From: Bacteroidia bacterium
GTDB taxonomy: Bacteria > Bacteroidota > Bacteroidia > Cytophagales > Cyclobacteriaceae
Assembly: GCA_030425425.1 (NCBI GenBank)
Contig: JAUIAO010000006.1
Coordinates: forward strand, 115,188 to 179,187
Direction: 5' to 3'
Length of the DNA: 64,000 bases
The stretch's first letter is position 1, and each line of letters opens with the position of its first letter. The position numbers and the translations under genes were made by a program. Below the pieces are notes generated by a model that made no database searches, was not told where the DNA came from, and saw only the letters and a list, made by a program, of their open reading frames with translations. Positions 1 through 64,000 of this stretch are shown here, one piece after another.

Positions 1-515
1 GCGTCAGGAATAGAATTGATATCCAACCCGTAATCCGCCAATCGTTCAATGGTAGATTCATACAACAAGTCTGAGAATTCGTTGGTTTCCGGAGACATAA
101 ACGGAATCCTTTCTCCACCTGTGGCCGGATTAATAATCATTGGTGAAATACAGACATATTTGGTTCCCCGTTCAAAATTGACAGGTTTTTCTATTTCGGC
201 TATCTCTGGAGTAATATTCAATTCACCAATGGTAAGTTCTTTTTGTTCGAGAACAGCAGGAACCAGAACATCAATAAATTCCTTACTGGCCGATGAAATC
301 ACTATAGTTACCTTTCGGGAATTGAAATGCAGTCCTTTTCTTCCCAAACGAGTCTGACCTTTGATACCTGAAAAACTAAAAAAAGGATAATCTTTAAATT
401 TCCCGGCAGAAGACTCAGATAGTAACGGCTTAAAAGCCTTTGAGATTAAATACTGATGATGAAATGGAACTAATCCACCTCGGTTGTTCACATTAAAAGT
501 AATTCGTATCCTCAC
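1..515 (-). CDS. cas6: CRISPR-associated endoribonuclease Cas6, C-terminus beyond window
   Basis: Cas6 cuts the CRISPR precursor transcript within each repeat. The reading frame is open from a GTG at 515 to the window edge (171 codons). The N-terminus RIRITFNVNNRGGLVPFHHQY has the family's first beta strand followed by a P-x-HHQY/hxxYxL-type helix start. A later stretch (GTKYVCISPMIIN, then SPETNEFSDLL) fits the middle of the family. The glycine-rich C-terminal loop that would settle the call lies outside. No ATG is available near the start; GTG is the only start that keeps the conserved first strand. No other cas gene and no repeat array lies within the window, so it is either the edge of a locus to the left or a solitary cas6. 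The family call is from pattern recognition only. Confidence 0.7.
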   Translation of the reverse strand, partial: MRIRITFNVNNRGGLVPFHHQYLISKAFKPLLSESSAGKFKDYPFFSFSGIKGQTRLGRKGLHFNSRKVTIVISSASKEFIDVLVPAVLEQKELTIGELNITPEIAEIEKPVNFERGTKYVCISPMIINPATGGERIPFMSPETNEFSDLLYESTIERLADYGLDINSIPD

Positions 516-591
516 GTAGTAGCTTTAAAAATATGTAACTGATTTTGAAACGACTTTCTGGCTGCTTTTGTTTTCAAACTTCTATACCAAC

Positions 592-1689
592 TTACACATT
601 AAATCTGAAATGCATAATATCTCCATCTTCTACCACGTACTCTTTCCCTTCAATAGCTAGTTTTCCAGCTTCTTTACATGCTGTTTCCGACCCGAATTTT
701 TGATAGTTTTCCAACTTTATCACTTCTGCCTTAATAAAACCTCTCTCAAAATCCGTGTGGATCACTCCTGCTGCTTGTGGTGCTTTCCACCCTCTCTCGA
801 TAGTCCAGGCCCTTACCTCCTGCACGCCAGCTGTAAAATAAGTAATCAAATCTAAAAGTTCATAGGCAGCCTTGATCAAACGATTCAACCCTGACTCTTC
901 CAGACCATATTCTTCCAGAAACAATGCTTTATCATCTTCATCGTCAAATTCTGCAATCTGAGCTTCCAATGCCGCGCAAACTCTCACGACCTGAGCATTT
1001 TCATTGGCAACAGCTTTTTCAAGAGTTTCGCTATACTGATTTCCAGCATTGATATTCTCCTCTTCTACATTAGCTACATAAATGATCGGCTTGACAGTGA
1101 GTAACTGTAGAGGTTGAATAGTTTTAGTTTCTTCTTTCTCAAGCTCCAGTGATCTAACGTTTTTACCTTCCTCCAGGTGTTTTTTCACCTTTAGCAATAC
1201 TTCCAGCTCCTTCTTTGAATCCTTATCACCACTTTTGGCTGTTTTCTCTACTCTACTAATTCTTTTATCAACTGAATCCAGATCTTTGAATTGCAATTCA
1301 GTATCGATTACTTCTTTGTCAGAAACAGGGTCTACTTTCCCATCTACATGTACGATGTTGTCATTTTCAAAACATCTGATTACATGAATAATGGCATCTG
1401 TTTCTCTAATATTTGCCAAAAATTGATTTCCCAGACCTTCGCCTTTACTCGCCCCTTTTACTAATCCGGCAATATCTACAAACTCAATAACTGTCGGCAC
1501 CACTTTCTGTGGATTGACGAGCTTTTCCAAAATATTCAAACGCTCATCCGGAACGGTAATTACTCCCACATTTGGCTCAATTGTACAAAATGGAAAATTT
1601 GCTGCCTCTGCTTTGGCATTGGAAAGTGCATTAAAAAGTGTGGATTTTCCAACATTAGGAAGCCCCACAATACCACACCTTAATCCCAT
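592..1689 (-). CDS. ychF: Redox-regulated ATPase YchF (OLA1 family)
   Basis: YchF is a ribosome-associated P-loop NTPase of the Obg-related group that prefers ATP over GTP. The 365-residue protein has the usual family length. The P-loop GLPNVGKST is at about residues 8-16, followed by the switch I/II region ([20 protein letters not shown]), a coiled-coil insertion around residues 130-190, and NVEEEN in place of the canonical NKxD, as expected for this family. The C-terminal TGS domain contains [15 protein letters not shown]. It lies 2 nt downstream of the PerM-type permease gene on the same strand, so the two are probably cotranscribed. No feature is missing. Confidence 0.97.
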
Positions 1690-1691
1690 AG

Positions 1692-2792
1692 TTAATTTTT
1701 GATTTTAAATACTTGATATTGATTGAATCCGATATACACTTCAGAAGCGGTAACTCTCAAAACCGTATATACGGGTATTGCTGCGATCATCCCTGCTATT
1801 CCAGCGACAGTCGCGCCCACAAAAATAATGACAAATATTTCTAATGGATGAGCTTTTACGCTTTTGGAGAATATAAGTGGTTGCAATAAAATATTGTCTG
1901 TAGCCTGCACCACTGCAAATACACTAAAAACTTTCGCCACGATGATGAGCAAATCGTTATCAAAAGTGAAATGACCACTCGTACTTACAGCAACCAATAT
2001 TCCAAAAGTACTTCCCAATAATGGGCCTAAATACGGAATTAAATTGGCTGTAGCCGCGAATAGTGCAATAGTCAATGCATAATTGACTCCTACAATTGTG
2101 AGTCCAATAGAAGCAATGGAGAAAATGGCCAGCATTTGCAGTAAAATCCCTACCAGGTAATTGGACAAGAGCTTTTCGATTTTATTAATAGCAGCAATAA
2201 AGACCTCAAAATATTGATTGGGAACGAGGGAAATAATCTGTCGCTTGAAGATGCCGCTTTCGTACAATAAGAAAAAGGTGATAAATGTAACAGCCAATAC
2301 CCCGATAAAAATATTACCCGTGAAAGAAATCAACTGATTCAGGACAGAGGTCAAGTTGATCCTACTAATGAAGTCAAATACGCTTTCTTTTGTAGCATCC
2401 ACCATAAAGCCAGGAGGTCGTGCAGACAGATTATTGCTAATGAGTAAGTCCTCCAGATACTTGATAGGAGTGACGAGCGAATCCAAAGCTTTACTAATAT
2501 CTATACCTGAGAGCACTTGTACCTGCTCAGAGATTAGTGGGATAAATAGCACTACAAAAAGAGATAAAAACGCGATTACGATTACAAATGAGATAAGAAT
2601 AGCTACTGTCACAGGGATTTTTAATCCGGCAATCGCAAATCTGCTGATCTGATAGGTGAGTGGCCGAAGAATAGTGGCCAGTATAATGGAGATGGTCAGA
2701 TAAACAAAAATATTGGTAAAATACCAGACACTTACTGTCACCAGCAGTATAAGTGATAAAATAACCAATATTGCGACAATCCTTCGTTGCAT
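1692..2792 (-). CDS. AI-2E/PerM family membrane permease
   Basis: A 366-residue polytopic membrane protein of the AI-2E/PerM family. Paired hydrophobic segments lie near residues 7-40, 60-88 and 150-175, and a cluster in the C-terminal half contains the family pattern [13 protein letters not shown] followed by a conserved proline-rich turn ([14 protein letters not shown]). Family members export small molecules or act in Na+/H+ exchange; the substrate here cannot be predicted and the AI-2 name should not be taken literally. It sits between a terminator on its upstream side and ychF 2 nt downstream. A second member occurs at 13270-14352; the two share little beyond the family core. Confidence 0.9.
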
Positions 2793-2800
2793 AGCTACAA

Positions 2801-2827
2801 AAACAAAAAGCCCTCAACTGAGAGCTT
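2801..2827 (-). terminator. Intrinsic terminator after the DUF3276 gene
   Basis: An imperfect hairpin (AAAGC-C-CTC, loop AACT, GAG-A-GCTTT) is followed on the minus strand by CTTTTTGTTTTTG. It ends transcription 24 nt past the DUF3276 stop codon and just before the permease start. Confidence 0.6.
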
Positions 2828-2850
2828 TCAAATCTATTTTTTAAAGGTTT

Positions 2851-3192
2851 TTAATCCCATTTCAAATCTGAATCTTCTTCACTGATTCCGGTGGATTCAT
2901 CATCCTCTCTATCAAACTCACTAAAATCTACATCAGGAAGGAGTTCTGTTTTCACATGATTGACTGTATCATTTAGGGCCTCTACGAATTTGTTGAAATC
3001 CTCTTTGTAAAGGAAGATCTTGTGCTTTTCATAAAAGTAACCATCATCTTTAAACCTCCGCTTGCTCTCAGTGATCGTTAGATAATAATCATTGGATCTC
3101 GTGGACTTTACATCAAAAAAATAAGTCCTCTTACCTGCCCTTACTCTCTCAGAATAAATTTCGTCTCTCCCTTTATCCTTGTTCTCTTCCAC
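2851..3192 (-). CDS. DUF3276 family protein (PUR-alpha-like nucleic-acid binding)
   Basis: A 113-residue protein that matches the Bacteroidetes DUF3276 family, related to PUR-alpha and Borrelia BpuR single-strand nucleic-acid-binding proteins. Visible pattern: IYSERVRAGKRTYFFDVKSTRSNDYYLTITESKRR at residues 12-46, then a beta-strand/helix repeat (FLYKEDFNKFVEALND) and an acidic tail. Strongly basic strands alternate with aromatic residues, as expected for PUR repeats binding RNA or DNA. It is followed by its own terminator. The role in the cell is unknown; RNA binding is an inference from the fold family. Confidence 0.88.
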   Translation of the reverse strand: MEENKDKGRDEIYSERVRAGKRTYFFDVKSTRSNDYYLTITESKRRFKDDGYFYEKHKIFLYKEDFNKFVEALNDTVNHVKTELLPDVDFSEFDREDDESTGISEEDSDLKWD

Positions 3193-3365
3193 AATTCTTC
3201 GTTTTTGTACGTTTTAAAAATTATTTAGATCGTACTGATCTTTAAATCGCGGTTAAATATAGCATTTATAATTTGACAAATGCAAACAGGTAATTTTACG
3301 GTAATAAGAAAAAACACCCTTTCTTTGATCAACAGTAAACGACGACCATACATAAATCAACTACT

Positions 3366-4268
3366 ATGAGCCTAAAACTGGCTGATATTAAGCAATTTGA
3401 AAACCTTGACCTGCTCGCCAAGCAACTGGTGGAAGGATTTATCACAGGACTGCACAAATCTCCATACCATGGTTTTTCTGTAGAATTTGCAGAGCATAAG
3501 CTTTACAACTATGGAGAGAGTACTAAAAACATTGATTGGAAAGTTTTTGCACGCACAGACAGGATTTATACGAAACAGTTTGAAGAGGAAACCAACCTCA
3601 GAGCGATGATTTTGCTGGACATCTCCAATTCGATGCATTATCCGGCGCCTGAAAAAACTAAACTCAAATTCGCCATATCGTGTGCCGCTGCACTCGCATA
3701 CTTATTGACATCTCAAAGAGATGCTGTGGGCTTAACAACCTTCAGCGACTTGATTAACTATCAATCGCCTATTAAGTCTACAAAAAATCACCTGAATTTA
3801 TTGATCAACGAATTGTCAGAAACTCTGGAAAGGGAAGGTCAACCTGCCACCAATATCCCGGATGTTCTCCACGAGATTGCCGATAAAATCCACAAGAGAT
3901 CTTTGGTGATTTTATTCTCAGACATGTTTCAGCAGCAAAACGATCTGGAAGAAATCTTTCATGCTTTGCAGCATTTGAAACACAACAAACACGAAATACT
4001 TATTTTTCATGTCACAGATCATCAAACAGAACTAGCTTTTGACTTTGAAGATCGCCCCCATCAATTTATTGATCTGGAAACTAAAGAAGTAATTAAACTC
4101 AATCCGCGCGATGTTAGAGAACAGTTTCAGGCAAACATGAATGCGCTGTATAAAGAATTAAAACTAAAGTGCGGTGCTTATAAGATTGATTTAGTAGAAG
4201 CTGACGTTTCCGATTCTTTTGACAAAGTTTTAGGGGCATATTTGATAAAAAGAAAGAGAATGAAATAA
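3366..4268 (+). CDS. DUF58 domain protein (MoxR-associated, vWA-like)
   Basis: A 300-residue cytoplasmic protein with no signal or membrane segment. The DUF58 signature is clear at residues 44-75 (YGESTKNIDWKVFARTDRIY) and is followed by a vWA-type MIDAS pattern (LLDISNSMHYP near residue 85) and a later SDMF strand. Such proteins usually act with a MoxR-type AAA ATPase in assembly of metal- or envelope-related complexes, often beside batA/batB aerotolerance genes; neither partner is next to this copy. Its start ATG at 3366 is close to the divergent DUF3276 gene (173-nt shared upstream region). It ends at a strong bidirectional terminator shared with the ferredoxin gene. Confidence 0.9.
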   Translation: MSLKLADIKQFENLDLLAKQLVEGFITGLHKSPYHGFSVEFAEHKLYNYGESTKNIDWKVFARTDRIYTKQFEEETNLRAMILLDISNSMHYPAPEKTKLKFAISCAAALAYLLTSQRDAVGLTTFSDLINYQSPIKSTKNHLNLLINELSETLEREGQPATNIPDVLHEIADKIHKRSLVILFSDMFQQQNDLEEIFHALQHLKHNKHEILIFHVTDHQTELAFDFEDRPHQFIDLETKEVIKLNPRDVREQFQANMNALYKELKLKCGAYKIDLVEADVSDSFDKVLGAYLIKRKRMK

Positions 4269-4271
4269 ACG

Positions 4272-4297
4272 AAAAAAGCGGGACAAGCCCGCTTTTG
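4272..4297. terminator. Bidirectional intrinsic terminator
   Basis: Perfect hairpin AAAAGCGGG-ACAAG-CCCGCTTTT flanked by an A-run on the left and TTTT on the right. It lies between the convergent DUF58 and ferredoxin genes and can serve both. Confidence 0.85.
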
Positions 4298-4324
4298 AAA
4301 TTATTGTAAAGAAAAAACTACAGG

Positions 4325-4678
<354 letters not shown>

Positions 4679-4753
4679 TTATTTAAGTAGTTCTACAACA
4701 GGTAACAAAATTATCTACAATAAGTTTGTAGCCAAATTGAATGGGAAATAAAA

Positions 4754-5755
4754 ATGACGATCGAAAACCGTATTCAAACATTTTCTAGCTTAGGCAAGCA
4801 ATTATCTAATCTTTCCAAAATAGAAATTGCAGAGTTGAGTCGTAGGGCGCAAGCTGATAATCAGTGGTTTACACCTCAGAGTGTAGAAAAAGCTCTGCAC
4901 GGCCTGGCTTATATGTTGGGAGAAGATAAACTTCATCAATGGGTGAGTAGATATGATGAAATTCCTGTGGAAATTCCTAAAATTGTTGGAATCATCATGG
5001 CTGGGAATATTCCGTTGGTCGGTTTTCATGATCTCATGTGCGTGTTAATGTCAGGTCATTTCGCCGCTGTAAAAACCAGTTCGAGCGACACGTTTCTGAC
5101 TAAAACCATTATCGATTGGGTTCTGGAAATAGAGCCTCGTTTCAAAAAAAACATCGAAATCAGAGAACGATTAAATAATGTGGATGCCATCATAGCAACT
5201 GGAAGTGACAACACGGCCAGGCATTTTGAGTACTATTTTAAAGATATCCCCAGAATCATCCGTAAAAACAGAACTTCAATAGCCATAATAAATGGTTTGG
5301 AATCGAAGGAGGATTTACATAATCTGGGAAAAGACATTTTCACGTATTACGGGCTTGGTTGCCGCAATGTGTCCAAAGTATTGGTTCCTAAAAACTATGA
5401 CCCAAAACCATTTTTTGAAGCTATTGAGGACTTTAGCGAAATCACCAACAATCACAAGTACCAAAACAATTACGATTATCATAAATCAATCTTATTGGTA
5501 AATGGCACAGAACATCTCGATAATGGCTTTTTACTATGGCAGCCTTCGGACCAACTGGTCTCTCCTATTTCTGTGCTGTTTGTAGAGGAATATGAAAGTG
5601 ATGCAGAATTAGATTGGAAAATTAGTAGCAACTCAGAGAAGTTACAATGCATTGTAGGACACGGACGTATTCCTTTTGGCAAAGCTCAATCTCCCGAGGT
5701 TTGGGATTACGCGGATAATGTGGATACAATGGAATTCTTGAAGAAGCTTTCTTAA
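4754..5755 (+). CDS. Acyl-CoA reductase, LuxC family
   Basis: LuxC-type enzymes reduce acyl-CoA (or an enzyme-bound acyl group) to fatty aldehyde using NADPH. The 333-residue protein is shorter than Vibrio LuxC. It has the aldehyde-dehydrogenase-like fold pattern: VGIIMAGNIPLVGFHD (residues 78-93) for nucleotide binding, an ATGSDNTARHFEYYF block, the IRKNRTS segment and the active-site cysteine in YYGLGCRNVSKVLVP. No luciferase or luxD/luxE gene is nearby, so bioluminescence is not implied; aldehyde, wax or lipid metabolism is more likely. Divergent from the ferredoxin gene. Confidence 0.88.
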   Translation: MTIENRIQTFSSLGKQLSNLSKIEIAELSRRAQADNQWFTPQSVEKALHGLAYMLGEDKLHQWVSRYDEIPVEIPKIVGIIMAGNIPLVGFHDLMCVLMSGHFAAVKTSSSDTFLTKTIIDWVLEIEPRFKKNIEIRERLNNVDAIIATGSDNTARHFEYYFKDIPRIIRKNRTSIAIINGLESKEDLHNLGKDIFTYYGLGCRNVSKVLVPKNYDPKPFFEAIEDFSEITNNHKYQNNYDYHKSILLVNGTEHLDNGFLLWQPSDQLVSPISVLFVEEYESDAELDWKISSNSEKLQCIVGHGRIPFGKAQSPEVWDYADNVDTMEFLKKLS

Positions 5756-5808
5756 GTCATGTATCAATATCCTTGTTTAACTTAATACTAAGACCTAGAC
5801 CAGAAAGA

Positions 5809-6261
5809 TTATTTCTTATTCTTAAGGGACCAAATACTTAATATCGACTCCATTAATTCCAAAAATGTCTGTGCTGATGTTTCCTCATGGAGGTTATTAT
5901 TCAGGCACAGCTTCAAAGAATTAAAACCTTCCAAACCATCCAATTCATCGGGCTGCATATACCAGGCACCCATAGACCATTTTGAAAATACCCGAAAATC
6001 TGAAACTCCTTTGTAGAAAAAACTGATCTCGTGTCTGGTGTCATTTTTTATCTTTTCAAACAATGACTCTAACTCTTCCAAACCTTCACCTTCAATATAT
6101 TGTATAAAACTATTCTCAGTAGCAAGAAGCATTCCCGTAAACCCTTTATCGATGTTGTTCGGATGAGCTGTGCTCGCAATTTCCTGGGTTATCTCTTCAT
6201 TGACAGGATAATAGGAGTGACTATGATAAATGATAAAATGGATAGTTTTCTTGGAGAACAT
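5809..6261 (-). CDS. BLUF domain blue-light sensor
   Basis: A 150-residue single-domain BLUF protein (sensor of blue light using FAD). The flavin-pocket residues sit at exactly the spacing of Rhodobacter AppA: Tyr12, Asn36, Gln54, Trp95 and Met97 correspond to AppA Tyr21, Asn45, Gln63, Trp104 and Met106. Other family marks are GFTGMLL, FIQYIEGEG and the D-x-RH motif (DTRH at 74-77). There is no output domain; the C-terminal 35 residues form a short helical cap as in short BLUF proteins that act on a separate partner. It is divergent from a small STAS-like protein across a 369-nt spacer. Photosensing is inferred from the complete pocket. Confidence 0.93.
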   Translation of the reverse strand: MFSKKTIHFIIYHSHSYYPVNEEITQEIASTAHPNNIDKGFTGMLLATENSFIQYIEGEGLEELESLFEKIKNDTRHEISFFYKGVSDFRVFSKWSMGAWYMQPDELDGLEGFNSLKLCLNNNLHEETSAQTFLELMESILSIWSLKNKK

Positions 6262-6630
6262 GAATATAATCTGGTTGGTTGTAAATCATTATTAGGGTAA
6301 ACCCTCTGTGTTATCATTCCAAATGTAGAACAATTTACAAAAGTGAAGGGAGTCATTTTTTTATATGACAATAGCCCAAGTGTTGATAACTAATGGCTTC
6401 AATCCATAATATTCTCTGACAATCCTGTGACTTGATTCTCAGAAAATAAGGTTTGTCAGTCAGCTATATGTTCAATAATTCATGACTGATACTTTGTGTA
6501 ATGATTGAATTTTTTGGTTTCAATAATTAAATGAATTTAAAATCTCACAACACAAGTGAATATTGATAAAAAGAATAAAATAAAAATCAACATTCATTAA
6601 ATTTATTGAAATTTTTATCTGGAGACTTTC
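6262..6630. other. Intergenic region between BLUF and STAS-like genes
   Basis: This 369-nt AT-rich divergent spacer holds one Bacteroidetes-type -7 box for the BLUF gene (6320-6327, minus). A CCTCTGTG/CAGAG region nearby shows no strong hairpin. I see no ORF, repeat or RNA gene with support. Confidence 0.5.
6320..6327 (-). promoter_or_regulatory. Candidate -7 box of the BLUF gene
   Basis: Minus-strand TACATTTG fits the Bacteroidetes sigma-A -7 consensus TAnnTTTG and would give a leader of about 50 nt before the BLUF start. No good -33 TTTG is seen at the usual distance. Confidence 0.35.
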
Positions 6631-6990
6631 ATGAGTGTACAATTCATCGACCACAAAGGAGTAAGCATTCTTTACACAGACCTGTCCAAAAAATCCAAAG
6701 ACGAAAATATGGAGGTAATGGAGCAAGCCAAGAAAATAATTGGGATGAGGCCTGAAAAATCAGTTCTGGTCATATTGAATGTAGAGGGAATGAGATACAG
6801 TAAGGAATTTCTAGACAAGATGAAGGCCATAGGAAAGGCAAATGAACCATATGTGAAAGCAACAGCCATTTTAGGTCTGACTGCAGTCACTAAATTAATC
6901 GCCAAAGGTGTGGCGCAATTTACAGGCAGAAAATCAGGCTTTTTTGACGGAGAACAGGAAGCTCTTGATTGGCTCGTAGAGCAATACTAA
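6631..6990 (+). CDS. Small STAS/SpoIIAA-like protein of unknown function
   Basis: A 119-residue soluble protein that I cannot assign to a named family. The alternating strand/helix pattern (VQFIDHKGVSILYTDLS; KSVLVILNVEGMRYSKEFLDKMK; YVKATAILGLTAVTKLIAKGVAQF; FFDGEQEALDWLVEQY) resembles STAS/SpoIIAA-like folds, in which the VLVILNVEGMRYS strand-loop would be the usual phosphorylation or binding loop. The C-terminal DGEQEALDWLVEQ helix is typical of SpoIIAA-like proteins. It is divergent from the BLUF gene. A regulatory role is inference. Confidence 0.65.
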   Translation: MSVQFIDHKGVSILYTDLSKKSKDENMEVMEQAKKIIGMRPEKSVLVILNVEGMRYSKEFLDKMKAIGKANEPYVKATAILGLTAVTKLIAKGVAQFTGRKSGFFDGEQEALDWLVEQY

Positions 6991-7210
6991 AATTGAATAT
7001 TCTACCCCAATTCGATTCATACTTTTTCAACCTGACAGTACTCCAACCAAAGTAAATTGCTATTTGCTATAATCCAATATTGTTTATAAGTCCTATTTGA
7101 TTTTATGAGAAAATGGCAATTGCCAAACTGGCTATAAAGATTGTCACTATAGCTGCGTTTTTGAAATTCCTCTAATCAATTTTAAAAAAGGAAATAACAT
7201 CCGAAAAATC

Positions 7211-7232
7211 AAAAAGCTGTCCAAATCAATGA
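7211..7232. repeat. 22-bp exact repeat, first copy (terminator-like)
   Basis: The 22 bases at 7211-7232 recur exactly at 7556-7577, where they form the left arm and loop of the aconitase terminator. Here the right arm is degraded (GATAAGAACAGCC), so the hairpin is weaker. It lies just past the 3' end of the small lipoprotein gene on the minus strand and may be its terminator. Confidence 0.7.
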
Positions 7233-7283
7233 TAAGAACAGCCTTCTTAGCAATAAAAATCAAATAATAGGGAACAAAGTCAT

Positions 7284-7484
7284 TTAAGGTTCTGGGACAA
7301 TTCGGCAATCATAACCATTATCCTCCATATCTCTTTTCCAATCTCTAGCTTCTCCTGAGGTATCGAAACAGGCTCCTCTAGTGCTTGAACTAGATGAAGT
7401 GGATTTTTCACATTCATAGCATTTTGAACAACTCGATATGAATAACACAACAGCAAAAAATGACACAATTTTGATCTTTCTCAC
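7284..7484 (-). CDS. Small cysteine-rich lipoprotein
   Basis: A 66-residue product with a lipoprotein signal: MRKIKIVSFFAVVLFISSC, with the lipobox ISSC and Cys19 as the likely lipidated residue. The mature part holds four more cysteines (CYEC, GACFD, YDC), a serine run and a WKRDMEDNGYDC segment, compatible with a small disulfide-bonded domain. I do not recognise a family. The gene stands between the STAS-like gene and the aconitase and is flanked by two copies of a terminator-like 22-bp repeat. It could be a short orphan; the signal peptide and lipobox are the main reason to accept it. Confidence 0.65.
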   Translation of the reverse strand: MRKIKIVSFFAVVLFISSCSKCYECEKSTSSSSSTRGACFDTSGEARDWKRDMEDNGYDCRIVPEP

Positions 7485-7553
7485 AAAAAGTAGTTACACA
7501 TGAATAATATTTAAAGTTATATGAAAAGTCTAACAATAAGATCTACAGTTCAC

Positions 7554-7585
7554 AAAAAAAGCTGTCCAAATCAATGAACAGCTTT
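7554..7585 (-). terminator. Intrinsic terminator after aconitase
   Basis: Perfect 8-bp stem AAAGCTGT / ACAGCTTT with a 12-nt loop, followed on the minus strand by a T-run. It is 25 nt past the aconitase stop. Its left arm and loop are the second copy of the 22-bp repeat. Confidence 0.8.
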
Positions 7586-7609
7586 CAAATTTTAACATCT
7601 CAGGAATGA

Positions 7610-9877
7610 TTATCCCTCATTCTGCTTTTTGATCAGGTTCAATGCGGAACCAGCTTTGAACCACTCTACTTGTCCGGCGTTATAAGTATGATTTACTTTA
7701 ATCGCATCGGTAGTACCATTGGCATGATTGATTTCTATGGTGAGTGATTTGCCCGGTGCAAAATCTGTCAAATCCACAAAATCAAAAGTATCATCCTCCT
7801 GTATCAGATCATAATCATTCTCATTATCAAATGTCAAAGCAAGCATTCCCTGCTTTTTCAGATTGGTTTCATGAATTCTTGCAAATGATTTTACCAAAAC
7901 AGCTCTGACACCAAGATGACGAGGCTGCATAGCGGCGTGCTCTCTTGAAGATCCCTCACCATAATTATGATCACCTACAACAATTGTTGGTATACCTTCG
8001 GCTTTATATGCTCGCTGAACATCTGGTACACCACCAAATTCTCCGGTTAGCTGATTTTTCACCTTATCAGTCTCCCCATTGAAGGCATTCACAGCTCCGG
8101 TGAGCGTATTATTCGAGATATTATCAAGATGACCTCTGAATCTCAACCATGGTCCTGCCATAGAGATATGATCTGTAGTACATTTCCCCTGAGCTTTGAT
8201 GAGCAGTTTCGCACCCGTGATATTTTTCCCATCCCAAGGATCAAAACCCTCAAGCAATTGTAGACGCTTAGAATCTGATTTTACAACAACCTCCACATCA
8301 GACCCATCTGCCGCCGGAGCTACATAACCCGAATCTTCAACATCAAATCCCTTTTCTGGAAGCTCCCAACCAGTAGGTGGATCCAATTTCACTTGCTCAC
8401 CCTTATCATTGGTCAGAGTGTCAGTAATTGGGTTGAAACCCAAATCGCCAGAAATAGCTATAGCCGCAACCATTTCAGGGGAAGTTACAAAGGCATGAGT
8501 ATTTGGATTACCATCAGCTCGTTTTGCAAAATTTCTATTGAAAGAATGAACGATGGTGTTTTTTTCTTTCTTATCAGCACCGGCTCTGTCCCACTGACCG
8601 ATACAAGGTCCACAGGCATTTGTGAATATTTTCGTGCCTAATTTTTCAAAGGATTCCAATAATCCATCTCTCTCTACAGTAAACCTTACCTGCTCTGAAC
8701 CTGGATTTATCCCAAAATCCGCTTTAGGTTTTAAACCTTTTTCCACAGCCTGTCTGGCTATCGATTCGGCACGTGAAAGATCTTCATATGAGGAGTTAGT
8801 ACACGATCCTATAAGCCCCCATTCTACTTTCGTAGGCCAGTCGTTTTCAGCAGCTTTTTCTCTCATTTCTGCTATTGGTGTAGCCAGATCCGGAGTAAAA
8901 GGACCGTTTAAATGTGGAGAAAGTGTAGAAAGATCAATCTCAATCACCTGGTCAAAATATTTTTCTGGATTAGCATAAACTTCATCATCTCCGGTGAGAT
9001 GTTCTTTCACTCCATTGGCCAAATCCGCCACCTCGTCTCTGCCCGTAGCTCTGAGGTATCTTTCCATAGACTCATCATACCCGAATGTGGAAGTGGTTGC
9101 ACCGATTTCTGCTCCCATATTACAGATAGTTCCTTTACCTGTCGCCGACATACTTCGCGCACCTTCACCAAAATACTCCACGATCGCTCCCGTTCCCCCT
9201 TTTACAGTAAGAATACCAGCTACCTTCAGAATTACATCTTTTGGTGCCGTCCAACCATTGAGCTTACCAGTCAGCTTCACTCCTATTAACTTAGGAAATT
9301 TAAGCTCCCATGCCATTCCAGCCATTACATCCACGGCATCAGCACCTCCTACACCTACGGCAACCATACCAAGACCACCTGCGTTCACAGTATGTGAGTC
9401 GGTACCGATCATCATACCTCCTGGAAATGCATAGTTCTCAAGTACCACCTGATGGATGATTCCACCACCTGGTTTCCAAAAACCAATCCCATATTTATTA
9501 GAAACAGATTCCAGAAAGTTGAATACCTCGTTTGAGGTGTTTAGAGCATTTTGTAAATCGGCTGCTGCTCCGATTTTTGCCTGGATCAGGTGATCACAGT
9601 GAACAGTAGTGGGTACTGCCACATTATCCTTTCCAGCTTGCATAAATTGTAGCAGGGCCATTTGCGCTGTAGCGTCCTGACAGGCTATTCTGTCAGGAGC
9701 AAAATCTACATAAGACTCTCCACGTTTGTATGCTTCAGTAGGCTCACCTTCATACAGGTGGCTGTATAATATCTTCTCAGATAAGGTCAGCGGTTTACCG
9801 GTTATTTCCCTCGCTTTGTTTACTCTTTCGCCTATGCTTTCATAGACTTTTTTGATCATATCAATATCAAATGCCAT
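7610..9877 (-). CDS. acn: Aconitate hydratase, mitochondrial type
   Basis: Interconverts citrate and isocitrate in the TCA cycle using a [4Fe-4S] cluster. The 755-residue length and N-terminus ([21 protein letters not shown]) match the mitochondrial-type aconitase found in Bacteroidetes. Cluster ligand motifs are [11 protein letters not shown] and [11 protein letters not shown]. The swivel domain at the C-terminus holds [20 protein letters not shown]. It lies downstream of acnB on the same strand but is separated by a strong terminator, so it probably has its own promoter. Having this type together with AcnB gives the cell two non-homologous-length enzymes for the same step. Confidence 0.97.
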
Positions 9878-9974
9878 AGGAATATCTTTTTATTTTCTGA
9901 TTTACATCCAATTTAATATTAAAACTAAGTACTTAACGATAAGTTTAATAAAGAAAAAAATACCTATTGACTAT

Positions 9975-10004
9975 AAAAAAGCCCGAATCGAATGATTCGG
10001 GCTT
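9975..10004 (-). terminator. Intrinsic terminator after acnB
   Basis: Perfect stem GCCCGAATC-GAAT-GATTCGGGC extended by AA/TT, with TTTTTTATAG following on the minus strand. Confidence 0.9.
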
Positions 10005-10029
10005 AAATATTTATGATTTGATCGTTCCC

Positions 10030-12810
10030 TTAAGAGTTACTTAGCAATTTGCTGGAAGGTTTGAACTTTGTAAGATCAATGCCTTCTACTGCACTTTCAT
10101 ATTCTGCTAGTTTTGGTGTTCTTCCCAAAATGGTAGAGAGCACCACTACCGGTGTAGAAGAAAGCAGAGATTCCCCTTTTTTCTCCTGAGAATCTTTTAC
10201 AACCCTTCCCTGAAATAGTCGGGTCGAAGTAGCCATTACGGTATCCCCAGGCTCAGCTTTCTCCTGATTACCCATACATAAGTTACACCCTGGGCGCTCC
10301 AGGTATAACATATTTTCATATTTCGTTCGTGCTGCAGCTTTTGGGTTCGTGTCGTCAAACTCGAATCCAGAGTATTTTTGAAGCACTTCCCAGTCTCCTT
10401 CAGCCTTCAATTCATCGACAATATTGTAAGTAGGAGGAGCTACAACTAATGGAGCTTTGAATTCTACCTTACCTTGTTGCTTCTCAACGTTTTTAAGCAT
10501 TTGAGCAAGTATTTTCATGTCTCCTTTATGAACCATACAAGAACCTACAAATCCCAGATCTACTGATTTTTCTCCTCCATAATATGACAGAGGTCGGATG
10601 GTATCATGAGTATATCGCTTGGAAACGTCCTCATTATTCACGTCCGGATCTGCAATCATTGGCTCCACAATCTCATCCAAATCGACTACTACCTCAGCAT
10701 AGTATTTTGCATTAGCATCAGGAGTAATGGCTGGTTTTTCGCCAGATCGGATCTCATCAATTCGATTATTAGCCTTGTCTATCAAGCCTTGGAGTACCTG
10801 CTTTTCATTATCCATACCCTTCTCAATCATGATCTGGATTCTGGATTTAGCGATTTCCAGGGATTCTATCAGAGTCTCGTCTTCAGAGATACAAATCGAT
10901 GCTTTAGCTTTCATTTCAGCAGTCCAATCAGTAAACGTAAATGCCTGATCAGCTGTCAAAGTACCAATATGTACTTCAATAACTCTACCTTGAAAAACAT
11001 TTTCACCACTGAATTGCTTCAACATTTGCTGCTGTGTAGCATGAACTACATCACGAAAATCCATGTATGATTTCATCTGTCCTTTGAAGGTAACCTTCAC
11101 AGAATCAGGAATTGGCATAGAAGCCTCTCCTGTAGCCAATGCTAGCGCCACAGTACCCGAGTCTGCACCAAAAGCTACTCCTTTTGACATTCTGGTATGA
11201 GAATCACCACCAATGATGATGGCCCAGTCGTCAATGGTAATATCATTTAATACCTTATGAATCACATCTGTCATAGCGTGATACCCATCTTTTGGATCAC
11301 GCGCTGTGATGAGCCCAAAGTCGTTCATAAACTTCATCAACTTTGGAATATTAGCTTGGGCCTTCTTATCCCAAACTGAAGCTGTGTGACAACCGGACTG
11401 ATATGCACCATCCACAATCGGAGAGATAGTAGTAGCCGCCATAGATTCCAGTTCCTGTGAAGTCATTAAACCAGTAGTGTCCTGAGAACCTACAATGTTT
11501 ACCTCTACGCGCACATCAGAACCAGCATGTAATGTTTTACCAGGAGTAGTTCCAACCGCATTTCTATTAAAAATCTTTTCTACAGCCGTGAGGCCCTGTC
11601 CTTCAATAGATATTTCTTTGGATGGTGCAAATACTTCAGGTGCAGTAATACCTAATGTTTGAGCCGCGAATGTTTGTAATTTCTTCCCAAATACTACTGC
11701 GTATGAACCCCCTGCTTTGATAAATTCCAGTTTCTGTGGAGTCAACGATGATGAAATATCTATCAATTCCTGATCTCCGTTGTAAAGTTTTTTGGTTTTT
11801 GTATTGATGGTCAAAACCGTACCTGTTGCCACAGAATATGCCTCTTCTAAGACAGGATCACCATTCTCGTCTACTACTACATTGCCCTCAGCATCGGTTT
11901 TTTTCACCCAGTTTTTGAGATCTATCCCGATTCCTCCGGTTACTCCAACTGTAGTAAGGAATATTGGAGAGATTCCATTTGTTCCTGCAATGATCGGTGC
12001 AATATTGATAAACGGAACATATGGACTTGCCTGTATTCCTGTCCAAAGTGCTACATTATTTACTCCTGACATCCGTGAGGATCCCACGCCCATAGTACCT
12101 TTCTCAGCGATCAGCATCACACGCTTATCAGGATGCTGCTCTTTTAATGCTTTTAGCTCTTCTTGTTTCTCCTTATTGTGTTCGAAAATACATTGACCGT
12201 GGAGTTCGCGATCAGACCTGGAATGTGCATCAGCTCCAGGTGAAAGCAAATCGGTAGATATATCTCCCTCTCCAGCAATGAATGTAACAACTTTGATCTC
12301 CTCTTGCACATCCGGGAGCTGAGTGAAAAACTCTGCATTCGCGTAGCTCTCTAGCAATTCCCTTGCTATTGTATTACCTGTTTCAAAGGCCTCTTTTAAT
12401 CGTGCATAATCCGCATCATACAAAAACACCTGAGTTTTTAACACCTTGGCAGATTCATTCGCTATTTCAGCATCATCACCCAGTGCCAAATCCAGCAATA
12501 CTTCTATAGAAGGGCCTCCTTTCATGTGAGAAAGTAATTCAAAAGCAAAAGAAGGTGTGATTTCTTCTACACTCTGCTCACCTAAAATGATTTCTTTCAG
12601 AAACCTGGCCTTAACACCCGCAGCGCTGGTAGTACCAGGCAAAGTATTGTAAATAAAAAAGTTCAGTGAATCCGCTCTGTTTGGATTGTTGGTATCTTTG
12701 ATAAGCTCAATTATTTCACTTAACAATTCAGCACCGTCTATTGGCTTAGGATGAAGCCCTTGCGCTTTTCGCTCTTCGATTTCCGCTAGGTAATCATTAT
12801 ACAGGTTCAT
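10030..12810 (-). CDS. acnB: Bifunctional aconitate hydratase 2 / 2-methylisocitrate dehydratase
   Basis: AcnB-type aconitase of 926 residues with the HEAT-like N-terminal domain (residues 1-160) peculiar to this type, then the swivel domain (about 165-380) and catalytic core. Cluster-binding motifs are GSCMVHKGD and PGCNLCMGNQ near the C-terminus, with the substrate-contact segment SGCHTASVWDKKAQ. It can also dehydrate 2-methylisocitrate in propionate breakdown, and AcnB proteins can bind mRNA when the cluster is lost; both are family knowledge. It lies directly upstream of the mitochondrial-type aconitase. A candidate promoter lies about 85 nt upstream and a strong terminator follows. Confidence 0.97.
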   Translation of the reverse strand: MNLYNDYLAEIEERKAQGLHPKPIDGAELLSEIIELIKDTNNPNRADSLNFFIYNTLPGTTSAAGVKARFLKEIILGEQSVEEITPSFAFELLSHMKGGPSIEVLLDLALGDDAEIANESAKVLKTQVFLYDADYARLKEAFETGNTIARELLESYANAEFFTQLPDVQEEIKVVTFIAGEGDISTDLLSPGADAHSRSDRELHGQCIFEHNKEKQEELKALKEQHPDKRVMLIAEKGTMGVGSSRMSGVNNVALWTGIQASPYVPFINIAPIIAGTNGISPIFLTTVGVTGGIGIDLKNWVKKTDAEGNVVVDENGDPVLEEAYSVATGTVLTINTKTKKLYNGDQELIDISSSLTPQKLEFIKAGGSYAVVFGKKLQTFAAQTLGITAPEVFAPSKEISIEGQGLTAVEKIFNRNAVGTTPGKTLHAGSDVRVEVNIVGSQDTTGLMTSQELESMAATTISPIVDGAYQSGCHTASVWDKKAQANIPKLMKFMNDFGLITARDPKDGYHAMTDVIHKVLNDITIDDWAIIIGGDSHTRMSKGVAFGADSGTVALALATGEASMPIPDSVKVTFKGQMKSYMDFRDVVHATQQQMLKQFSGENVFQGRVIEVHIGTLTADQAFTFTDWTAEMKAKASICISEDETLIESLEIAKSRIQIMIEKGMDNEKQVLQGLIDKANNRIDEIRSGEKPAITPDANAKYYAEVVVDLDEIVEPMIADPDVNNEDVSKRYTHDTIRPLSYYGGEKSVDLGFVGSCMVHKGDMKILAQMLKNVEKQQGKVEFKAPLVVAPPTYNIVDELKAEGDWEVLQKYSGFEFDDTNPKAAARTKYENMLYLERPGCNLCMGNQEKAEPGDTVMATSTRLFQGRVVKDSQEKKGESLLSSTPVVVLSTILGRTPKLAEYESAVEGIDLTKFKPSSKLLSNS

Positions 12811-13269
12811 AATAGAATATTTTCAGAATTTTAAGAAGGATTGTCTCAGGTACTCATATAAATAGTAGTACCATCGCAAAAAATTAACGAGCGCAAAGTT
12901 ATTTAAATAATAAAAATGACAGGAATCAATTTTATATTGATCTGAAAAAGCGGAAGATTCTCTTCCTTATCCCTCGTTTTAATTAGAATATTATTGAAAA
13001 AGAACAGAAAGCAACCCATTTTGGATTGCTTTCGAGGATACATGATCATTATATTCAAGCCTGTATGACAAATTGAATTGCCCCACTTCGTATTTGACTG
13101 ATTAATTACATAGCGGTGAAGCAAGGGCAACAGACTGATTCAAATACATTTCTTAATTCGGTTTACGACACGTTGGTAACCAGACCATCCAAAGAAAATT
13201 ATCAATTCGTTAATCTGCGGAATTCAATCTATTAATTATCTTCCAGCAAAAATCATCAACTTCACCTAT
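12811..13269. other. 459-nt intergenic region with one hairpin
   Basis: Divergent spacer between acnB and the second PerM permease. It holds the candidate acnB promoter box (12894-12901) and a stable hairpin at 13007-13033 (GAAAGCAA / TTGCTTTC), followed on the minus strand by TGTTCTTTTTC. That looks like an intrinsic terminator with no recognisable gene in front of it, so a small minus-strand RNA starting before 13270 is possible. The 75-codon reading frame at 12903-13130 has no family features and was not accepted. Confidence 0.45.
12894..12901 (-). promoter_or_regulatory. Candidate -7 box of acnB
   Basis: Minus-strand TAACTTTG fits TAnnTTTG and lies about 85 nt upstream of the acnB start. 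The -33 element is not clear. Confidence 0.4.
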
Positions 13270-14352
13270 ATGTCAATTGTCTCCCAAAAGGTCAACCTCC
13301 AGAAAGTGGCTTACATCGTCCTCATCTTGATTGGAGTAGTGACCATGCTGGTTTATTCAGAGGAATATATCGTTCCATTCATCCTTGCTTTAATTGTTTG
13401 GTTTATTATTCATGAGCTTCGGGAGAACATTCAGCAAATTCCCTGGATGAAAAAAAACTGTCCCATGTGGCTTCAAAGTGCTATTGCCTTTGCAGTGATC
13501 AATATTGTCCTTTTCATATTTTTCGAATTATTATTCATGAGTATGTCATCCCTGATGAAGGGTATAGATAAATATGAAGTTAACCTCACCAGAACGCTGA
13601 ATGATATCAATACACTGGCGGGAATGGATATTACTTCTCAGATTTATGAGTTTGTTCAAAAAATGGATATTGCTGCTTTGGCTTCTCAGCTTGCAGACTC
13701 ACTTTCCTCTCTACTCGGCGATGCGTTCCTGATTTTGATTTATGTGTTATTCCTATTGATAGAAGAGAGTGTTTTCCCATATAAGCTCAAAGCCCTCTAC
13801 CCTGCAGAAAAACAACAGAAAAAAATCATTCAGCTCACCCATAAAATGGATCATTCCATCAGTAGGTATTTAACACTCAAAACTATCGTGAGCTTGATTA
13901 CCGGTGCATTGAGTTATTTCGTTTTATTATTATTTGATATAGATGCACCTATATTCTGGTCATTGCTCATCTTCATCCTCAATTATATCCCTACCATTGG
14001 ATCACTGATCGCCACCCTTTTTCCGGCGGCCTTCGCAGTGGTTCAGTTCGGAGAAATTGCTCCATTCCTTTATATCCTGATTGCTGTAGGTTTCATACAG
14101 GTTCTAGTAGGAAATGTAATAGAACCAAAAATGATGGGAAACTCTCTCAACATCAGCTCACTAGTAGTGATTTTATCTTTAACGATATGGGGTGCTATCT
14201 GGGGCGTAATGGGGATGATGCTCAGTGTCCCAATTACAGTAATGATGATAGTGGTATTTGAGGAAATTCCAGCGATGCGACCAGTGGCCATTTTATTATC
14301 AGAAAAAGGCAACCTCAACGTACTCAAAGATGAAGATGAGGAATCAAACTAA
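13270..14352 (+). CDS. AI-2E/PerM family membrane permease
   Basis: A 360-residue polytopic membrane protein of the AI-2E/PerM family. Hydrophobic helices lie near residues 11-48, 68-95, 150-170 and in a C-terminal block (ILNYIPTIGSLIATLFPAAFA, then IQVLVGNVIEPKMMGNSLNI) that carries the family signature. The tail is acidic (DEDEESN). The substrate is not predictable. It is followed 51 nt later by a lipoprotein gene on the same strand. It differs from the copy at 1692-2792 in most positions, so the two are old paralogues rather than a recent duplication. Confidence 0.9.
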   Translation: MSIVSQKVNLQKVAYIVLILIGVVTMLVYSEEYIVPFILALIVWFIIHELRENIQQIPWMKKNCPMWLQSAIAFAVINIVLFIFFELLFMSMSSLMKGIDKYEVNLTRTLNDINTLAGMDITSQIYEFVQKMDIAALASQLADSLSSLLGDAFLILIYVLFLLIEESVFPYKLKALYPAEKQQKKIIQLTHKMDHSISRYLTLKTIVSLITGALSYFVLLLFDIDAPIFWSLLIFILNYIPTIGSLIATLFPAAFAVVQFGEIAPFLYILIAVGFIQVLVGNVIEPKMMGNSLNISSLVVILSLTIWGAIWGVMGMMLSVPITVMMIVVFEEIPAMRPVAILLSEKGNLNVLKDEDEESN

Positions 14353-14403
14353 TTACTCAGAATATTGTTAATCGTAATAGTATAGAATACAAAAAACAAC
14401 ACT

Positions 14404-15186
14404 ATGAAATTTCAAAAATCACTAGTTGCATTATTTATCCTATCAGTAGTCGTTTACAGCTGCGGACCAGCCAAAAAAGGTGGCGAAGGAGAAAGTAAGA
14501 CTACCCAGGAAAAGAAATATAATGTCTACAAAGCTCCAGATTCCTACGAATTTCCGGAGGCACAATTGTATCTGGAAGGAAGTGGAAATGAACTGGATAC
14601 CGGAGAGACGATTTTCAAGTTTAAAGTTTCTAACTATGAACTTGGAGCCCAGACTCCAGATGCTACTGAACGAGGTTTAGCCAACTCAGGTAAAGGTCAG
14701 CATATACATTTCATTATGGATAATGACCCATATTCGGCACACTATGAACCTGAATTTTCGAAAAGATTAGATGAAGGCAATCATGTACTTCTTGCTTTTT
14801 TATCTCGGTCTTATCACGAGTCTGTGAAAAATCCAGATGCATTCATCGTTCAGGAATTTGTAGTGGGGTCACCGGAAGAATCTTCAAGCTTCGATGCTAC
14901 AGCTGAGCACATGTTTTACAGCAGGCCTAAAGGCACCTATGAAGGAAAAGATACAGAAAAACTCTTGCTCGATTTCTTCTTGTACAACACTACTTTGGCA
15001 GAGGACGGCAATAAAGTACGTGCGACAATCAACGGCGAAGAATACCTATTCACTGAGTGGGCGCCCTACTATATAGAGGGATTGGAGAAAGGAGAAGTTA
15101 CCATCAAACTAGAGCTAATTGATAATGAAGGAAACATTATCCCAGGACCGTACAATAGCGTAACAAGAAAAGTAACCTTGAAATAA
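14404..15186 (+). CDS. Lipoprotein of unknown function, DUF4399-like histidine motif
   Basis: A 260-residue lipoprotein; signal MKFQKSLVALFILSVVVYSC with the lipobox VYSC. A low-complexity charged linker (KKGGEGESKTTQEKK) follows. The mature domain has GKGQHIHFIMDNDPYSAHY, then a conserved-looking LDEGNHVLLAFLSRSYHESVKNP block. This QHIHF...H arrangement recalls DUF4399-type domains (GHHHLxxD) and could bind a metal, but the match is weak. Bacteroidetes homologues that I recall are annotated phosphopeptide-binding, without experimental support. It follows the PerM permease and ends at its own terminator. Confidence 0.75.
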   Translation: MKFQKSLVALFILSVVVYSCGPAKKGGEGESKTTQEKKYNVYKAPDSYEFPEAQLYLEGSGNELDTGETIFKFKVSNYELGAQTPDATERGLANSGKGQHIHFIMDNDPYSAHYEPEFSKRLDEGNHVLLAFLSRSYHESVKNPDAFIVQEFVVGSPEESSSFDATAEHMFYSRPKGTYEGKDTEKLLLDFFLYNTTLAEDGNKVRATINGEEYLFTEWAPYYIEGLEKGEVTIKLELIDNEGNIIPGPYNSVTRKVTLK

Positions 15187-15211
15187 CTCTCTGTAAGACA
15201 AATAATTAGTA

Positions 15212-15246
15212 GAAATCCCGGTCAAGTGATCGGGATTTCTTATTTT
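15212..15246 (+). terminator. Intrinsic terminator
   Basis: Stem GAAATCCCG / CGGGATTTC, extended inwards by GTC/GAT with loop AAGT, followed by TTATTTTT. It closes the PerM-lipoprotein unit. Confidence 0.85.
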
Positions 15247-15276
15247 TAAACACACCTAAAATTTATTTGTCTTATT

Positions 15277-15816
15277 ATGGAAACAGTACAACCAAAACTC
15301 AGTGAGCTGCTGGGGGAACACGGTTATTTGATTGTAAACCGTGGTGAAATGCTCACTGTAAAAAAGAAAAGCCCCACATTTATAGTCATGGCAGTATTAT
15401 CAATTCTTGCCGGCATTTTCACGTTCTACTTAAGCCTGGTGATGATTTTGGATTACAGAATCATTTTATTAGGATTTCTATTCATTGGTTTACCATTCAT
15501 CTACGAAAGATGGAAATACCCTAATCAAATCACCTTTGATGAAAATGAAAAGAGCCTAACATTAAAATCAGGATTGGCATACAGCCAAAAATTACGGTTT
15601 GATGATATCACTTCACTGGAAGTAGATGAATCCGTAGTAACAAGCGATACCAGTCCCTTTAAGGACGGATATCAGGATTTTATCTATGACTTCAAATTAA
15701 TCGTTGGAAGGACTAAACTCAAATTGATTAATGTGATGTTTCGAAAAGCAAGTGATGATGAGATCAAACAGATTGCTAGTTTCTTTTCAGAAAAACTTCA
15801 ATTGAAAACAAAGTAG
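15277..15816 (+). CDS. Two-helix membrane protein of unknown function
   Basis: A 179-residue protein with two adjacent transmembrane helices near residues 32-75 (FIVMAVLSILAGIFTFYLSL and IILLGFLFIGLPFIY). A soluble C-terminal domain has PH-like alternating strands (QITFDENEKSLTLKSG, LRFDDITSLEVDE, FKLIVGRTKLKLINVMF). The layout resembles bacterial PH-domain or YcxB-like membrane proteins, but no named family is certain. It stands alone between a terminator upstream and a convergent propeller-protein gene 19 nt downstream. Confidence 0.75.
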   Translation: METVQPKLSELLGEHGYLIVNRGEMLTVKKKSPTFIVMAVLSILAGIFTFYLSLVMILDYRIILLGFLFIGLPFIYERWKYPNQITFDENEKSLTLKSGLAYSQKLRFDDITSLEVDESVVTSDTSPFKDGYQDFIYDFKLIVGRTKLKLINVMFRKASDDEIKQIASFFSEKLQLKTK

Positions 15817-15835
15817 AGTCCCTCAGCTATAGACC

Positions 15836-16930
15836 TTAATCCACCCATTCAGCCACAAACAAATTCGTATCCCTTCCTCCTCCATTAAACCTATTTGAAG
15901 ACCACACCAAATACTTACCATCCGGACTAAACATTGGAAAAGAGTCAAAAACTTCATCATAAGTGATTCGCTCCAATCCTGTACCATCGATATTCACCAT
16001 ATACAGATTGAAAGGGAATCCTCTTTTAGCTTCATGATTGGATGAGAAAATCACTTTTTCACCTGAAGGATGAAAAAATGGTGCCCAATTTGCATTCCCC
16101 AATTCCGTGATCTTCTTCATGTCTGAACCATCGACATTGCAAATGTAAAGTTCCATTTCAGTGGGCTGTACCAATCCTTTTACCAACAAGTCCTTATAAA
16201 CCTTAATTTCTTCATCGGTTTTTGGTCGGGAAGACCTGAAAATCAACTTAGTCCCATCAGGAGAGAAAAATGCACCTCCGTCATATCCCAATTCGTCAGT
16301 AATCTGTATTACATCAGATCCGTCCAGCTTCATTGTGTACAATTCCAAATCTCCGGAGCGCATAGAGGTAAATACAATTCGATCACCTTTCGGAGAAACG
16401 GTTGCCTCGGCATCATATCCTTCTTTATCAGTGAGCTGAGCTACAATATTACCGCCCAAATCAGCAACAAAAATATCATAGTCCTCATAGATCGGCCACA
16501 CGTATTTTCCATCTACGGACCTTGGAGGATCTGCCGGACAAAGAGAATCACCAAGATGAGTAGATCCATATACGATCGTAGTATCTCCTGGAAGAAAATA
16601 AGAACAGGTAGTTCTTCCCTTTCCCGTGCTAATCAGAGGTAATTCCTGACCTCTTTTTGCATCGGCCACATTCATCAAAAAGATCTGATCACATGATACC
16701 CCCCATTCAGAGTAATCTGATTGAAATATTAGCTGATCTCCACCAAATGACCAATAAGCCTCTGCGTTGTTACCACCAAATGTTAATTGTCTAACATTTT
16801 TCAAGTGAATTTCCTTTTCATATTTCAGACTGTCTGATACCTCAGAGGATTCCGATTCAGTCGTCTTTTGACTCTTTGTATTGCACGAAAACACTAAAAC
16901 AGCGAAGAATATGTAAATAAGATGTCTCAT
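15836..16930 (-). CDS. TolB-like WD40/PD40 beta-propeller lipoprotein
   Basis: A 364-residue lipoprotein (MRHLIYIFFAVLVFSC, lipobox VFSC). The body is made of PD40-type propeller blades; repeats include ATVSPKGDRIVFTSMRSGDLELY, AFFSPDGTKLIFRSS and PMFSPDGKYLVWSSNR. Its propeller resembles that of TolB and of the N-terminal part of prolyl oligopeptidase-type proteins, but there is no peptidase domain. It probably sits in the periplasm or on the outer membrane and binds protein or peptide partners. It is divergent from the M28 peptidase gene with only 41 nt between starts, suggesting linked roles in extracellular peptide handling (inference). Confidence 0.9.
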   Translation of the reverse strand: MRHLIYIFFAVLVFSCNTKSQKTTESESSEVSDSLKYEKEIHLKNVRQLTFGGNNAEAYWSFGGDQLIFQSDYSEWGVSCDQIFLMNVADAKRGQELPLISTGKGRTTCSYFLPGDTTIVYGSTHLGDSLCPADPPRSVDGKYVWPIYEDYDIFVADLGGNIVAQLTDKEGYDAEATVSPKGDRIVFTSMRSGDLELYTMKLDGSDVIQITDELGYDGGAFFSPDGTKLIFRSSRPKTDEEIKVYKDLLVKGLVQPTEMELYICNVDGSDMKKITELGNANWAPFFHPSGEKVIFSSNHEAKRGFPFNLYMVNIDGTGLERITYDEVFDSFPMFSPDGKYLVWSSNRFNGGGRDTNLFVAEWVD

Positions 16931-16971
16931 AGTTTTAATTTAGTCACAGCGAAACTAAACATACTTTTCGG

Positions 16972-18207
16972 ATGATGCGACTATACGTTTTTATAATCAT
17001 CTCACTTGTAATTGTGAGTTGTTCCAAACCAGAAATCACAAACCCCATTGATCAGCTAAAAGCAGATGTTGCTTTATTGGCCAGTGACTCTCTGGAAGGG
17101 CGTGAAGTTGGCACTATCGGAGAAGATAAGGCGGCAGCATATTTGGCCTCAAGACTTAAAAACTTAGGCTTAGAGCCGAAAGGAACAGATGGGTATTTAC
17201 AGGCTTTTTACGTGAATAAATCAAATAATCCCCATGAAAAAGAGTCTATTTCTTCAAAAGATTCTCTAGGTGGCATAGCAGGAGAAAATGTCATCGGATA
17301 CATCAATAACCCGGGGGATGAAATTATTATCCTTGGTGCTCATTTTGATCATCTGGGATACGGTGGTTTATCATCTCTCTATCGTGGAGATTCGGCCATA
17401 CACAATGGAGCAGATGATAATGCCAGTGGTACAGCAGCATTACTTTACCTGGCAGAAGAGTTATTGAAAAAACCAATTCAGAGGGATGTAATGATACTGG
17501 CATTCTCTGGAGAGGAAAAAGGACTTTGGGGTTCGAATTATTTTTCAAAGAACCCGACGATTGATCTCGAAAAAGTAGATTATATGATCAATATGGATAT
17601 GATCGGCCGATTAGATACTGCCAAAGGGATAGCCATACACGGAGTAGGAACAGCACCTAATTGGTCTGAGGAAATAGATCAGGCGAACACTTTTAATCTC
17701 AAAGTGATTAAAAAAGAATCTGGCGTAGGTCCTTCTGATCATACTTCCTTTTACCTACAAGATATTCCGGTACTTCATTATTTCACCGGACAGCATGAAG
17801 ATTACCACCGCCCAAGTGACGATGTGGATTTAATCAATTTTGAGGGAATCAAGACGGTTGCAGATCACATCCTCAATGTTGTCAGATCGCTGGAGGATCA
17901 ACCAAAATTAGCTTTTCAAAAGACCAAAGATGAAAGCAAATCCGGACCGAAATTTACTGTTACACTTGGTGTAGTTCCAGATTACATGTTTGATGGCAAG
18001 GGCGTGAGAATAGATGGTGTGAGTGAAGACAAACCAGCTCAAAAGGCGGGATTAGTAAAAGGAGATGTTGTGGTCCAGCTAGGAGATAGTACGGTTACAG
18101 ATATGATGAGCTATATGCGTGCTCTTTCCTCATTTAGCTCAGGTGACAAGACCGTAGTGAAAGTGAAAAGAGATAAGGAAGAGTTAGCATTTGATATCCA
18201 GTTTTAA
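16972..18207 (+). CDS. M28 family zinc aminopeptidase with C-terminal PDZ domain
   Basis: A 411-residue lipoprotein (MMRLYVFIIISLVIVSC). The M28 metal ligands are visible in order: HFDHLGYGG, NGADDNASGTA, SGEEKGLWGS, DMIGR and GPSDHTSFY, so the enzyme should hold two zinc ions and release N-terminal residues or act as a glutaminyl cyclase-like member. Residues from about 325 form a PDZ domain (TLGVVPDYMFDGKGVRIDGV, AQKAGLVKGDVVVQLGD). The stop overlaps the start of the next lipoprotein gene by one base (TAATG), indicating translational coupling. Two ATGs start the protein in tandem; the first is given. Confidence 0.93.
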   Translation: MMRLYVFIIISLVIVSCSKPEITNPIDQLKADVALLASDSLEGREVGTIGEDKAAAYLASRLKNLGLEPKGTDGYLQAFYVNKSNNPHEKESISSKDSLGGIAGENVIGYINNPGDEIIILGAHFDHLGYGGLSSLYRGDSAIHNGADDNASGTAALLYLAEELLKKPIQRDVMILAFSGEEKGLWGSNYFSKNPTIDLEKVDYMINMDMIGRLDTAKGIAIHGVGTAPNWSEEIDQANTFNLKVIKKESGVGPSDHTSFYLQDIPVLHYFTGQHEDYHRPSDDVDLINFEGIKTVADHILNVVRSLEDQPKLAFQKTKDESKSGPKFTVTLGVVPDYMFDGKGVRIDGVSEDKPAQKAGLVKGDVVVQLGDSTVTDMMSYMRALSSFSSGDKTVVKVKRDKEELAFDIQF

Positions 18208-18902
18208 TGAAACTCACTGCCCTTCTTATTCCTCTCATTCTACTTTTATCCTGCGGTGAACAAACTCCAGCGGAGCGTATTGTCAATAAGCATCTGAAAG
18301 CTGTGGGAAAAACCAACAAAATCAAAACACTCGAAACTGCTGCAAAATGTAGCGGACCAGACGGCAACTATATCACAAAGACATCTTCCTCATTCAGAAG
18401 TGACTATGTGCTGTTCCAACAAGATTATAGCTATAAGTCGGCTTTTTATTCTGTCGTTTATTCAAAAGAAAAAGGATTTGGACTGGACTCTTCCTACATT
18501 TCACAAGGACCTTTGTCAACAACCGTCATTGCTGTATTAAAGGCACATGAATTTCATGAAATGATGATGCAACCTCAGACACGATACTTTTCGATGCAGC
18601 TTGGGGGTGACACAACGTTCTATGGACAAAAATGTCAGTACATTGATGCCGTGGATCATTTAGATCTACCTGTAAAGCTATATTTTGATAGCCAAACACA
18701 CTTAATGGCTGGAATCTCCCAGGCTAATCCTTTCAGCAAAGGCGAGGTTATAAGTGTTCATTTTTTAGAATGGACTAACCAAAATCAAATCAAATTATTT
18801 ACTCAGCTAGAAATCGATCAGGGAAAAAATGACCATTATGATTTTGATTATTTCGAAATAGAGTGGAACAATCCAGATTTTCGAAAATTGAAAGTAGAAT
18901 AA
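18207..18902 (+). CDS. Lipoprotein of unknown function coupled to the M28 peptidase
   Basis: A 231-residue lipoprotein; signal MKLTALLIPLILLLSC with lipobox LLSC. The mature start PAERIVNKHLKAVGKTNKIKTLETAA resembles the N-terminus of Bacteroidetes outer-membrane lipoprotein-sorting-like (LolA/LolB-type beta) proteins, followed by strands ending in a KLYFDSQTHLMAGI hairpin. That fold guess is weak. Its start overlaps the M28 stop by one nucleotide, so the two are made together. Nothing points to a specific substrate. Confidence 0.8.
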   Translation: MKLTALLIPLILLLSCGEQTPAERIVNKHLKAVGKTNKIKTLETAAKCSGPDGNYITKTSSSFRSDYVLFQQDYSYKSAFYSVVYSKEKGFGLDSSYISQGPLSTTVIAVLKAHEFHEMMMQPQTRYFSMQLGGDTTFYGQKCQYIDAVDHLDLPVKLYFDSQTHLMAGISQANPFSKGEVISVHFLEWTNQNQIKLFTQLEIDQGKNDHYDFDYFEIEWNNPDFRKLKVE

Positions 18903-18972
18903 AGCAAGTGGTTTCATAAGATTCCACCGGTCAGATTTTTTATAGTGGGCAAAATTTTTTAACTCCGATTAC

Positions 18973-20472
18973 ATGGCAACTCATAAAATTACCTTTGAGG
19001 AAAAAGAGATAACTACTCACGAAAACGAGCTTGTTTTAGACACATTGCTGAGGAATAACATATCAGTAAAGTTTTCCTGTCGGAATGGCACCTGCATGAC
19101 CTGCATGCTCAAGGTTACTGAAGGCACTCCCACTCCCGTCAGTCAGGCAGGAATTGCTCCTAATCTGAAAGAGAAAAACTATTTCAAGGCTTGTAAATGT
19201 ATACCTTCGGAAGACTTGAAAATTTCGAGACCTGAAGACGAGGACTATCTTTATGAAGCACATATTATCAGCCTTGACAAGCTGGATTCAAGCTCTTTCA
19301 AAATAGTTATAGAATCTTCTGAAGGGTTTGACTTTCACGCAGGGCAGCAAATGAAAGTACGTAGAAAAAGCTATCAAAATGCAGTCCCTTTCACTATTAC
19401 TAGTCTTCCTTATGAACCGTATATGGAGCTTGCATATTATGTGAAAGAGAATAGTGAAGAATTGAAAGCTCTAGAAAAGCTCAAAACAGGTGACAAGATT
19501 TTCGTGAACTCACCATCCGGTAATTTTCATTTTGACCCAAAAGAGGATAAGCCACTTTTAATTCTAACGAAAAATAACACTCTACATATTGTAAAAAGTG
19601 TTGTCAATGAAGCTATTAATCTATGGAGCTATGAAAAAACAATAGAAATCCTGCAAATAGGCAATGAGGATCAATTAGCCTTCGAAGATTTCCATTTGCC
19701 TACTCAGGTTAAGGTAGATTCTATTCCAGAATCTGATTTTTTCAACAACCCTAAGAATTACATTTCAAAATACTTATTACATTCTATCTATCTGGCCCTG
19801 AATGAGAGTAAAAATGAGATAATGCTTAGTACATTCTATTCATTAGGAGCACAATCCATTAGAGTCCTTAATCTATCGCCAAAAGTAGAAATCGAAAGCA
19901 TTTTTGAAACACAGAATTTTCCTCAACCTCCAGCTGAACCCGACCTTGAGCTTTGGGAATACTTGAACGAAAACAACCTGGTGCAAAAGATATTAACAGA
20001 GTTTTATGATATCGTATTCGAAGATGAGCGATTGGGTACGTTCTTTTCTCATGTTACCAAACAGCGATTGATTGAAAAACAATACAATTATCTTTTTGAG
20101 CAATTCACAGGAGAGCCAGTCTACTTTGGTCCAGACATGAGAAACGTTCACCACTGGATGGTGATCTCAGAAGATTTATTTGATTATAGGTCTGGAATTC
20201 TGGAGACTGTAATGCGGCAGAACCATCTTCCAGAAGCATACTTAAAAAAATGGATGGAAATAGAGGAACGAGTAAAAGAAAGAATAGTAAAAAGTAAACC
20301 CTGGAAAAGAATAATTAACAATGAATTGGTTGATCTGGAACAAATAGAAAAAACCAAGCTAGATTTCGGGGGAGTATGTGACAACTGCCACGAAGAAATA
20401 TTACCCGGAGAAGAAGTGATATATCATGTGAGACTAGGAAAAGTTTTTTGCCAAAAATGTCAGGGTCTTTGA
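18973..20472 (+). CDS. Fusion: 2Fe-2S ferredoxin, FNR-like domain, truncated haemoglobin, zinc ribbon
   Basis: A 499-residue soluble protein with four domains. (1) Residues 1-90: plant-type [2Fe-2S] ferredoxin with Cys36, Cys41, Cys44 and Cys74. (2) About 93-315: a ferredoxin-reductase-like fold with AVPFTITSLP and KTGDKIFVNSPSG, but the FAD-binding Arg of RxYS and the NAD(P) GxGxxP loop are missing, so cofactor binding is doubtful. (3) About 326-445: truncated haemoglobin; Tyr345, Leu366, Gln370 and His393 have exactly the spacing of B10, E7, E11 and F8 in Mycobacterium TrHbN (Tyr33, Leu54, Gln58, His81). (4) 466-499: zinc ribbon with Cys469, Cys472, Cys493 and Cys496. The TrHbN pocket suggests NO or O2 chemistry fed by the ferredoxin, an analogue of flavohaemoglobin (inference). 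Confidence 0.9.
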   Translation: MATHKITFEEKEITTHENELVLDTLLRNNISVKFSCRNGTCMTCMLKVTEGTPTPVSQAGIAPNLKEKNYFKACKCIPSEDLKISRPEDEDYLYEAHIISLDKLDSSSFKIVIESSEGFDFHAGQQMKVRRKSYQNAVPFTITSLPYEPYMELAYYVKENSEELKALEKLKTGDKIFVNSPSGNFHFDPKEDKPLLILTKNNTLHIVKSVVNEAINLWSYEKTIEILQIGNEDQLAFEDFHLPTQVKVDSIPESDFFNNPKNYISKYLLHSIYLALNESKNEIMLSTFYSLGAQSIRVLNLSPKVEIESIFETQNFPQPPAEPDLELWEYLNENNLVQKILTEFYDIVFEDERLGTFFSHVTKQRLIEKQYNYLFEQFTGEPVYFGPDMRNVHHWMVISEDLFDYRSGILETVMRQNHLPEAYLKKWMEIEERVKERIVKSKPWKRIINNELVDLEQIEKTKLDFGGVCDNCHEEILPGEEVIYHVRLGKVFCQKCQGL

Positions 20473-20687
20473 TAAATATATTAGATATAACCGTAAAGTT
20501 AGCGGTATAATAATATAATTTGCCGGATCATCTGTTATTATTCCCCTTCACCAAATTTAATTGTGCGAAGGACATTAATTTCATCAAATTCACATTAACA
20601 TCTTGTATTAATTGATTGTTTAAAACTTCTGTTATAAATTATCGTAAGACAAGACAACTAGCTTATTTTAACGTAACCTGCTATATT

Positions 20688-21038
20688 ATGAACACCTTAG
20701 AAAAGGCGTGCAAAGACTATGATAGTAACATCAAGACTAATGGTATTTGCGTCATCAACACCAACACTGGAGAAATTGAATTCTCAGAGAGTTTTACAGA
20801 TGAAACCAATCAAATTCTGAACAACAGCCTGTCCTCTGGCAAACTCAAGGATTTTAACAGTCAGTTCAATTCAATTTTCTACAAAAGAGGTTTTCCTTCG
20901 ATTATCAGAATTAAACATGATCATTACAGTGAATTCATCAAATTCTTGGATGTAAACCATATCATGTACTTCATACAAGAAAACACTTCAATCAACTATC
21001 CAAAAATTAAAATACAACTGACCAAACTTGCCGCCTAG
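20688..21038 (+). CDS. Unknown small protein at the head of the SpoIIE operon
   Basis: A 116-residue protein starting at the ATG at 20688; an earlier TTG at 20616 would add 24 residues without any conserved-looking feature and was not used. No signal or membrane segment. Strand-rich N-terminus (NGICVINTNTGEIEFSESF) and a helix-loop pattern later (HDHYSEFIKFLDVNHIMYFIQEN). I do not recognise it. It ends 17 nt before the SpoIIE phosphatase, on the same strand, and is probably the first gene of that operon. It could be a phosphatase substrate or adaptor (inference from position only). Confidence 0.7.
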   Translation: MNTLEKACKDYDSNIKTNGICVINTNTGEIEFSESFTDETNQILNNSLSSGKLKDFNSQFNSIFYKRGFPSIIRIKHDHYSEFIKFLDVNHIMYFIQENTSINYPKIKIQLTKLAA

Positions 21039-21055
21039 GGAAAAGAACCGCTAAC

Positions 21056-22228
21056 ATGATTGGAACCGAATCTAACAAGATTTCATATATCTGTAGAGAA
21101 CTGAAAGCCAAGCACCCTGGCATTAAACTCACTATGGCTTATGAATGGAATAAACACATCGAAATCTATCATAATGAAATAGAAGAGGATATAAATTTCA
21201 ATGCTCTACGTATGTTTTGCGTAAAGAATATTGGTCCTAACAGTGAATCAAGCATGGATGAAGAAAGCATCCAGGTAGATTATGATGAATTCGGGACTCT
21301 TGTTTTCTTTAGGTTTGAGCAAAAGCGATGGTTAATCATTGCTACAGACAAAGCTAGTTTTCCGGTTATCAATTTGGCAATAAAGGACTTAGATAAATCA
21401 GCTGTTGAGTTTGACTTGAAGGAGATCGAGGCGAAGGAGATTGAAGAGCTAGAAACTACTCACAATTTTGTGACTACTGACGAAGAGGAGGAAGTACTTC
21501 TGGAAGATCCGAAGCTGATGGCTGCCAGAAGATTACAACTGAGTATCTTACCAGATGTCAAATTGTTGGACAATTATTTCCAAAAGCATTTCTTGTACTT
21601 TCAGCCGGAGGATGTTTTAAGTGGTGACTTCTACTGGATCAAAGATTTTGAAAAAAGTTTATATCTGGTGGTAGCGGATTGTACCGGGCATAGCATGGAG
21701 GGTGCCCTATCTACTATGACAGTCAGCACGATTTTGAACCAAAGAATTGCTGCTGGTAAAAAACCTCAAGAAATTATAGAAGACATCTATGAAGACATCA
21801 AAAAAAGCAGTACTCTGCAAGACGAAGGGTATTCCATAGGTGTAGAATTAGCAATTTGTAGATTTGAGAAGGAATCACACCAGGTAGATATTGTGACAAG
21901 CGGGGTTCCTGTACTATATATCGAGGGTGAAAAACATCATCACCTTCTAAGGATTAAAGGAACACAGGATCCGTCGTATAAGGACTTAAAATTGGATCAT
22001 ATTAATTTATATGCTGAACAAGGACATAAGCTGGTATTATTTACTGATGGCTTATCTGATCAATTTGATAGTAACGACAAGAAAAAATTAGGTAACGCCG
22101 GAGTGAAAAAAATGTTTATGTCGATGAACGGCAACTTTTCTTTCAGTAGATTTATTCAAGACTTAGACGACTGGAGGGGAGCAACTAAACCAATGGATGA
22201 CATTACTGTCATGGCCATAGAAATGTAA
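21056..22228 (+). CDS. SpoIIE family PP2C serine/threonine phosphatase
   Basis: A 390-residue cytoplasmic protein. The C-terminal half (about 155-390) is a SpoIIE/PP2C phosphatase with its metal-binding aspartates: LSGDFYWI (Asp191), VVADCTGHSMEG (Asp208), the LFTDGLSDQ loop and MDDITVMAIE at the end. The preceding ARRLQLSILPD is the usual linker. Residues 1-150 form an unrecognised alpha/beta domain with a long acidic helix; no GAF, PAS or receiver domain is visible. SpoIIE-type enzymes dephosphorylate anti-sigma antagonists and similar STAS proteins. No STAS or HATPase kinase is adjacent; the next gene is a Roadblock-like protein 26 nt downstream. Confidence 0.92.
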   Translation: MIGTESNKISYICRELKAKHPGIKLTMAYEWNKHIEIYHNEIEEDINFNALRMFCVKNIGPNSESSMDEESIQVDYDEFGTLVFFRFEQKRWLIIATDKASFPVINLAIKDLDKSAVEFDLKEIEAKEIEELETTHNFVTTDEEEEVLLEDPKLMAARRLQLSILPDVKLLDNYFQKHFLYFQPEDVLSGDFYWIKDFEKSLYLVVADCTGHSMEGALSTMTVSTILNQRIAAGKKPQEIIEDIYEDIKKSSTLQDEGYSIGVELAICRFEKESHQVDIVTSGVPVLYIEGEKHHHLLRIKGTQDPSYKDLKLDHINLYAEQGHKLVLFTDGLSDQFDSNDKKKLGNAGVKKMFMSMNGNFSFSRFIQDLDDWRGATKPMDDITVMAIEM

Positions 22229-22254
22229 TTATTTAACACTAAAACCACTAACAA

Positions 22255-22650
22255 ATGGATTTAAAAGAAGCAATCGGCGCAGCAATTAAGGAAGTACCAA
22301 AAGCTGTAGCAGCAGGGGTAGTAGACATGGACTCAGGTATGCTACTAGACATTAAAACTACTTCCAGTCACCCGAATGAGGTTTTTGACCTTTTGGCTGC
22401 CGCTACCAAGGATATGTACGAAGGAGAAAACGTAACCAATGTGGAGAAGATTTTCAAAAAGGCTAGAGGAGTAAAAACAGATGAAAGATATTTTCAGGAG
22501 TTTGTGGTTTTCTCAACAAACCTTGTTCATTACTTCACACGTATTCCTTCAAAACCAGGAACTGTTTTCGCAGTGGTTTGTCAGGGAGATGCGAACGTAG
22601 GTTTGATTTTGGTTAAAGCGAGAGAGATTGCCAGAGCACTCAAATTCTGA
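22255..22650 (+). CDS. Roadblock/LC7-like protein
   Basis: A 131-residue protein. The pattern VPKAVAAGVVDMDSGMLLDIKTT (residues 14-36), a central helix and VHYFTRIPSKPGTVFAVVCQGDANVGLILVKAREIARAL at the end fits the Roadblock/LC7 (longin-like) fold, whose bacterial members include MglB, a GTPase-activating partner of MglA. No small GTPase gene is in this operon; instead a P-loop ATPase starts inside its last codons. The assignment is from fold pattern and is moderately certain. Confidence 0.72.
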   Translation: MDLKEAIGAAIKEVPKAVAAGVVDMDSGMLLDIKTTSSHPNEVFDLLAAATKDMYEGENVTNVEKIFKKARGVKTDERYFQEFVVFSTNLVHYFTRIPSKPGTVFAVVCQGDANVGLILVKAREIARALKF

Positions 22651-23317
22651 TAAGTATACTTATCAAATCACTTGTAGGATCGATGATAAGACTATCCTTG
22701 ATTCTATCAATATTTCGATATATACGAAAAACATCTTAGTTATTATTGGACCAGGAGGGAGTGGGAAATCTACCCTCCTGTCTATTTTTGAAGGGTATTA
22801 CAAAGAACATTGTGAAACTTCGCATAAAACCACACCATTTCCACCAGAGCAGACAGCCACACTAGCCCAGACCTCAAAACTTTCTTATATATTTTCTTAT
22901 TTGCTGTCAGGAGTAGCAGATCCGGAAGTGGCGATTAAGCACTACTGGCAGGGAACAAAGGTGAAAGATCTATTATTAACCAACATAGACACTCCGCCTG
23001 ATGAGCTTCCAGAATGGCTAAAACGTCTTTTCATTATTACTGATTTCATGGTACGTAATGAGGATAAAGAATTCTGGCTATTGGATGAACCCGAACAGCA
23101 AATGGGAGATCACATTCACCATCTTGCAAAACTCCTGATGGAGCAAAAAAAGAATAAAACTATCATCGTGGTAACACACAATATGGCGTTCACAGAGCTC
23201 ATAGCTGACCATGTTTTGTACATACATTATGGTAATCAACGAGCTTTTTTAACTTCTGAAGAGTTCTTTTCTTCTGAAGATGAGCGTATTAAATATATCA
23301 TTAAAATGGGATGCTAA
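22628..23317 (+). CDS. ABC-type ATPase domain protein lacking the LSGGQ signature
   Basis: A 229-residue P-loop ATPase. Walker A is GPGGSGKST (Lys47), Walker B is FWLLDEP (Asp153, Glu154) and the H-loop is VVTHN (His184). The ABC signature LSGGQ, expected before Walker B, is replaced by a PPDELPEWLKRL segment, and no permease gene is near, so it is probably not a transporter subunit. No ATG lies before the P-loop; a TTG at 22628 is the best start and overlaps the Roadblock gene by 23 nt, implying translational coupling. The next gene follows its stop with no gap. A role as ATP-dependent switch in the operon is inference. Confidence 0.82.
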   Translation: MPEHSNSDKYTYQITCRIDDKTILDSINISIYTKNILVIIGPGGSGKSTLLSIFEGYYKEHCETSHKTTPFPPEQTATLAQTSKLSYIFSYLLSGVADPEVAIKHYWQGTKVKDLLLTNIDTPPDELPEWLKRLFIITDFMVRNEDKEFWLLDEPEQQMGDHIHHLAKLLMEQKKNKTIIVVTHNMAFTELIADHVLYIHYGNQRAFLTSEEFFSSEDERIKYIIKMGC

Positions 23318-23773
23318 ATGATCAAAGGATTTAACTGGATACTACCAAACCAATTAGCTGGCTCAGGACGACCAGGGTTATACAATGAGGCTGAGGAAGA
23401 CATTGAGTTTATTCAGGAGTTCGGTTTCAATAAGGTGATCTCTCTTACTGAAGACGCATTGGAACCAATATTTTATGACAATGATTTTGAGGTGATTCAC
23501 TTCCCTATTTCAGACATGTACGTTCCAAGGTTACAACCCACTCAAGAGCTATGCACGCAGTTGAAAAAAGACATTCAGAATGGGCAGTCCATTCTTGTTC
23601 ATTGTAAAGCCGGACTGGGAAGAACCGGAACGATAGAAGCATGTATTCTTGTGGAACTGGGTCATACCGGTGATGATGCCATAGTAGAAGTAAGAAAAAA
23701 GAACTCCTGGGCTATCCAGAACTCTATTCAGGAAGGTTTCATTCGTGATTATCACAAGTTCATTCATAAGTAA
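23318..23773 (+). CDS. Dual-specificity protein phosphatase (cysteine-based)
   Basis: A 151-residue cysteine-dependent phosphatase. The P-loop VHCKAGLGRTGT holds the nucleophile Cys96 and Arg102 (CX5R); Asp66 in PISDMYVPRL is the likely general acid. Length and the N-terminal FNWILPNQLAGSGRPG resemble compact DSP/CDKN3-like and bacterial phosphoinositide-phosphatase-like members. It is the last gene of the SpoIIE-Roadblock-ATPase operon and starts directly after the ATPase stop. The operon thus holds two unrelated phosphatases. A bidirectional terminator follows. Confidence 0.92.
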   Translation: MIKGFNWILPNQLAGSGRPGLYNEAEEDIEFIQEFGFNKVISLTEDALEPIFYDNDFEVIHFPISDMYVPRLQPTQELCTQLKKDIQNGQSILVHCKAGLGRTGTIEACILVELGHTGDDAIVEVRKKNSWAIQNSIQEGFIRDYHKFIHK

Positions 23774-23782
23774 TCGCACAAA

Positions 23783-23808
23783 AAAACCTTCGATTTCTCG
23801 AAGGTTTT
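23783..23808. terminator. Bidirectional intrinsic terminator
   Basis: Perfect 11-bp stem AAAACCTTCGA-TTTC-TCGAAGGTTTT between the convergent phosphatase and M16 genes. Confidence 0.9.
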
Positions 23809-23830
23809 CAATTTTAAAGTTTTATCGTAG

Positions 23831-25372
23831 TTATTCTACAAAAAGATCTGAAGGCTGGTCAATAACTACTTTCTTGACATTGAGCTTATATCCTTGTACT
23901 AGTTTATCTACATCAAACACTTCCTGTGGCAAACTCTCCTTTACCACATTTGAATAGGACATTGGCGAGGCTGTATTATTGAGCATGCTTGCTTTTAGTG
24001 GTTCTATTTCATCAGTATCAGTAATCATGGTTACATACATATTTTCCACCTGTAGATATTTGGCTGCTGCGTTATTTACCTCTTCCAACGTAAGATCTGC
24101 TAGTTCCTGGTCCATTTCGCTGATATAATCAGTCATTCCATAAAAACGGGAATCAAGTAAAAAACCAAGCTGTCTTTCGGGTGACTGAATGTAGAGCTTC
24201 ATATAACTGCGCAAAAACTGTTTGGTTAAATCAAATTCCTCCTGAGTTAGTCCATCAGTCTTCACACGCTCAATTTCGCTCAAGGCCATTCTCATAGCAA
24301 AGTGTGCATGTCCGATTTCGATATCTGACAATTCTGGGTATTGACTTTTGAGGCTCAGTGCAGTTTGTACTGGTCGAATCCATACAGCAAAGTAATTTTG
24401 ACTTCTTGGAAAACCTGTTCTCGGTAATTGGTTTCTACCTCCAGATTGGTACCATTCTATGTAGGTATAATCACCGTAGTTCATAGACCTTTGTTCTCTG
24501 ATCAACTGATAAAGTTTTGAATATGATTTTCGGTGCTCGCCCAGGTATGAATTTACTACCAACATGGCTGGCCAATCATCAGATGAACGATCGATATTCA
24601 AAGGATATCCGGTATAGATGGCAGTTCCGAGATTTTTAGGTTTAGGCACTAGCTGAACCTGAATTCCATCAGGCATATCAATTTCACCTATTTCTGGAAT
24701 TTCGGGAGCTTCATTGTTCATTTTATTGACATCTGCTTTGAGTTTTTGCACAAAATCAGATGGATAGTCTCCTGCTATTCCGATGGTCACATTCTTACTA
24801 GTGAAGTACTTTTGATAGTGACTTACTACATCTTCTCTGGTAATATTAGCCAATCCATTTGCTGTTCCATTTTTCATATAAGCGTACCTTGTACCAGCAA
24901 AAAGCTGAGCTTCGAGAGCCATTTTACTGAATTCCTCATCGGAATTCGCTTTAATGACTTCCTTCACATAAACTTCGGCATTTGATTTCACCCTGCTGAA
25001 GTCTTTTTCAGAGAATGCCGGAGAAAGCAATACCCCTCTAAAAACTTCATAAAAATCACTTAAGAAATCCTTATGGACTTCAAATGTGACGGTAGTCATC
25101 TCCTTATCAGTAAATGAATAATAATATGCTGCCATCGGATACAAAATATCGTCGATTTCAGATTTAGAGAGTTGCTCGCTTCCAGTCTCTGTTAGTAACG
25201 AAGCAGTTAGGTTAGTCAACCCTTCCTTACCAACCGGGTCGCAAATTGATCCGTTTCTGAAGCTATATTTCACTACAATCTTAGTAGAGGCCATTGGTAA
25301 CTCTACCACTTCCTGAGCTATTGAAAAAGTGCTCAGAAGAAACAATGCTATATATATAATTCTTTTCATCAC
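23831..25372 (-). CDS. M16 family peptidase-like subunit without HXXEH
   Basis: A 513-residue secreted protein (signal MMKRIIYIALFLLSTFSIAQ). It has the two-lobe M16 layout, but the zinc motif HXXEH of the first lobe is absent: the place is taken by KEGLTNLTASLLTETGS. The R/Y substrate-binding region of the C-terminal lobe looks kept (RSMNYGDYTYIEWYQSGG). Paired M16B proteins of one active and one inactive subunit form heterodimers; the active partner is the gene 9 nt upstream. It probably acts in the periplasm on short peptides. Confidence 0.92.
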   Translation of the reverse strand: MMKRIIYIALFLLSTFSIAQEVVELPMASTKIVVKYSFRNGSICDPVGKEGLTNLTASLLTETGSEQLSKSEIDDILYPMAAYYYSFTDKEMTTVTFEVHKDFLSDFYEVFRGVLLSPAFSEKDFSRVKSNAEVYVKEVIKANSDEEFSKMALEAQLFAGTRYAYMKNGTANGLANITREDVVSHYQKYFTSKNVTIGIAGDYPSDFVQKLKADVNKMNNEAPEIPEIGEIDMPDGIQVQLVPKPKNLGTAIYTGYPLNIDRSSDDWPAMLVVNSYLGEHRKSYSKLYQLIREQRSMNYGDYTYIEWYQSGGRNQLPRTGFPRSQNYFAVWIRPVQTALSLKSQYPELSDIEIGHAHFAMRMALSEIERVKTDGLTQEEFDLTKQFLRSYMKLYIQSPERQLGFLLDSRFYGMTDYISEMDQELADLTLEEVNNAAAKYLQVENMYVTMITDTDEIEPLKASMLNNTASPMSYSNVVKESLPQEVFDVDKLVQGYKLNVKKVVIDQPSDLFVE

Positions 25373-25381
25373 TTTTTCAGT

Positions 25382-26761
25382 TTATAATTTCACATTGAGG
25401 CTTTCAGTAACTTCCAGCTCTTCATCAGGTGAGATGGTACCTACAGTAAGGTGTTCAGGTACAAAATACTTTTTTGCTACTTCCATGATATCTTCTGGCG
25501 TAACCGCATCATAGTTTGCATAAGCTTTGTTCACAGAAGCAGGATCACCAGTAAGCCATGTGTACCACGCCAGAGATTCTGCAATATCACTTGGATTATC
25601 TATGCCCATCGCATATTGATATTTGATGTGACTTTTAGTCTGCTGAAGCAATTGCTGATCTACCGGATTATTTTTAAGGTCACTAAGCACCTTATCTACC
25701 TCACTTTTCACGTAAGCCATGTCATCCTTGTTCACTAGCATGGTGTTTACAGACCATAATCCCGGATCTACAGTGCTCAGTGCTCCTGCTCCTAGTCTTC
25801 TTACCTTCTGCTCTTCAACTACCAGTTTTTTATAGATATCAGATTTCTCTGAGAAGGCGAGACTTGAAATCACCTCCAGCACAGCCATGTCTTTTTCATC
25901 AACCGAAAAGGCAGGGCCCTTGTAGCTTAAATTAAGTACTGGTGGGAAATTTGGTTCCTGAACATGTGCATATCTGGTTTCAGTTTGCTCGGGTTCCGTA
26001 GGAATTTCCTGTATAAATGAACCAGTTTCCCAATCTCCGAAGTATTTTTTTGCAAGCGAGTTTACCTTATCCTGGGTCACATCTCCTACCACCAGTATCG
26101 TACAGTATTCAGGTCGGTAGTATCGATCAAAAAACTCCAAAGAGTATTCATATTGATTGGGCATATCTACCACATCTTCCCAAAAGCCCATAGTCGTATG
26201 AGAATATGTATGATCTGTAAATGCAGTGTTATAAGTCTTTTCATATAGCTTCATATAAGGACTTGCATAGTTCTTTGTGTATTCCCCTTTCACTGCGCCG
26301 GCTTCTACCTTGAAGTCTTCTTCCGAATAGTTGAGGTTCATGAACCTGTCTGCTTCCAGCTCAAACATCTTATCGAGCATTTCAGCATTACCAGTCATAT
26401 GATAAACTGTACGATCCCACCAGGTATTGGCATTCGCAGCAGCACCAATTGCCTTGAGGGCTTCACCATATTCTGCTTTTGAGTAATTATCCGTACCGCG
26501 AAACATCATGTGCTCAAAAAAGTGGGCAAACCCTGATTTACCAGCTTCCACCTCATTTCTACTCCCCACTCTTACTACAATGTAAAATGACGCTAGCCCA
26601 GGACTATTATAGGGAACAGTCACTACATTCAGTCCATTTTCCATTTTCATTTGCTGAATGGGATAAGGAAATATCCCTTCCTCTTTGGTGGCTTCTTTTT
26701 GTGGGGAACAACCCAACAAGTGTAGAAAAACTGCCACCAGTATAATTCCTAGTTTTTTCAT
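25382..26761 (-). CDS. M16 family zinc metallopeptidase, catalytic subunit
   Basis: A 459-residue lipoprotein (lipobox LLGC, Cys18). The inverted zinc motif HFFEH is at residues 80-84 and the third ligand is in EAGAVKGEYTKNY about 75 residues later. It is the catalytic half of an M16B pair with the inactive subunit encoded 9 nt downstream. Such pairs cleave small peptides in the periplasm. The start ATG gives a complete lipoprotein signal, which supports it. Confidence 0.95.
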   Translation of the reverse strand: MKKLGIILVAVFLHLLGCSPQKEATKEEGIFPYPIQQMKMENGLNVVTVPYNSPGLASFYIVVRVGSRNEVEAGKSGFAHFFEHMMFRGTDNYSKAEYGEALKAIGAAANANTWWDRTVYHMTGNAEMLDKMFELEADRFMNLNYSEEDFKVEAGAVKGEYTKNYASPYMKLYEKTYNTAFTDHTYSHTTMGFWEDVVDMPNQYEYSLEFFDRYYRPEYCTILVVGDVTQDKVNSLAKKYFGDWETGSFIQEIPTEPEQTETRYAHVQEPNFPPVLNLSYKGPAFSVDEKDMAVLEVISSLAFSEKSDIYKKLVVEEQKVRRLGAGALSTVDPGLWSVNTMLVNKDDMAYVKSEVDKVLSDLKNNPVDQQLLQQTKSHIKYQYAMGIDNPSDIAESLAWYTWLTGDPASVNKAYANYDAVTPEDIMEVAKKYFVPEHLTVGTISPDEELEVTESLNVKL

Positions 26762-26872
26762 GCTAATGTGCTTTTTTCTTAAAATTAGGAGTTATCAAAA
26801 AATCAATCAAACTTGTATTTTAAGTGGTATTTATCTTTGTCAGACGGTTTGATCGTGATTTGAAAAAAGCAC

Positions 26873-26904
26873 AAAAAAAACCGCATCATTTCTGACACGG
26901 TTTT
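26873..26904 (-). terminator. Intrinsic terminator after thioredoxin
   Basis: Stem AAAACCG / CGGTTTT with a 14-nt loop and a long T-run following on the minus strand, 20 nt beyond the thioredoxin stop. Confidence 0.75.
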
Positions 26905-26923
26905 CCTCTTCATACTGTGTACT

Positions 26924-27289
26924 TTATTCAGAAACTGAAGCTATCAATTCTTTTTCGATGATTTCTTCCAAAACGTGCTTAGGAAGTGCTCCTGCCTGCA
27001 TCATTGGTTGCTTGTCCATCGGGATAAACAAAATGCTAGGGATACTCCTAATCTGAAAAACAGCCGCAAGCTCCTGTTCTACCTCTGTATCTATCTTATA
27101 AATAGTGATTTCTGGATGTTCATTACTCAACTCCTCCAAAACAGGAGCAACCATTTTACATGGTCCACACCAATCTGCATAAAAATCTATAATAGCCGGC
27201 TTATTACCTTTGTATTTCCACTCCTTTTCTACTGAATAGTCAAAGACCTCTTCTTTGAACTTCTCTGCTGTTAGCATTACTGTTGCCAT
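26924..27289 (-). CDS. trxA: Thioredoxin
   Basis: A 121-residue cytoplasmic thioredoxin reducing protein disulfides. The active site is DWCGPCKMVAPV with Cys41 and Cys44; the cis-proline loop is IRSIPSILF. The N-terminus is about ten residues longer than E. coli TrxA. A Bacteroidetes-type -7 box lies 25 nt upstream and a terminator follows, so it is probably monocistronic. Confidence 0.96.
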   Translation of the reverse strand: MATVMLTAEKFKEEVFDYSVEKEWKYKGNKPAIIDFYADWCGPCKMVAPVLEELSNEHPEITIYKIDTEVEQELAAVFQIRSIPSILFIPMDKQPMMQAGALPKHVLEEIIEKELIASVSE

Positions 27290-27313
27290 GGTTTCTAAAG
27301 TTTTAATTCAATA

Positions 27314-27321
27314 CAAATGTA
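27314..27321 (-). promoter_or_regulatory. Candidate -7 box of trxA
   Basis: Minus-strand TACATTTG fits TAnnTTTG, 25 nt before the trxA start. The -33 element is poor. Confidence 0.4.
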
Positions 27322-27384
27322 CGGATGAGATGACCTCAGGTGTGTAACCCTTGTTACGCTAACTTTGGGATGATGAAGAAGGAA

Positions 27385-27714
27385 TCACATCTCATGTTTT
27401 ACATGCTCTACCAACCTATCACAAACTGCATTTAATTCTGACGCCATATACTCGTCTCCTGTACTATTCAGTAAAGTCTGGGCAATACCACCGATACAGT
27501 CTATATAAAACCTCTTCATTTCATCTACTGGCATATCCTTTGACCAAAGATCAATTCTTAAGGTATTTTTGACTTTTTGATCCCACATGGAGAGACTTAT
27601 GGATTTTGTCTCGGAAGGGCCCGGCTGGTCTTTCTCATCTGCATCCCAAAATATCTTTTCAGGGATGTTCTGTTCGTCTAATTCTACGGTGAGTTTTATT
27701 TCTGATTTTTTCAT
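27385..27714 (-). CDS. gldC: Gliding motility protein GldC
   Basis: A 109-residue protein that matches the GldC family along its whole length: KKSEIKLTVELDEQNIPEKI at the N-terminus, SLSMWDQKVKNTLRIDLWSKDMPVDEMKRFYID in the middle and LNSTGDEYMASELN near the end. GldC is a soluble accessory factor of Bacteroidetes gliding, usually beside gldB. Here the neighbour is an M48 protease gene whose stop overlaps this start by 4 nt (ATGA), so the two are translationally coupled. gldB is not in the window. Confidence 0.95.
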   Translation of the reverse strand: MKKSEIKLTVELDEQNIPEKIFWDADEKDQPGPSETKSISLSMWDQKVKNTLRIDLWSKDMPVDEMKRFYIDCIGGIAQTLLNSTGDEYMASELNAVCDRLVEHVKHEM

Positions 27715-28532
27715 TCAGGTAAACTATTTTGAAAGTCCACATAGTCAAATGAAGCGCTTGATTCATCTATTGCCGATTTATCACATCCTACCTCATCAGC
27801 TTTGGCATTAATGTCTTCCACTCGGTCTTTTGGATCTGGATGTGTACTAAAGAAAGTTGGTGTACTCCCGGTTGCATCTGCTTCTATCAATTTTTTAAAG
27901 AATGTATATGCACCATTGCACGCATATTCTGTATTGGCAAGGTATTCTACAGAATAGTCATCGGCCTCAGCTTCTGCATCTCTGCTGAATGCCAAAGTAG
28001 CCCCCGTGCCAGCAATCTGCGCAGCAATCTGGGCCAACTGAGAAGCATCTTCACCTAGTGCAATACTTAGCAATAACTGTATTCCATATTCACGCTGCAT
28101 GGCTTTCACACTATGCCTTCTATCCGCGTGAGCCAGCTCGTGTCCCATGACACCTGCCAGATCATCCGCTTTGTCCAGATATTTGATCAATCCAGTATAT
28201 ACATAGATGTAGCCTCCCGGAGTGGCAAATGCATTTAGTACATCATCATGAATGATATGAATTTTCCATGCAAAATCATCCTTGTGAACGATCTCTCCAG
28301 AGTTAAGTATTTGGTTTGTCATACCCTGCAGATATGCGTAAGCCTCAGGATATTCTGTTTCTGACAATATAGTAAACGAAGTATCCGAAGCAATCTGCTC
28401 AGATACTTGCAGGCCGAGTGCTTTATCATCTTCAATTGTAAACAACACCACTCCGTCTCCATCTCCACAAGACATCATAGCCGTAATTCCAATAATGAGC
28501 CCTAGAAGGACTGATAGTTTAATATTTCTCAT
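27711..28532 (-). CDS. M48 family zinc metalloprotease, lipoprotein
   Basis: A 273-residue lipoprotein when started at the ATG at 28532, which gives the signal MRNIKLSVLLGLIIGITAMMSC; an upstream GTG at 28553 would only add seven residues. The zinc site is VMGHELAHADRRHS, and AEAEADDYSVEYL supplies the third ligand. The domain is of the BepA/LoiP type that controls outer-membrane protein quality. The C-terminal THPDPKDRVEDI is also typical. It overlaps gldC by 4 nt and lies 28 nt after ribF, so it may belong to the long ftsX-ribF operon. Confidence 0.94.
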   Translation of the reverse strand: MRNIKLSVLLGLIIGITAMMSCGDGDGVVLFTIEDDKALGLQVSEQIASDTSFTILSETEYPEAYAYLQGMTNQILNSGEIVHKDDFAWKIHIIHDDVLNAFATPGGYIYVYTGLIKYLDKADDLAGVMGHELAHADRRHSVKAMQREYGIQLLLSIALGEDASQLAQIAAQIAGTGATLAFSRDAEAEADDYSVEYLANTEYACNGAYTFFKKLIEADATGSTPTFFSTHPDPKDRVEDINAKADEVGCDKSAIDESSASFDYVDFQNSLPE

Positions 28533-28560
28533 ATCATTCAATTTTAAACCCACAAACCTC

Positions 28561-29499
28561 TTATAAATTATGGTTCATAAGGATCTTGCGAGCATTCTCT
28601 TTGTCATTGCTTAGTTGTGCTTTTAATGCTTCGATATTCTCGAATTTCTGCTCTTTGCGTAATCTATCAACAAACTCGATAGTTAATCTTTCGTTATAAA
28701 TATCCTCTTCAAAATCAAAGATATTCACTTCTATTCGCCTTTCCTGCCCAGAAACTGTAGGTCTTAAGCCAATGTTCAACATCCCAAAATACTTAGAACC
28801 ATTCCAGGAAACATATACGGCATAGGAACCATCTGCAGGAATCAGCTTGTAGCTTTCAGGAACGTCTATGTTCGCCGTTGGGAATCCGATGCTTCTTCCG
28901 ATCCGATCACCCTCCATCACAAATCCCGACAAACAATAGTTTCTTCCCAGCAAGTCATTAGCGCTTTTGATTTCTCCAGAGGAAAGAGCTTCTCTAATAG
29001 CTGTGGAACTTACACCTATATGATCAACGTCTTGTCTGGAAATTTCCTCTGTTTCAAAACCATATTGGCCGGAATGCTCCATGAGATAGTCAAACCCTCC
29101 TTCCCTATTCTTACCGAATCGGTGATCATATCCAATAACAAGCTTTTTCGTATTTAGTTTATCGACAAGAATACTCTGAATGAATTCTTCAGAACTCAAC
29201 TCCGAAAACTGTTTGGTAAAAGGAATTTTAATGAGATAATCAATCCCTGTTTTTTCTAGTAAGATCGCCTTTTCCTCAAAAGTGGTTAATAGTCTGAGGG
29301 CATCCTGATCTTTTTTCAATACGAACCTCGGATGAGGCCAAAATGTCAAAACAGCGCTTTTACCATGATGAGCTTTGGCTACCTGTACAATTTCACGGAG
29401 AATTTTTTGATGCCCCACATGTACACCATCGAAGGTACCACTCGTAACTACTGCGTAAGCAGGAGCCTCAAAATTCGATAAATCATCAATTAACTTCAT
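28561..29499 (-). CDS. ribF: Bifunctional riboflavin kinase / FAD synthetase
   Basis: Makes FMN and FAD from riboflavin. The 312-residue protein (ATG at 29499; a further start at 29520 lies deeper in truB) has the nucleotidyltransferase motif GTFDGVHVGHQKIL at the N-terminus, GVSSTAIREALSSG, and the flavokinase motif GRSIGFPTANI from about residue 190. It overlaps the end of truB by 14 nt. The order uppP-truB-ribF is widely kept in Bacteroidetes. Confidence 0.96.
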   Translation of the reverse strand: MKLIDDLSNFEAPAYAVVTSGTFDGVHVGHQKILREIVQVAKAHHGKSAVLTFWPHPRFVLKKDQDALRLLTTFEEKAILLEKTGIDYLIKIPFTKQFSELSSEEFIQSILVDKLNTKKLVIGYDHRFGKNREGGFDYLMEHSGQYGFETEEISRQDVDHIGVSSTAIREALSSGEIKSANDLLGRNYCLSGFVMEGDRIGRSIGFPTANIDVPESYKLIPADGSYAVYVSWNGSKYFGMLNIGLRPTVSGQERRIEVNIFDFEEDIYNERLTIEFVDRLRKEQKFENIEALKAQLSNDKENARKILMNHNL

Positions 29500-30169
29500 C
29501 CGACCGGACTTTCTCCACAAAACTGATCAAATCCTCCGCTTCATCCACAGAATAATCACCAATTTTGGTTCTTCTAAGACTTTTAAGATACCCTCCCACT
29601 CCCAATGATTCTCCAAAATCTCTTGCAATGCTTCGGATATAAGTTCCTTTGGAACAATCTATTCTAAATTGAACCTCATCATCGTTAAAAGATAGAATCT
29701 CAAAAGTTTTGATAGTAACTCGTCTTGGATCAATTTTTACCTCTTCATTCTTTCGAGCCATTTTATAAGCTCGTTTACCTCCTACTTTTACAGCAGAATG
29801 AGCTGGCGGTATCTGATCAATTTCGCCGGTAAAAGCTTCAGCCGCACGAGTAATATCAGTAATAGTCAGGTGCGAATAATCTCTTTCTGAGTCAAATTCG
29901 GTTTCTAAATCATAAGAAGGAGTAGTTTTCCCGATCCCAATGATTCCCTCATAGGTTTTATCCAACCCCTGCAATTCATTCAGCTTTTTAGTGAACTTAC
30001 CTGTGCCGATTAAAAGTAATCCTGTAGCTAGTGGATCCAGAGTCCCTGCATGCCCAATTTTCTTTACTTTTAAAGCATATCTCAACTTCTTCACTACGTC
30101 AAAAGAAGTCCAGGTGAGTGGTTTATCAATCAGAAGGATCTTGCCTTCACTGTACTGATTTACATCCAT
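29486..30169 (-). CDS. truB: tRNA pseudouridine(55) synthase TruB
   Basis: Converts U55 in the T-loop of tRNA to pseudouridine. The 227-residue protein is the short form without a C-terminal PUA domain. The catalytic aspartate is in HAGTLDPLATGLLL; further marks are KTYEGIIGIGKTTPSYD and the KGTYIRSIARDFG motif. It overlaps uppP upstream by 10 nt and ribF downstream by 14 nt. Confidence 0.96.
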   Translation of the reverse strand: MDVNQYSEGKILLIDKPLTWTSFDVVKKLRYALKVKKIGHAGTLDPLATGLLLIGTGKFTKKLNELQGLDKTYEGIIGIGKTTPSYDLETEFDSERDYSHLTITDITRAAEAFTGEIDQIPPAHSAVKVGGKRAYKMARKNEEVKIDPRRVTIKTFEILSFNDDEVQFRIDCSKGTYIRSIARDFGESLGVGGYLKSLRRTKIGDYSVDEAEDLISFVEKVRSDEVN

Positions 30170-30957
30170 AGATAACTACCTATTGCGATAAGCCCTACAA
30201 TCAGGCAATAAACTGCAAAATAAGTCAACTTACCTTTTTTCACGATTCCGATCATCCACTTGCAAGCAACATAACCGGAAAGAAATGATGCCAGGAATCC
30301 CACAATCATTGAGGTTGCAGATAAACCTGCGTATTGAGTTGGTGCCTCAAAATAGTCTTTCAACTTAAGCATGCTTGCTCCTAGTATAGGAACTAAAACC
30401 ATCAAAAAAGAAAAACGTGCTGCTTTGCTTTTTTCCACTCCCAATAAAAGTGCAGTTGCGATCGTACTCCCAGATCGTGAAATTCCAGGCAATACAGCAA
30501 TAGCCTGAGCTACTCCAATGATAAACGAGTGCATGAAGCCAACAGGTTTATCATTATCCTTTTTGAAATGGGTGAAGAACAATAATGCCGCTGTAAACAA
30601 CAACATACATCCCACCAAAATTAAATTTCCTGTAAATAATGCAGAAATTTGATCTTCAAAAAACACCCCAACAATCCCGACCGGGATCATAGAGATGATG
30701 ATCTTCACTGCGAATTTCCAGGACTCATTCCACTTAAAAGAAATAAGGCCCTTCAAAATATCAGCAATATCATTTCTAAAAACAATGATCGTACTTAGAG
30801 CAGTTGCAGCATGAACAATCACCGCAAACAATAAATTCTCTTCAGATTGGACTCCTAAAAGTACAGAACCTAGCTCCAGATGACCACTACTACTGACAGG
30901 TAAAAATTCTGTCAATCCTTGAATAATTCCAAGGATTAATGCTTCTATCCAAGACAT
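30160..30957 (-). CDS. uppP: Undecaprenyl-diphosphatase UppP/BacA
   Basis: Recycles the lipid carrier of cell-wall synthesis by dephosphorylating undecaprenyl diphosphate. The 265-residue polytopic membrane protein has the family's GLTEFLPVSSSGHLELG motif at residues 15-31 and PGISRSGSTIATALLLG near residue 155. It overlaps truB by 10 nt and follows the DUF3098 gene by 5 nt. Confidence 0.97.
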   Translation of the reverse strand: MSWIEALILGIIQGLTEFLPVSSSGHLELGSVLLGVQSEENLLFAVIVHAATALSTIIVFRNDIADILKGLISFKWNESWKFAVKIIISMIPVGIVGVFFEDQISALFTGNLILVGCMLLFTAALLFFTHFKKDNDKPVGFMHSFIIGVAQAIAVLPGISRSGSTIATALLLGVEKSKAARFSFLMVLVPILGASMLKLKDYFEAPTQYAGLSATSMIVGFLASFLSGYVACKWMIGIVKKGKLTYFAVYCLIVGLIAIGSYLWM

Positions 30958-30962
30958 AAAAA

Positions 30963-31193
30963 TCAGTTTCCGTCAGTAGTTTCTGACTTTTTCGGATTGT
31001 AAAAAATAGCTACAAACTCAATGATAAATCCAAGCATCACTACGATTGGCCCAAGTGTAAGCCCCATGAAGCCAAAACCGTAAGGTTCTCCATCAGAGGC
31101 CATTATAAAAAATCCAATTATCAAGGTTAATACCCCAATAAGCATGATGATGTAGTTGGCCTTTTGAAAGGCGAATTTGCTTTTATCTGACAT
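30963..31193 (-). CDS. DUF3098 small membrane protein
   Basis: A 76-residue protein with two transmembrane helices (YIIMLIGVLTLIIGFFIMA and MGLTLGPIVVMLGFIIEFVAIF) separated by a glycine-rich GEPYGFGFMG turn. It matches the DUF3098 family, which in Bacteroidetes lies between ftsX and uppP as here (gaps of 3 and 5 nt). A role with FtsX in cell-wall turnover is inferred from this order. Confidence 0.9.
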   Translation of the reverse strand: MSDKSKFAFQKANYIIMLIGVLTLIIGFFIMASDGEPYGFGFMGLTLGPIVVMLGFIIEFVAIFYNPKKSETTDGN

Positions 31194-31196
31194 AGT

Positions 31197-32087
31197 TTAA
31201 TAAAGTTCGTCTAATGACATTTTCAAATATTTCCTCACAGCTCGGAAAGTGCTAAAATAACCCACCAACATCCCTAATACTACAAGCGCCCCAAAAAGTA
31301 TCGTTAAACTTTGTGAATCTTGTAACTGAGAAAGGTCTTCTATTCTCAAATTGGCATAATAGAGAATGCCAAAAAGTAAAAGAGAAGAAATGGTACCAGC
31401 AATGAACCCGTATAGCACTGATCTGCTCAGAAACGGCCTTCTAATAAACGAGGATGTAGCTCCTACAAGCTGCATACTTCTGATTAAGAAACGTTGAGAA
31501 AATAGAGCCAACTTTATGGTATTATTGATCAAAATAACCACGACAACCAGCAGAATGATAAAAAAGCCAAGCAAAATAATACCTATCTTGGTGAGGTTAT
31601 CATTAATACTCTCTACCAAAGATTCTACATACGCCACTTCATACACTCCTCCCATTCGTTCGAGCTCTGCTTTGACCATTTTCAGGGAATCAGTAGCTTG
31701 ATAAACTGGATCAATATTCACCAGCAAAACATCTCGCAATGGATTTTCTCCAAGGAATTCCGTAAAATCCTCTCCTGTATCAGAAATAAATTGTTCGGCA
31801 GCTTGCTCTTTGGTAACTAATCTGATCTTAGGTTGATTATCTTCCTTCAAAACATAACTCTTGCTACCTATCGTTTTATTGATCCGGGTAATTTCACCTG
31901 TTCCGATTTGCTTATTCAAGAAAACCTGAATTTCAATATTCTCCTGAATTAACTTGGTGAGTTTATTGGCATGCAAAGCCATCAAACCGAATAGTCCAAT
32001 TACAAAGAGTGCCAGAGTGATACTAAAAGTAACACTGACAAACGGATAACTTCCTAATTTTCGTTTTTTACGGGTTTTCTGTTCCAT
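31197..32087 (-). CDS. ftsX: Cell division ABC permease FtsX
   Basis: Membrane subunit of the FtsEX complex, which controls cell-wall hydrolases at the septum. The 296-residue protein has one N-terminal helix (about 15-37), a periplasmic domain with IEIQVFLNKQIGTGEI, and three C-terminal helices with the FtsX-type MQLVGATSSFIRRPFLSRSV motif. ftsE is not adjacent, as is usual in Bacteroidetes. First gene of the ftsX-DUF3098-uppP-truB-ribF string. Confidence 0.95.
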   Translation of the reverse strand: MEQKTRKKRKLGSYPFVSVTFSITLALFVIGLFGLMALHANKLTKLIQENIEIQVFLNKQIGTGEITRINKTIGSKSYVLKEDNQPKIRLVTKEQAAEQFISDTGEDFTEFLGENPLRDVLLVNIDPVYQATDSLKMVKAELERMGGVYEVAYVESLVESINDNLTKIGIILLGFFIILLVVVVILINNTIKLALFSQRFLIRSMQLVGATSSFIRRPFLSRSVLYGFIAGTISSLLLFGILYYANLRIEDLSQLQDSQSLTILFGALVVLGMLVGYFSTFRAVRKYLKMSLDELY

Positions 32088-32126
32088 CCCGCCTCAAAAC
32101 TAAATAAGTATGTTGAACACTGGAAA

Positions 32127-33029
32127 TTACGGCTTATTGTTTCTCAAGATCTCAAGCTCATCGAGTAAGGAAGACTCGTTGATAGGCTCCAAATCCTGCA
32201 CCTCATCTGAGGGTCCTATCTGATAGTAAACCTCATTATGATACAAGTAGACGAGCTTTTGGGCTGACCTATTGATTTCTAACAATTCATAAGGAATACC
32301 CTGGAAATCTCCATACAAGAAGAGTTTGCCATCAAAATATTTGTACTGCAGAGAATTTTCTTTTTCTAACTTTTCGAATACTACGTCAATCACTTCCCCT
32401 GCTAAAGGCTCCGTGACTTTCAACTCGGTATTCTGTGGTGCCTCGAAATTTATATCATTATTTGAATGATTTTCTTCTTCCAAATCTCCCAATGTCGGTA
32501 CAGCGACTTGTGGAGAGAAACTTGGTTCAACCGCGACTTTTTCAACAGCGGTATTTTCTAAAACTACAGTTTTCGCTTCCTCTACAACATTCACCTTTGA
32601 AGATTCCTCCTCATATAAATTTAATGCTTCCGAGATTTCATTAGCATCTACTTCAGCATAGTCTAGATTTTGCGGATGGTCAGAATACCCGTCTAGATAT
32701 TGCACGTCACTATTATGGTCTGAGAAATAAAAATATGCCCCAATTCCAACAATTGAAGCCGTTACTACAGTTCCTACAGTTTTGATTAGAAAATTATTGG
32801 TGAAATGACCTGAAGAAAAAGGACTTGTTACGTCAATTGCATCCAAACGGGCTTTCAACTCTGCCTTGCGAACATTTTTTAGACCTTCTGCAACGAGTTG
32901 ATCAAAATCTACTTGCTCTTTCAGCGCTGGGTCTGAATCAAGCTTAGATTCGAAAGCTTTTAGTTCACTACCCGAAAGCTCATTTCTCAGGTATTTATCT
33001 ATATCAATATGGTCGGTAGATGGTTTCAT
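32127..33029 (-). CDS. Single-pass membrane protein, probable anti-sigma factor
   Basis: A 300-residue protein whose start overlaps the sigma-factor stop by one base (TAATG), which points to an anti-sigma role. The N-terminal 65 residues (HIDIDKYLRNELSGSELKAF) look like a Bacteroidetes anti-sigma helical domain; the single transmembrane helix is near residues 77-97. The periplasmic part is acidic and low in complexity, ending in a domain with YKYFDGKLFLYGDF and LIYLYHNEVYYQIGPS-like strands. No zinc-binding HxxxCxxC motif is present, as in many FecR-like or unclassified partners. Confidence 0.8.
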   Translation of the reverse strand: MKPSTDHIDIDKYLRNELSGSELKAFESKLDSDPALKEQVDFDQLVAEGLKNVRKAELKARLDAIDVTSPFSSGHFTNNFLIKTVGTVVTASIVGIGAYFYFSDHNSDVQYLDGYSDHPQNLDYAEVDANEISEALNLYEEESSKVNVVEEAKTVVLENTAVEKVAVEPSFSPQVAVPTLGDLEEENHSNNDINFEAPQNTELKVTEPLAGEVIDVVFEKLEKENSLQYKYFDGKLFLYGDFQGIPYELLEINRSAQKLVYLYHNEVYYQIGPSDEVQDLEPINESSLLDELEILRNNKP

Positions 33030-33568
33030 TAATCAAAGAAATCTGCTGTGCTATATCTGGATTTTATCAATTTATCTAGTTTCTTTTTACACTTATACTT
33101 TTTGGTTTTCGCTGTGTCTGTATTGGCAAAATTCATTCGTTCTGCAATTTCAGCCATGTTCATACCGTCAAAGTAGTAATATGTTAATATCCTCTTACAG
33201 GTATCTCCTAACTCTCCGATACACTGTACGACAATTTTATATTTTTCATTTTGTTCGTGCGTTTGATACTCTTCTTTATCAACCGCCTCGTTGCTTAATC
33301 TGCTTTTTCGATCCAATTCTTTTCTCCACTGATTGAGACATATACTGTAAAGAAAAGTACTGATCTTGGACGTAAGCACCAGATTACCACTTGCAGCTTT
33401 CTGCCAAAATGCCAACAACGACTCTTGATAGACATCTTTAGCTTCATCTTCAGTACCATTATTTTTCAAAACGATGTTTGTCATCATTCTATAGTACTTC
33501 TTGTAGAGGTAGTCTAAAGCACTCTCATCGCCACGAGCTATTTTATCCAGTATTTCACTATCCTTCAT
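33029..33568 (-). CDS. RNA polymerase sigma factor, ECF type
   Basis: A 179-residue sigma-70 family factor. Region 2 is visible in ALDYLYKKYYRMMTNIVLKNNGTEDEAKDVYQESLLAFWQK; region 4 includes GDTCKRILTYYYFDGMNMAEIAERMNFANTDTAKTKKYKCKKKLDKLI. The spacing and lack of regions 1 and 3 place it in the ECF group. Cotranscribed with the probable anti-sigma factor (one-base overlap). The regulon is unknown. Confidence 0.93.
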   Translation of the reverse strand: MKDSEILDKIARGDESALDYLYKKYYRMMTNIVLKNNGTEDEAKDVYQESLLAFWQKAASGNLVLTSKISTFLYSICLNQWRKELDRKSRLSNEAVDKEEYQTHEQNEKYKIVVQCIGELGDTCKRILTYYYFDGMNMAEIAERMNFANTDTAKTKKYKCKKKLDKLIKSRYSTADFFD

Positions 33569-33666
33569 AGCTCCTGATCTTTCGCCTCGTTTCTAAATAC
33601 AACATCTATCTGGAAAGTAACCCCCATTGACTCTCAATTAATGTATTCAATGATTAAAAATATAAA

Positions 33667-34326
33667 TTAAACAGATATTTTGACTAAAACCTCATCAGCA
33701 ACGAGAACAACCCTTTCTCCTGATTTTGGTCTTATCGCATGACTCCCCGTAAAATCACCAAATGATGGCATCAGCGCATTTTTATCTCCAAAGTAAAAAC
33801 ACGGATATCGCTGTGATTGCCTTGCAGAATTTCTTAGAATATATGCGGGATGAATATGACCTGCTATATTATATCGTTCTGATATAATTGGTTCGTGAGT
33901 AAAATGAAATGGGCCAAGATGAAGCTCATCCAGAACTTCCAGTGAACTTTCCAGATAAAACTGATCACCAAGTATGTCATGGTTCCCGCGTATAAGCAAC
34001 ATCGGAAGTTTGACATGCTCGGCCCAAAATTGAAAATCAGTCCATTCATCATTCGGATCACTATGAAACAGATCGCCAAGAAAAACAATCTTTTCCGGCG
34101 TAAAAGTTTCAATTAGAGCATTGATTCGCTGAAGGTCGCCAACATGAACCTGTCGGGGAATTGGAATGCCATGTTTTCTGAAATGACCAGCCTTTCCCAG
34201 ATGCAAGTCTGACAAAATCAACATCTGCTGCTCTTGCCAGAACATACTTCGCTGTGGTGAAAGCATAAAATGCTGATCCAGAAGTGTGAATTCACACAGA
34301 CCCTCTACAACCTCAAGATTATTCAC
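33667..34326 (-). CDS. pdeM: Ligase-associated DNA damage response endonuclease PdeM
   Basis: A 219-residue metallophosphoesterase. The family's metal motifs occur in order: SDLHLGKAGHFRKHG, FLGDLFHSD, LIRGNHDI and AGHIHPAY. PdeM-type enzymes are encoded with an Lhr-type helicase, an ATP-dependent ligase and an MBL-fold exonuclease. Here the helicase is two genes upstream and a DUF2147 gene is inserted between; the ligase and exonuclease are not in the window. Its start overlaps the DUF2147 stop by 8 nt. Confidence 0.92.
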   Translation of the reverse strand: MNNLEVVEGLCEFTLLDQHFMLSPQRSMFWQEQQMLILSDLHLGKAGHFRKHGIPIPRQVHVGDLQRINALIETFTPEKIVFLGDLFHSDPNDEWTDFQFWAEHVKLPMLLIRGNHDILGDQFYLESSLEVLDELHLGPFHFTHEPIISERYNIAGHIHPAYILRNSARQSQRYPCFYFGDKNALMPSFGDFTGSHAIRPKSGERVVLVADEVLVKISV

Positions 34327-34750
34327 CGTATGGCAGCCATGTTTGGGTTCGGTATAAAAACAATAGATAGCCTCTTACTTTCAGGTTGCCTTCCTCGTCG
34401 ATCCAAAGCTTGCAGTCATAAATACTTCCACTTTCCGGATCCAGAATTTCTCCTTCACTGTATTCATTGTCGGATGCATCAAACTCCATATCAGTGATAA
34501 TCTCCATTCCGATTATTTTCTGATTTTTTCTTTTCCCGGGACATTCGTCACAAATAGGGTCTTGCTCCTCCTCGGGACTTCTAAAAAGTTTGATGATGTT
34601 GCCGTAGTATTTTCCGTCACGTTCTTCAATTTTCACTACTGATCTTGGCATTCCGGTTTCATCATCGATGGTTTTCCATAATCCCACAATGCTCTGTGAA
34701 CTACATAAAAATGCAGACATTAAAAAGGCGATTGTAAATACGTGTTTCAT
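34319..34750 (-). CDS. DUF2147 secreted protein
   Basis: A 143-residue exported protein (MKHVFTIAFLMSAFLCSSQ signal). The DUF2147 pattern is clear: IVGLWKTIDDETGMPRSVVKIEERDGKYYGNIIKL, then a cysteine pair (DPICDECPG) and LKVRGYLLFLYRTQTWLP. The family is probably a lipocalin-like barrel in the periplasm; its function is unknown. It lies between the Lhr helicase and pdeM with a 42-nt gap and an 8-nt overlap, an odd place for a secreted protein. Confidence 0.9.
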   Translation of the reverse strand: MKHVFTIAFLMSAFLCSSQSIVGLWKTIDDETGMPRSVVKIEERDGKYYGNIIKLFRSPEEEQDPICDECPGKRKNQKIIGMEIITDMEFDASDNEYSEGEILDPESGSIYDCKLWIDEEGNLKVRGYLLFLYRTQTWLPYGE

Positions 34751-34792
34751 TTATTTGTTGTTTATCAAGTTTCCAAAAATAATCGATTGGAC

Positions 34793-37261
34793 TTATTTGT
34801 TAGCTTCCAATTCCAATTGTCGCTGTAGTTTAACAATCCGATCAGTAATCTGTTCGGAAGTAAGCTTCTGCCGACGTACTGTATCTACAAGAATTGGAAA
34901 AGCAAAAGGGGTCGGTTTTTTGGTGTGCTTCAATACAATCTTGTGCTGATTAATTCTTCTAACAGCTTCAAAAAGCCGGGAATGCTCCAATTGCATGTTC
35001 ATTACTTCTTCCATAGACTGGCGCACCAGCAGGTTGTCTTTATCATATTCTTCAAACACCTTAAAAATGATCCCAGAGGATGCCTGAAGATGTTTTGACT
35101 TAACATTTTTACCTGGATACCCCTGAAAAATCAACCCGGAAATGGTGGCAATATCACGGAATTGGCGCTGAGCCATCTCAGTCATATTGATAGATTCATA
35201 AACATCCTGCATCAATTCATCTTCAGAAAACAGATCCACCTCTAGCGCTTCTTCAATAGGTATTTCCTGATCAGAGAGTAACTCAAAACCATAATCATTC
35301 ATACTCATGGAAAAGGAGATTGGCAATATTCTACTAATCCGCAGTGCGGTGACGGCCGCCAGTACCTCATGTACAAACATCCCTTCAAAAGGATAAATAA
35401 ACACATGATGTCCAAATCTCGACTTGGTTTTTTCGATTAACAAGCTTTTTCTCGTGGGGATTTCTGACCAAGAGGACTGTAAGTCTAGAATAGGTTTTAT
35501 GGTCTGCATTTCTACATCATCAAATAACCCTTCCGCGGCTAATTCGAGTTTTTCTTTGATCTTCTCCGCGAGCATAGATGACAAAGGCAGTCTCCCTCCC
35601 ATCCATTGAGGAGTTATCCCGCTTTTTTTATTGGACATTTTCACCAAAACGGTCAGATCTTTGATTCTGACAAACTCCAGATTCCTGCCTGCAAACCAAA
35701 ACGTATTACCCGGGCTCAAACGGGAAATAAAACTTTCTTCGATGGTTCCGATGTGTCCACCAGATAGAAACTTCACTTTCAGTGCAGGGTCACCTACGAT
35801 GGTCCCTATTGAAAGCTTATGCCTGGTTGCTGCCTTTTTATTAATAATTTTATAAACTCCATCTTCATTGTAAACCCTGGCAAATTCATCATATTGCCCG
35901 AGCGTTTTACCTCCTGAAGTGATGAAATCTAAACACCAATTCCATTCTTCACCTGTTAACAATCGGTAACTGTAAGTCGTCTTAATTTCTTCGAGAATCT
36001 GTAAAGGCCTGAATCCTCCACTCACAGCCAGTGTGACCAAATACTGCACCAGCACATCCAGGCTTTTTTCAAGCGGCTTTCTGCTTTCAAAAGTTTTCTC
36101 TTCGATCGATTCCCTGAGCGCTGCTCCTTCCACCAGCTCCAGTGAATGTGTAGGTACAAAATATATCTTGCTCACTTCCCCCGGTCTGTGTCCACTTCGA
36201 CCAGCTCTTTGGAAGAATCTAGAAATCCCCTTGGGGCCACCGACCTGAATCACGGTATCCACCGGGCGAAAATCCACACCTAGATCGAGACTGGAAGTAC
36301 AAACAACCAGTTTCAGTTTTTCCTCGTGCAAAGCATCCTCTACCCACCCACGAATATCATGATCCATCGATCCATGATGCATGGCAATGGTACCTGCCAA
36401 CTGAGGTGCCTGATTCAAAATCGCCTGGTACCAAAGTTCCGTTTGTGACCTGGTATTGGTAAAAAGCAAAGTGGATTTACTTTGCTCAACGATCGGAATA
36501 ATCTTCGGCAATAGCTTAGTACCTAAATGTCCTGTCCAAGGGAATTTCTCTACTTCATCCGGTAAAATAGAAATGACCTCTACCTTCTTTTCGATTTCCG
36601 CCCTGATCACCACTCCAGCGATATTAAGGTCTTCACCTAAAATCACTCGCTTTGCTTGTGGCAAGTTTCCGATGGTGGCTGAAATGCCCCATATTTTCAA
36701 TCGGTGATCTGTTAAGCTTTTGAGTCGTGAAATTGCCAATTCAAGAGCAACACCACGTTTTGTTCCCAATATTTCATGCCATTCGTCTACAACTATGGCC
36801 TTAATGGATTTGAAAAAATTGGGATAATCACTTTGACTCAATAGCACATGAATGCTTTCAGGAGTAATAACGAGTGCCTGAGGTGCCTTTTTTTTCTGTT
36901 TTTGCCGTTCTGTGGTCGTAGTATCTCCCGTTCTGAGCCCGACACTCCACCGTAAATCCAAGTCATCACAAACCTGCTGCATAGCCCTCTGGATATCTTT
37001 GGCCAATGCTCTCAATGGTGTTACCCATAGTACTTGCACTTCCGGCAATACTTCTGAAGGTTCATGGTTTTTCAAAAACTCAAGAATACAGGGCATCCAC
37101 AGTGCATAGGTTTTACCACTCCCGGTAGGGGCGTTTAAGAGCCCGCTTTTTCCTTCCAAAAAGGCTTGCCATGCGTCGATTTGAAATTGATGTGGTGTCC
37201 ACTTCTTACTTTCAAACCACTGTAATGCGGGTAATAAATCTTTATTTAAACTTTGATCCAA
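34793..37261 (-). CDS. Ligase-associated DNA damage response DEXH-box helicase (Lhr type)
   Basis: An 822-residue superfamily 2 helicase of the Lhr group. Motif I is NAPTGSGKTYALW, motif II VVDEWHE (DEXH), motif III ISATIGNL and motif VI RFFQRAGRSGHRPG. The C-terminal half holds the winged-helix and DUF3516-like parts of the ligase-associated subfamily. It should translocate 3' to 5' on single-stranded DNA in repair with PdeM. The start codon lies inside the preceding DoxX gene (20-nt overlap). Ligase and exonuclease partners were not found in the window. Confidence 0.94.
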   Translation of the reverse strand: MDQSLNKDLLPALQWFESKKWTPHQFQIDAWQAFLEGKSGLLNAPTGSGKTYALWMPCILEFLKNHEPSEVLPEVQVLWVTPLRALAKDIQRAMQQVCDDLDLRWSVGLRTGDTTTTERQKQKKKAPQALVITPESIHVLLSQSDYPNFFKSIKAIVVDEWHEILGTKRGVALELAISRLKSLTDHRLKIWGISATIGNLPQAKRVILGEDLNIAGVVIRAEIEKKVEVISILPDEVEKFPWTGHLGTKLLPKIIPIVEQSKSTLLFTNTRSQTELWYQAILNQAPQLAGTIAMHHGSMDHDIRGWVEDALHEEKLKLVVCTSSLDLGVDFRPVDTVIQVGGPKGISRFFQRAGRSGHRPGEVSKIYFVPTHSLELVEGAALRESIEEKTFESRKPLEKSLDVLVQYLVTLAVSGGFRPLQILEEIKTTYSYRLLTGEEWNWCLDFITSGGKTLGQYDEFARVYNEDGVYKIINKKAATRHKLSIGTIVGDPALKVKFLSGGHIGTIEESFISRLSPGNTFWFAGRNLEFVRIKDLTVLVKMSNKKSGITPQWMGGRLPLSSMLAEKIKEKLELAAEGLFDDVEMQTIKPILDLQSSWSEIPTRKSLLIEKTKSRFGHHVFIYPFEGMFVHEVLAAVTALRISRILPISFSMSMNDYGFELLSDQEIPIEEALEVDLFSEDELMQDVYESINMTEMAQRQFRDIATISGLIFQGYPGKNVKSKHLQASSGIIFKVFEEYDKDNLLVRQSMEEVMNMQLEHSRLFEAVRRINQHKIVLKHTKKPTPFAFPILVDTVRRQKLTSEQITDRIVKLQRQLELEANK

Positions 37262-37628
37262 TTAGAGGTATTTCGTTTCGGCGCGACCAGAGAATGATCA
37301 GACTACTCACAAAAATAGCGAGTGCATAATAAAACAAAAGACCTCCATCTTCCATTACCTCAATACCCAGAGAAGTCAAATGAAAAAATATCGCTCCGGA
37401 AATCACTCCAAGTGACACCAGCGCACCATAGATTCTATAGCTATTCGTCAGCAGCAAGACACTCGCTATCAATTCTACTATCCCAGACCCAATTCTACCC
37501 CAGGGCTCCATACCCACTATGGAAAAAATATAGATACTTTCTTCACTTCCAGAGAATTTATAATATAAGGTCTGAAGTAATAAAAAGGCTGCTACGATGC
37601 TCAGGAGCCATTCTAGTTTGTTTTTCAT
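37242..37628 (-). CDS. DoxX-like membrane protein
   Basis: A 128-residue protein with four hydrophobic helices (about 8-25, 46-66, 72-92, 97-115), resembling the DoxX/MauE-like family: ELLASVLLLTNSYRIYG-type helix 2 after WGRIGSGIVELIASV and a polar turn in EVMEDGGLLFYYALA. DoxX proteins take part in redox or thiosulfate-linked membrane processes; the function here is unknown. It overlaps the helicase gene by 20 nt. Confidence 0.85.
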   Translation of the reverse strand: MKNKLEWLLSIVAAFLLLQTLYYKFSGSEESIYIFSIVGMEPWGRIGSGIVELIASVLLLTNSYRIYGALVSLGVISGAIFFHLTSLGIEVMEDGGLLFYYALAIFVSSLIILWSRRNEIPLIGSKFK

Positions 37629-37685
37629 CTTAGGTCCGGTTAATCAAATAAGGAAGATAATAAACAATTGCTTGAGAAACGGACA

Positions 37686-37727
37686 AAAAGAAAGCCCCCG
37701 TGCAAGAGTAAATCCTTTCCGGGGGCT
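37686..37727 (-). terminator. Probable intrinsic terminator after the response regulator
   Basis: GC-rich stem AGCCCCCG / CGGGGGCT with a 19-nt loop, followed on the minus strand by TTTCTTTTTG. It lies about 105 nt beyond the response-regulator stop. Confidence 0.7.
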
Positions 37728-37832
37728 AATCACCAACCTAACCTAACTAAATTCTTAATTACTTAACGGCAAACTACTGAGTAAATTGTATGTTTATTTG
37801 ATTACTATAATCGTGCCAGAAAAACACTTCGA

Positions 37833-38234
37833 TTAATCATAAATCATTTTAGAGGATTCTTTTTCAGATAGTAATCGCTGAAAAATCTCTTGCACATGCT
37901 CAAAATCCCAGGGTTTGGAAATATAAGCATGAATACCGAATTCATCATTGGCATCTTTCAACTCCTCCTTTTTCACAAATCCACTGAGGATAATTCTTTT
38001 AATATTTTCGTCAAATCCATGTACCTGTCTTAAAAAATCTGTCCCGATCAACTCAGGCATGCGATGATCAGATACCACAATATCGATTTTATTGGACTGC
38101 ACTATTTCGAATCCTTCAATTGGATTATCAGCTGTTAGTACTTTGTATATTCGCCTAAAGACAGACTTGAAGCTTCTCAGGTTTGCTCGCTCATCGTCAA
38201 CATAAAGTACTGTAAAATCTTTGGTTGGTCTCAT
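37833..38234 (-). CDS. Single-domain response regulator
   Basis: A 133-residue CheY-like receiver without an output domain. The acidic pocket is YVDDE (Asp13, Asp14), the phosphoacceptor is Asp56 in VVSDHRMPE, Ser84 is the conserved hydroxyl residue and Lys107 is in ISKPWDFEHV. The SDHRMPE and KPWDF wording is typical of receivers paired with HD-GYP or hybrid kinases. No histidine kinase is adjacent. Confidence 0.93.
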   Translation of the reverse strand: MRPTKDFTVLYVDDERANLRSFKSVFRRIYKVLTADNPIEGFEIVQSNKIDIVVSDHRMPELIGTDFLRQVHGFDENIKRIILSGFVKKEELKDANDEFGIHAYISKPWDFEHVQEIFQRLLSEKESSKMIYD

Positions 38235-38341
38235 AAGGATAGATTAAAGGCAGCAATTTATAACAGTGATTTCATTTCTACTAAAATAAAGGATGATTGA
38301 GTTGATTCATTGTGTGAGTATGACGATTCAGTCTCTAATCA

Positions 38342-38722
38342 TCACATAGCGCTTCTCTGCCGAAGACTGTGTAGAAAAGAGTATCCTGACATAAAAAAAC
38401 CAAATACCAACCCTGTAACCGAGATGATATCATAGGTAGCTCGAGACCAATTCGTACCAAGATAGCGCTCAAACATATAGCCCGTAAATGATGGATTCAA
38501 ATGTGTTTCCCCCAATGCTCTTTTCACATCCCAGTGCCAATCTGTAAGTGGGCAATATCCAATAGTTCCCACAAACAACCCTATTAGCAACCATACTACC
38601 AGAATAGCCAATAAACCAATCAGGTGTATTTTACGTGTTCTTGGAAAAATCCAACCTGTCAACATAAAGACAATGAAAATAGAATGAAAAGCGGTAAAGA
38701 AAATATCTAAGTAGTATAACAT
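38342..38722 (-). CDS. DUF2784 membrane protein
   Basis: A 126-residue protein with four hydrophobic helices. It matches DUF2784 through GWIFPRTRKIHLIGLL and the hallmark GYCPLTDWHWDVKRALGE followed by a short FTGYMFERYLG segment. The start was placed at the ATG at 38722; extending to 38830 would run translation through the terminator hairpin of the upstream gene and adds residues unlike the family. Function unknown. Confidence 0.87.
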   Translation of the reverse strand: MLYYLDIFFTAFHSIFIVFMLTGWIFPRTRKIHLIGLLAILVVWLLIGLFVGTIGYCPLTDWHWDVKRALGETHLNPSFTGYMFERYLGTNWSRATYDIISVTGLVFGFFMSGYSFLHSLRQRSAM

Positions 38723-38804
38723 GATTTTTGAAATTCTAAAATCATGCCAGACCGTAGTAAAGTCTTGCCAGATAGTTTGAAATCCTCGAATGAAAATCAC
38801 CTCT

Positions 38805-38842
38805 AAAAAAAAGATCCCCCTGGAAACCACTCCAGAGGGATC
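38805..38842 (-). terminator. Intrinsic terminator
   Basis: A 12-bp stem with one C-A mismatch (GATCCCCCTGGA / TCCAGAGGGATC, loop AACCAC) followed on the minus strand by eight Ts. It ends the small secreted protein gene at 38868. Confidence 0.9.
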
Positions 38843-38867
38843 AAACTACAGTAACCACAAAAAACTC

Positions 38868-39266
38868 TTATGATAGATCGATGAATTCCTTGACCTCTTT
38901 TTTGATCAGGTCAGACTTGACCCTCAAAGCGGCTGGGGAAACATTGACTAATTTTTTCAGAGATTCATACAACTCTGTCTTCCTCTTATAGTTCTTTTCA
39001 AAAGTCTTAGGATCGATTTCCGGTTCATCAGCTTTTTTCAATACTGAAAGGGTTTTCTTATCTTCTTTCAGCTGCTGTTTCATGAGTGGCATCAACTCTT
39101 CTATGGTTTCTCTCGCCACATGGAAATTGCGCACTTCCATGGCTTTGTGCAGCTTATCTGACAGCATCTCGAATGATTCTTCATCACTTACTGAAACTGC
39201 TTGTGCAGAAAGCACAAATGTGAAAAACGATAAAATAAGTGCTAAAATTCGATTAGTTGATTTCAT
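38868..39266 (-). CDS. Small secreted helical protein of unknown function
   Basis: A 132-residue exported protein when started at the ATG at 39266, giving the signal MKSTNRILALILSFFTFVLSAQA; a longer start at 39314 would bury the signal. The mature part is charged and mostly helical (MLSDKLHKAMEVRNFHVARETIEELMPLMKQQLKE, KNYKRKTELYESLKKL), perhaps a coiled coil. I recognise no family. Flanked by terminators on both sides, so monocistronic. Confidence 0.75.
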   Translation of the reverse strand: MKSTNRILALILSFFTFVLSAQAVSVSDEESFEMLSDKLHKAMEVRNFHVARETIEELMPLMKQQLKEDKKTLSVLKKADEPEIDPKTFEKNYKRKTELYESLKKLVNVSPAALRVKSDLIKKEVKEFIDLS

Positions 39267-39427
39267 AATAGTTGGGGATTGGCTTAGGCAAATATAGCAA
39301 TATTTTATTAACATCCTAATTTACAGACATTTAACTACCCTATATTAAACCTAACATTAAAACATAAACACCTAACTAGTCTAAACAAACTTCAAAACCT
39401 CTCACCATATTCTAGAGACATAAACAC

Positions 39428-39464
39428 AAAAAAAGCCCCTTCAGATTGCTCTGAAGGGGCTTTT
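39428..39464 (-). terminator. Intrinsic terminator after hppA
   Basis: Perfect 15-bp stem AAAAGCCCCTTCAGA-TTGC-TCTGAAGGGGCTTTT with a T-run on the minus strand, 17 nt past the hppA stop. Confidence 0.93.
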
Positions 39465-39480
39465 AAGGGAACTTTTGGAA

Positions 39481-41829
39481 TTATTTAAGCTTCTCTATTT
39501 CAGCTTCCACCTTCTCCTTGGTTCCTTCTATAACTTTAGTTTCAACTTCATCACCTTCTGTGATAGTGATTTCAGCTTTCATGTTCTCACTTTCTTCTGA
39601 TGCCTCAATCTTCACTTGTATCTCTTTCGTCTCCACTACCTGCTCAATGACTTCACTTGTGGCAGATGACCCGTGTCCTCCCTGACCATAAATCTCTCCC
39701 AGGATCGGAGCAATAACTAATCCTACCAAGCAAGTCAATTTGATAAGTATATTCATGGATGGACCAGAAGTATCTTTGAAAGGATCACCCACGGTATCTC
39801 CGGTTACCGCTGCTTTGTGCGCTTCAGATCCTTTGTAAGTCATCTCACCATCTATCTCTACACCCGCTTCAAACGACTTTTTAGCGTTATCCCATGCACC
39901 ACCAGCATTGTTTTGGAAGATAGCCCAGAGCACACCTGATACAGCCACTCCGGCCATGTAACTTCCCAAAGCCTCAGGTCCCATCAGGAATCCAATCAAT
40001 AAAGGAGCAACGATAGTAATTGCACCTGGAAGCATCATTTCTCTGATAGCAGCTTTAGTAGAGATATCTACACATTTTCCATATTCTGGCTCACCAGTCC
40101 CTTCCATGATACCAGGAATCTCTTTGAATTGTCTTCTTACTTCTTTCACCATCTCCATTGCAGCTTTACCAACAGATCTCATAGCAAGAGCCGAGAAAAC
40201 TACAGGGACCATCCCACCGATGAACAGAGCTGCAAGCACATCTGCTTTGAAGATGTTAATCCCGTCAATACCCGTGAAGGTCACATAAGCAGCAAAAAGC
40301 GCAAGAGCTGTCAAAGCTGCAGATGCAATAGCAAAACCTTTACCCACAGCAGCTGTAGTATTACCTACCGAATCAAGAATATCTGTTCTCTCTCTAACTT
40401 CTTTTGGCAATTCGCTCATTTCAGCAATACCTCCTGCATTATCAGCGATTGGTCCAAATGCATCAATCGCCAACTGCATAGCTGTGGTCGCCATCATTGC
40501 AGAAGCTGCAATTCCTACACCATAGAATCCAGCCAGGGCATAAGCTCCCCAAATCGCTCCAGCAAAAAGAAGAATCGGACCGAAAGTAGAAATCATTCCT
40601 GTAGAAAGGCCAGCAATAATGTTTGTAGCCGCTCCAGTAGATGAATTATGAACAATATCCAAAACTGGCTTCTTGCCCAGTCCGGTATAGTACTCTGTCA
40701 TGTAAGAGATCGTTCCTCCTACAAATAATCCGATCAATACAGCGTAATACACATATCTGTAAGAGAAGGTCTTAATTCCCTCTCCGAAAAAGCTCATTGA
40801 AATGGTCTCTGGTAATAGATGCTGGATTACAAACCAACATGCGACAGCTGTCAGCAAAATAGATCCCCAGTTGCCTTTGTTTAATGCTCCCTGAACCTGT
40901 GATTCTTTGGCATTGTTGTCAGAGATTCTGATAAATAATGTACCAATGATCGAGAAGATAATTCCCAAACCTGCAATCACCAATGGCAATAAAATTGGTC
41001 CGATACCATTGAACGCATCGTCAATAGAACCACCCATGTCTCTGATCACATAATTCCCTAAAACCATTGAAGCCAAAACGGTAGCAACATAAGAACCGAA
41101 CAAATCGGCACCCATTCCAGCTACGTCACCTACATTATCACCTACATTATCAGCGATAGTTGCCGGGTTTCTAGGATCATCTTCAGGAATTCCCGCTTCT
41201 ACTTTTCCTACCAGATCAGCTCCTACATCCGCAGCTTTGGTATAGATACCACCACCTACTCTGGCAAATAATGCGATAGATTCTGCACCCAATGAAAATC
41301 CTGCCAATGCTTCAAGTACCATGGTCATGTCTTCATTATTGGTCCAGTCGCCTCCCATAAACCATTTGAAAAGCAGGATGAAAAGCATACTCAGGCCAAA
41401 TACGGCCAATCCTGCCACACCTAGTCCCATCACGGTACCACCAGTAAAACTCACTTTCAATGCTTCTGGCAAAGATGTTCTGGCAGCCTGTGTTGTCCTG
41501 ATGTTCGCAGCTGTAGCGATTCTCATTCCAATATTACCAGCAATGGCTGAAAAAACTGCTCCAATTACAAATGCTACTACGATAAACCAATGGGTGGTTT
41601 CTACTAAGCTTGAAATAACTCCCAATAAAGCCCCAGCGATTACTACGAAAATCGCTAAGACTTTATACTCCGCATGCAAAAATGCCAACGCCCCCTCACG
41701 GATGTGATTGGCGATAGACTCCATGTTACTTTCTCCTGTGTCTTGCTTATTTACCCATAGTGACTTGAAGATCATCACTACGATCCCGATCAATGCCAAT
41801 AAAGGCACTGCATAAAACAAATAGCTCAT
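39481..41829 (-). CDS. hppA: Membrane-bound ion-pumping pyrophosphatase
   Basis: Hydrolyses pyrophosphate and pumps Na+ and/or H+ across the inner membrane. The 782-residue protein has about 16 transmembrane helices and the acidic substrate loops [43 protein letters not shown] and [15 protein letters not shown]. The [13 protein letters not shown] motif has Ala where K+-independent enzymes have Lys, predicting K+ dependence and hence likely Na+ pumping. A 55-residue soluble tail ([16 protein letters not shown] to the end) rich in Glu and Lys follows the last helix and is not part of the usual enzyme. A -7 box lies 30 nt upstream. Confidence 0.97.
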
Positions 41830-41858
41830 AATTGTGTATAGATTTTTAAAAAGATGTG

Positions 41859-41866
41859 CAAAGATA
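41859..41866 (-). promoter_or_regulatory. Candidate -7 box of hppA
   Basis: Minus-strand TATCTTTG fits TAnnTTTG, about 30 nt upstream of the hppA start. The -33 region (ATTTATTAGG) is not a clean TTTG. Confidence 0.45.
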
Positions 41867-41981
41867 ACCGACCTAATAAATTATAAAAATGTAAATCTGA
41901 CAGGTTTTAAACCATCTGATATTGCGGATTTTATAAAAGCCGAAAATTGTGGTGTTCGATCAGAAATTCTACAACTGCCAC

Positions 41982-42683
41982 CTATCCTTTCAATGGTCTT
42001 ACAGAACTCATTCCACCATCTACATGCAACACCTGACCTGTGACCCAGGAGCTCTCTGACGAGAGTAGATAAATTGCCGCTGAAGCAATATCCTCAGGCT
42101 GACCTACTCTTCCCAAAGGATGTCTGTCGGCTGAAGCATCTCTTTTCTGATCGGTGGATAGAAGTGATTTTGCCAATGGCGTATCTGTTAGACTCGGTGC
42201 TACAGCGTTTACTCGAATGCCTGATGGTGCCAACTCAGCTGCCAATGATTTAGTAAGACCCTCCACTGCTCCTTTTGATGCAGCTATAGTAGCATGAAAA
42301 CTCATCCCTTGAGAAACGGCAACAGTGCTAAACATCACAATGCTCGCACTTTTTGATGCCTTCAATGATTTCAAACAGCCCTTAATCACCTTCACGGCAC
42401 CCACTAAGTTGATTTCAAAGTCATGAGAAAAATCTGTCGGCTTCAGTGCCTGAAAAGGTTTCAAATTGATACTACCTGGACAATAAACGATCCCATGAAG
42501 CTCATCAGGAACAGCAGAAAGATCCAAAGAGTCACTGGTCACATCCAATTGGATATTTTGGACACCCTCTACCTCTGTTCGTGATGCGTTGATCACATGG
42601 TCTCCATTCTTGAGACAGGAATCTAGAATCGCCTTACCGATACCGCTACTTCCTCCTACTATTAAAATGTTCCTTTGACTCAT
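41982..42683 (-). CDS. SDR-family oxidoreductase lacking the catalytic tyrosine
   Basis: A 233-residue short-chain dehydrogenase with the glycine motif GGSSGIGKAI (10-19), Asp47 for the adenine ring, Asn92, and FSTVAVSQG for the serine region. The YxxxK pair is broken: Lys137 is in place but residue 133 is Ile (TIAASK), so ordinary dehydrogenase catalysis is doubtful. The C-terminal WVTGQVLHVDGGMSS is normal. It lies 11 nt after folE and near a PTPS gene, the position expected of a sepiapterin-reductase-like enzyme of pterin synthesis (inference). Confidence 0.9.
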   Translation of the reverse strand: MSQRNILIVGGSSGIGKAILDSCLKNGDHVINASRTEVEGVQNIQLDVTSDSLDLSAVPDELHGIVYCPGSINLKPFQALKPTDFSHDFEINLVGAVKVIKGCLKSLKASKSASIVMFSTVAVSQGMSFHATIAASKGAVEGLTKSLAAELAPSGIRVNAVAPSLTDTPLAKSLLSTDQKRDASADRHPLGRVGQPEDIASAAIYLLSSESSWVTGQVLHVDGGMSSVRPLKG

Positions 42684-42694
42684 TCTCGTTGATC

Positions 42695-43396
42695 TTATTT
42701 CAGGTCAGTTTTTGAATTGATATAATTCAAGAATTCTGTTTTTACATCCTGACTTTTGAACTTGCCATCAAAATACGCCGTACCTGTCATACTATTGGTG
42801 TCGTTCACTCCTCTGGACGAAACACACATGTGTGTGGCATCAAGAACTACTGCCACATCTTCTGTTTGAAGAACTTCCTTTAGTTCATTGGCAATCTGCA
42901 CGGTCAACCTTTCCTGAACCTGGGGTCTTTTTGCATAATACTGTACTATCCGGTTGATCTTCGACAATCCAATTACCTTTCCGCTGGAAATATATGCCAC
43001 ATGTGCTTTACCATATATCGGCACGAAATGATGCTCACAGTGAGAGTAGAACGTGATATCCTTCTCCACCAGCATCTGATCATACCTGTATTTGTTCTCA
43101 AAAAGTTTGGCGATTGGTTTGTTCTTAGGATTCAATCCGCTGAATACCTCCTGAACGTACATTTTGGCCACTCTTCTTGGTGTTCCCTGCAGACTATCAT
43201 CGTCCAGATCCAATCCAAGGATCAGCATAATTTCCTTGAAATGCTTTTCAATCAATTCCATTTTGAGATCATCATCCATCTCAAACGCATCTGCTCTCAT
43301 AGGCGTATTATCTGCACTGCCTACATGATCCTCACCAAAATCATCAATATCTTCCATACTAAGCGGGGTATTCAACAAAGTTTCTTTCTGTTTCAT
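42695..43396 (-). CDS. folE: GTP cyclohydrolase I
   Basis: Turns GTP into dihydroneopterin triphosphate, the entry point to folate and tetrahydropterins. The 233-residue protein has the zinc ligands in FYSHCEHHFVPIYG and THMCVSSRGVNDTNS, plus KVIGLSKINRIVQYYAKRPQVQERLT. An acidic N-terminal extension of about 45 residues precedes the core, as in many eukaryotic and bacterial type I enzymes. The start lies 38 nt inside the upstream PTPS gene, so the two are coupled. Confidence 0.96.
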   Translation of the reverse strand: MKQKETLLNTPLSMEDIDDFGEDHVGSADNTPMRADAFEMDDDLKMELIEKHFKEIMLILGLDLDDDSLQGTPRRVAKMYVQEVFSGLNPKNKPIAKLFENKYRYDQMLVEKDITFYSHCEHHFVPIYGKAHVAYISSGKVIGLSKINRIVQYYAKRPQVQERLTVQIANELKEVLQTEDVAVVLDATHMCVSSRGVNDTNSMTGTAYFDGKFKSQDVKTEFLNYINSKTDLK

Positions 43397-43766
43397 AAAG
43401 CCTTATTTGTAAGTCTAATTTTTGATCAATCTTTTCCCGCAAAATGTTGTAAATCGCTATAGCGATGTTCTCTGCTGAAGGATTGACATTTTTAAATTCT
43501 TCTGTATCCAGGTTTAAATTCTTGTGATCAAACCGATCTAAAACATTTTCTTTGATCAGGTCGCTCAATATTTTCATATCGTACACGTACCCTGTGTTTG
43601 GGTCAGGCTCTCCTACCAGCTTCACAATCAAGTCATAATTGTGACCATGCCAATTGGGATTGTTGCATTTTCCAAAAACCTCCTCATTCCTGTCTGCGCT
43701 CCATTCGGGATTATTAAGACGATGTGCTGCGTTAAAATGTTCTTTCCGAAATACGGCTACTTTCAT
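43359..43766 (-). CDS. 6-pyruvoyl-tetrahydropterin synthase-type protein
   Basis: A 135-residue pterin synthase. Zinc ligands His15, His40 and His42; catalytic Cys34, Asp80-His81 and Glu125. The motif CNNPNWHGH has five residues between Cys and HGH, as in animal PTPS (CNNPNGHGH), while QueD for queuosine has three. The run FDHKNLNLD and ENIAIAIYNIL also look like mammalian PTPS. This favours a tetrahydrobiopterin-like product rather than 6-carboxytetrahydropterin, although database annotation will often say the latter. It overlaps folE and precedes an SDR gene. Confidence 0.9.
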   Translation of the reverse strand: MKVAVFRKEHFNAAHRLNNPEWSADRNEEVFGKCNNPNWHGHNYDLIVKLVGEPDPNTGYVYDMKILSDLIKENVLDRFDHKNLNLDTEEFKNVNPSAENIAIAIYNILREKIDQKLDLQIRLYETERNFVEYPA

Positions 43767-43873
43767 GTTCTGGTATTTTCGGCAAAATAGCCTTTAATTA
43801 ATCAATTACATGCAGAAACATAATGCAATCATATTTTGTTCAGAGTTTGACTTAAATAATTAAACAAAATAAC

Positions 43874-45310
43874 ATGGAAGATGTCGTTGTGGTGGGATCA
43901 GGGATGGGAGCGTTGACAGCTGCTGCACTTTTAGCGAAAGAAGGCCTCCAGCCTCTGATCATTGAACAAAATTGGATTCCTGGCGGATGCACCACTTCTT
44001 ACTGGCGTAAAGGATTTGTTTTTGAGGCAGGGGCCACCACGCTCGTTGGTCTGGACGAACACATGCCACTAAGACATCTATTGGAGCAAACTGGCATTGA
44101 ACTTCCGGTAAGGAAACTGGAGCTACCCATGCAAGTTCACCTGAAAGATGGACGCACGATCAATAGACATCAGGATATCAACGATTGGATCGAAGAGGCA
44201 GAGCATCACTTTGGAGGTAATCAAAAGGCATTTTGGAAAGCAGCTTATGAACTGAGTCAATGGGTTTGGGAGTCATCCACAAGATTCAAACACTTTCCGC
44301 CCTCCAGTGCTAACGAGTTAATTAAACTAGCCACGAAAGCAAGACCTAATGATGTTTGGAATGCAAGAAATGCATTTAGCAGAACTACAGATATCTTAAA
44401 AAAACATCAATTAACAGGTGATACCTTCAAGCAATTTGTAGATGAGCAACTGCTAATCACCGCTCAGAACAAAGCGGAAGAAGTAAACTTTCTGTTTGGG
44501 GCGGCAGCTCTCTGCTATACTAATTATGGGAATTACTACATTGATGGAGGTTTACAGAATTTGGTTCAGCCTATTATCAAATATATCGAACAAAAAGGCG
44601 GTAAAATCATCTACCGTGAAGGAGTGAAAAGTATTAGTAAAAAAGACATTAATTATAAAATTAGGACAACCAAGAATAGCTATCAGGCAAGAAAAGTAGT
44701 TTCCGGAATTCCGATTAATAACCTAAAGGAGCTTGCTCCTGACCTACTACCTAAAGCTCTGGATAAGAAGATTCTTGGACCGAATAAACTTTACAGTGCA
44801 TTTCAGATGGGGATTGCTTTTCGGTCAAACAAAGAATTCGAAAGCCTTCATCATCAGATTCATTTGGACAAACCCATGGCCGAAACTCACTCTAATAGCA
44901 TATTCGTAAGTCTGAGTCACCCGGAAGATGTATCTCGCTCAGATGAGAATGGTGTAAGAGTGGCCTCTATCAGTACGCACATTTCCGACCCCAAAACCTT
45001 TATAGATTCTCAAAAGGCCGAAGAATCAGTGGTACAAACAATGATTGACAAAGGAATAATCAAAAGCAGTTCGGACATTCTATACAGCCACTCAAGCGGG
45101 CCAAAATCCTGGCAAAAATGGACTGGCCGAGCACATGGGTTTGTCGGCGGCTTTCCCCAGTACTTTGATATCAAACCCTGGCAAATGATCAATGCAAAAA
45201 TTGCAGAAGGACTCTACAGCTGTGGTGATACCAACTATCCCGGACAGGGAATCCCGGGTGTAACTTTGAGTGGCATTATTGCCGCTCAGAAGATCCTAGA
45301 TGAGTTATAG
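43874..45310 (+). CDS. FAD-dependent oxidoreductase, CrtI/CrtISO-like
   Basis: A 478-residue flavoprotein with the N-terminal dinucleotide fold VVGSGMGALTAAALLAKEG followed by IEQNWIPGGCTTSYWRKGFVFEAGATTL, the wording of carotenoid isomerase / phytoene desaturase and retinol saturase-like proteins. The C-terminal FAD contact is LYSCGDTNYPGQGIPGVTLSG. No phytoene synthase or carotenoid gene is nearby, so the substrate is open. It is divergent from the PTPS-folE-SDR cluster across a 107-nt region. Confidence 0.88.
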   Translation: MEDVVVVGSGMGALTAAALLAKEGLQPLIIEQNWIPGGCTTSYWRKGFVFEAGATTLVGLDEHMPLRHLLEQTGIELPVRKLELPMQVHLKDGRTINRHQDINDWIEEAEHHFGGNQKAFWKAAYELSQWVWESSTRFKHFPPSSANELIKLATKARPNDVWNARNAFSRTTDILKKHQLTGDTFKQFVDEQLLITAQNKAEEVNFLFGAAALCYTNYGNYYIDGGLQNLVQPIIKYIEQKGGKIIYREGVKSISKKDINYKIRTTKNSYQARKVVSGIPINNLKELAPDLLPKALDKKILGPNKLYSAFQMGIAFRSNKEFESLHHQIHLDKPMAETHSNSIFVSLSHPEDVSRSDENGVRVASISTHISDPKTFIDSQKAEESVVQTMIDKGIIKSSSDILYSHSSGPKSWQKWTGRAHGFVGGFPQYFDIKPWQMINAKIAEGLYSCGDTNYPGQGIPGVTLSGIIAAQKILDEL

Positions 45311-45421
45311 TGTTTAACTTTTTATGATTCTGAAACACCTGAAATTGCACTTTAACACTATTTATTTATCCTTTTCAAATATTGTATTCGATGAATTTAT
45401 TGTTTTTTAAGATGAATGTAC

Positions 45422-45429
45422 TAGTTTTG
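45422..45429 (+). promoter_or_regulatory. Promoter of the cysH leader
   Basis: TAGTTTTG fits TAnnTTTG, with a TTG at 45400-45402 nineteen bases upstream as -33 element. Transcription would start near 45436, giving a leader of about 200 nt before cysH. Confidence 0.5.
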
Positions 45430-45436
45430 CTGACGA

Positions 45437-45573
45437 AACTAAAACATCAGGATAATCTGACGGACTAAAACCAGTTAAGGTATGATACCTCAACTACTTA
45501 AAGATTAACTTGATATAGTTTGAAATGAAGTCTTTGTGGTTGGTTGAGTTCACATTGGCTTCATTTCTTTTTT
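45437..45573 (+). ncRNA. Structured leader or small RNA with terminator upstream of cysH
   Basis: Three hairpins follow the promoter: TCAG-GATAAT-CTGA (about 45447-45460), GTTaAGGTA-TGA-TACCTcAAC (45475-45495), and a long terminator stem GAAATGAAG / CTTCATTTC (45522-45530 with 45559-45567) that encloses TGTG/CACA and is followed by TTTTTT. The terminator stands about 65 nt before the cysH start. This is the layout of a transcription-attenuating leader, or of a free-standing small RNA. I could not match it to a known riboswitch consensus (SAM-I, SAM-II, TPP and cobalamin were considered). Confidence 0.5.
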
Positions 45574-45637
45574 CACGCCCGAAAGTATTCACCTCTTTTC
45601 TATAATTCTCGTATTCAGTTTTCTAATTTCGCATCCT

Positions 45638-46294
45638 ATGGAAATTGCTGAAATCAAGCATCAGATCAATCAATACCGTGCTGAAGGAAAAACAATCTTC
45701 ACCACGTCATCTTTTCAGACTCACAGTCTGGTAATGCTACATATTCTGAGCAAGATCGATACGACAATCCCTGTTTACTTCATGAATACGGGGTATCACT
45801 TTCCAGAAACTGTAGCATTTAAAGATCAGGTAGCCAATGAGTTTGGGCTAAATGTGAGAGAAGTAAAATCTGCTGTACCCAGGTATATGCAGAAAGATCA
45901 GGAAGGGAGACTGTTGTTCACCTCAGATCCGGATCACTGCTGCTTTTTGAACAAAACTGCTCCGACTGAAGAATTGCTGCGCACTTTCGATATCTGGATC
46001 AATGGTATACGAGCAGATCAGAGTGCCATCCGAAAAGCGATGCAGGTAGAACAACCCGCACCATTTGGCACTACCAGATTTCATCCTATGCTGGACTGGA
46101 ACATGCGGAAAATCTTTGCATACATCAGAGAGCATAATTTGCCACGACATCCACTAGATGCCAAAGGCTATACCAGTATAGGTTGCGAACCTTGTACCCG
46201 CAAACTTGATCCTGAAATGCAGGAAAGAGAAGCAAGATGGTATGGCATGAACAAAGTAGAGTGCGGTTTACACACAGATTTAGTAAAAAAATGA
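45638..46294 (+). CDS. cysH: Adenylyl-sulfate (APS) reductase, CysH family
   Basis: Reduces activated sulfate to sulfite with thioredoxin as donor. The 218-residue protein has the two cysteine pairs of the [4Fe-4S] APS-reducing type, Cys101-Cys102 (with Lys106) and Cys183-Cys186, and the catalytic Cys209 in ECGLH near the C-terminus. The cluster cysteines mean APS rather than PAPS is the likely substrate. A structured leader lies upstream. Its stop overlaps the start of the next gene (ATGA). Other sulfate-assimilation genes are not in the window. Confidence 0.95.
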   Translation: MEIAEIKHQINQYRAEGKTIFTTSSFQTHSLVMLHILSKIDTTIPVYFMNTGYHFPETVAFKDQVANEFGLNVREVKSAVPRYMQKDQEGRLLFTSDPDHCCFLNKTAPTEELLRTFDIWINGIRADQSAIRKAMQVEQPAPFGTTRFHPMLDWNMRKIFAYIREHNLPRHPLDAKGYTSIGCEPCTRKLDPEMQEREARWYGMNKVECGLHTDLVKK

Positions 46295-47211
46295 ATGTAT
46301 TAGTAACTGGAGGTGCTGGCTATATCGGTACCGAATTGATAGAAAAACTGTCGAATGATCCGTCAATCAACAATATTGTCATCTATGACAACCTGAGCCG
46401 TGGTGGTTTTTCATTGTTCCTGGGGCACAAGCTCAAACATCCTGAGAAAATCAAGTTTGTTGAGGCAGAACTATTGGATTCGCGAAAGCTCAAAAAAGCT
46501 CTCGAAGGTATAGATGTAGTTTACCACCTGGCAGCTAAAGTGACTACTCCGTTTGCTAATACGGATGCTCACTATTATGAGCAAGTGAATCACTGGGGAA
46601 CAGCTGAGCTGGTTTATGCCATAGAAGATAGTGATGTGAAACAGCTCATTTACACAAGTAGTGTAAGTATATACGGAGCGTCTTCAACGGAAATTGACGA
46701 AAACTCACAGCCCAACCCTCGAACTTTCTACGGGATCTCAAAACTCCGTGGTGAAGAGCATGTGCAGCGCCTGCAAAGCAAAATCAAAACTCACATCATC
46801 CGGTGTGGAAATGTTTATGGCTTTAGCAGAAGCATGCGATTCGATTCGGTTATCAACCGATGGATCTTTGAAAGTAATTTCAAAAACCAGATTTCCATAC
46901 ATGGGGATGGTAAGCAAAAACGTGCTTTCCTCAACATAGAAGTGCTAACCGATGCGCTCAACCAACTGATACACAAAGAGGTGCCTTCTGGCACATACAA
47001 CCTGGTGGAGCGAAATATGTCTATGATGGATATTGTGGATATCCTGAAGGCGATCAATCCTCCTTTGGAATTTATCTTCATCAATCAGCATCTTTCGCTA
47101 AAAACGATGGCTGTCAATACTGACCTGAAACTGAAAGAATATCTGGACATCAAGTCTATTGCGACGTTCGATGAAGAGGTGAAGGCTTTTGGTTCACAGT
47201 TCGCTTTTTAA
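46291..47211 (+). CDS. NAD-dependent epimerase/dehydratase
   Basis: A 306-residue extended SDR enzyme. The start is the ATG at 46291, which overlaps the cysH stop by 4 nt; the Rossmann motif VTGGAGYIGTELI follows at once, whereas an upstream start would add 18 residues read through cysH. The catalytic Tyr/Lys is in TFYGISKLRGEEH, with the serine in YTSSVSIYGAS. Such enzymes act on nucleotide sugars; this one is unassigned. The link to sulfate reduction by coupling is unusual. Confidence 0.9.
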   Translation: MNVLVTGGAGYIGTELIEKLSNDPSINNIVIYDNLSRGGFSLFLGHKLKHPEKIKFVEAELLDSRKLKKALEGIDVVYHLAAKVTTPFANTDAHYYEQVNHWGTAELVYAIEDSDVKQLIYTSSVSIYGASSTEIDENSQPNPRTFYGISKLRGEEHVQRLQSKIKTHIIRCGNVYGFSRSMRFDSVINRWIFESNFKNQISIHGDGKQKRAFLNIEVLTDALNQLIHKEVPSGTYNLVERNMSMMDIVDILKAINPPLEFIFINQHLSLKTMAVNTDLKLKEYLDIKSIATFDEEVKAFGSQFAF

Positions 47212-47243
47212 GGAGCTATAAAAAAATCTTATTCTCTATTCTC

Positions 47244-47271
47244 AAGCCTGGCTCTGCCGGGCTTTTTTTTT
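47244..47271 (+). terminator. Intrinsic terminator of the cysH operon
   Basis: Stem AAGCCTGGC-TCT-GCCGGGCTT (one T-G pair) followed by a run of Ts. Confidence 0.92.
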
Positions 47272-47722
47272 GATTCGGGAATCAAGTGTGAGAACCATAG
47301 GGTAGAAACTTGATAACCGATTAGTGAGGACACTAATCGGGGCGAGAATGGTTCCACTTATTCTACTCAGGCAGTAACATGCCCATCATTGGTGATGACA
47401 ACCGCAGAAGAAGGTAGAGATCACCTGTAACTACTCATGCATCCAAAGGTAAACAGAGAATTAAGATAGGTATCTTTCAAAAAGAAGATACATATCTTTA
47501 AATGTTATGGTACGTATCTTTTTCTTTGTTAGTGCCGTAGATCAAGGTTCTTTCACAAGTTGATGCGGGTGTTTCGTGCGGTAGTCAGAAGCTTCATTAC
47601 CGCATGTGACCAGATATATATACTTGTGGTGTGGTGTTGAAGCTGAATAATGTTATCACCGAATCAGGTAGAAAAACTTTCTCCACACTGATAGGCAGTG
47701 AGCTGTTCTAAAAATAGACTTA
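47272..47722. other. Gene-free region with several strong hairpins
   Basis: About 450 nt with no credible reading frame. It holds a perfect 10-bp hairpin CCGATTAGTG-AGGA-CACTAATCGG (47317-47340); a cluster of GTATCTTT-like repeats around 47465-47525, including the near-palindrome AAGATACATATCTT; and a second stem TGCGGTA...TACCGCA (about 47577-47604) with an inner GAAGCTTC palindrome. The density of structure suggests an RNA or a decayed gene; no family was recognised. Confidence 0.45.
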
Positions 47723-48703
47723 TCACTTATGGCCTACCCTAATACACCCGTTTTGCCAGCCTTTTGGTAAGTACAAATCCATTCCTGTTGACTTTTCAAT
47801 ATCAATCAGATTGTTTCGTAGCTCAACACTTCTCAAACCGATTACTGATCTGTTTTCATTCACTTTGAGGAGTTCTGCAGGATTAGGAATCTTTCCGATA
47901 AACCCATAGGCCGTCGATTCATGATTATTTAAGGCTGCAATTCGCCAGTCCTCTATTTGTGCCAATTCATAGGGTGATATTTCACCCTGCTTCAATGCTT
48001 CAAATAATTTCCTCCTCATATGAGTATACAAAGTGTCTTTCGAATTGTAATTCACTGAAATGGAATTGTGATGACTTAAAATCACCGATCCCCATAGATT
48101 ATTCCCAATGAGTCGCTCACCGGGATAACCATATTGATTTAGTATTTGCTCCAGATTTTCCAGCTGCTGCTCGCTATGAGGCGCAAATTCTCTTTCTGCA
48201 TATCTCCTTTTAGACTTTTGTCCTATCCTGATAAAAGCTCCAAACGCCTTTTTCTGATCCTTCTTGAACATTTCATGGATTTGTTTTTTCAGCTGAAAGT
48301 CTAATCCTGAAAGGTACATTTTGTGGAGTGAATCATACTTCATAATGATCTCCTCCCATTCAGGTTGCTTTCTCAAAGGTCTTAAATGATCATTCTTTTT
48401 GATTCGCTTTAGTGTCCACCCAGCCTTGATCCCAAGCTTTAAGAACTTGAATCCTGACTCATAATTTCCTTGGTAGACACTAAGCACCGTAGCTACTTTG
48501 ATGTCTCTGAGAAATGAAAAGTCAAATTGGTTGAATAGCGATTCAAATTGAGCTATAGCAGAAGTATATTTTCCATCTGCAATCAGCTCTTCACATTCAA
48601 TCACTCTGGAATGGTAGTTCAGGTAGTTTTCCTGTGCATTGCTTTGAATTGGGGCAAAAAGGAAACTTAAGAAAATAAGAGTTAGAGGAAGTTTTATCAA
48701 CAA
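47723..48703 (-). CDS. Secreted protein of unknown function (DUF6624-like)
   Basis: A 326-residue exported protein; signal MLIKLPLTLIFLSFLFAPIQSNA. Residues 30-130 look like TPR-type helices (ECEELIADGKYTSAIAQFESLF, YESGFKFLKLGIKAGW). The second half has ILNQYGYPGERLIGNNLWGSVILSHHN and QGEISPYELAQIEDWR, a wording that resembles DUF6624 proteins (YGxP, HH, DR/DW), but the match is weak. It lies 53 nt downstream of the first PL11 lyase on the same strand and may be the last gene of the pectin cluster. Confidence 0.8.
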   Translation of the reverse strand: MLIKLPLTLIFLSFLFAPIQSNAQENYLNYHSRVIECEELIADGKYTSAIAQFESLFNQFDFSFLRDIKVATVLSVYQGNYESGFKFLKLGIKAGWTLKRIKKNDHLRPLRKQPEWEEIIMKYDSLHKMYLSGLDFQLKKQIHEMFKKDQKKAFGAFIRIGQKSKRRYAEREFAPHSEQQLENLEQILNQYGYPGERLIGNNLWGSVILSHHNSISVNYNSKDTLYTHMRRKLFEALKQGEISPYELAQIEDWRIAALNNHESTAYGFIGKIPNPAELLKVNENRSVIGLRSVELRNNLIDIEKSTGMDLYLPKGWQNGCIRVGHK

Positions 48704-48755
48704 AGTGAAGAATGGTTCTTCTATTATACGTCTTTATACTAATCTCCGGTTAACC

Positions 48756-51518
48756 TTAATTCTTCAAAATCTTTGTGAAAAATTGTCCTGCACGCCCATC
48801 AATTGACATTAGATACATTCCCGGATTCAGCTGAGAGAGGTTCAATTTATTGTTTTCAAGGTTTTCTCTTGTGAACAGTAACTGTCCTTCCATAGTAAAA
48901 ATCTGGACTTTCTGAACCGGCAAACCTTGAATACGAACATGGTCTTCCACCGGATTAGGATATAGTTCCAATTTGTTCTTGGCTGTGCCGTGAAGGATGA
49001 TAGCTTCTTCATTCAGACTAAATACATCTTCATAAAACAGCTGCAATTCGCTATCTGAATCACATGCCTTGCATACCAAAGTACCATTCTCCGGATCAGC
49101 TTCAAAGCACTTTCGATTGGCTTTGTTTCTCAGTGCAAAATATCTGGCATCATCAAAGCTTGGCATTATTTCAAATACCTGTTCATCAGAAAGAGGATTG
49201 CCAGGCGTCTCTTGAATCCAATACAGATCCAATTCTGGCTGTAACATCATGTCAGAATGAGTGGCCAAAATCGCATACTCATTATTGGCTACTCGCTCAA
49301 AGTTCCAAGTCTGGTGAAGCTCATTGGACTTGTCTGCCAGCTGGACGATTTCTCCGGTTCCTTGTCCCACGGTAAATACCTGATCGTTGGCTTTGGATCT
49401 GATCACATATTCCATTTCCTCCAGAAAAATATCCTGACTAAATACTGCCGAGAGGTAAGGTGCGTCCGGCTGTGAAATAGCACCACATGAGCCAGAACCT
49501 CGAATAATCTCTGCACCACCTTCATAATTATCTTCTTCGAAAAGCAATAGAGAAGATGCCCAAGGGAGATCTACATCCGTGAGGTCGTCCAGAATATCGT
49601 ATTCTATCAGCTCTAGTCCGGTATAATTTCCATATGGTAATACCTTCAGATCATTGAGGCAGGCTTGTGCCACTCTTATGTTTGGTCTTGCTGGCATTTC
49701 CATGCCCTCTCCCAGGTAAAAGCTCGGATGAGGTGGCTGATTGTACCCTACATTCTGCCATGCAATAGCCAATCGATATTGTCTGTCATGCATGAGCGTT
49801 CGGATCTTGTGAGTGGTTTCATCGGTATTGACGAAGAGTATCAACGCTGTGCTTTCTGAGTTTCTCATCAAAATTTCCTCTCTCCAGTCACCAATCAAAT
49901 CTCCTGTCAGACACGGGTTCTCCTTAGTTCCATTGTTAGAAGAAGCTCCCTCGAATTGCCAGAGAGTTAGCAATCTATCAGAGCCGTAGTTGGCGTTGTA
50001 TTTATTCAGTACCGACCGATCTAAAATTTCTCTTTGCAAATCTGCGTCCCACCAAATACCAAAATTGAACGATCTACCGTTTCCTGCTGATTGTGGGTAG
50101 CTACCAGTAATAAAATTACCATCCTTGTCATACACACCAGATCCGTCAGATGACCAGACCTCATTACCAATTTTATCAGGAATAATATCCATGGTCAATC
50201 CTCGACCAATATCTCCGGTAGCTGGAATAGTCCACTGCATCTCCCCATTACCCGCATTTCTTACAGACATTCCAGGCACACCAGCGCCATCTGCAGTTTC
50301 GTGAACCATATAAAATTCCAGCCCACCTTCTTCCGGATCAATATCTGCGAGGTGCGTAGCATCCCCATGCCGCATTCGCGTATTGTAGAGACCTGTACCA
50401 TCATCATCTATTGCACAGGCTCCGTACATGATTTCATCTTTACCGTCATTATCCACGTCACCCACAGAGATGCTATGAGCTCCCTGCCCTTCATAGTCCG
50501 AATATCCCTCTTGGGAATCAAAAACCCAACGTGAAGAAAGCTCACCATCTCTAAAATCATAAGCTGCCAATACAGTCCGCGTGTAATATCCTCTACACAT
50601 CACCAAACTGGGACGGTTGCCATCCAGATAAGCGATAGTGGCTAAAAATCGATCTACACGATTACCATAAGAATCCCCCCAATCGCTCACATTTCCTCTC
50701 GCCGGAGTATAATCTACCGTAACCAGTTCTTCACCGGTCTGCCCGCGAAACACAGTCAAAAACTCAGGGCCGTCCAGAATATATCCAGCTGAATTTCGAT
50801 AATCAGCATTGGCATTCCCAATAACCTTTCCCTTGCTATCCGTAGTGCCATCAGCTGTTTTGCATGCTACTTCTGCTATGCCATCTCCATCCAAATCATA
50901 AACCATAAATGGATTGTAATGAGCTCCTGACCGGATATTGATTCCCAGATTGATGCGCCACAGGCTAGTTCCATCAAATTCCAATCCCTCCAAAATCGTA
51001 TTACCCGTGTAGCCGGAGTGCGCATTGTCGTGCGCATTATTTGGTTGCCACTTCAAGACTATTTCATATTCACCATCATTATCCAGATCACCAACACTCG
51101 CATCGTTGGCATGATAGACATAATTGAAGCCATCTGGAGTAGTCCCTCCTGCTGGTGGTGTGAGTGGGATTTTTTTGTAAAAATCACTCCACGGACTAGC
51201 CACAGCGCTGGTATCTATTGGCTCTTCATTGACATAAGCTACCACTTGATAATCATCGCTGGAAGAACTGGAAGAAGCAGTAAAAACAAGATTGGTACTA
51301 TTAATGATCAATTCTGTATTCACCTTTTCATCATTTCTAAAAAGGTCAAAACCTACATGATCAGGATCTGTACCCAGAAACCTCCATGCTGCAAATAACT
51401 GACCATTTCCCTTATCAACAACTACCAGTCCGCGATCAATATCTTCCATGATTGGCTGAGCACGCATCTGAAATGATATGATACATAAAAAAAGGAGGCA
51501 TGTAAGCTTTCTGTTCAT
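48756..51518 (-). CDS. Rhamnogalacturonan lyase, PL11 family, with T9SS tail (copy 1)
   Basis: Cleaves the rhamnose-galacturonate backbone of rhamnogalacturonan I by beta-elimination. The 920-residue protein has a signal peptide (MNRKLTCLLFLCIISFQMRAQ). Then comes the PL11 beta-propeller, starting with MEDIDRGLVVVDKGNGQLFAAWR and containing Ca-binding loops such as GDLDNDGEYEIVLKWQ, YDLDGDGIAEVACKT and GDVDNDGKDEIMYG. After about residue 620 comes an extra ricin-like region (VIRSKANDQVFTVGQG, KANRKCFEADPENGTLVCKACD), and the last 75 residues are a type IX secretion sorting domain (LYPNPVEDHV). It is 45 nt from a paralogue on the same strand. Confidence 0.95.
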   Translation of the reverse strand: MNRKLTCLLFLCIISFQMRAQPIMEDIDRGLVVVDKGNGQLFAAWRFLGTDPDHVGFDLFRNDEKVNTELIINSTNLVFTASSSSSSDDYQVVAYVNEEPIDTSAVASPWSDFYKKIPLTPPAGGTTPDGFNYVYHANDASVGDLDNDGEYEIVLKWQPNNAHDNAHSGYTGNTILEGLEFDGTSLWRINLGINIRSGAHYNPFMVYDLDGDGIAEVACKTADGTTDSKGKVIGNANADYRNSAGYILDGPEFLTVFRGQTGEELVTVDYTPARGNVSDWGDSYGNRVDRFLATIAYLDGNRPSLVMCRGYYTRTVLAAYDFRDGELSSRWVFDSQEGYSDYEGQGAHSISVGDVDNDGKDEIMYGACAIDDDGTGLYNTRMRHGDATHLADIDPEEGGLEFYMVHETADGAGVPGMSVRNAGNGEMQWTIPATGDIGRGLTMDIIPDKIGNEVWSSDGSGVYDKDGNFITGSYPQSAGNGRSFNFGIWWDADLQREILDRSVLNKYNANYGSDRLLTLWQFEGASSNNGTKENPCLTGDLIGDWREEILMRNSESTALILFVNTDETTHKIRTLMHDRQYRLAIAWQNVGYNQPPHPSFYLGEGMEMPARPNIRVAQACLNDLKVLPYGNYTGLELIEYDILDDLTDVDLPWASSLLLFEEDNYEGGAEIIRGSGSCGAISQPDAPYLSAVFSQDIFLEEMEYVIRSKANDQVFTVGQGTGEIVQLADKSNELHQTWNFERVANNEYAILATHSDMMLQPELDLYWIQETPGNPLSDEQVFEIMPSFDDARYFALRNKANRKCFEADPENGTLVCKACDSDSELQLFYEDVFSLNEEAIILHGTAKNKLELYPNPVEDHVRIQGLPVQKVQIFTMEGQLLFTRENLENNKLNLSQLNPGMYLMSIDGRAGQFFTKILKN

Positions 51519-51563
51519 TTTGAGTTGCTGATTTTATTTCAAATTAATTTTGGAGTTTTTAGA

Positions 51564-54341
51564 CTAATGCTTGATGATTTTTGATTCAAATTGTCCTTTA
51601 TTCGTTTCAGTCTTTACGAGATAGATACCAGCTTTAATTGAGGTTAAACTAATCTGATTGTTCTTCAGATTCTTAGCAGAGAGAATTAATTGCCCACCTT
51701 CGTTGTAAACATGCACTTGCTTTACTTCTGCACCCGTGAAGGTTAAAACATCTTCCACTGGATTAGGATATAAATTAAAACCAGAAGGAGAGTTTCCTAA
51801 AATAACTTTTTCAACTTCCTTGTATACATCTTCATAAAAAAGTTGGAGCTCACTGGAAGCATCACACTCCTTACAAAGCAATGTGCCGTTTTCAGGATCT
51901 ACTTCAAAACACTTCCCATTCGCTTTATTTTTAACTGCGAAAAACCGTGGATCTTGTTCATCCATCACTATCTCATATTTCTGATCATCAGTAACAGGAT
52001 CTTGCGAATCATCTTGTACCCAGTAAAGATCGAGCTCAGGTCGGATCAAAAGATCTGAGTGATTTGCAACTACAGCATATTCATTATTGGCTGTTCGCTC
52101 AAACCTCCAGGTCTGAAAAAGTTCATTATCCTGTTCACTTATCGATATAATTTCACCTGCCCCACTACCTACGGTGAGCAGTTGACCATTGGTTTTCGTT
52201 TTGATCGTATATTCTAAATCCTCAACAAAAATATCTCTGCTGATAATAGCTGATAAGTATGGACTGGAAGGTTGTGTAATCGCATAGCAATTTCCCGTAC
52301 CTCTTATGATCTGTGCTCCACCACCGAAATTATCTTCTTCGAAAAGCAGCATAGAAGTTCCTCTTTGCAAGTCCAGATCTGTGATATCATCCAACAAGTC
52401 ATTTTGGATCAATTCTAGACCATTGTAATTTCCATAAGGTACAAATCTGAGATCATTGAGACATGACTTGTATGTCCTCATATCGGGCACAGGAGGAGTA
52501 TCCATTCCACCTCCGAAATAAAATCCAAGGTTGGGAGGCTGATTATAAGTATTGTTTTGCCAGGCAATGGCCGATCTGTAATTTGGATCATGCATTAAAG
52601 TGTACATTCTTTGATCCGTGCTGTATGGGGATACAAAAACTATCATTTTTGTACTCGCACCATCTCTCAGTATTACTTCTTCTCGCCAGTCTCCTAAAAC
52701 ATCAGCCATCAGGCATGGATTGGCCTTTGAGCCATTATTGTATGTGGCATCCGCTATCCGCCAGAATGTAAGCAATCTATCTGTAGATTTTGTGTTTGAA
52801 TTCCATTTTGCGATGATGTCTCTGTCGTATATTTCACGCTGGACATCTCCATCCCACCATATTCCGAAATTATAAGAAACTCCTCCACCCACTCCTGTTG
52901 GAATATTCTGTGATATGAGTTCGCCAGTACAGCTACGAAGACCAGAGCCATCACTACCCCAAACTTCCATTCCATAAAATTCTGAATCTATATCGCCGGC
53001 CATGCACCTGCCAATATCTCCACTGGATGGATTCTTCCAGTATATAGTTCCGTCAGCTGCATTTCGGATTGATATACCCGGTATAGAAGTACCATTGGCG
53101 TGTTCCTGACAGCTGAAATATTCCAAGCCTGGTACATTAGGGTTGATATCTGCTAAATGCGCTGCATCACCATGGCCAAAATTGGTGGTATAAAGCCCCA
53201 TACCATTCTCGTCAATTGCCATTCCTCCATAGGTGATCTCATCTCTGCCATCTCCATCCAAATCTCCAGCAGCCAGGTTGTGATTTCCTTGCGCTGTATA
53301 TGCTGAAGGCGAATCATTGGGATCGCTATCCCATGCCCATTCCTGTGTGAGTTTTCCATCTCTGAAATGCCACGCCTCAAGTTTTATTCGATGATAGATC
53401 CCCCTGCTGATCACAAAGCTCGGATGGACTCCATCTGTATAGGCAACGGCCCACATACATTTAGTAGCTCTGTGGCCCAGCTGTGACAGATTCTGACCTA
53501 CCAGTCCCCACTGGTCTATTGGCTCACGGTCTATGTACATATCCCATGCAATCTCTCCACCTGTTTCTCCATCAAAAATCGAAATATAATCAGGTCCGTC
53601 TACTCTAAACCAAAAAGTGTTTTGAACAGCCGTAGAACGATAGTTTACCTGTCCGTCTGCATCCCGGTCTCCAATATTATTGCCCAGACCATCGATCATT
53701 CCGTCTGAAGTTCTGGTAGCTATTTCGGCTTTACCATCATTGTCTAAATCATAGACCAAGAAATTGACTTCTTGATTGTGTAATAAATTAGGGCCTAGAT
53801 TAATATCCCACATAAAAGTACCATCCAATTCATACGCTTGAAGATGATGATAATGACTAGACGAAGGATCTTCATTATTCGCTAGTCTTTTTACCACAAT
53901 CTCATATTCACCATCTCCATCCAGGTCACCAACAGAGGCATCGTTTATGTTGTGATTATTAAAAGTCCCATCAATCGGCTGGACAGGAATATCAAAATAC
54001 TCCCAGCCTCTTACACTAGCGGTTGCAGATTGCTCATGCTCCACTCCATCTATAATAGCTGCTACGCTGTATGATTCATCAGTGCTGATTTCATCCACAA
54101 AATTGGATACGGTGAGGTCTGATGCTATGATTGTAGTACCACGATATAGATTGTATGTAGCATCTTGTCTGTATTCATCTCCGGTAATTCGCCAACTAAC
54201 CAGGACAGAATTGTTACCGGTTCGCATAGCTATCAATCCCCTGTCCAGATCTTCCATGATGCGTTGAGAAAATCCAACGAAACTAAACAGCATGGCTCCC
54301 ACTAAAAGGAAGTATTTAAAAACAGAATAATTACTCTTCAT
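51564..54341 (-). CDS. Rhamnogalacturonan lyase, PL11 family, with T9SS tail (copy 2)
   Basis: A 925-residue paralogue of the next gene with the same order of parts: signal peptide (SVFKYFLLVGAMLFSFVGFSQ), PL11 propeller (MEDLDRGLIAMRTGNNSVLVSWR; GDLDGDGEYEIVVKR; YDLDNDGKAEIATRT), ricin-like region with CFEVDPENGTLLCKECD, and a C-terminal T9SS sorting domain (LYPNPVEDVLTF). The catalytic propellers differ clearly while the C-terminal 300 residues are nearly the same. The pair may split endo- and exo-acting roles, as PL11 enzymes do in Bacillus (YesW/YesX); this is inference. A 159-nt gap separates it from the DUF1593 gene. Confidence 0.95.
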   Translation of the reverse strand: MKSNYSVFKYFLLVGAMLFSFVGFSQRIMEDLDRGLIAMRTGNNSVLVSWRITGDEYRQDATYNLYRGTTIIASDLTVSNFVDEISTDESYSVAAIIDGVEHEQSATASVRGWEYFDIPVQPIDGTFNNHNINDASVGDLDGDGEYEIVVKRLANNEDPSSSHYHHLQAYELDGTFMWDINLGPNLLHNQEVNFLVYDLDNDGKAEIATRTSDGMIDGLGNNIGDRDADGQVNYRSTAVQNTFWFRVDGPDYISIFDGETGGEIAWDMYIDREPIDQWGLVGQNLSQLGHRATKCMWAVAYTDGVHPSFVISRGIYHRIKLEAWHFRDGKLTQEWAWDSDPNDSPSAYTAQGNHNLAAGDLDGDGRDEITYGGMAIDENGMGLYTTNFGHGDAAHLADINPNVPGLEYFSCQEHANGTSIPGISIRNAADGTIYWKNPSSGDIGRCMAGDIDSEFYGMEVWGSDGSGLRSCTGELISQNIPTGVGGGVSYNFGIWWDGDVQREIYDRDIIAKWNSNTKSTDRLLTFWRIADATYNNGSKANPCLMADVLGDWREEVILRDGASTKMIVFVSPYSTDQRMYTLMHDPNYRSAIAWQNNTYNQPPNLGFYFGGGMDTPPVPDMRTYKSCLNDLRFVPYGNYNGLELIQNDLLDDITDLDLQRGTSMLLFEEDNFGGGAQIIRGTGNCYAITQPSSPYLSAIISRDIFVEDLEYTIKTKTNGQLLTVGSGAGEIISISEQDNELFQTWRFERTANNEYAVVANHSDLLIRPELDLYWVQDDSQDPVTDDQKYEIVMDEQDPRFFAVKNKANGKCFEVDPENGTLLCKECDASSELQLFYEDVYKEVEKVILGNSPSGFNLYPNPVEDVLTFTGAEVKQVHVYNEGGQLILSAKNLKNNQISLTSIKAGIYLVKTETNKGQFESKIIKH

Positions 54342-54500
54342 TGTATGTTTTCAGCTTAATTGCCAAATGAGTTTTCAAGGATTGCAAATCAATTGATAGA
54401 CAACTACCACTAACCTCATTCTTAAAAAATTTCTTACTATATAGAAAGAGGTATATTATATATCTGCTACCAACACATGGGTATTTCTTTTTGAGAAAAA

Positions 54501-55916
54501 TCAATACACTCTTATGACCACTCTTTGATATCTTGTGAGGGAAGGCAATCCAGCATCAGATACTTCACATATGATATGAATCGTATCACCAATCTCTGCA
54601 TCATCAGGGACTTTGACAGTGGTTTTTGCTTTGAATGAAGAAGGCAAAGGAATACCTGAATAGGTTCCTGCCTCCTCATAGTACCACCAGGTAATGAAGA
54701 GCTCATCACAATCAGGATCTGATGATTCCGAGGCATCTAGTTCGATTTTTTCTCCTGGTTTTGCCTGAATTTCGAGTGGCGTATTTGTGAGTTTCACAAT
54801 CGGATGATGATTAGCGGAAGCATAATCCATCACACACCAGTCAGCCCGGGCAGCAAATTCGTTTTGCACATCATCCAGCCATCTCCAGATCGATTTGAAG
54901 TAGTTGTCACGAATGGCAACATCTGAAGGTGATGTCCAGTTTTCCATCATTTTCGACCAGCTGTTATGAATACTGATTTGACCATTAGGATGAGTATAAG
55001 CATCAGTCGGAGGAGTATCCATCCACACATTGTTGCGCACATTTACAAAGCGCCCTCCCCAGCCTCCAAATCCCGGATTTTCTGTACTCCTTAAACCCGT
55101 AGGAATCGCATATAAAAAAGCCGGTGTATCACCTTCGGCATTGAATGCGTCATTGTTAACCACATAATTATTACAAAGTGCTCCGTGCGCGGTTTTAATG
55201 TTGGTATTAACAAAATCCGCTCTGAAATATTCCTGCACATCGCCTGGTAAAACTTTATTCCAGATATAGGCCATACAGTCAAACTGATCCGCAATGATCA
55301 CTTGCATTCCCAGATGTTCCCAATTTGACCGAATGTATTCCTGATATGAAGGGTCCTGCTCCCAAATGAGATACAATTTCATTTTGGCCGCTACTTCTTC
55401 CATTCTTTCAGGGTGATCTTCCTGGATGATTTTCAATGCTCTGGAAATAGTGTTTACCCCTCCCCAGGCTTGTAAGTATATCGGTCTGGGATCAGAGCTA
55501 TCCAGCAAAACCTGAGCAATCCAATTGGCACCATCGGTGCGAATATCGTCTTCACCAATTGCACTGATATTCCCTACTTTCCTAACGCTCTTGAGATATT
55601 CCGGGGAAGGAAAATTGTCGTCATGTAATTTCAAATTGTTGTAAACCTGTCCGTAAAGGTCAATGTAATCACTGAGCCATTCTACCGGGTGTAGGGCATT
55701 CCATCCAGTACCTCCCTGCCAGTGGAATTGCGAACTACTGTTGATCATACCTTCGACTTCAAACTCATTGGACGTGAGGAGAAAGCGTACCATGGATGCC
55801 CGGTCATCAGCCTCTCCGTCTGTAGTCACAATGACGCGTGGTTTAGATTCCAGGCCAAATACAAATACGCATGTCAGGAATAAAATAGAGGTGATATAGA
55901 TCTTCAGATTCAGCAT
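54501..55916 (-). CDS. DUF1593 / Sde182-like secreted protein
   Basis: A 471-residue exported protein when started at the ATG at 55916, which gives the cleanest signal (MLNLKIYITSILFLTCVFVFG); starts at 55964 and 55943 add 16 or 7 residues. The N-terminal domain is nucleoside-hydrolase-like with the metal loop VTTDGEADDRASMVRFLL and AWGGVNTISRAL, as in DUF1593. The C-terminal part (LTNTPLEIQAKPGEKIELDAS onward) is the immunoglobulin-like domain of Saccharophagus Sde182. The reaction is not known; such genes are common in pectin and cellulose clusters. It lies between the PL11 pair and the GH78 gene. Confidence 0.9.
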   Translation of the reverse strand: MLNLKIYITSILFLTCVFVFGLESKPRVIVTTDGEADDRASMVRFLLTSNEFEVEGMINSSSQFHWQGGTGWNALHPVEWLSDYIDLYGQVYNNLKLHDDNFPSPEYLKSVRKVGNISAIGEDDIRTDGANWIAQVLLDSSDPRPIYLQAWGGVNTISRALKIIQEDHPERMEEVAAKMKLYLIWEQDPSYQEYIRSNWEHLGMQVIIADQFDCMAYIWNKVLPGDVQEYFRADFVNTNIKTAHGALCNNYVVNNDAFNAEGDTPAFLYAIPTGLRSTENPGFGGWGGRFVNVRNNVWMDTPPTDAYTHPNGQISIHNSWSKMMENWTSPSDVAIRDNYFKSIWRWLDDVQNEFAARADWCVMDYASANHHPIVKLTNTPLEIQAKPGEKIELDASESSDPDCDELFITWWYYEEAGTYSGIPLPSSFKAKTTVKVPDDAEIGDTIHIICEVSDAGLPSLTRYQRVVIRVY

Positions 55917-56066
55917 TTTTCTAAATAATTTTCTCAGGAGCATATCCGTCAATTTCCAATACATACACTCCTATGAGTCATTCAGTGAAATCAATCATTC
56001 AATTATATTCTTCATAAATTGGTTCATTGATTCCCTCCCAAACCAATACCACAAGAATCTAAAGTG

Positions 56067-58376
56067 TTATTTATCGGCTATGATTTCCCATTTTCCAGAG
56101 CCAAGTCTCAATCGAATATACTCAGAATCTTCACCGAGATATTCCACATGTGATGATTTGGGCTTCCCTTTTTTCCAAATCAAATCACCATTCACTTTGA
56201 TGGTCTTCCAATCTTTAGTTTTCGGAATTCCAACAATGGCATTCGTGTTTTCAGGAGATACGAGTGTTATTTGATAAGAATCTGCCGTTATTTCATGCTT
56301 AGTGCTAATCAATCCATTCACAGAAGGTACTACCTGTGTTACTTGCTCCAAACTCCCCATTCGTGGCATTACTTCAAATTCTGTCCAGCCCGGCTTTGTA
56401 GGTGACAGACCAGCGATATTCTGAGAAAGTACCGTATTGGGGGCATTCCACCCATGGTTGATTGTTCCTTCTTTCAGTCCGCTCCACACCTCCCAGAGCG
56501 TATTGTATTCACTATTGACCATGTCCGAATATCGCGTTTTAATTCTCTGGAGACTTGCATCTGCTTTGTCCATTTTGACCATGGCTTCCAGTACATATTT
56601 TTCCATATATGGACTGGCAAACTGTTGACTATTCAAAACTTCCAGAATCCCCGCATAATGTTGAGGCTCCACCAAACCAGCATTTACAGCCATGGCATTC
56701 GCTCGGTCATCTGGGATTTGTAAATGTTCTGAAATGAAAAATTGATTTTCAGCCAACCAATATTCACTCACAAAATGATCTTCAATGGACTTCATTCTGC
56801 GAGCATATTCTGCTGTATCAGCATCAAATCCGCTCATTTGGGCCATCGGGATAGCCGCTTTTAGTGCCAGGTAATACCAGCAATTGTCCAAAATCTCTAT
56901 GTCAATATTCTTACCCCAGTCTGCCCAATCCCATGCTCCGCGCCTATGCTGCACCAGACCATTTTCATTCATCTTCCAAAGTGCCAGATACTTCCTCACC
57001 GCTGGATAAGCTTCTATGATAGTGGTGCTGTCATTGGTATTCATGAAATAATTCCAGAAACCATACCAGCCAATAGAAGCCAATATCTGCTGAGGCAACT
57101 CTGCCGACCACAGCACAGAAGGTGGAGAAAACATGGAGCTATCTGGTCTCTGCCAGTCCACTAAGGTATGAATGGCTTTTCGGATCAATCCATGTGCATT
57201 GGTATCCAATGTGTAAAAAACCTCTCCAGACTGATTGACCACATCGCCCCACCAGAGTGCGCGCTCACGATCCGGACAATCCATGAAATTGTCATACATA
57301 TTAATGTAGAGCGTGCGCCTTGCCATGCTCCACAGCGTATCATAAAATGGATCATTGCACGAAAACTGACCCTTAAACTCTGCCGGAAAACCTAACTCAC
57401 GATACTTCAAAGAAATGATTTCTACTCCTTCGGGAATCGTGTATAAGACTTCATTGCCAGTTGTCCACATGAGGGTTTCGAACTCCTGTTCTCCACTTTT
57501 GGTGATGTATTCTGACCGGAGACCTGGCCCTTCGCCAAAGTCATACCAGCCATCATATTGATCCGTCTGAATATTGATTACCTGCCCAGAATCAGCTTTT
57601 ATTTTGAGATAAGCAGACACCCGCATGTTGTACGGTAAAGTCGCACTTATCAATCCTCCGAGTGAAACGTGAGGAATCGATTTATCATTGGTAAAAGCTT
57701 TCAACCCAAAATCCTTGAACAAAGGGAATGGTCGTTTGACTAACTCATTCCATGGCGCTGAAGAAGCAGCGCCTTTGACTGTGGCTGTTTGCCAATTGGT
57801 ATTATCAAACGCATTGTTTTGCCAACCAGAAATGTCCTTCATTGCGTTGAAGCGAATATTGGATTCAGACATGCGCATATTGGGTTGCCCGCCTCCTTTT
57901 GACTGTTCATAGCCCGGATGAACTTTAATTTTCCAGGTAGCGTCAGAGATCAATTTTTGACTATTCAGATCGGCTTCAAAAAGAAATCCACCTTTGCCTG
58001 TATTGCGATGAGAAAACCCATCTTTTCCAAAATGCCAGACCAATGCCGCAATGGTATTCTTGCCTTCCACCAGGTAGGGAGCGATATCGATCACATCGTA
58101 GTAAGTGTTCTCTCGGAGGCTGTTTTTCAGCTGTCCTTCAAACACCACCAATTCTCCATTGATCCACAGCCAGTATTTTGATTCTGCGGATATGAATGTC
58201 ATGGCTCGGGTAGGAACCTCAGGCACCTCAAAGGACTTCCTAAAACACATCCATGTATTCTGAGGCCCATCGTCCTCCTGCCAAATCCAGTTGGCTGCTT
58301 CTGGCTTTTGTGCCATGATAGCACCGATTAACAACACTGAGCAAAACACCCATGTAAAAATCTTCTTAACTGGCAT
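56067..58376 (-). CDS. Alpha-L-rhamnosidase, GH78 family
   Basis: Releases L-rhamnose from rhamnogalacturonan oligosaccharides. A 769-residue exported protein when started at the ATG at 58376 (signal MPVKKIFTWVFCSVLLIGAIMAQ). N-terminal beta-sandwich domains (to about 330) precede the six-hairpin catalytic barrel, which has FMDCPDRERALWWGDVVNQ in the position of the GH78 DCPxRxER...GD motif with its acidic residues. The C-terminal sheet domain starts at about 670 with PTKPGWTEFEVMPRM. No T9SS tail, so it may stay in the periplasm. A dyad sequence lies 130 nt upstream. Confidence 0.92.
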   Translation of the reverse strand: MPVKKIFTWVFCSVLLIGAIMAQKPEAANWIWQEDDGPQNTWMCFRKSFEVPEVPTRAMTFISAESKYWLWINGELVVFEGQLKNSLRENTYYDVIDIAPYLVEGKNTIAALVWHFGKDGFSHRNTGKGGFLFEADLNSQKLISDATWKIKVHPGYEQSKGGGQPNMRMSESNIRFNAMKDISGWQNNAFDNTNWQTATVKGAASSAPWNELVKRPFPLFKDFGLKAFTNDKSIPHVSLGGLISATLPYNMRVSAYLKIKADSGQVINIQTDQYDGWYDFGEGPGLRSEYITKSGEQEFETLMWTTGNEVLYTIPEGVEIISLKYRELGFPAEFKGQFSCNDPFYDTLWSMARRTLYINMYDNFMDCPDRERALWWGDVVNQSGEVFYTLDTNAHGLIRKAIHTLVDWQRPDSSMFSPPSVLWSAELPQQILASIGWYGFWNYFMNTNDSTTIIEAYPAVRKYLALWKMNENGLVQHRRGAWDWADWGKNIDIEILDNCWYYLALKAAIPMAQMSGFDADTAEYARRMKSIEDHFVSEYWLAENQFFISEHLQIPDDRANAMAVNAGLVEPQHYAGILEVLNSQQFASPYMEKYVLEAMVKMDKADASLQRIKTRYSDMVNSEYNTLWEVWSGLKEGTINHGWNAPNTVLSQNIAGLSPTKPGWTEFEVMPRMGSLEQVTQVVPSVNGLISTKHEITADSYQITLVSPENTNAIVGIPKTKDWKTIKVNGDLIWKKGKPKSSHVEYLGEDSEYIRLRLGSGKWEIIADK

Positions 58377-58504
58377 GGGAAAATAATTCAACCGGCTGCT
58401 TCTGGACATTCCTTACCTTTTTAAAAGAAAGGTGGAAGTCTGAGAAACGATACAAGGAAAAATGCTTTGAGTATTACGCATGGAATAGTGTCCTCACCAT
58501 CCGT

Positions 58505-58532
58505 ACAAGTTTTGTTAAGACACAAACTTTGG
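58505..58532. promoter_or_regulatory. Candidate operator upstream of GH78 (copy 1)
   Basis: Dyad CAAGTTT-N11-AAACTTT within a 28-nt block that recurs at 60610-60634 upstream of the GH43 gene; the central TGTTAAGACAC is shared. The position in both cases is upstream of a glycosidase gene on the minus strand, as expected for a local regulator site. Confidence 0.6.
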
Positions 58533-58587
58533 TTAGAGAAACAATGTGACTACTAGGAAACAGTAATTTTGCTCTCAAGGCTTCATT

Positions 58588-60267
58588 TCATCTCTCAAAT
58601 CCCTGATAGCTCACCCAATCAAAATCTGCATAATCTTTGGTTTTAGAACCATTAGAGGAGGCATAAACTCCCAAATAAGCACCTGTATATTTTTGGCTGA
58701 GAATATGATTTGATTTAGTTTGAAGGAATTGATAAAATTTTGATCCATCAAAAGAATATTCAAACGAATAGCTCTGATATTCGGACTGTATGCGAAAAGT
58801 GATTTCACCGTCAAAATTGGAAACAATGCCTTTCTTGAGCACTTTAGGTTTTAGACCTGGCTCGGCAAGTGTCAATTGAATAAACCACTCATTTCTCAGT
58901 CTGATCATTGTGAAAGTGAAATAATTATTATCTTTTTGAAAAAGGCTGATCCCAGCTTCTGATTTATTGGATTTTGGCTTAAAAGCCATTTTAGCCGAAT
59001 ATTCAAAATCAGTCTCTGTCTGACGGAAACCCATTAAACTGGCTCTACCTCGTTCCTGAATGACTTCAGGATTGGTGTACAACCTCAATTGACCTTTTGA
59101 TTTTTCGAGTGAATAAACTTTTGCGAGAGGAACACGCCGAAAATTCCATTTAAGGTTCAATTCATCACTATCAAAATTGTCAAAGAAAGATAAATCTCTA
59201 TGCTGAGATGTATTGTCAAATGGCACGGGTGTATTGCGCTCAACCTTGCCTGTCTGCGGTGCTACTACCGGCCAAAGGTATTTAGTCTCTTTCCACCAAA
59301 ATGGTTCTCGCTCCCATGTTACTGGCACTAAATGTGTTTCGCGCCCCATATTCGAGCTATGGCCTTCATCACCTCTTATGCCCAGCGCCACCATATACCA
59401 TCTCCCATCATTTAGCTCTACCAAATCCGCATGACCCGTACTATGCACCCAATTGTCGTATGAAAGATGCCTTGTAGTCAAAATCGGATTTCTATCGTTG
59501 GCAGCAAATGGACCTGTAATCGAATCACTAACCGCAATCATCACGGCATGATTGAAACTAGTGCCTCCCTCAGCTACCATCAGGTAATATCGATTGTCTT
59601 TTTTGTACATATGAGGCCCCTCGACCCATACACCACCACATGCACCACGCCACAGATAATGCCGTTTCCCCTCCAATTTCCAGTTTTCAATATCAATCTC
59701 CTGCAACCAAATCTCACCTTCTCCATCAAAATTTGGATTTTCCGGAGAATGAGTACCCACGTACCAAACTTTATCATTATCGAAGAAAATGTCCGGATCT
59801 ATGCCCGGAGCACCTTCCAATACATGAGGTGCTGACCAAGGACCTCCGGGATCTGTGGCAGTGATGATAAAGTTTACAAAATTAGTGGTTTGATCTGCTT
59901 CATGGTAATAAACATTCGTAGTAATGATATAAAACACTCCGTTATGATACCGAATAGTAGGGGCATGAATGCCACCATCAGATTGCACATCTACGAGATT
60001 CACTTCATTGTCACACTGGTCATGGCGATAAAGTCCATATCCGATTAGTTCCCAATTGATCAAGTCTTTGCTTCTGTGAATCGGAAGGCCAGGGAAATAC
60101 TCAAAAGAAGAGTTGACAATATAGAAAGTGTCCCCAACTTTGCAAATAGAAGGGTCTGGGTATCCACCCGGAATGATTGGATTCGTAAAAGTACTTTGCT
60201 GAGCAAACAGTTTAAATGATGTAATGAGCAGAAAAGTAACAATTAGAATTGTCTTGTTTTTAAACAT
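58588..60267 (-). CDS. Glycoside hydrolase family 43 (arabinofuranosidase/xylosidase type)
   Basis: A 559-residue exported protein (signal MFKNKTILIVTFLLITSFKLFAQ). The five-bladed propeller has the GH43 triad: Asp38 in YPDPSI (base), Asp in GIDPDIFFD (pKa modulator) and Glu in WVEGPHMY (acid). A C-terminal concanavalin-like domain (about 350-559, FFDNFDSDELNLKWNFRRVP) marks the beta-xylosidase / alpha-arabinofuranosidase group. In a rhamnogalacturonan cluster it would trim arabinose-containing side chains. The exact subfamily is not settled. Confidence 0.92.
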   Translation of the reverse strand: MFKNKTILIVTFLLITSFKLFAQQSTFTNPIIPGGYPDPSICKVGDTFYIVNSSFEYFPGLPIHRSKDLINWELIGYGLYRHDQCDNEVNLVDVQSDGGIHAPTIRYHNGVFYIITTNVYYHEADQTTNFVNFIITATDPGGPWSAPHVLEGAPGIDPDIFFDNDKVWYVGTHSPENPNFDGEGEIWLQEIDIENWKLEGKRHYLWRGACGGVWVEGPHMYKKDNRYYLMVAEGGTSFNHAVMIAVSDSITGPFAANDRNPILTTRHLSYDNWVHSTGHADLVELNDGRWYMVALGIRGDEGHSSNMGRETHLVPVTWEREPFWWKETKYLWPVVAPQTGKVERNTPVPFDNTSQHRDLSFFDNFDSDELNLKWNFRRVPLAKVYSLEKSKGQLRLYTNPEVIQERGRASLMGFRQTETDFEYSAKMAFKPKSNKSEAGISLFQKDNNYFTFTMIRLRNEWFIQLTLAEPGLKPKVLKKGIVSNFDGEITFRIQSEYQSYSFEYSFDGSKFYQFLQTKSNHILSQKYTGAYLGVYASSNGSKTKDYADFDWVSYQGFER

Positions 60268-60646
60268 TTTGAGGTGCGTCTATAACAGATGCAAAATAAT
60301 GAATCCTTTAATATACTAACCCGAGGTAGATCAATCAAGTAGCTAACGGAGTTTGCTTTGCGAACATAATGGCTCTCGACCCAGATGGCGGGGGAATAAA
60401 ACCCAGTGATGTGATTTACACGGGATATGGATATTTCCGCTTCCTTAAACTTTATTAGCGGGTTTCACCATCGAACATTCTTAGGCCCTCTTCGTCTCAA
60501 TTAGTGACCGTCTTTATCGCCACTTGGTAAATTAATCTAATACCAAAGTACTTTCCTCAACGTTTAGTACATATTTTGAAGGATACAAGCCCTGGCTGTA
60601 GTTTCATTACAAGTTTGTTAAGACACAAAACTTGGCTTGGAATTAT
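60268..60646. other. 379-nt intergenic region holding the GH43 promoter
   Basis: No reading frame of interest. It contains the second dyad (60610-60634), about 340 nt before the GH43 start, and GC-rich stretches around 60345-60420. The long distance from dyad to gene suggests a long leader or a second promoter nearer the gene. Confidence 0.5.
60610..60634. promoter_or_regulatory. Candidate operator (copy 2)
   Basis: Perfect 7-bp dyad CAAGTTT-N11-AAACTTG, with the same central GTTAAGACACA as the copy at 58505-58532. The two copies differ only by a shifted T and A. Confidence 0.6.
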
Positions 60647-61036
60647 CTAACTCCTGAAATACGCTTTCATGGGTGTGAAATAGTGATCAACCCAGCCTTT
60701 CTTGTACTGTGTCTGTCCTTCTGGGATATTAGTGTGCTGAAGACAAAATTCGGTACCATCCGGCAACTCTTTAAGCTTTATGCTTAATATAGAATCCGCA
60801 TCCGCCTCATCAAACTCAGACGTTCGCCAGGATTGCACAATTTTCTGATTGGGAACAAGCTCCAAATTCTTTCCCCAGATGTAACCATCCCATGTAGAAA
60901 ATGAATCCCCTTCTCGTTCAGAGCATTCAGCCTCTCCTCCAGTCATCTGACCATGTACATCTCCATCCAACCAAGCCGCGTAAAGCTCTGTCGGTGAAAC
61001 CCTAAAGATTTCTGTTAATTCAAATGACTCTTTCAT
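60647..61036 (-). CDS. SRPBCC/AHSA1-like small protein
   Basis: A 129-residue soluble protein of the START/SRPBCC fold, AHSA1-like group: TEIFRVSPTELYAAWLDGDVHGQMTGGEAECSEREGDSFSTWDGYIWGKNLELVPNQKIVQSWRTSEFDEADADSILSIKL is the standard strand order, and the end WVDHYFTPMKAYF is the usual C-terminal helix. These proteins bind hydrophobic ligands or chaperone partners; the function is unknown here. It lies just after the symporter gene's terminator, so it is probably separately transcribed. Confidence 0.88.
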   Translation of the reverse strand: MKESFELTEIFRVSPTELYAAWLDGDVHGQMTGGEAECSEREGDSFSTWDGYIWGKNLELVPNQKIVQSWRTSEFDEADADSILSIKLKELPDGTEFCLQHTNIPEGQTQYKKGWVDHYFTPMKAYFRS

Positions 61037-61052
61037 TGAATAAATATATCAT

Positions 61053-61080
61053 AAAAAAAGGGCCCCTTTCGGAGCCCTTT
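61053..61080 (-). terminator. Intrinsic terminator after the sugar symporter
   Basis: Stem AAAGGGCCCC / GGAGCCCTTT with one C-A mismatch and loop TTTC, followed on the minus strand by seven Ts. It lies 28 nt past the symporter stop. Confidence 0.88.
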
Positions 61081-61108
61081 GAATATTTAGCCAACACACT
61101 AGTGTGTA

Positions 61109-62992
61109 TTACATCCAGAAGTATGCGTAAAGCGCAACAATAATCACTACGATCCCCATTGCCCCTATCAGGAATGTGCCATCCGTTTTGAACAGCTCTG
61201 GCTGATAATGATATGCCTTTGGATCTTGTGTCTCCGATGTTGCATTGGTCTGGAAAATGATTCCCAGGAACGCCATCAAGAATACCATCATGAAAATAGA
61301 ATGGAACCCGATATCTCTCAGGCTCATGCCAAACAAGTCTGTTCCAAACAATAATCCAAGTACCAACGAAAGTGCAGACAATCCGAAGAAAATAGCTGCA
61401 GACTTTTTCAATCCTTTTTTCACCTGATCAGTCATCTCTTCAGCTTTGGTCTGATGAGAATCAGTAAGTGTAAGTACCACAGCGATGGTAATCAATACCA
61501 TACACACATACCCCATTCTAATAATGAATGGCAGGTCTGGAAGCATAATTTTCATAATAATACCAGCTGGTAATGTGGCGATAGTGGTCCATAGCGCTGA
61601 TCTGTAAGTAGCTCTTTTCCACAGAATACCCATACCAAACACCACTACCACACCCGGATAAATGAATCCTGTGTATTCCTGAATGTACTGGAATGCCTGA
61701 TCTAGTCCTCCTAGCAATGGTTTCGCAGAGATTACAGCGATTACCAACGCTACAAATGCCGTGATACGACCAATTGAAACCAATTGCTTTTGAGTGGCAT
61801 TTGGATTGATCATTTCTTTGTAAATATCAAGGGTAAAGATGGTAGAAGTAGAGTTCAGCATAGAAGCCAATGAAGATACTACAGCTGCGATCAGTGCAGC
61901 AAACGCCAAACCTCTAATTCCAACGGGAGCGAAGTTTCTCAACAACCAAGGATAAGCCTGATCGGCTTTATCAATTGTTCCCTGAAGTCCTTCTAATGAA
62001 TGTGAAAGATCAGGATGGTTGAACATCACATAAGCTGTGATACCAGGAACAACCACAATGATTGGAATCAAAATCTTTAAATATCCAGCGAAGATCAAAC
62101 CTCTCTTAGCTTCCTGTAAGTTCTTAGCAGCAAGACCTTTCTGAATGATATACTGGTTGAATCCCCAGTAACCAAGGTTTGTCAACCACATTGCACCAAA
62201 TATCACCGCCAAACCTGGCAGATCAATGAAAGGATCTTTCACTCCACCAGCTCCATCAGGAATAGTAGAAACTCCTTCTTTCAGGATCATGCTAAAGTGT
62301 AGATCTGAAGGAACCTCTCTTACTTTGTTCAATACGATCATGAATCCTTCTACAGCTCCGCCACCGTCACCAGCTACCGCTGAAAGGGCGAAGAAAGCAG
62401 TGATCAATCCACCACCTACAAGGAACACTACCTGAATCACATCTGTCCATGCTACGGCTTTCAAACCACCATAGATTGAGTAAATACCAGCAAAAATCAA
62501 CAATCCTGGTACGCCATAAGCTACAGGCCATCCAAGAATTTCTTCCATTGCCAATGCTCCCAACCATGCCACTGAAGTAAGGTTAACGAAGATGTAAACG
62601 AGCAACCAGAAGAATGAGAAGAAGAAACTCACACCTTTACCATATCGTTCCTTTGCAAACTGAGGCATGGTGTATATTTTCTTTTCGATCATCTGAGGAA
62701 GCAAAAACTTCGCAACCAAAATCAATGTTACTGCAGCTAACCACTCATAAGCTGCAATCCCGATTCCTAAAGCGAAACCAGAGCCGGACATTCCCATGAA
62801 GTGCTCAGCCGAAATATTGGCTGCAATCAGTGATGCACCAATGGCCCACCATGAAAGTGTGTTACCCGCAAGGAAGTAATCGTTTGCCGTCTTTTCCTCA
62901 CCCTTCTTATCACGAGATATAAAAAGCCCCATGAAAAGGATGATCACACAGTAAACCGCAAAAACGATGTAGTCAAGTGTTTGAAAACCCAT
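61109..62992 (-). CDS. Sodium/solute symporter (SSS family, SglT-like sugar transporter)
   Basis: Imports sugar with Na+. The 627-residue protein has about 14-15 transmembrane helices. Family marks are DYFLAGNTLSWWAIGASLIAANISAEHFMG at residues 39-68, GLKAVAWTDVIQVVFLVGGG in the middle and ALIAAVVSSLASMLNSTSTIFTLDIYKEMI, the sequence typical of SglT-like sugar carriers. In this cluster rhamnose, arabinose or galacturonate are the likely substrates; which one cannot be read from the sequence. Terminated downstream. Confidence 0.92.
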   Translation of the reverse strand: MGFQTLDYIVFAVYCVIILFMGLFISRDKKGEEKTANDYFLAGNTLSWWAIGASLIAANISAEHFMGMSGSGFALGIGIAAYEWLAAVTLILVAKFLLPQMIEKKIYTMPQFAKERYGKGVSFFFSFFWLLVYIFVNLTSVAWLGALAMEEILGWPVAYGVPGLLIFAGIYSIYGGLKAVAWTDVIQVVFLVGGGLITAFFALSAVAGDGGGAVEGFMIVLNKVREVPSDLHFSMILKEGVSTIPDGAGGVKDPFIDLPGLAVIFGAMWLTNLGYWGFNQYIIQKGLAAKNLQEAKRGLIFAGYLKILIPIIVVVPGITAYVMFNHPDLSHSLEGLQGTIDKADQAYPWLLRNFAPVGIRGLAFAALIAAVVSSLASMLNSTSTIFTLDIYKEMINPNATQKQLVSIGRITAFVALVIAVISAKPLLGGLDQAFQYIQEYTGFIYPGVVVVFGMGILWKRATYRSALWTTIATLPAGIIMKIMLPDLPFIIRMGYVCMVLITIAVVLTLTDSHQTKAEEMTDQVKKGLKKSAAIFFGLSALSLVLGLLFGTDLFGMSLRDIGFHSIFMMVFLMAFLGIIFQTNATSETQDPKAYHYQPELFKTDGTFLIGAMGIVVIIVALYAYFWM

Positions 62993-63030
62993 TATAATTT
63001 ATTTAAAGGTTGATATTAATTTAAGGGAAA

Positions 63031-63052
63031 GCCTCTCGCTTTCACAAGAGGC
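63031..63052 (-). terminator. Weak hairpin after the transaldolase gene
   Basis: Stem GCCTCT / AGAGGC with a 10-nt loop, 30 nt after the stop. The T-run is poor (TTTCCCTTAA), so termination may be partial. Confidence 0.4.
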
Positions 63053-63084
63053 CGAATTTAAAACCTAAATTTTACTATTCAAGA

Positions 63085-63741
63085 TTATTTGTTGCCTTTG
63101 GCATAATCAGCGAGGAATTTTTCCAATCCACTGTCTGTCAATGGGTGCTTCAATAGACCTGTGATTACATTCAATGGGCAGGTCACTACATCAGCACCGA
63201 TCTCTGCGCATTTGATCAAGTGCATGGTATGTCTTACTGATGCTGCCAATACTTCAGTTTCATAACCATAGTTGTCATAAATCTGAGCAATCTGATCGAT
63301 CAACTCTAATCCATCAAAACTGATATCATCCAGTCTACCGATGAAAGGCGATACATAGCTAGCTCCAGCCTTAGCCGCCAAAAGCGCCTGACCAGCACTG
63401 AATACCAATGTGCAGTTTGTTCTGATTCCTTCCTCGGTAAAAGTTTTGATAGCCTTCACACCATCTTTGATCATTGGCACTTTCACTACGATTTTATCGT
63501 CGATAGCCGCCAATTTCTTACCTTCCTCTACCATCTCAGCATAAGTTGTAGAGATTACTTCCGCACTTACATTGTCATCTACGATTTCGCAAATTTTCTT
63601 GTAGTGTGCCAGAATGTTTTCAGTTCCAGTGATTCCTTCTTTTGCCATCAACGAAGGATTGGTAGTTACACCATCCAAAACGCCTAAATCATAAGCTTCT
63701 TTGATGTCATCCAGATTGGCCGTGTCAATAAAGAATTTCAT
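63085..63741 (-). CDS. fsa: Transaldolase-family fructose-6-phosphate aldolase
   Basis: A 218-residue TalC/FSA-type protein, the short transaldolase family. The Schiff-base lysine is in KIVVKVPM; other marks are [51 protein letters not shown] and SPFIGRLDD. Members either transfer dihydroxyacetone (transaldolase) or split fructose 6-phosphate; the neighbouring transketolase gene favours a pentose-phosphate role as transaldolase. Sequence alone does not separate the two. Confidence 0.95.
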
Positions 63742-63804
63742 AGTATTATATTTTCCGATTTAAAGGTATGATTTTTTACGTAATTTTTACGTTTATTATT
63801 TTTA

Positions 63805-63839
63805 TTAAAAAAAGTACCTTCAATAAAGAAGGTACTTTT
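63805..63839 (-). terminator. Intrinsic terminator after transketolase
   Basis: Perfect 12-bp stem AAAAGTACCTTC / GAAGGTACTTTT with loop AATAAA and an A/T-rich tail, 11 nt beyond the transketolase stop. Confidence 0.92.
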
Positions 63840-63850
63840 CGATATTTTCA

Positions 63851-64000
63851 TTATTTCCCGAGGAATTTTTTAACCTCCTCATAAACTTGATTTCCAGTAT
63901 ATCCGAATTTCTCATCCAGTACTCCTGCCGGAGCTGAATATCCGAAATGCTCCAATCCTGAAACCATTCCATTCGCTCCTACGAGACCTGAAAGTGTTAC
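63851..64000 (-). CDS. tkt: Transketolase, C-terminal end only
   Basis: The last 49 residues of a gene that continues past the window: SGLEHFGYSAPAGVLDEKFGYT matches the end of transketolase (E. coli: GLDTFGASAP...). Whether the gene is a full-length enzyme or the C-terminal half of a split transketolase, common in some Bacteroidetes, cannot be told. It transfers ketol groups in the pentose-phosphate pathway, beside the transaldolase-family gene. Confidence 0.88.
   Translation of the reverse strand, partial: VTLSGLVGANGMVSGLEHFGYSAPAGVLDEKFGYTGNQVYEEVKKFLGK

Follow-up and report, generated by a model that had tools for sequence, protein, structure and literature searches.

What role is served by a bacterial protein in which a ferredoxin, a reductase-like domain devoid of cofactor signatures, a truncated globin, and a cysteine-rich tail are joined in one chain, and from where would its haem receive electrons? 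The question is raised by a gene located at 18973–20472 (+) of the window, i.e., the whole 64-kb stretch of DNA analyzed here. An ORF check gave exactly these limits and one unbroken frame of 499 amino acids, and the gene is present as a single copy in its own genome of 5.85 Mb. An earlier reading of the sequence alone (the sequence-only reading) had proposed a four-part fusion. The frame, the Pfam matches to Fer2 and Bac_globin, the match to Fer2-FNR models, the family of relatives, and the structural models agreed on such a fusion in one 499-residue chain. A chance or frameshift artefact was ruled out by the single open frame, the conserved domains, and the existence of relatives.

Domain Architecture and Globin Pocket of the Fusion Protein

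The [2Fe-2S] ferredoxin domain spans residues 1–90 (18973–19242, +). Pfam Fer2 was detected at residues 10–78 (E = 1.8e-11, above the curated cut-off), PDB ferredoxins matched this N-terminal domain, and its cysteines (Cys36, Cys41, Cys44, and Cys74) were conserved across the family. It is followed by a reductase-like domain at residues 93–305 (19249–19887, +), which, as judged by the model and by residue comparison, retained the fold but not the signatures for FAD and NAD(P). The group-1 truncated globin at residues 322–442 (19936–20298, +) was recognized by alignment, by the model, and by Pfam Bac_globin at residues 329–432 (E = 3.5e-8, above the curated cut-off). The C-terminal module at residues 443–499 (20299–20469, +) was delineated by family alignment and the model. 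It is likely, going by its sequence, a metal-binding module of the CxxC…CxxC type, which could be a zinc ribbon or a different treble-clef/Cys4 fold.

The model of the globin-tail portion (pLDDT 81) matched group-1 truncated haemoglobins with a TM to target of 0.78–0.79 (1dlw and 3aq5), and the globin fold that the sequence-only reading had expected in this region was thus recovered. Profile alignment with Tetrahymena TrHbN (3aq5) was ungapped over the pocket and paired Tyr25 with Tyr345, Gln46 with Leu366, Gln50 with Gln370, and His73 with His393, in agreement with the exact TrHbN spacing that had been claimed. We take these residues of 3aq5 to be B10, E7, E11, and F8, respectively, and the window residues are assigned to the same positions. 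The hallmarks of TrHbN, a 2/2 fold with His F8 as the proximal ligand plus Tyr B10 and Gln E11, were found in the window globin by structure match and alignment. The pocket is of the TrHbN type and would bind haem. Tyr345, Gln370, His393, and the tail cysteines Cys469, Cys472, Cys493, and Cys496, all of them already picked out in the sequence-only reading, were invariant in all 13 aligned family members; His485 of the tail was likewise family-invariant, and position E7 was occupied by Leu or Ala.

The AlphaFold model of the full chain (mean pLDDT 72, pTM 0.47) is of moderate confidence, at which the arrangement of the domains is not readable; the ferredoxin and FNR fold was retained in it. The closest PDB structures to the ferredoxin-FNR part were the carbazole dioxygenase ferredoxin reductase (7c3a), T4moF (4wqm), BenC (1krh), and GcoB (5ogx).

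State and Origin of the Reductase-Like Domain

The loss of the FAD arginine and the NAD(P) glycine loop, which had been suspected from the sequence, was borne out by comparison with the family, as RSYS is replaced by VPFT, GTGTG by TKNNT, and CG by AL. Residues 7–233 matched Fer2-FNR models (PRK05713, E = 6.6e-21, far below the cut-off of that model), and the reductase region gave only sub-threshold Pfam matches to FAD domains. The fold and the Fer2 cysteines of a Fer2-FAD-NAD reductase are present in the window copy and the FAD/NAD signatures are absent, all three domains being found in eight full relatives. The window copy kept 6 of the 17 residues invariant in these eight relatives in the FAD part and 5 of 22 in the NAD part; the corresponding values were 35 of 42 for the globin, 11 of 14 for Fer2, and 9 of 11 for the tail. 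The reductase shared 16–20% identity with those of the relatives (46% between phyla among the other members), and the similarity of Fer2, globin, and tail to the relatives was about that observed between phyla.

In the tree, the window reductase sat on a long branch; next to it was a Bacteroidota FNR in which a similar PFTxTxLP motif is present and the Arg is missing. Owing to this grouping, independent acquisition from a Bacteroidota flavoreductase-like protein is possible on sequence grounds; decay from the family reductase is unproven. Since the Bacteroidota neighbor likewise has no Arg, the missing FAD Arg alone is no proof of flavin loss, and the absence of the NAD loop and of the CG motif is the stronger indication. 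As the window copy has no NAD(P) loop, whether decayed or acquired, electrons would have to come from outside, and we infer the ferredoxin domain to be their natural entry point. Such an external supply through the ferredoxin, also envisaged in the sequence-only reading, is favored by two Bacteroidota relatives which consist of ferredoxin, globin, and tail without a reductase.

Distribution of the Family and Comparison With Known Systems

Scanning of ∼85,000 species genomes with a globin-tail alignment and two short peptide patterns, which sets a lower bound, revealed at least 16 loci with the globin-tail, scattered over at least seven bacterial phyla or classes. Most of the relatives are MAGs. 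Full four-part members of 511–537 amino acids were found in Gammaproteobacteria, Rhodobacteraceae, Acidobacteriota, and Nitrospira, in the order ferredoxin, FAD domain (RSYS-type), NAD domain (GTGTG-type, with CG), globin, and tail. Fer2, FAD_binding_6, and NAD_binding_1 with intact motifs were present in one chain in eight relatives, and the reductase part of one relative (L043) had GcoB (5ogx, E = 3.4e-45) as its top PDB sequence match. The two Bacteroidota relatives without reductase, UBA6059 (L048) and L052, measure 289 and 294 amino acids; because they keep Fer2, globin, and tail, the ferredoxin and globin are the parts held by selection. A planctomycete (L049, Planctomycetota) and a myxobacterium (L054, Myxococcota) possess the globin-tail only. 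L052 lies on the same contig as G003, a genome of the window's genus. The public record of this contig (PBTY01000081) is titled "Rickettsiales bacterium"; probably, the title is wrong or the bin is mixed.

A search for the same architecture in other Cytophagia had been suggested. It was found in 1 of the 391 sampled genomes of the window's order and in several other phyla, which rules out a Cytophagia-specific invention. A search for plasmid carriage of the fusion gave no match.

Flavohaemoglobin (Hmp, NO dioxygenase) similarly combines a globin and an FNR-type reductase in one chain, and NAD(P)H-driven O2/NO chemistry is plausible in the reductase-intact relatives. However, the family globin is a C-terminal 2/2 group-1 truncated haemoglobin as opposed to the N-terminal 3/3 globin of Hmp, and the family adds a ferredoxin domain and a Cys4 tail. 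The C-terminal intact FAD/NAD reductase of flavohaemoglobins was found neither in the window copy, in which the reductase is internal and without FAD/NAD signatures, nor in the relatives, in which it is intact but upstream of the globin. The proposed flavohaemoglobin-like enzyme of a different build is a better description of the reductase-intact relatives than of the window copy. The N-terminal order of three domains is that of MmoC/BenC/GcoB-type reductases (Fer2-FAD-NAD), which serve a separate oxygenase, whereas the fusion carries its own haem partner and metal tail.

Truncated haemoglobins paired with FNR-family reductases are known from the nitrate reductase-2/2HbN (NR2-2/2HbN) fusion of Heterosigma akashiwo and the glbN-ferredoxin reductase operon of Legionella (PMC3820574); these differ in partner domains, order, and phyla, and no [2Fe-2S] ferredoxin domain, tail, or signaling cassette is described there. 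HGbRL of Methylacidiphilum (PMC4476040) also associates a globin with a module of the kind that regulates small GTPases, but it is a 3/3 globin fused directly to Roadblock/LC7, without Fer2, FNR, or tail. A 2006 census lists flavohaemoglobins and globin-coupled sensors as the chimeric globins, the globin usually being at the N-terminus (PMC1457004). As had been supposed, no published description of the fusion architecture or of its gene cassette was found in open-access full text, subscription literature being outside the search.

Genomic Context of the Fusion Gene

Five genes follow the fusion gene on its strand, with gaps of ≤27 bp between them. The gap separating the fusion gene from them is ∼215 bp, and a shared transcript is therefore only putative; a promoter scan gave matches no more than chance. 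The first gene (20688–21038, +), between the fusion and SpoIIE genes, codes for a 116-aa protein of no recognized family, for which no convincing relative was found. An H-NOX-like nature of this protein was unsupported, as its HNOB-like score was only weak and it did not resemble the H-NOX that this genome encodes. It is followed by a SpoIIE/PP2C-type phosphatase of 390 aa (21056–22228, +; Pfam SpoIIE, E = 3.7e-17), a 131-aa protein (22255–22650, +) serving as the cassette marker, a soluble ABC-type ATPase without permease (22628–23317, +; Pfam), and a dual-specificity/tyrosine phosphatase (DSP) of 151 aa (23318–23773, +). The DSP was assigned from its sequence, which contains the motif HCKAGLGRTG, and its homologues match PTP-SAK/Tc-R-P/DSPc models. 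The ABC-type ATPase is fused to DSP in Gammaproteobacteria and Planctomycetota. Neither a GTPase nor a recognizable NO-metabolism gene was found in the window's own cassette. The sole signal of the 131-aa protein was a weak MAPKK1_Int score (E = 0.013). A roadblock identity was considered but found no support, the resemblance being a pattern seen by eye; Pfam, PDB, and hhalign comparisons gave no significant match to Robl_LC7 or to roadblock proteins of known structure.

The cassette is arranged differently in other lineages. G003 has PAS-SpoIIE, 131-aa protein, ABC, DSP, ferredoxin-globin-tail, and PAS-SpoIIE, in this order. In Gammaproteobacteria, a ∼388-aa protein without Pfam match, a Ras/MglA-like GTPase (Pfam Ras, E = 1.1e-7; MglA 3t12 among its PDB matches; DAR motif), ABC-DSP as a single chain, the 131-aa homologue, and a CxxCxxCC protein precede the four-part fusion. 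The planctomycete order is DUF4388 protein, ABC-DSP, 131-aa homologue, 3/3 globin, ABC1 kinase, and globin-tail; the 3/3 globin (PF00042, E = 9e-17; L049, 7106–7513, +) directly follows the 131-aa gene. The DSP and 131-aa genes adjoin the fusion or lie within ∼7 kb of it in Rhodobacteraceae, and 131-aa homologues are ∼9 kb from the globin-tail gene in the myxobacterium. The cassette is on a separate contig in three holders, i.e., Acidobacteriota (L039), Nitrospira (L045), and UBA6059 (L048).

The gammaproteobacterial arrangement is reminiscent of the Group 3 MglA systems of beta/gamma-Proteobacteria, which comprise an RR-like/wHTH protein, an MglA with an unusual G5 (DAR), and one or two MglB (PMC4316618). 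The likeness lies in the DAR Ras/MglA-like GTPase, the ∼388-aa protein, and two Robl_LC7 proteins, the latter seen beside the cassette in G442 only. However, no globin, ABC-DSP, or ferredoxin gene features in the description of Group 3, and the window's cassette differs from it in having no GTPase.

The window genome harbors a second locus of the marker family (L038; G000:C70:33000-50000), in which 6893–11297 (-) includes an H-NOX (HNOB, E = 2e-25), a homologue of the 131-aa protein with 29% identity, and two SpoIIE-like phosphatases, with a histidine kinase alongside; here, a different gas-binding haem protein adjoins the same marker family.

Co-occurrence of the Globin-Tail Gene and the 131-aa Protein

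The 131-aa protein was found in all nine outside genomes with the globin-tail gene and is 45–68% identical in all holders. Among 59 relatives of the window genome, it was present only in the two holders, G000 (the window genome) and G003, and in none of the other 57; among the 391 genomes of the window's order, it was found in G000 only. ABC-ATPase and mostly DSP-phosphatase genes accompany it in all tested holders, usually nearby. In the gammaproteobacterial order, it occurred in 7/7 genomes with the globin-tail gene vs. 1/17 others (p = 2e-5), and in Rhodobacterales in 3/3 vs. 10/195 (p = 2e-4), both by Fisher's test, which ignores phylogeny. The gammaproteobacterial exception, G442, has an intact cassette followed by a stop-bearing Fer2 remnant. 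This remnant (L121, G442:C150, 8616–8860) lies between the two Robl_LC7 genes and is apparently a leftover of the fusion gene. The three Rhodobacterales holders contain the three closest matches to the 131-aa protein, and the other ten contain more distant homologues. Pairwise distances of globin-tail and 131-aa protein were correlated (r = 0.57–0.76); shared ancestry inflates this correlation as well as the Fisher p values, which denote association and not mechanism. It therefore follows from the counts that the 131-aa family has a somewhat broader distribution than the globin gene, and the globin gene was never seen without the 131-aa protein.

One of the ten Rhodobacterales genomes that have the 131-aa protein but not the fusion carries its homologue (50% identity) among several large genes that, by inspection, resemble those of dynamin-family GTPases (L118, 5278–13932).

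Proposed Function of the Fusion Protein

The family appears to be an undescribed group of multi-domain globins, which combine an MmoC/BenC/GcoB-type reductase (ferredoxin-FAD-NAD) with a TrHbN globin and a Cys4 tail. In full members, to which most of the family belongs, electrons would pass from NAD(P)H through FAD and [2Fe-2S] to haem, and haem held ferrous would bind O2 and react with NO. The protein would probably act as an NO dioxygenase or as a sensor enzyme reactive toward O2/NO. In the window copy, because the flavin path would be dead, an external reductase would have to charge the ferredoxin domain, from which haem would be reduced. The candidate partners are the 131-aa protein, the ABC ATPase, the DSP phosphatase, and the SpoIIE phosphatase or Ras/MglA-like GTPase. 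The fusion would most likely provide this cassette with the haem/redox state or shield it from NO, whether by detoxifying, by signaling the state of its haem, or by doing both. We place at even odds the reading that the fusion is an O2/NO-reactive haem electron-transfer enzyme that serves the GTPase/phosphatase cassette or feeds its haem/redox state into it; the NO or O2 chemistry together with a functional link to the cassette is held at about one half. Since the gene sits in a conserved signaling cassette, sensing or regulation and plain NO/O2 chemistry are equally likely roles.

A stand-alone NO dioxygenase that detoxifies NO in place of flavohaemoglobin, with the signaling neighbors regulating its expression or being bystanders, is unlikely. 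The complete reductase chain of eight relatives agrees with it, as does the Tyr B10/Gln E11 pocket, which is tied to NO dioxygenation in M. tuberculosis TrHbN (PMC3820574); this pair would also suit O2 storage or sensing. None of 11 holder genomes gave a match across both halves of canonical flavohaemoglobin, and in one host (G421) a Cu nitrite reductase, a source of NO, scored above the cut-off of the one model used (NirK); together, these lend mild support to NO. However, most holders, including the window's genome, gave no nitrite reductase with this NirK model, and the globin-tail and its co-occurrence with the cassette survive in Bacteroidota, Planctomycetota, and Myxococcota members that have no reductase.

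Somewhat less probable is a sensor without turnover, in which haem would report O2, NO, or redox state via the Cys4 tail to the 131-aa/ABC-DSP/SpoIIE or GTPase module and the electron chain would only reset haem to ferrous. The conserved linkage to phosphatases, ATPase, and GTPase, the globin-tail-only members, and the tail cysteines that are never lost are consistent with this, as are the other gas-binding haem proteins beside the marker family (3/3 globin in L049 and H-NOX in the paralogous locus) and the globin-roadblock fusion of Methylacidiphilum (PMC4476040). However, a dedicated NADH-FAD-FeS chain would be a high price for just resetting haem, none of the fused domains is known as an output, and the roadblock tests of the 131-aa protein came out negative. 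That the window copy is a decaying leftover without haem function, as its lost FAD/NAD motifs might suggest, is highly improbable given its open frame, the 35 of 42 family-invariant globin residues and all tail and Fer2 cysteines that it keeps, and the intact adjoining cassette.

The electron-transfer enzyme coupled to the cassette may belong to a new gas/redox signaling system spread over at least seven bacterial phyla or classes, a proposal to which we give a little less than an even chance. Its input would be a self-reducing TrHbN protein and its switch an ABC-DSP/131-aa module driving a small GTPase or SpoIIE phosphatase, with the Bacteroidota branch using an outside donor in place of the built-in reductase. 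If true, it would represent a new globin oxidoreductase architecture of a build unrelated to flavohaemoglobin and would tie haem gas chemistry to bacterial small-GTPase and phosphatase signaling, for which HGbRL was the only isolated precedent found. The family would then offer a natural series, from full through reductase-dead and reductase-less to globin-only members, in which the role of each domain can be tested. Near the fusion gene of two lineages, GGDEF-EAL (c-di-GMP) genes were also observed (L040, 6168–8243; L045, 5035–8058).
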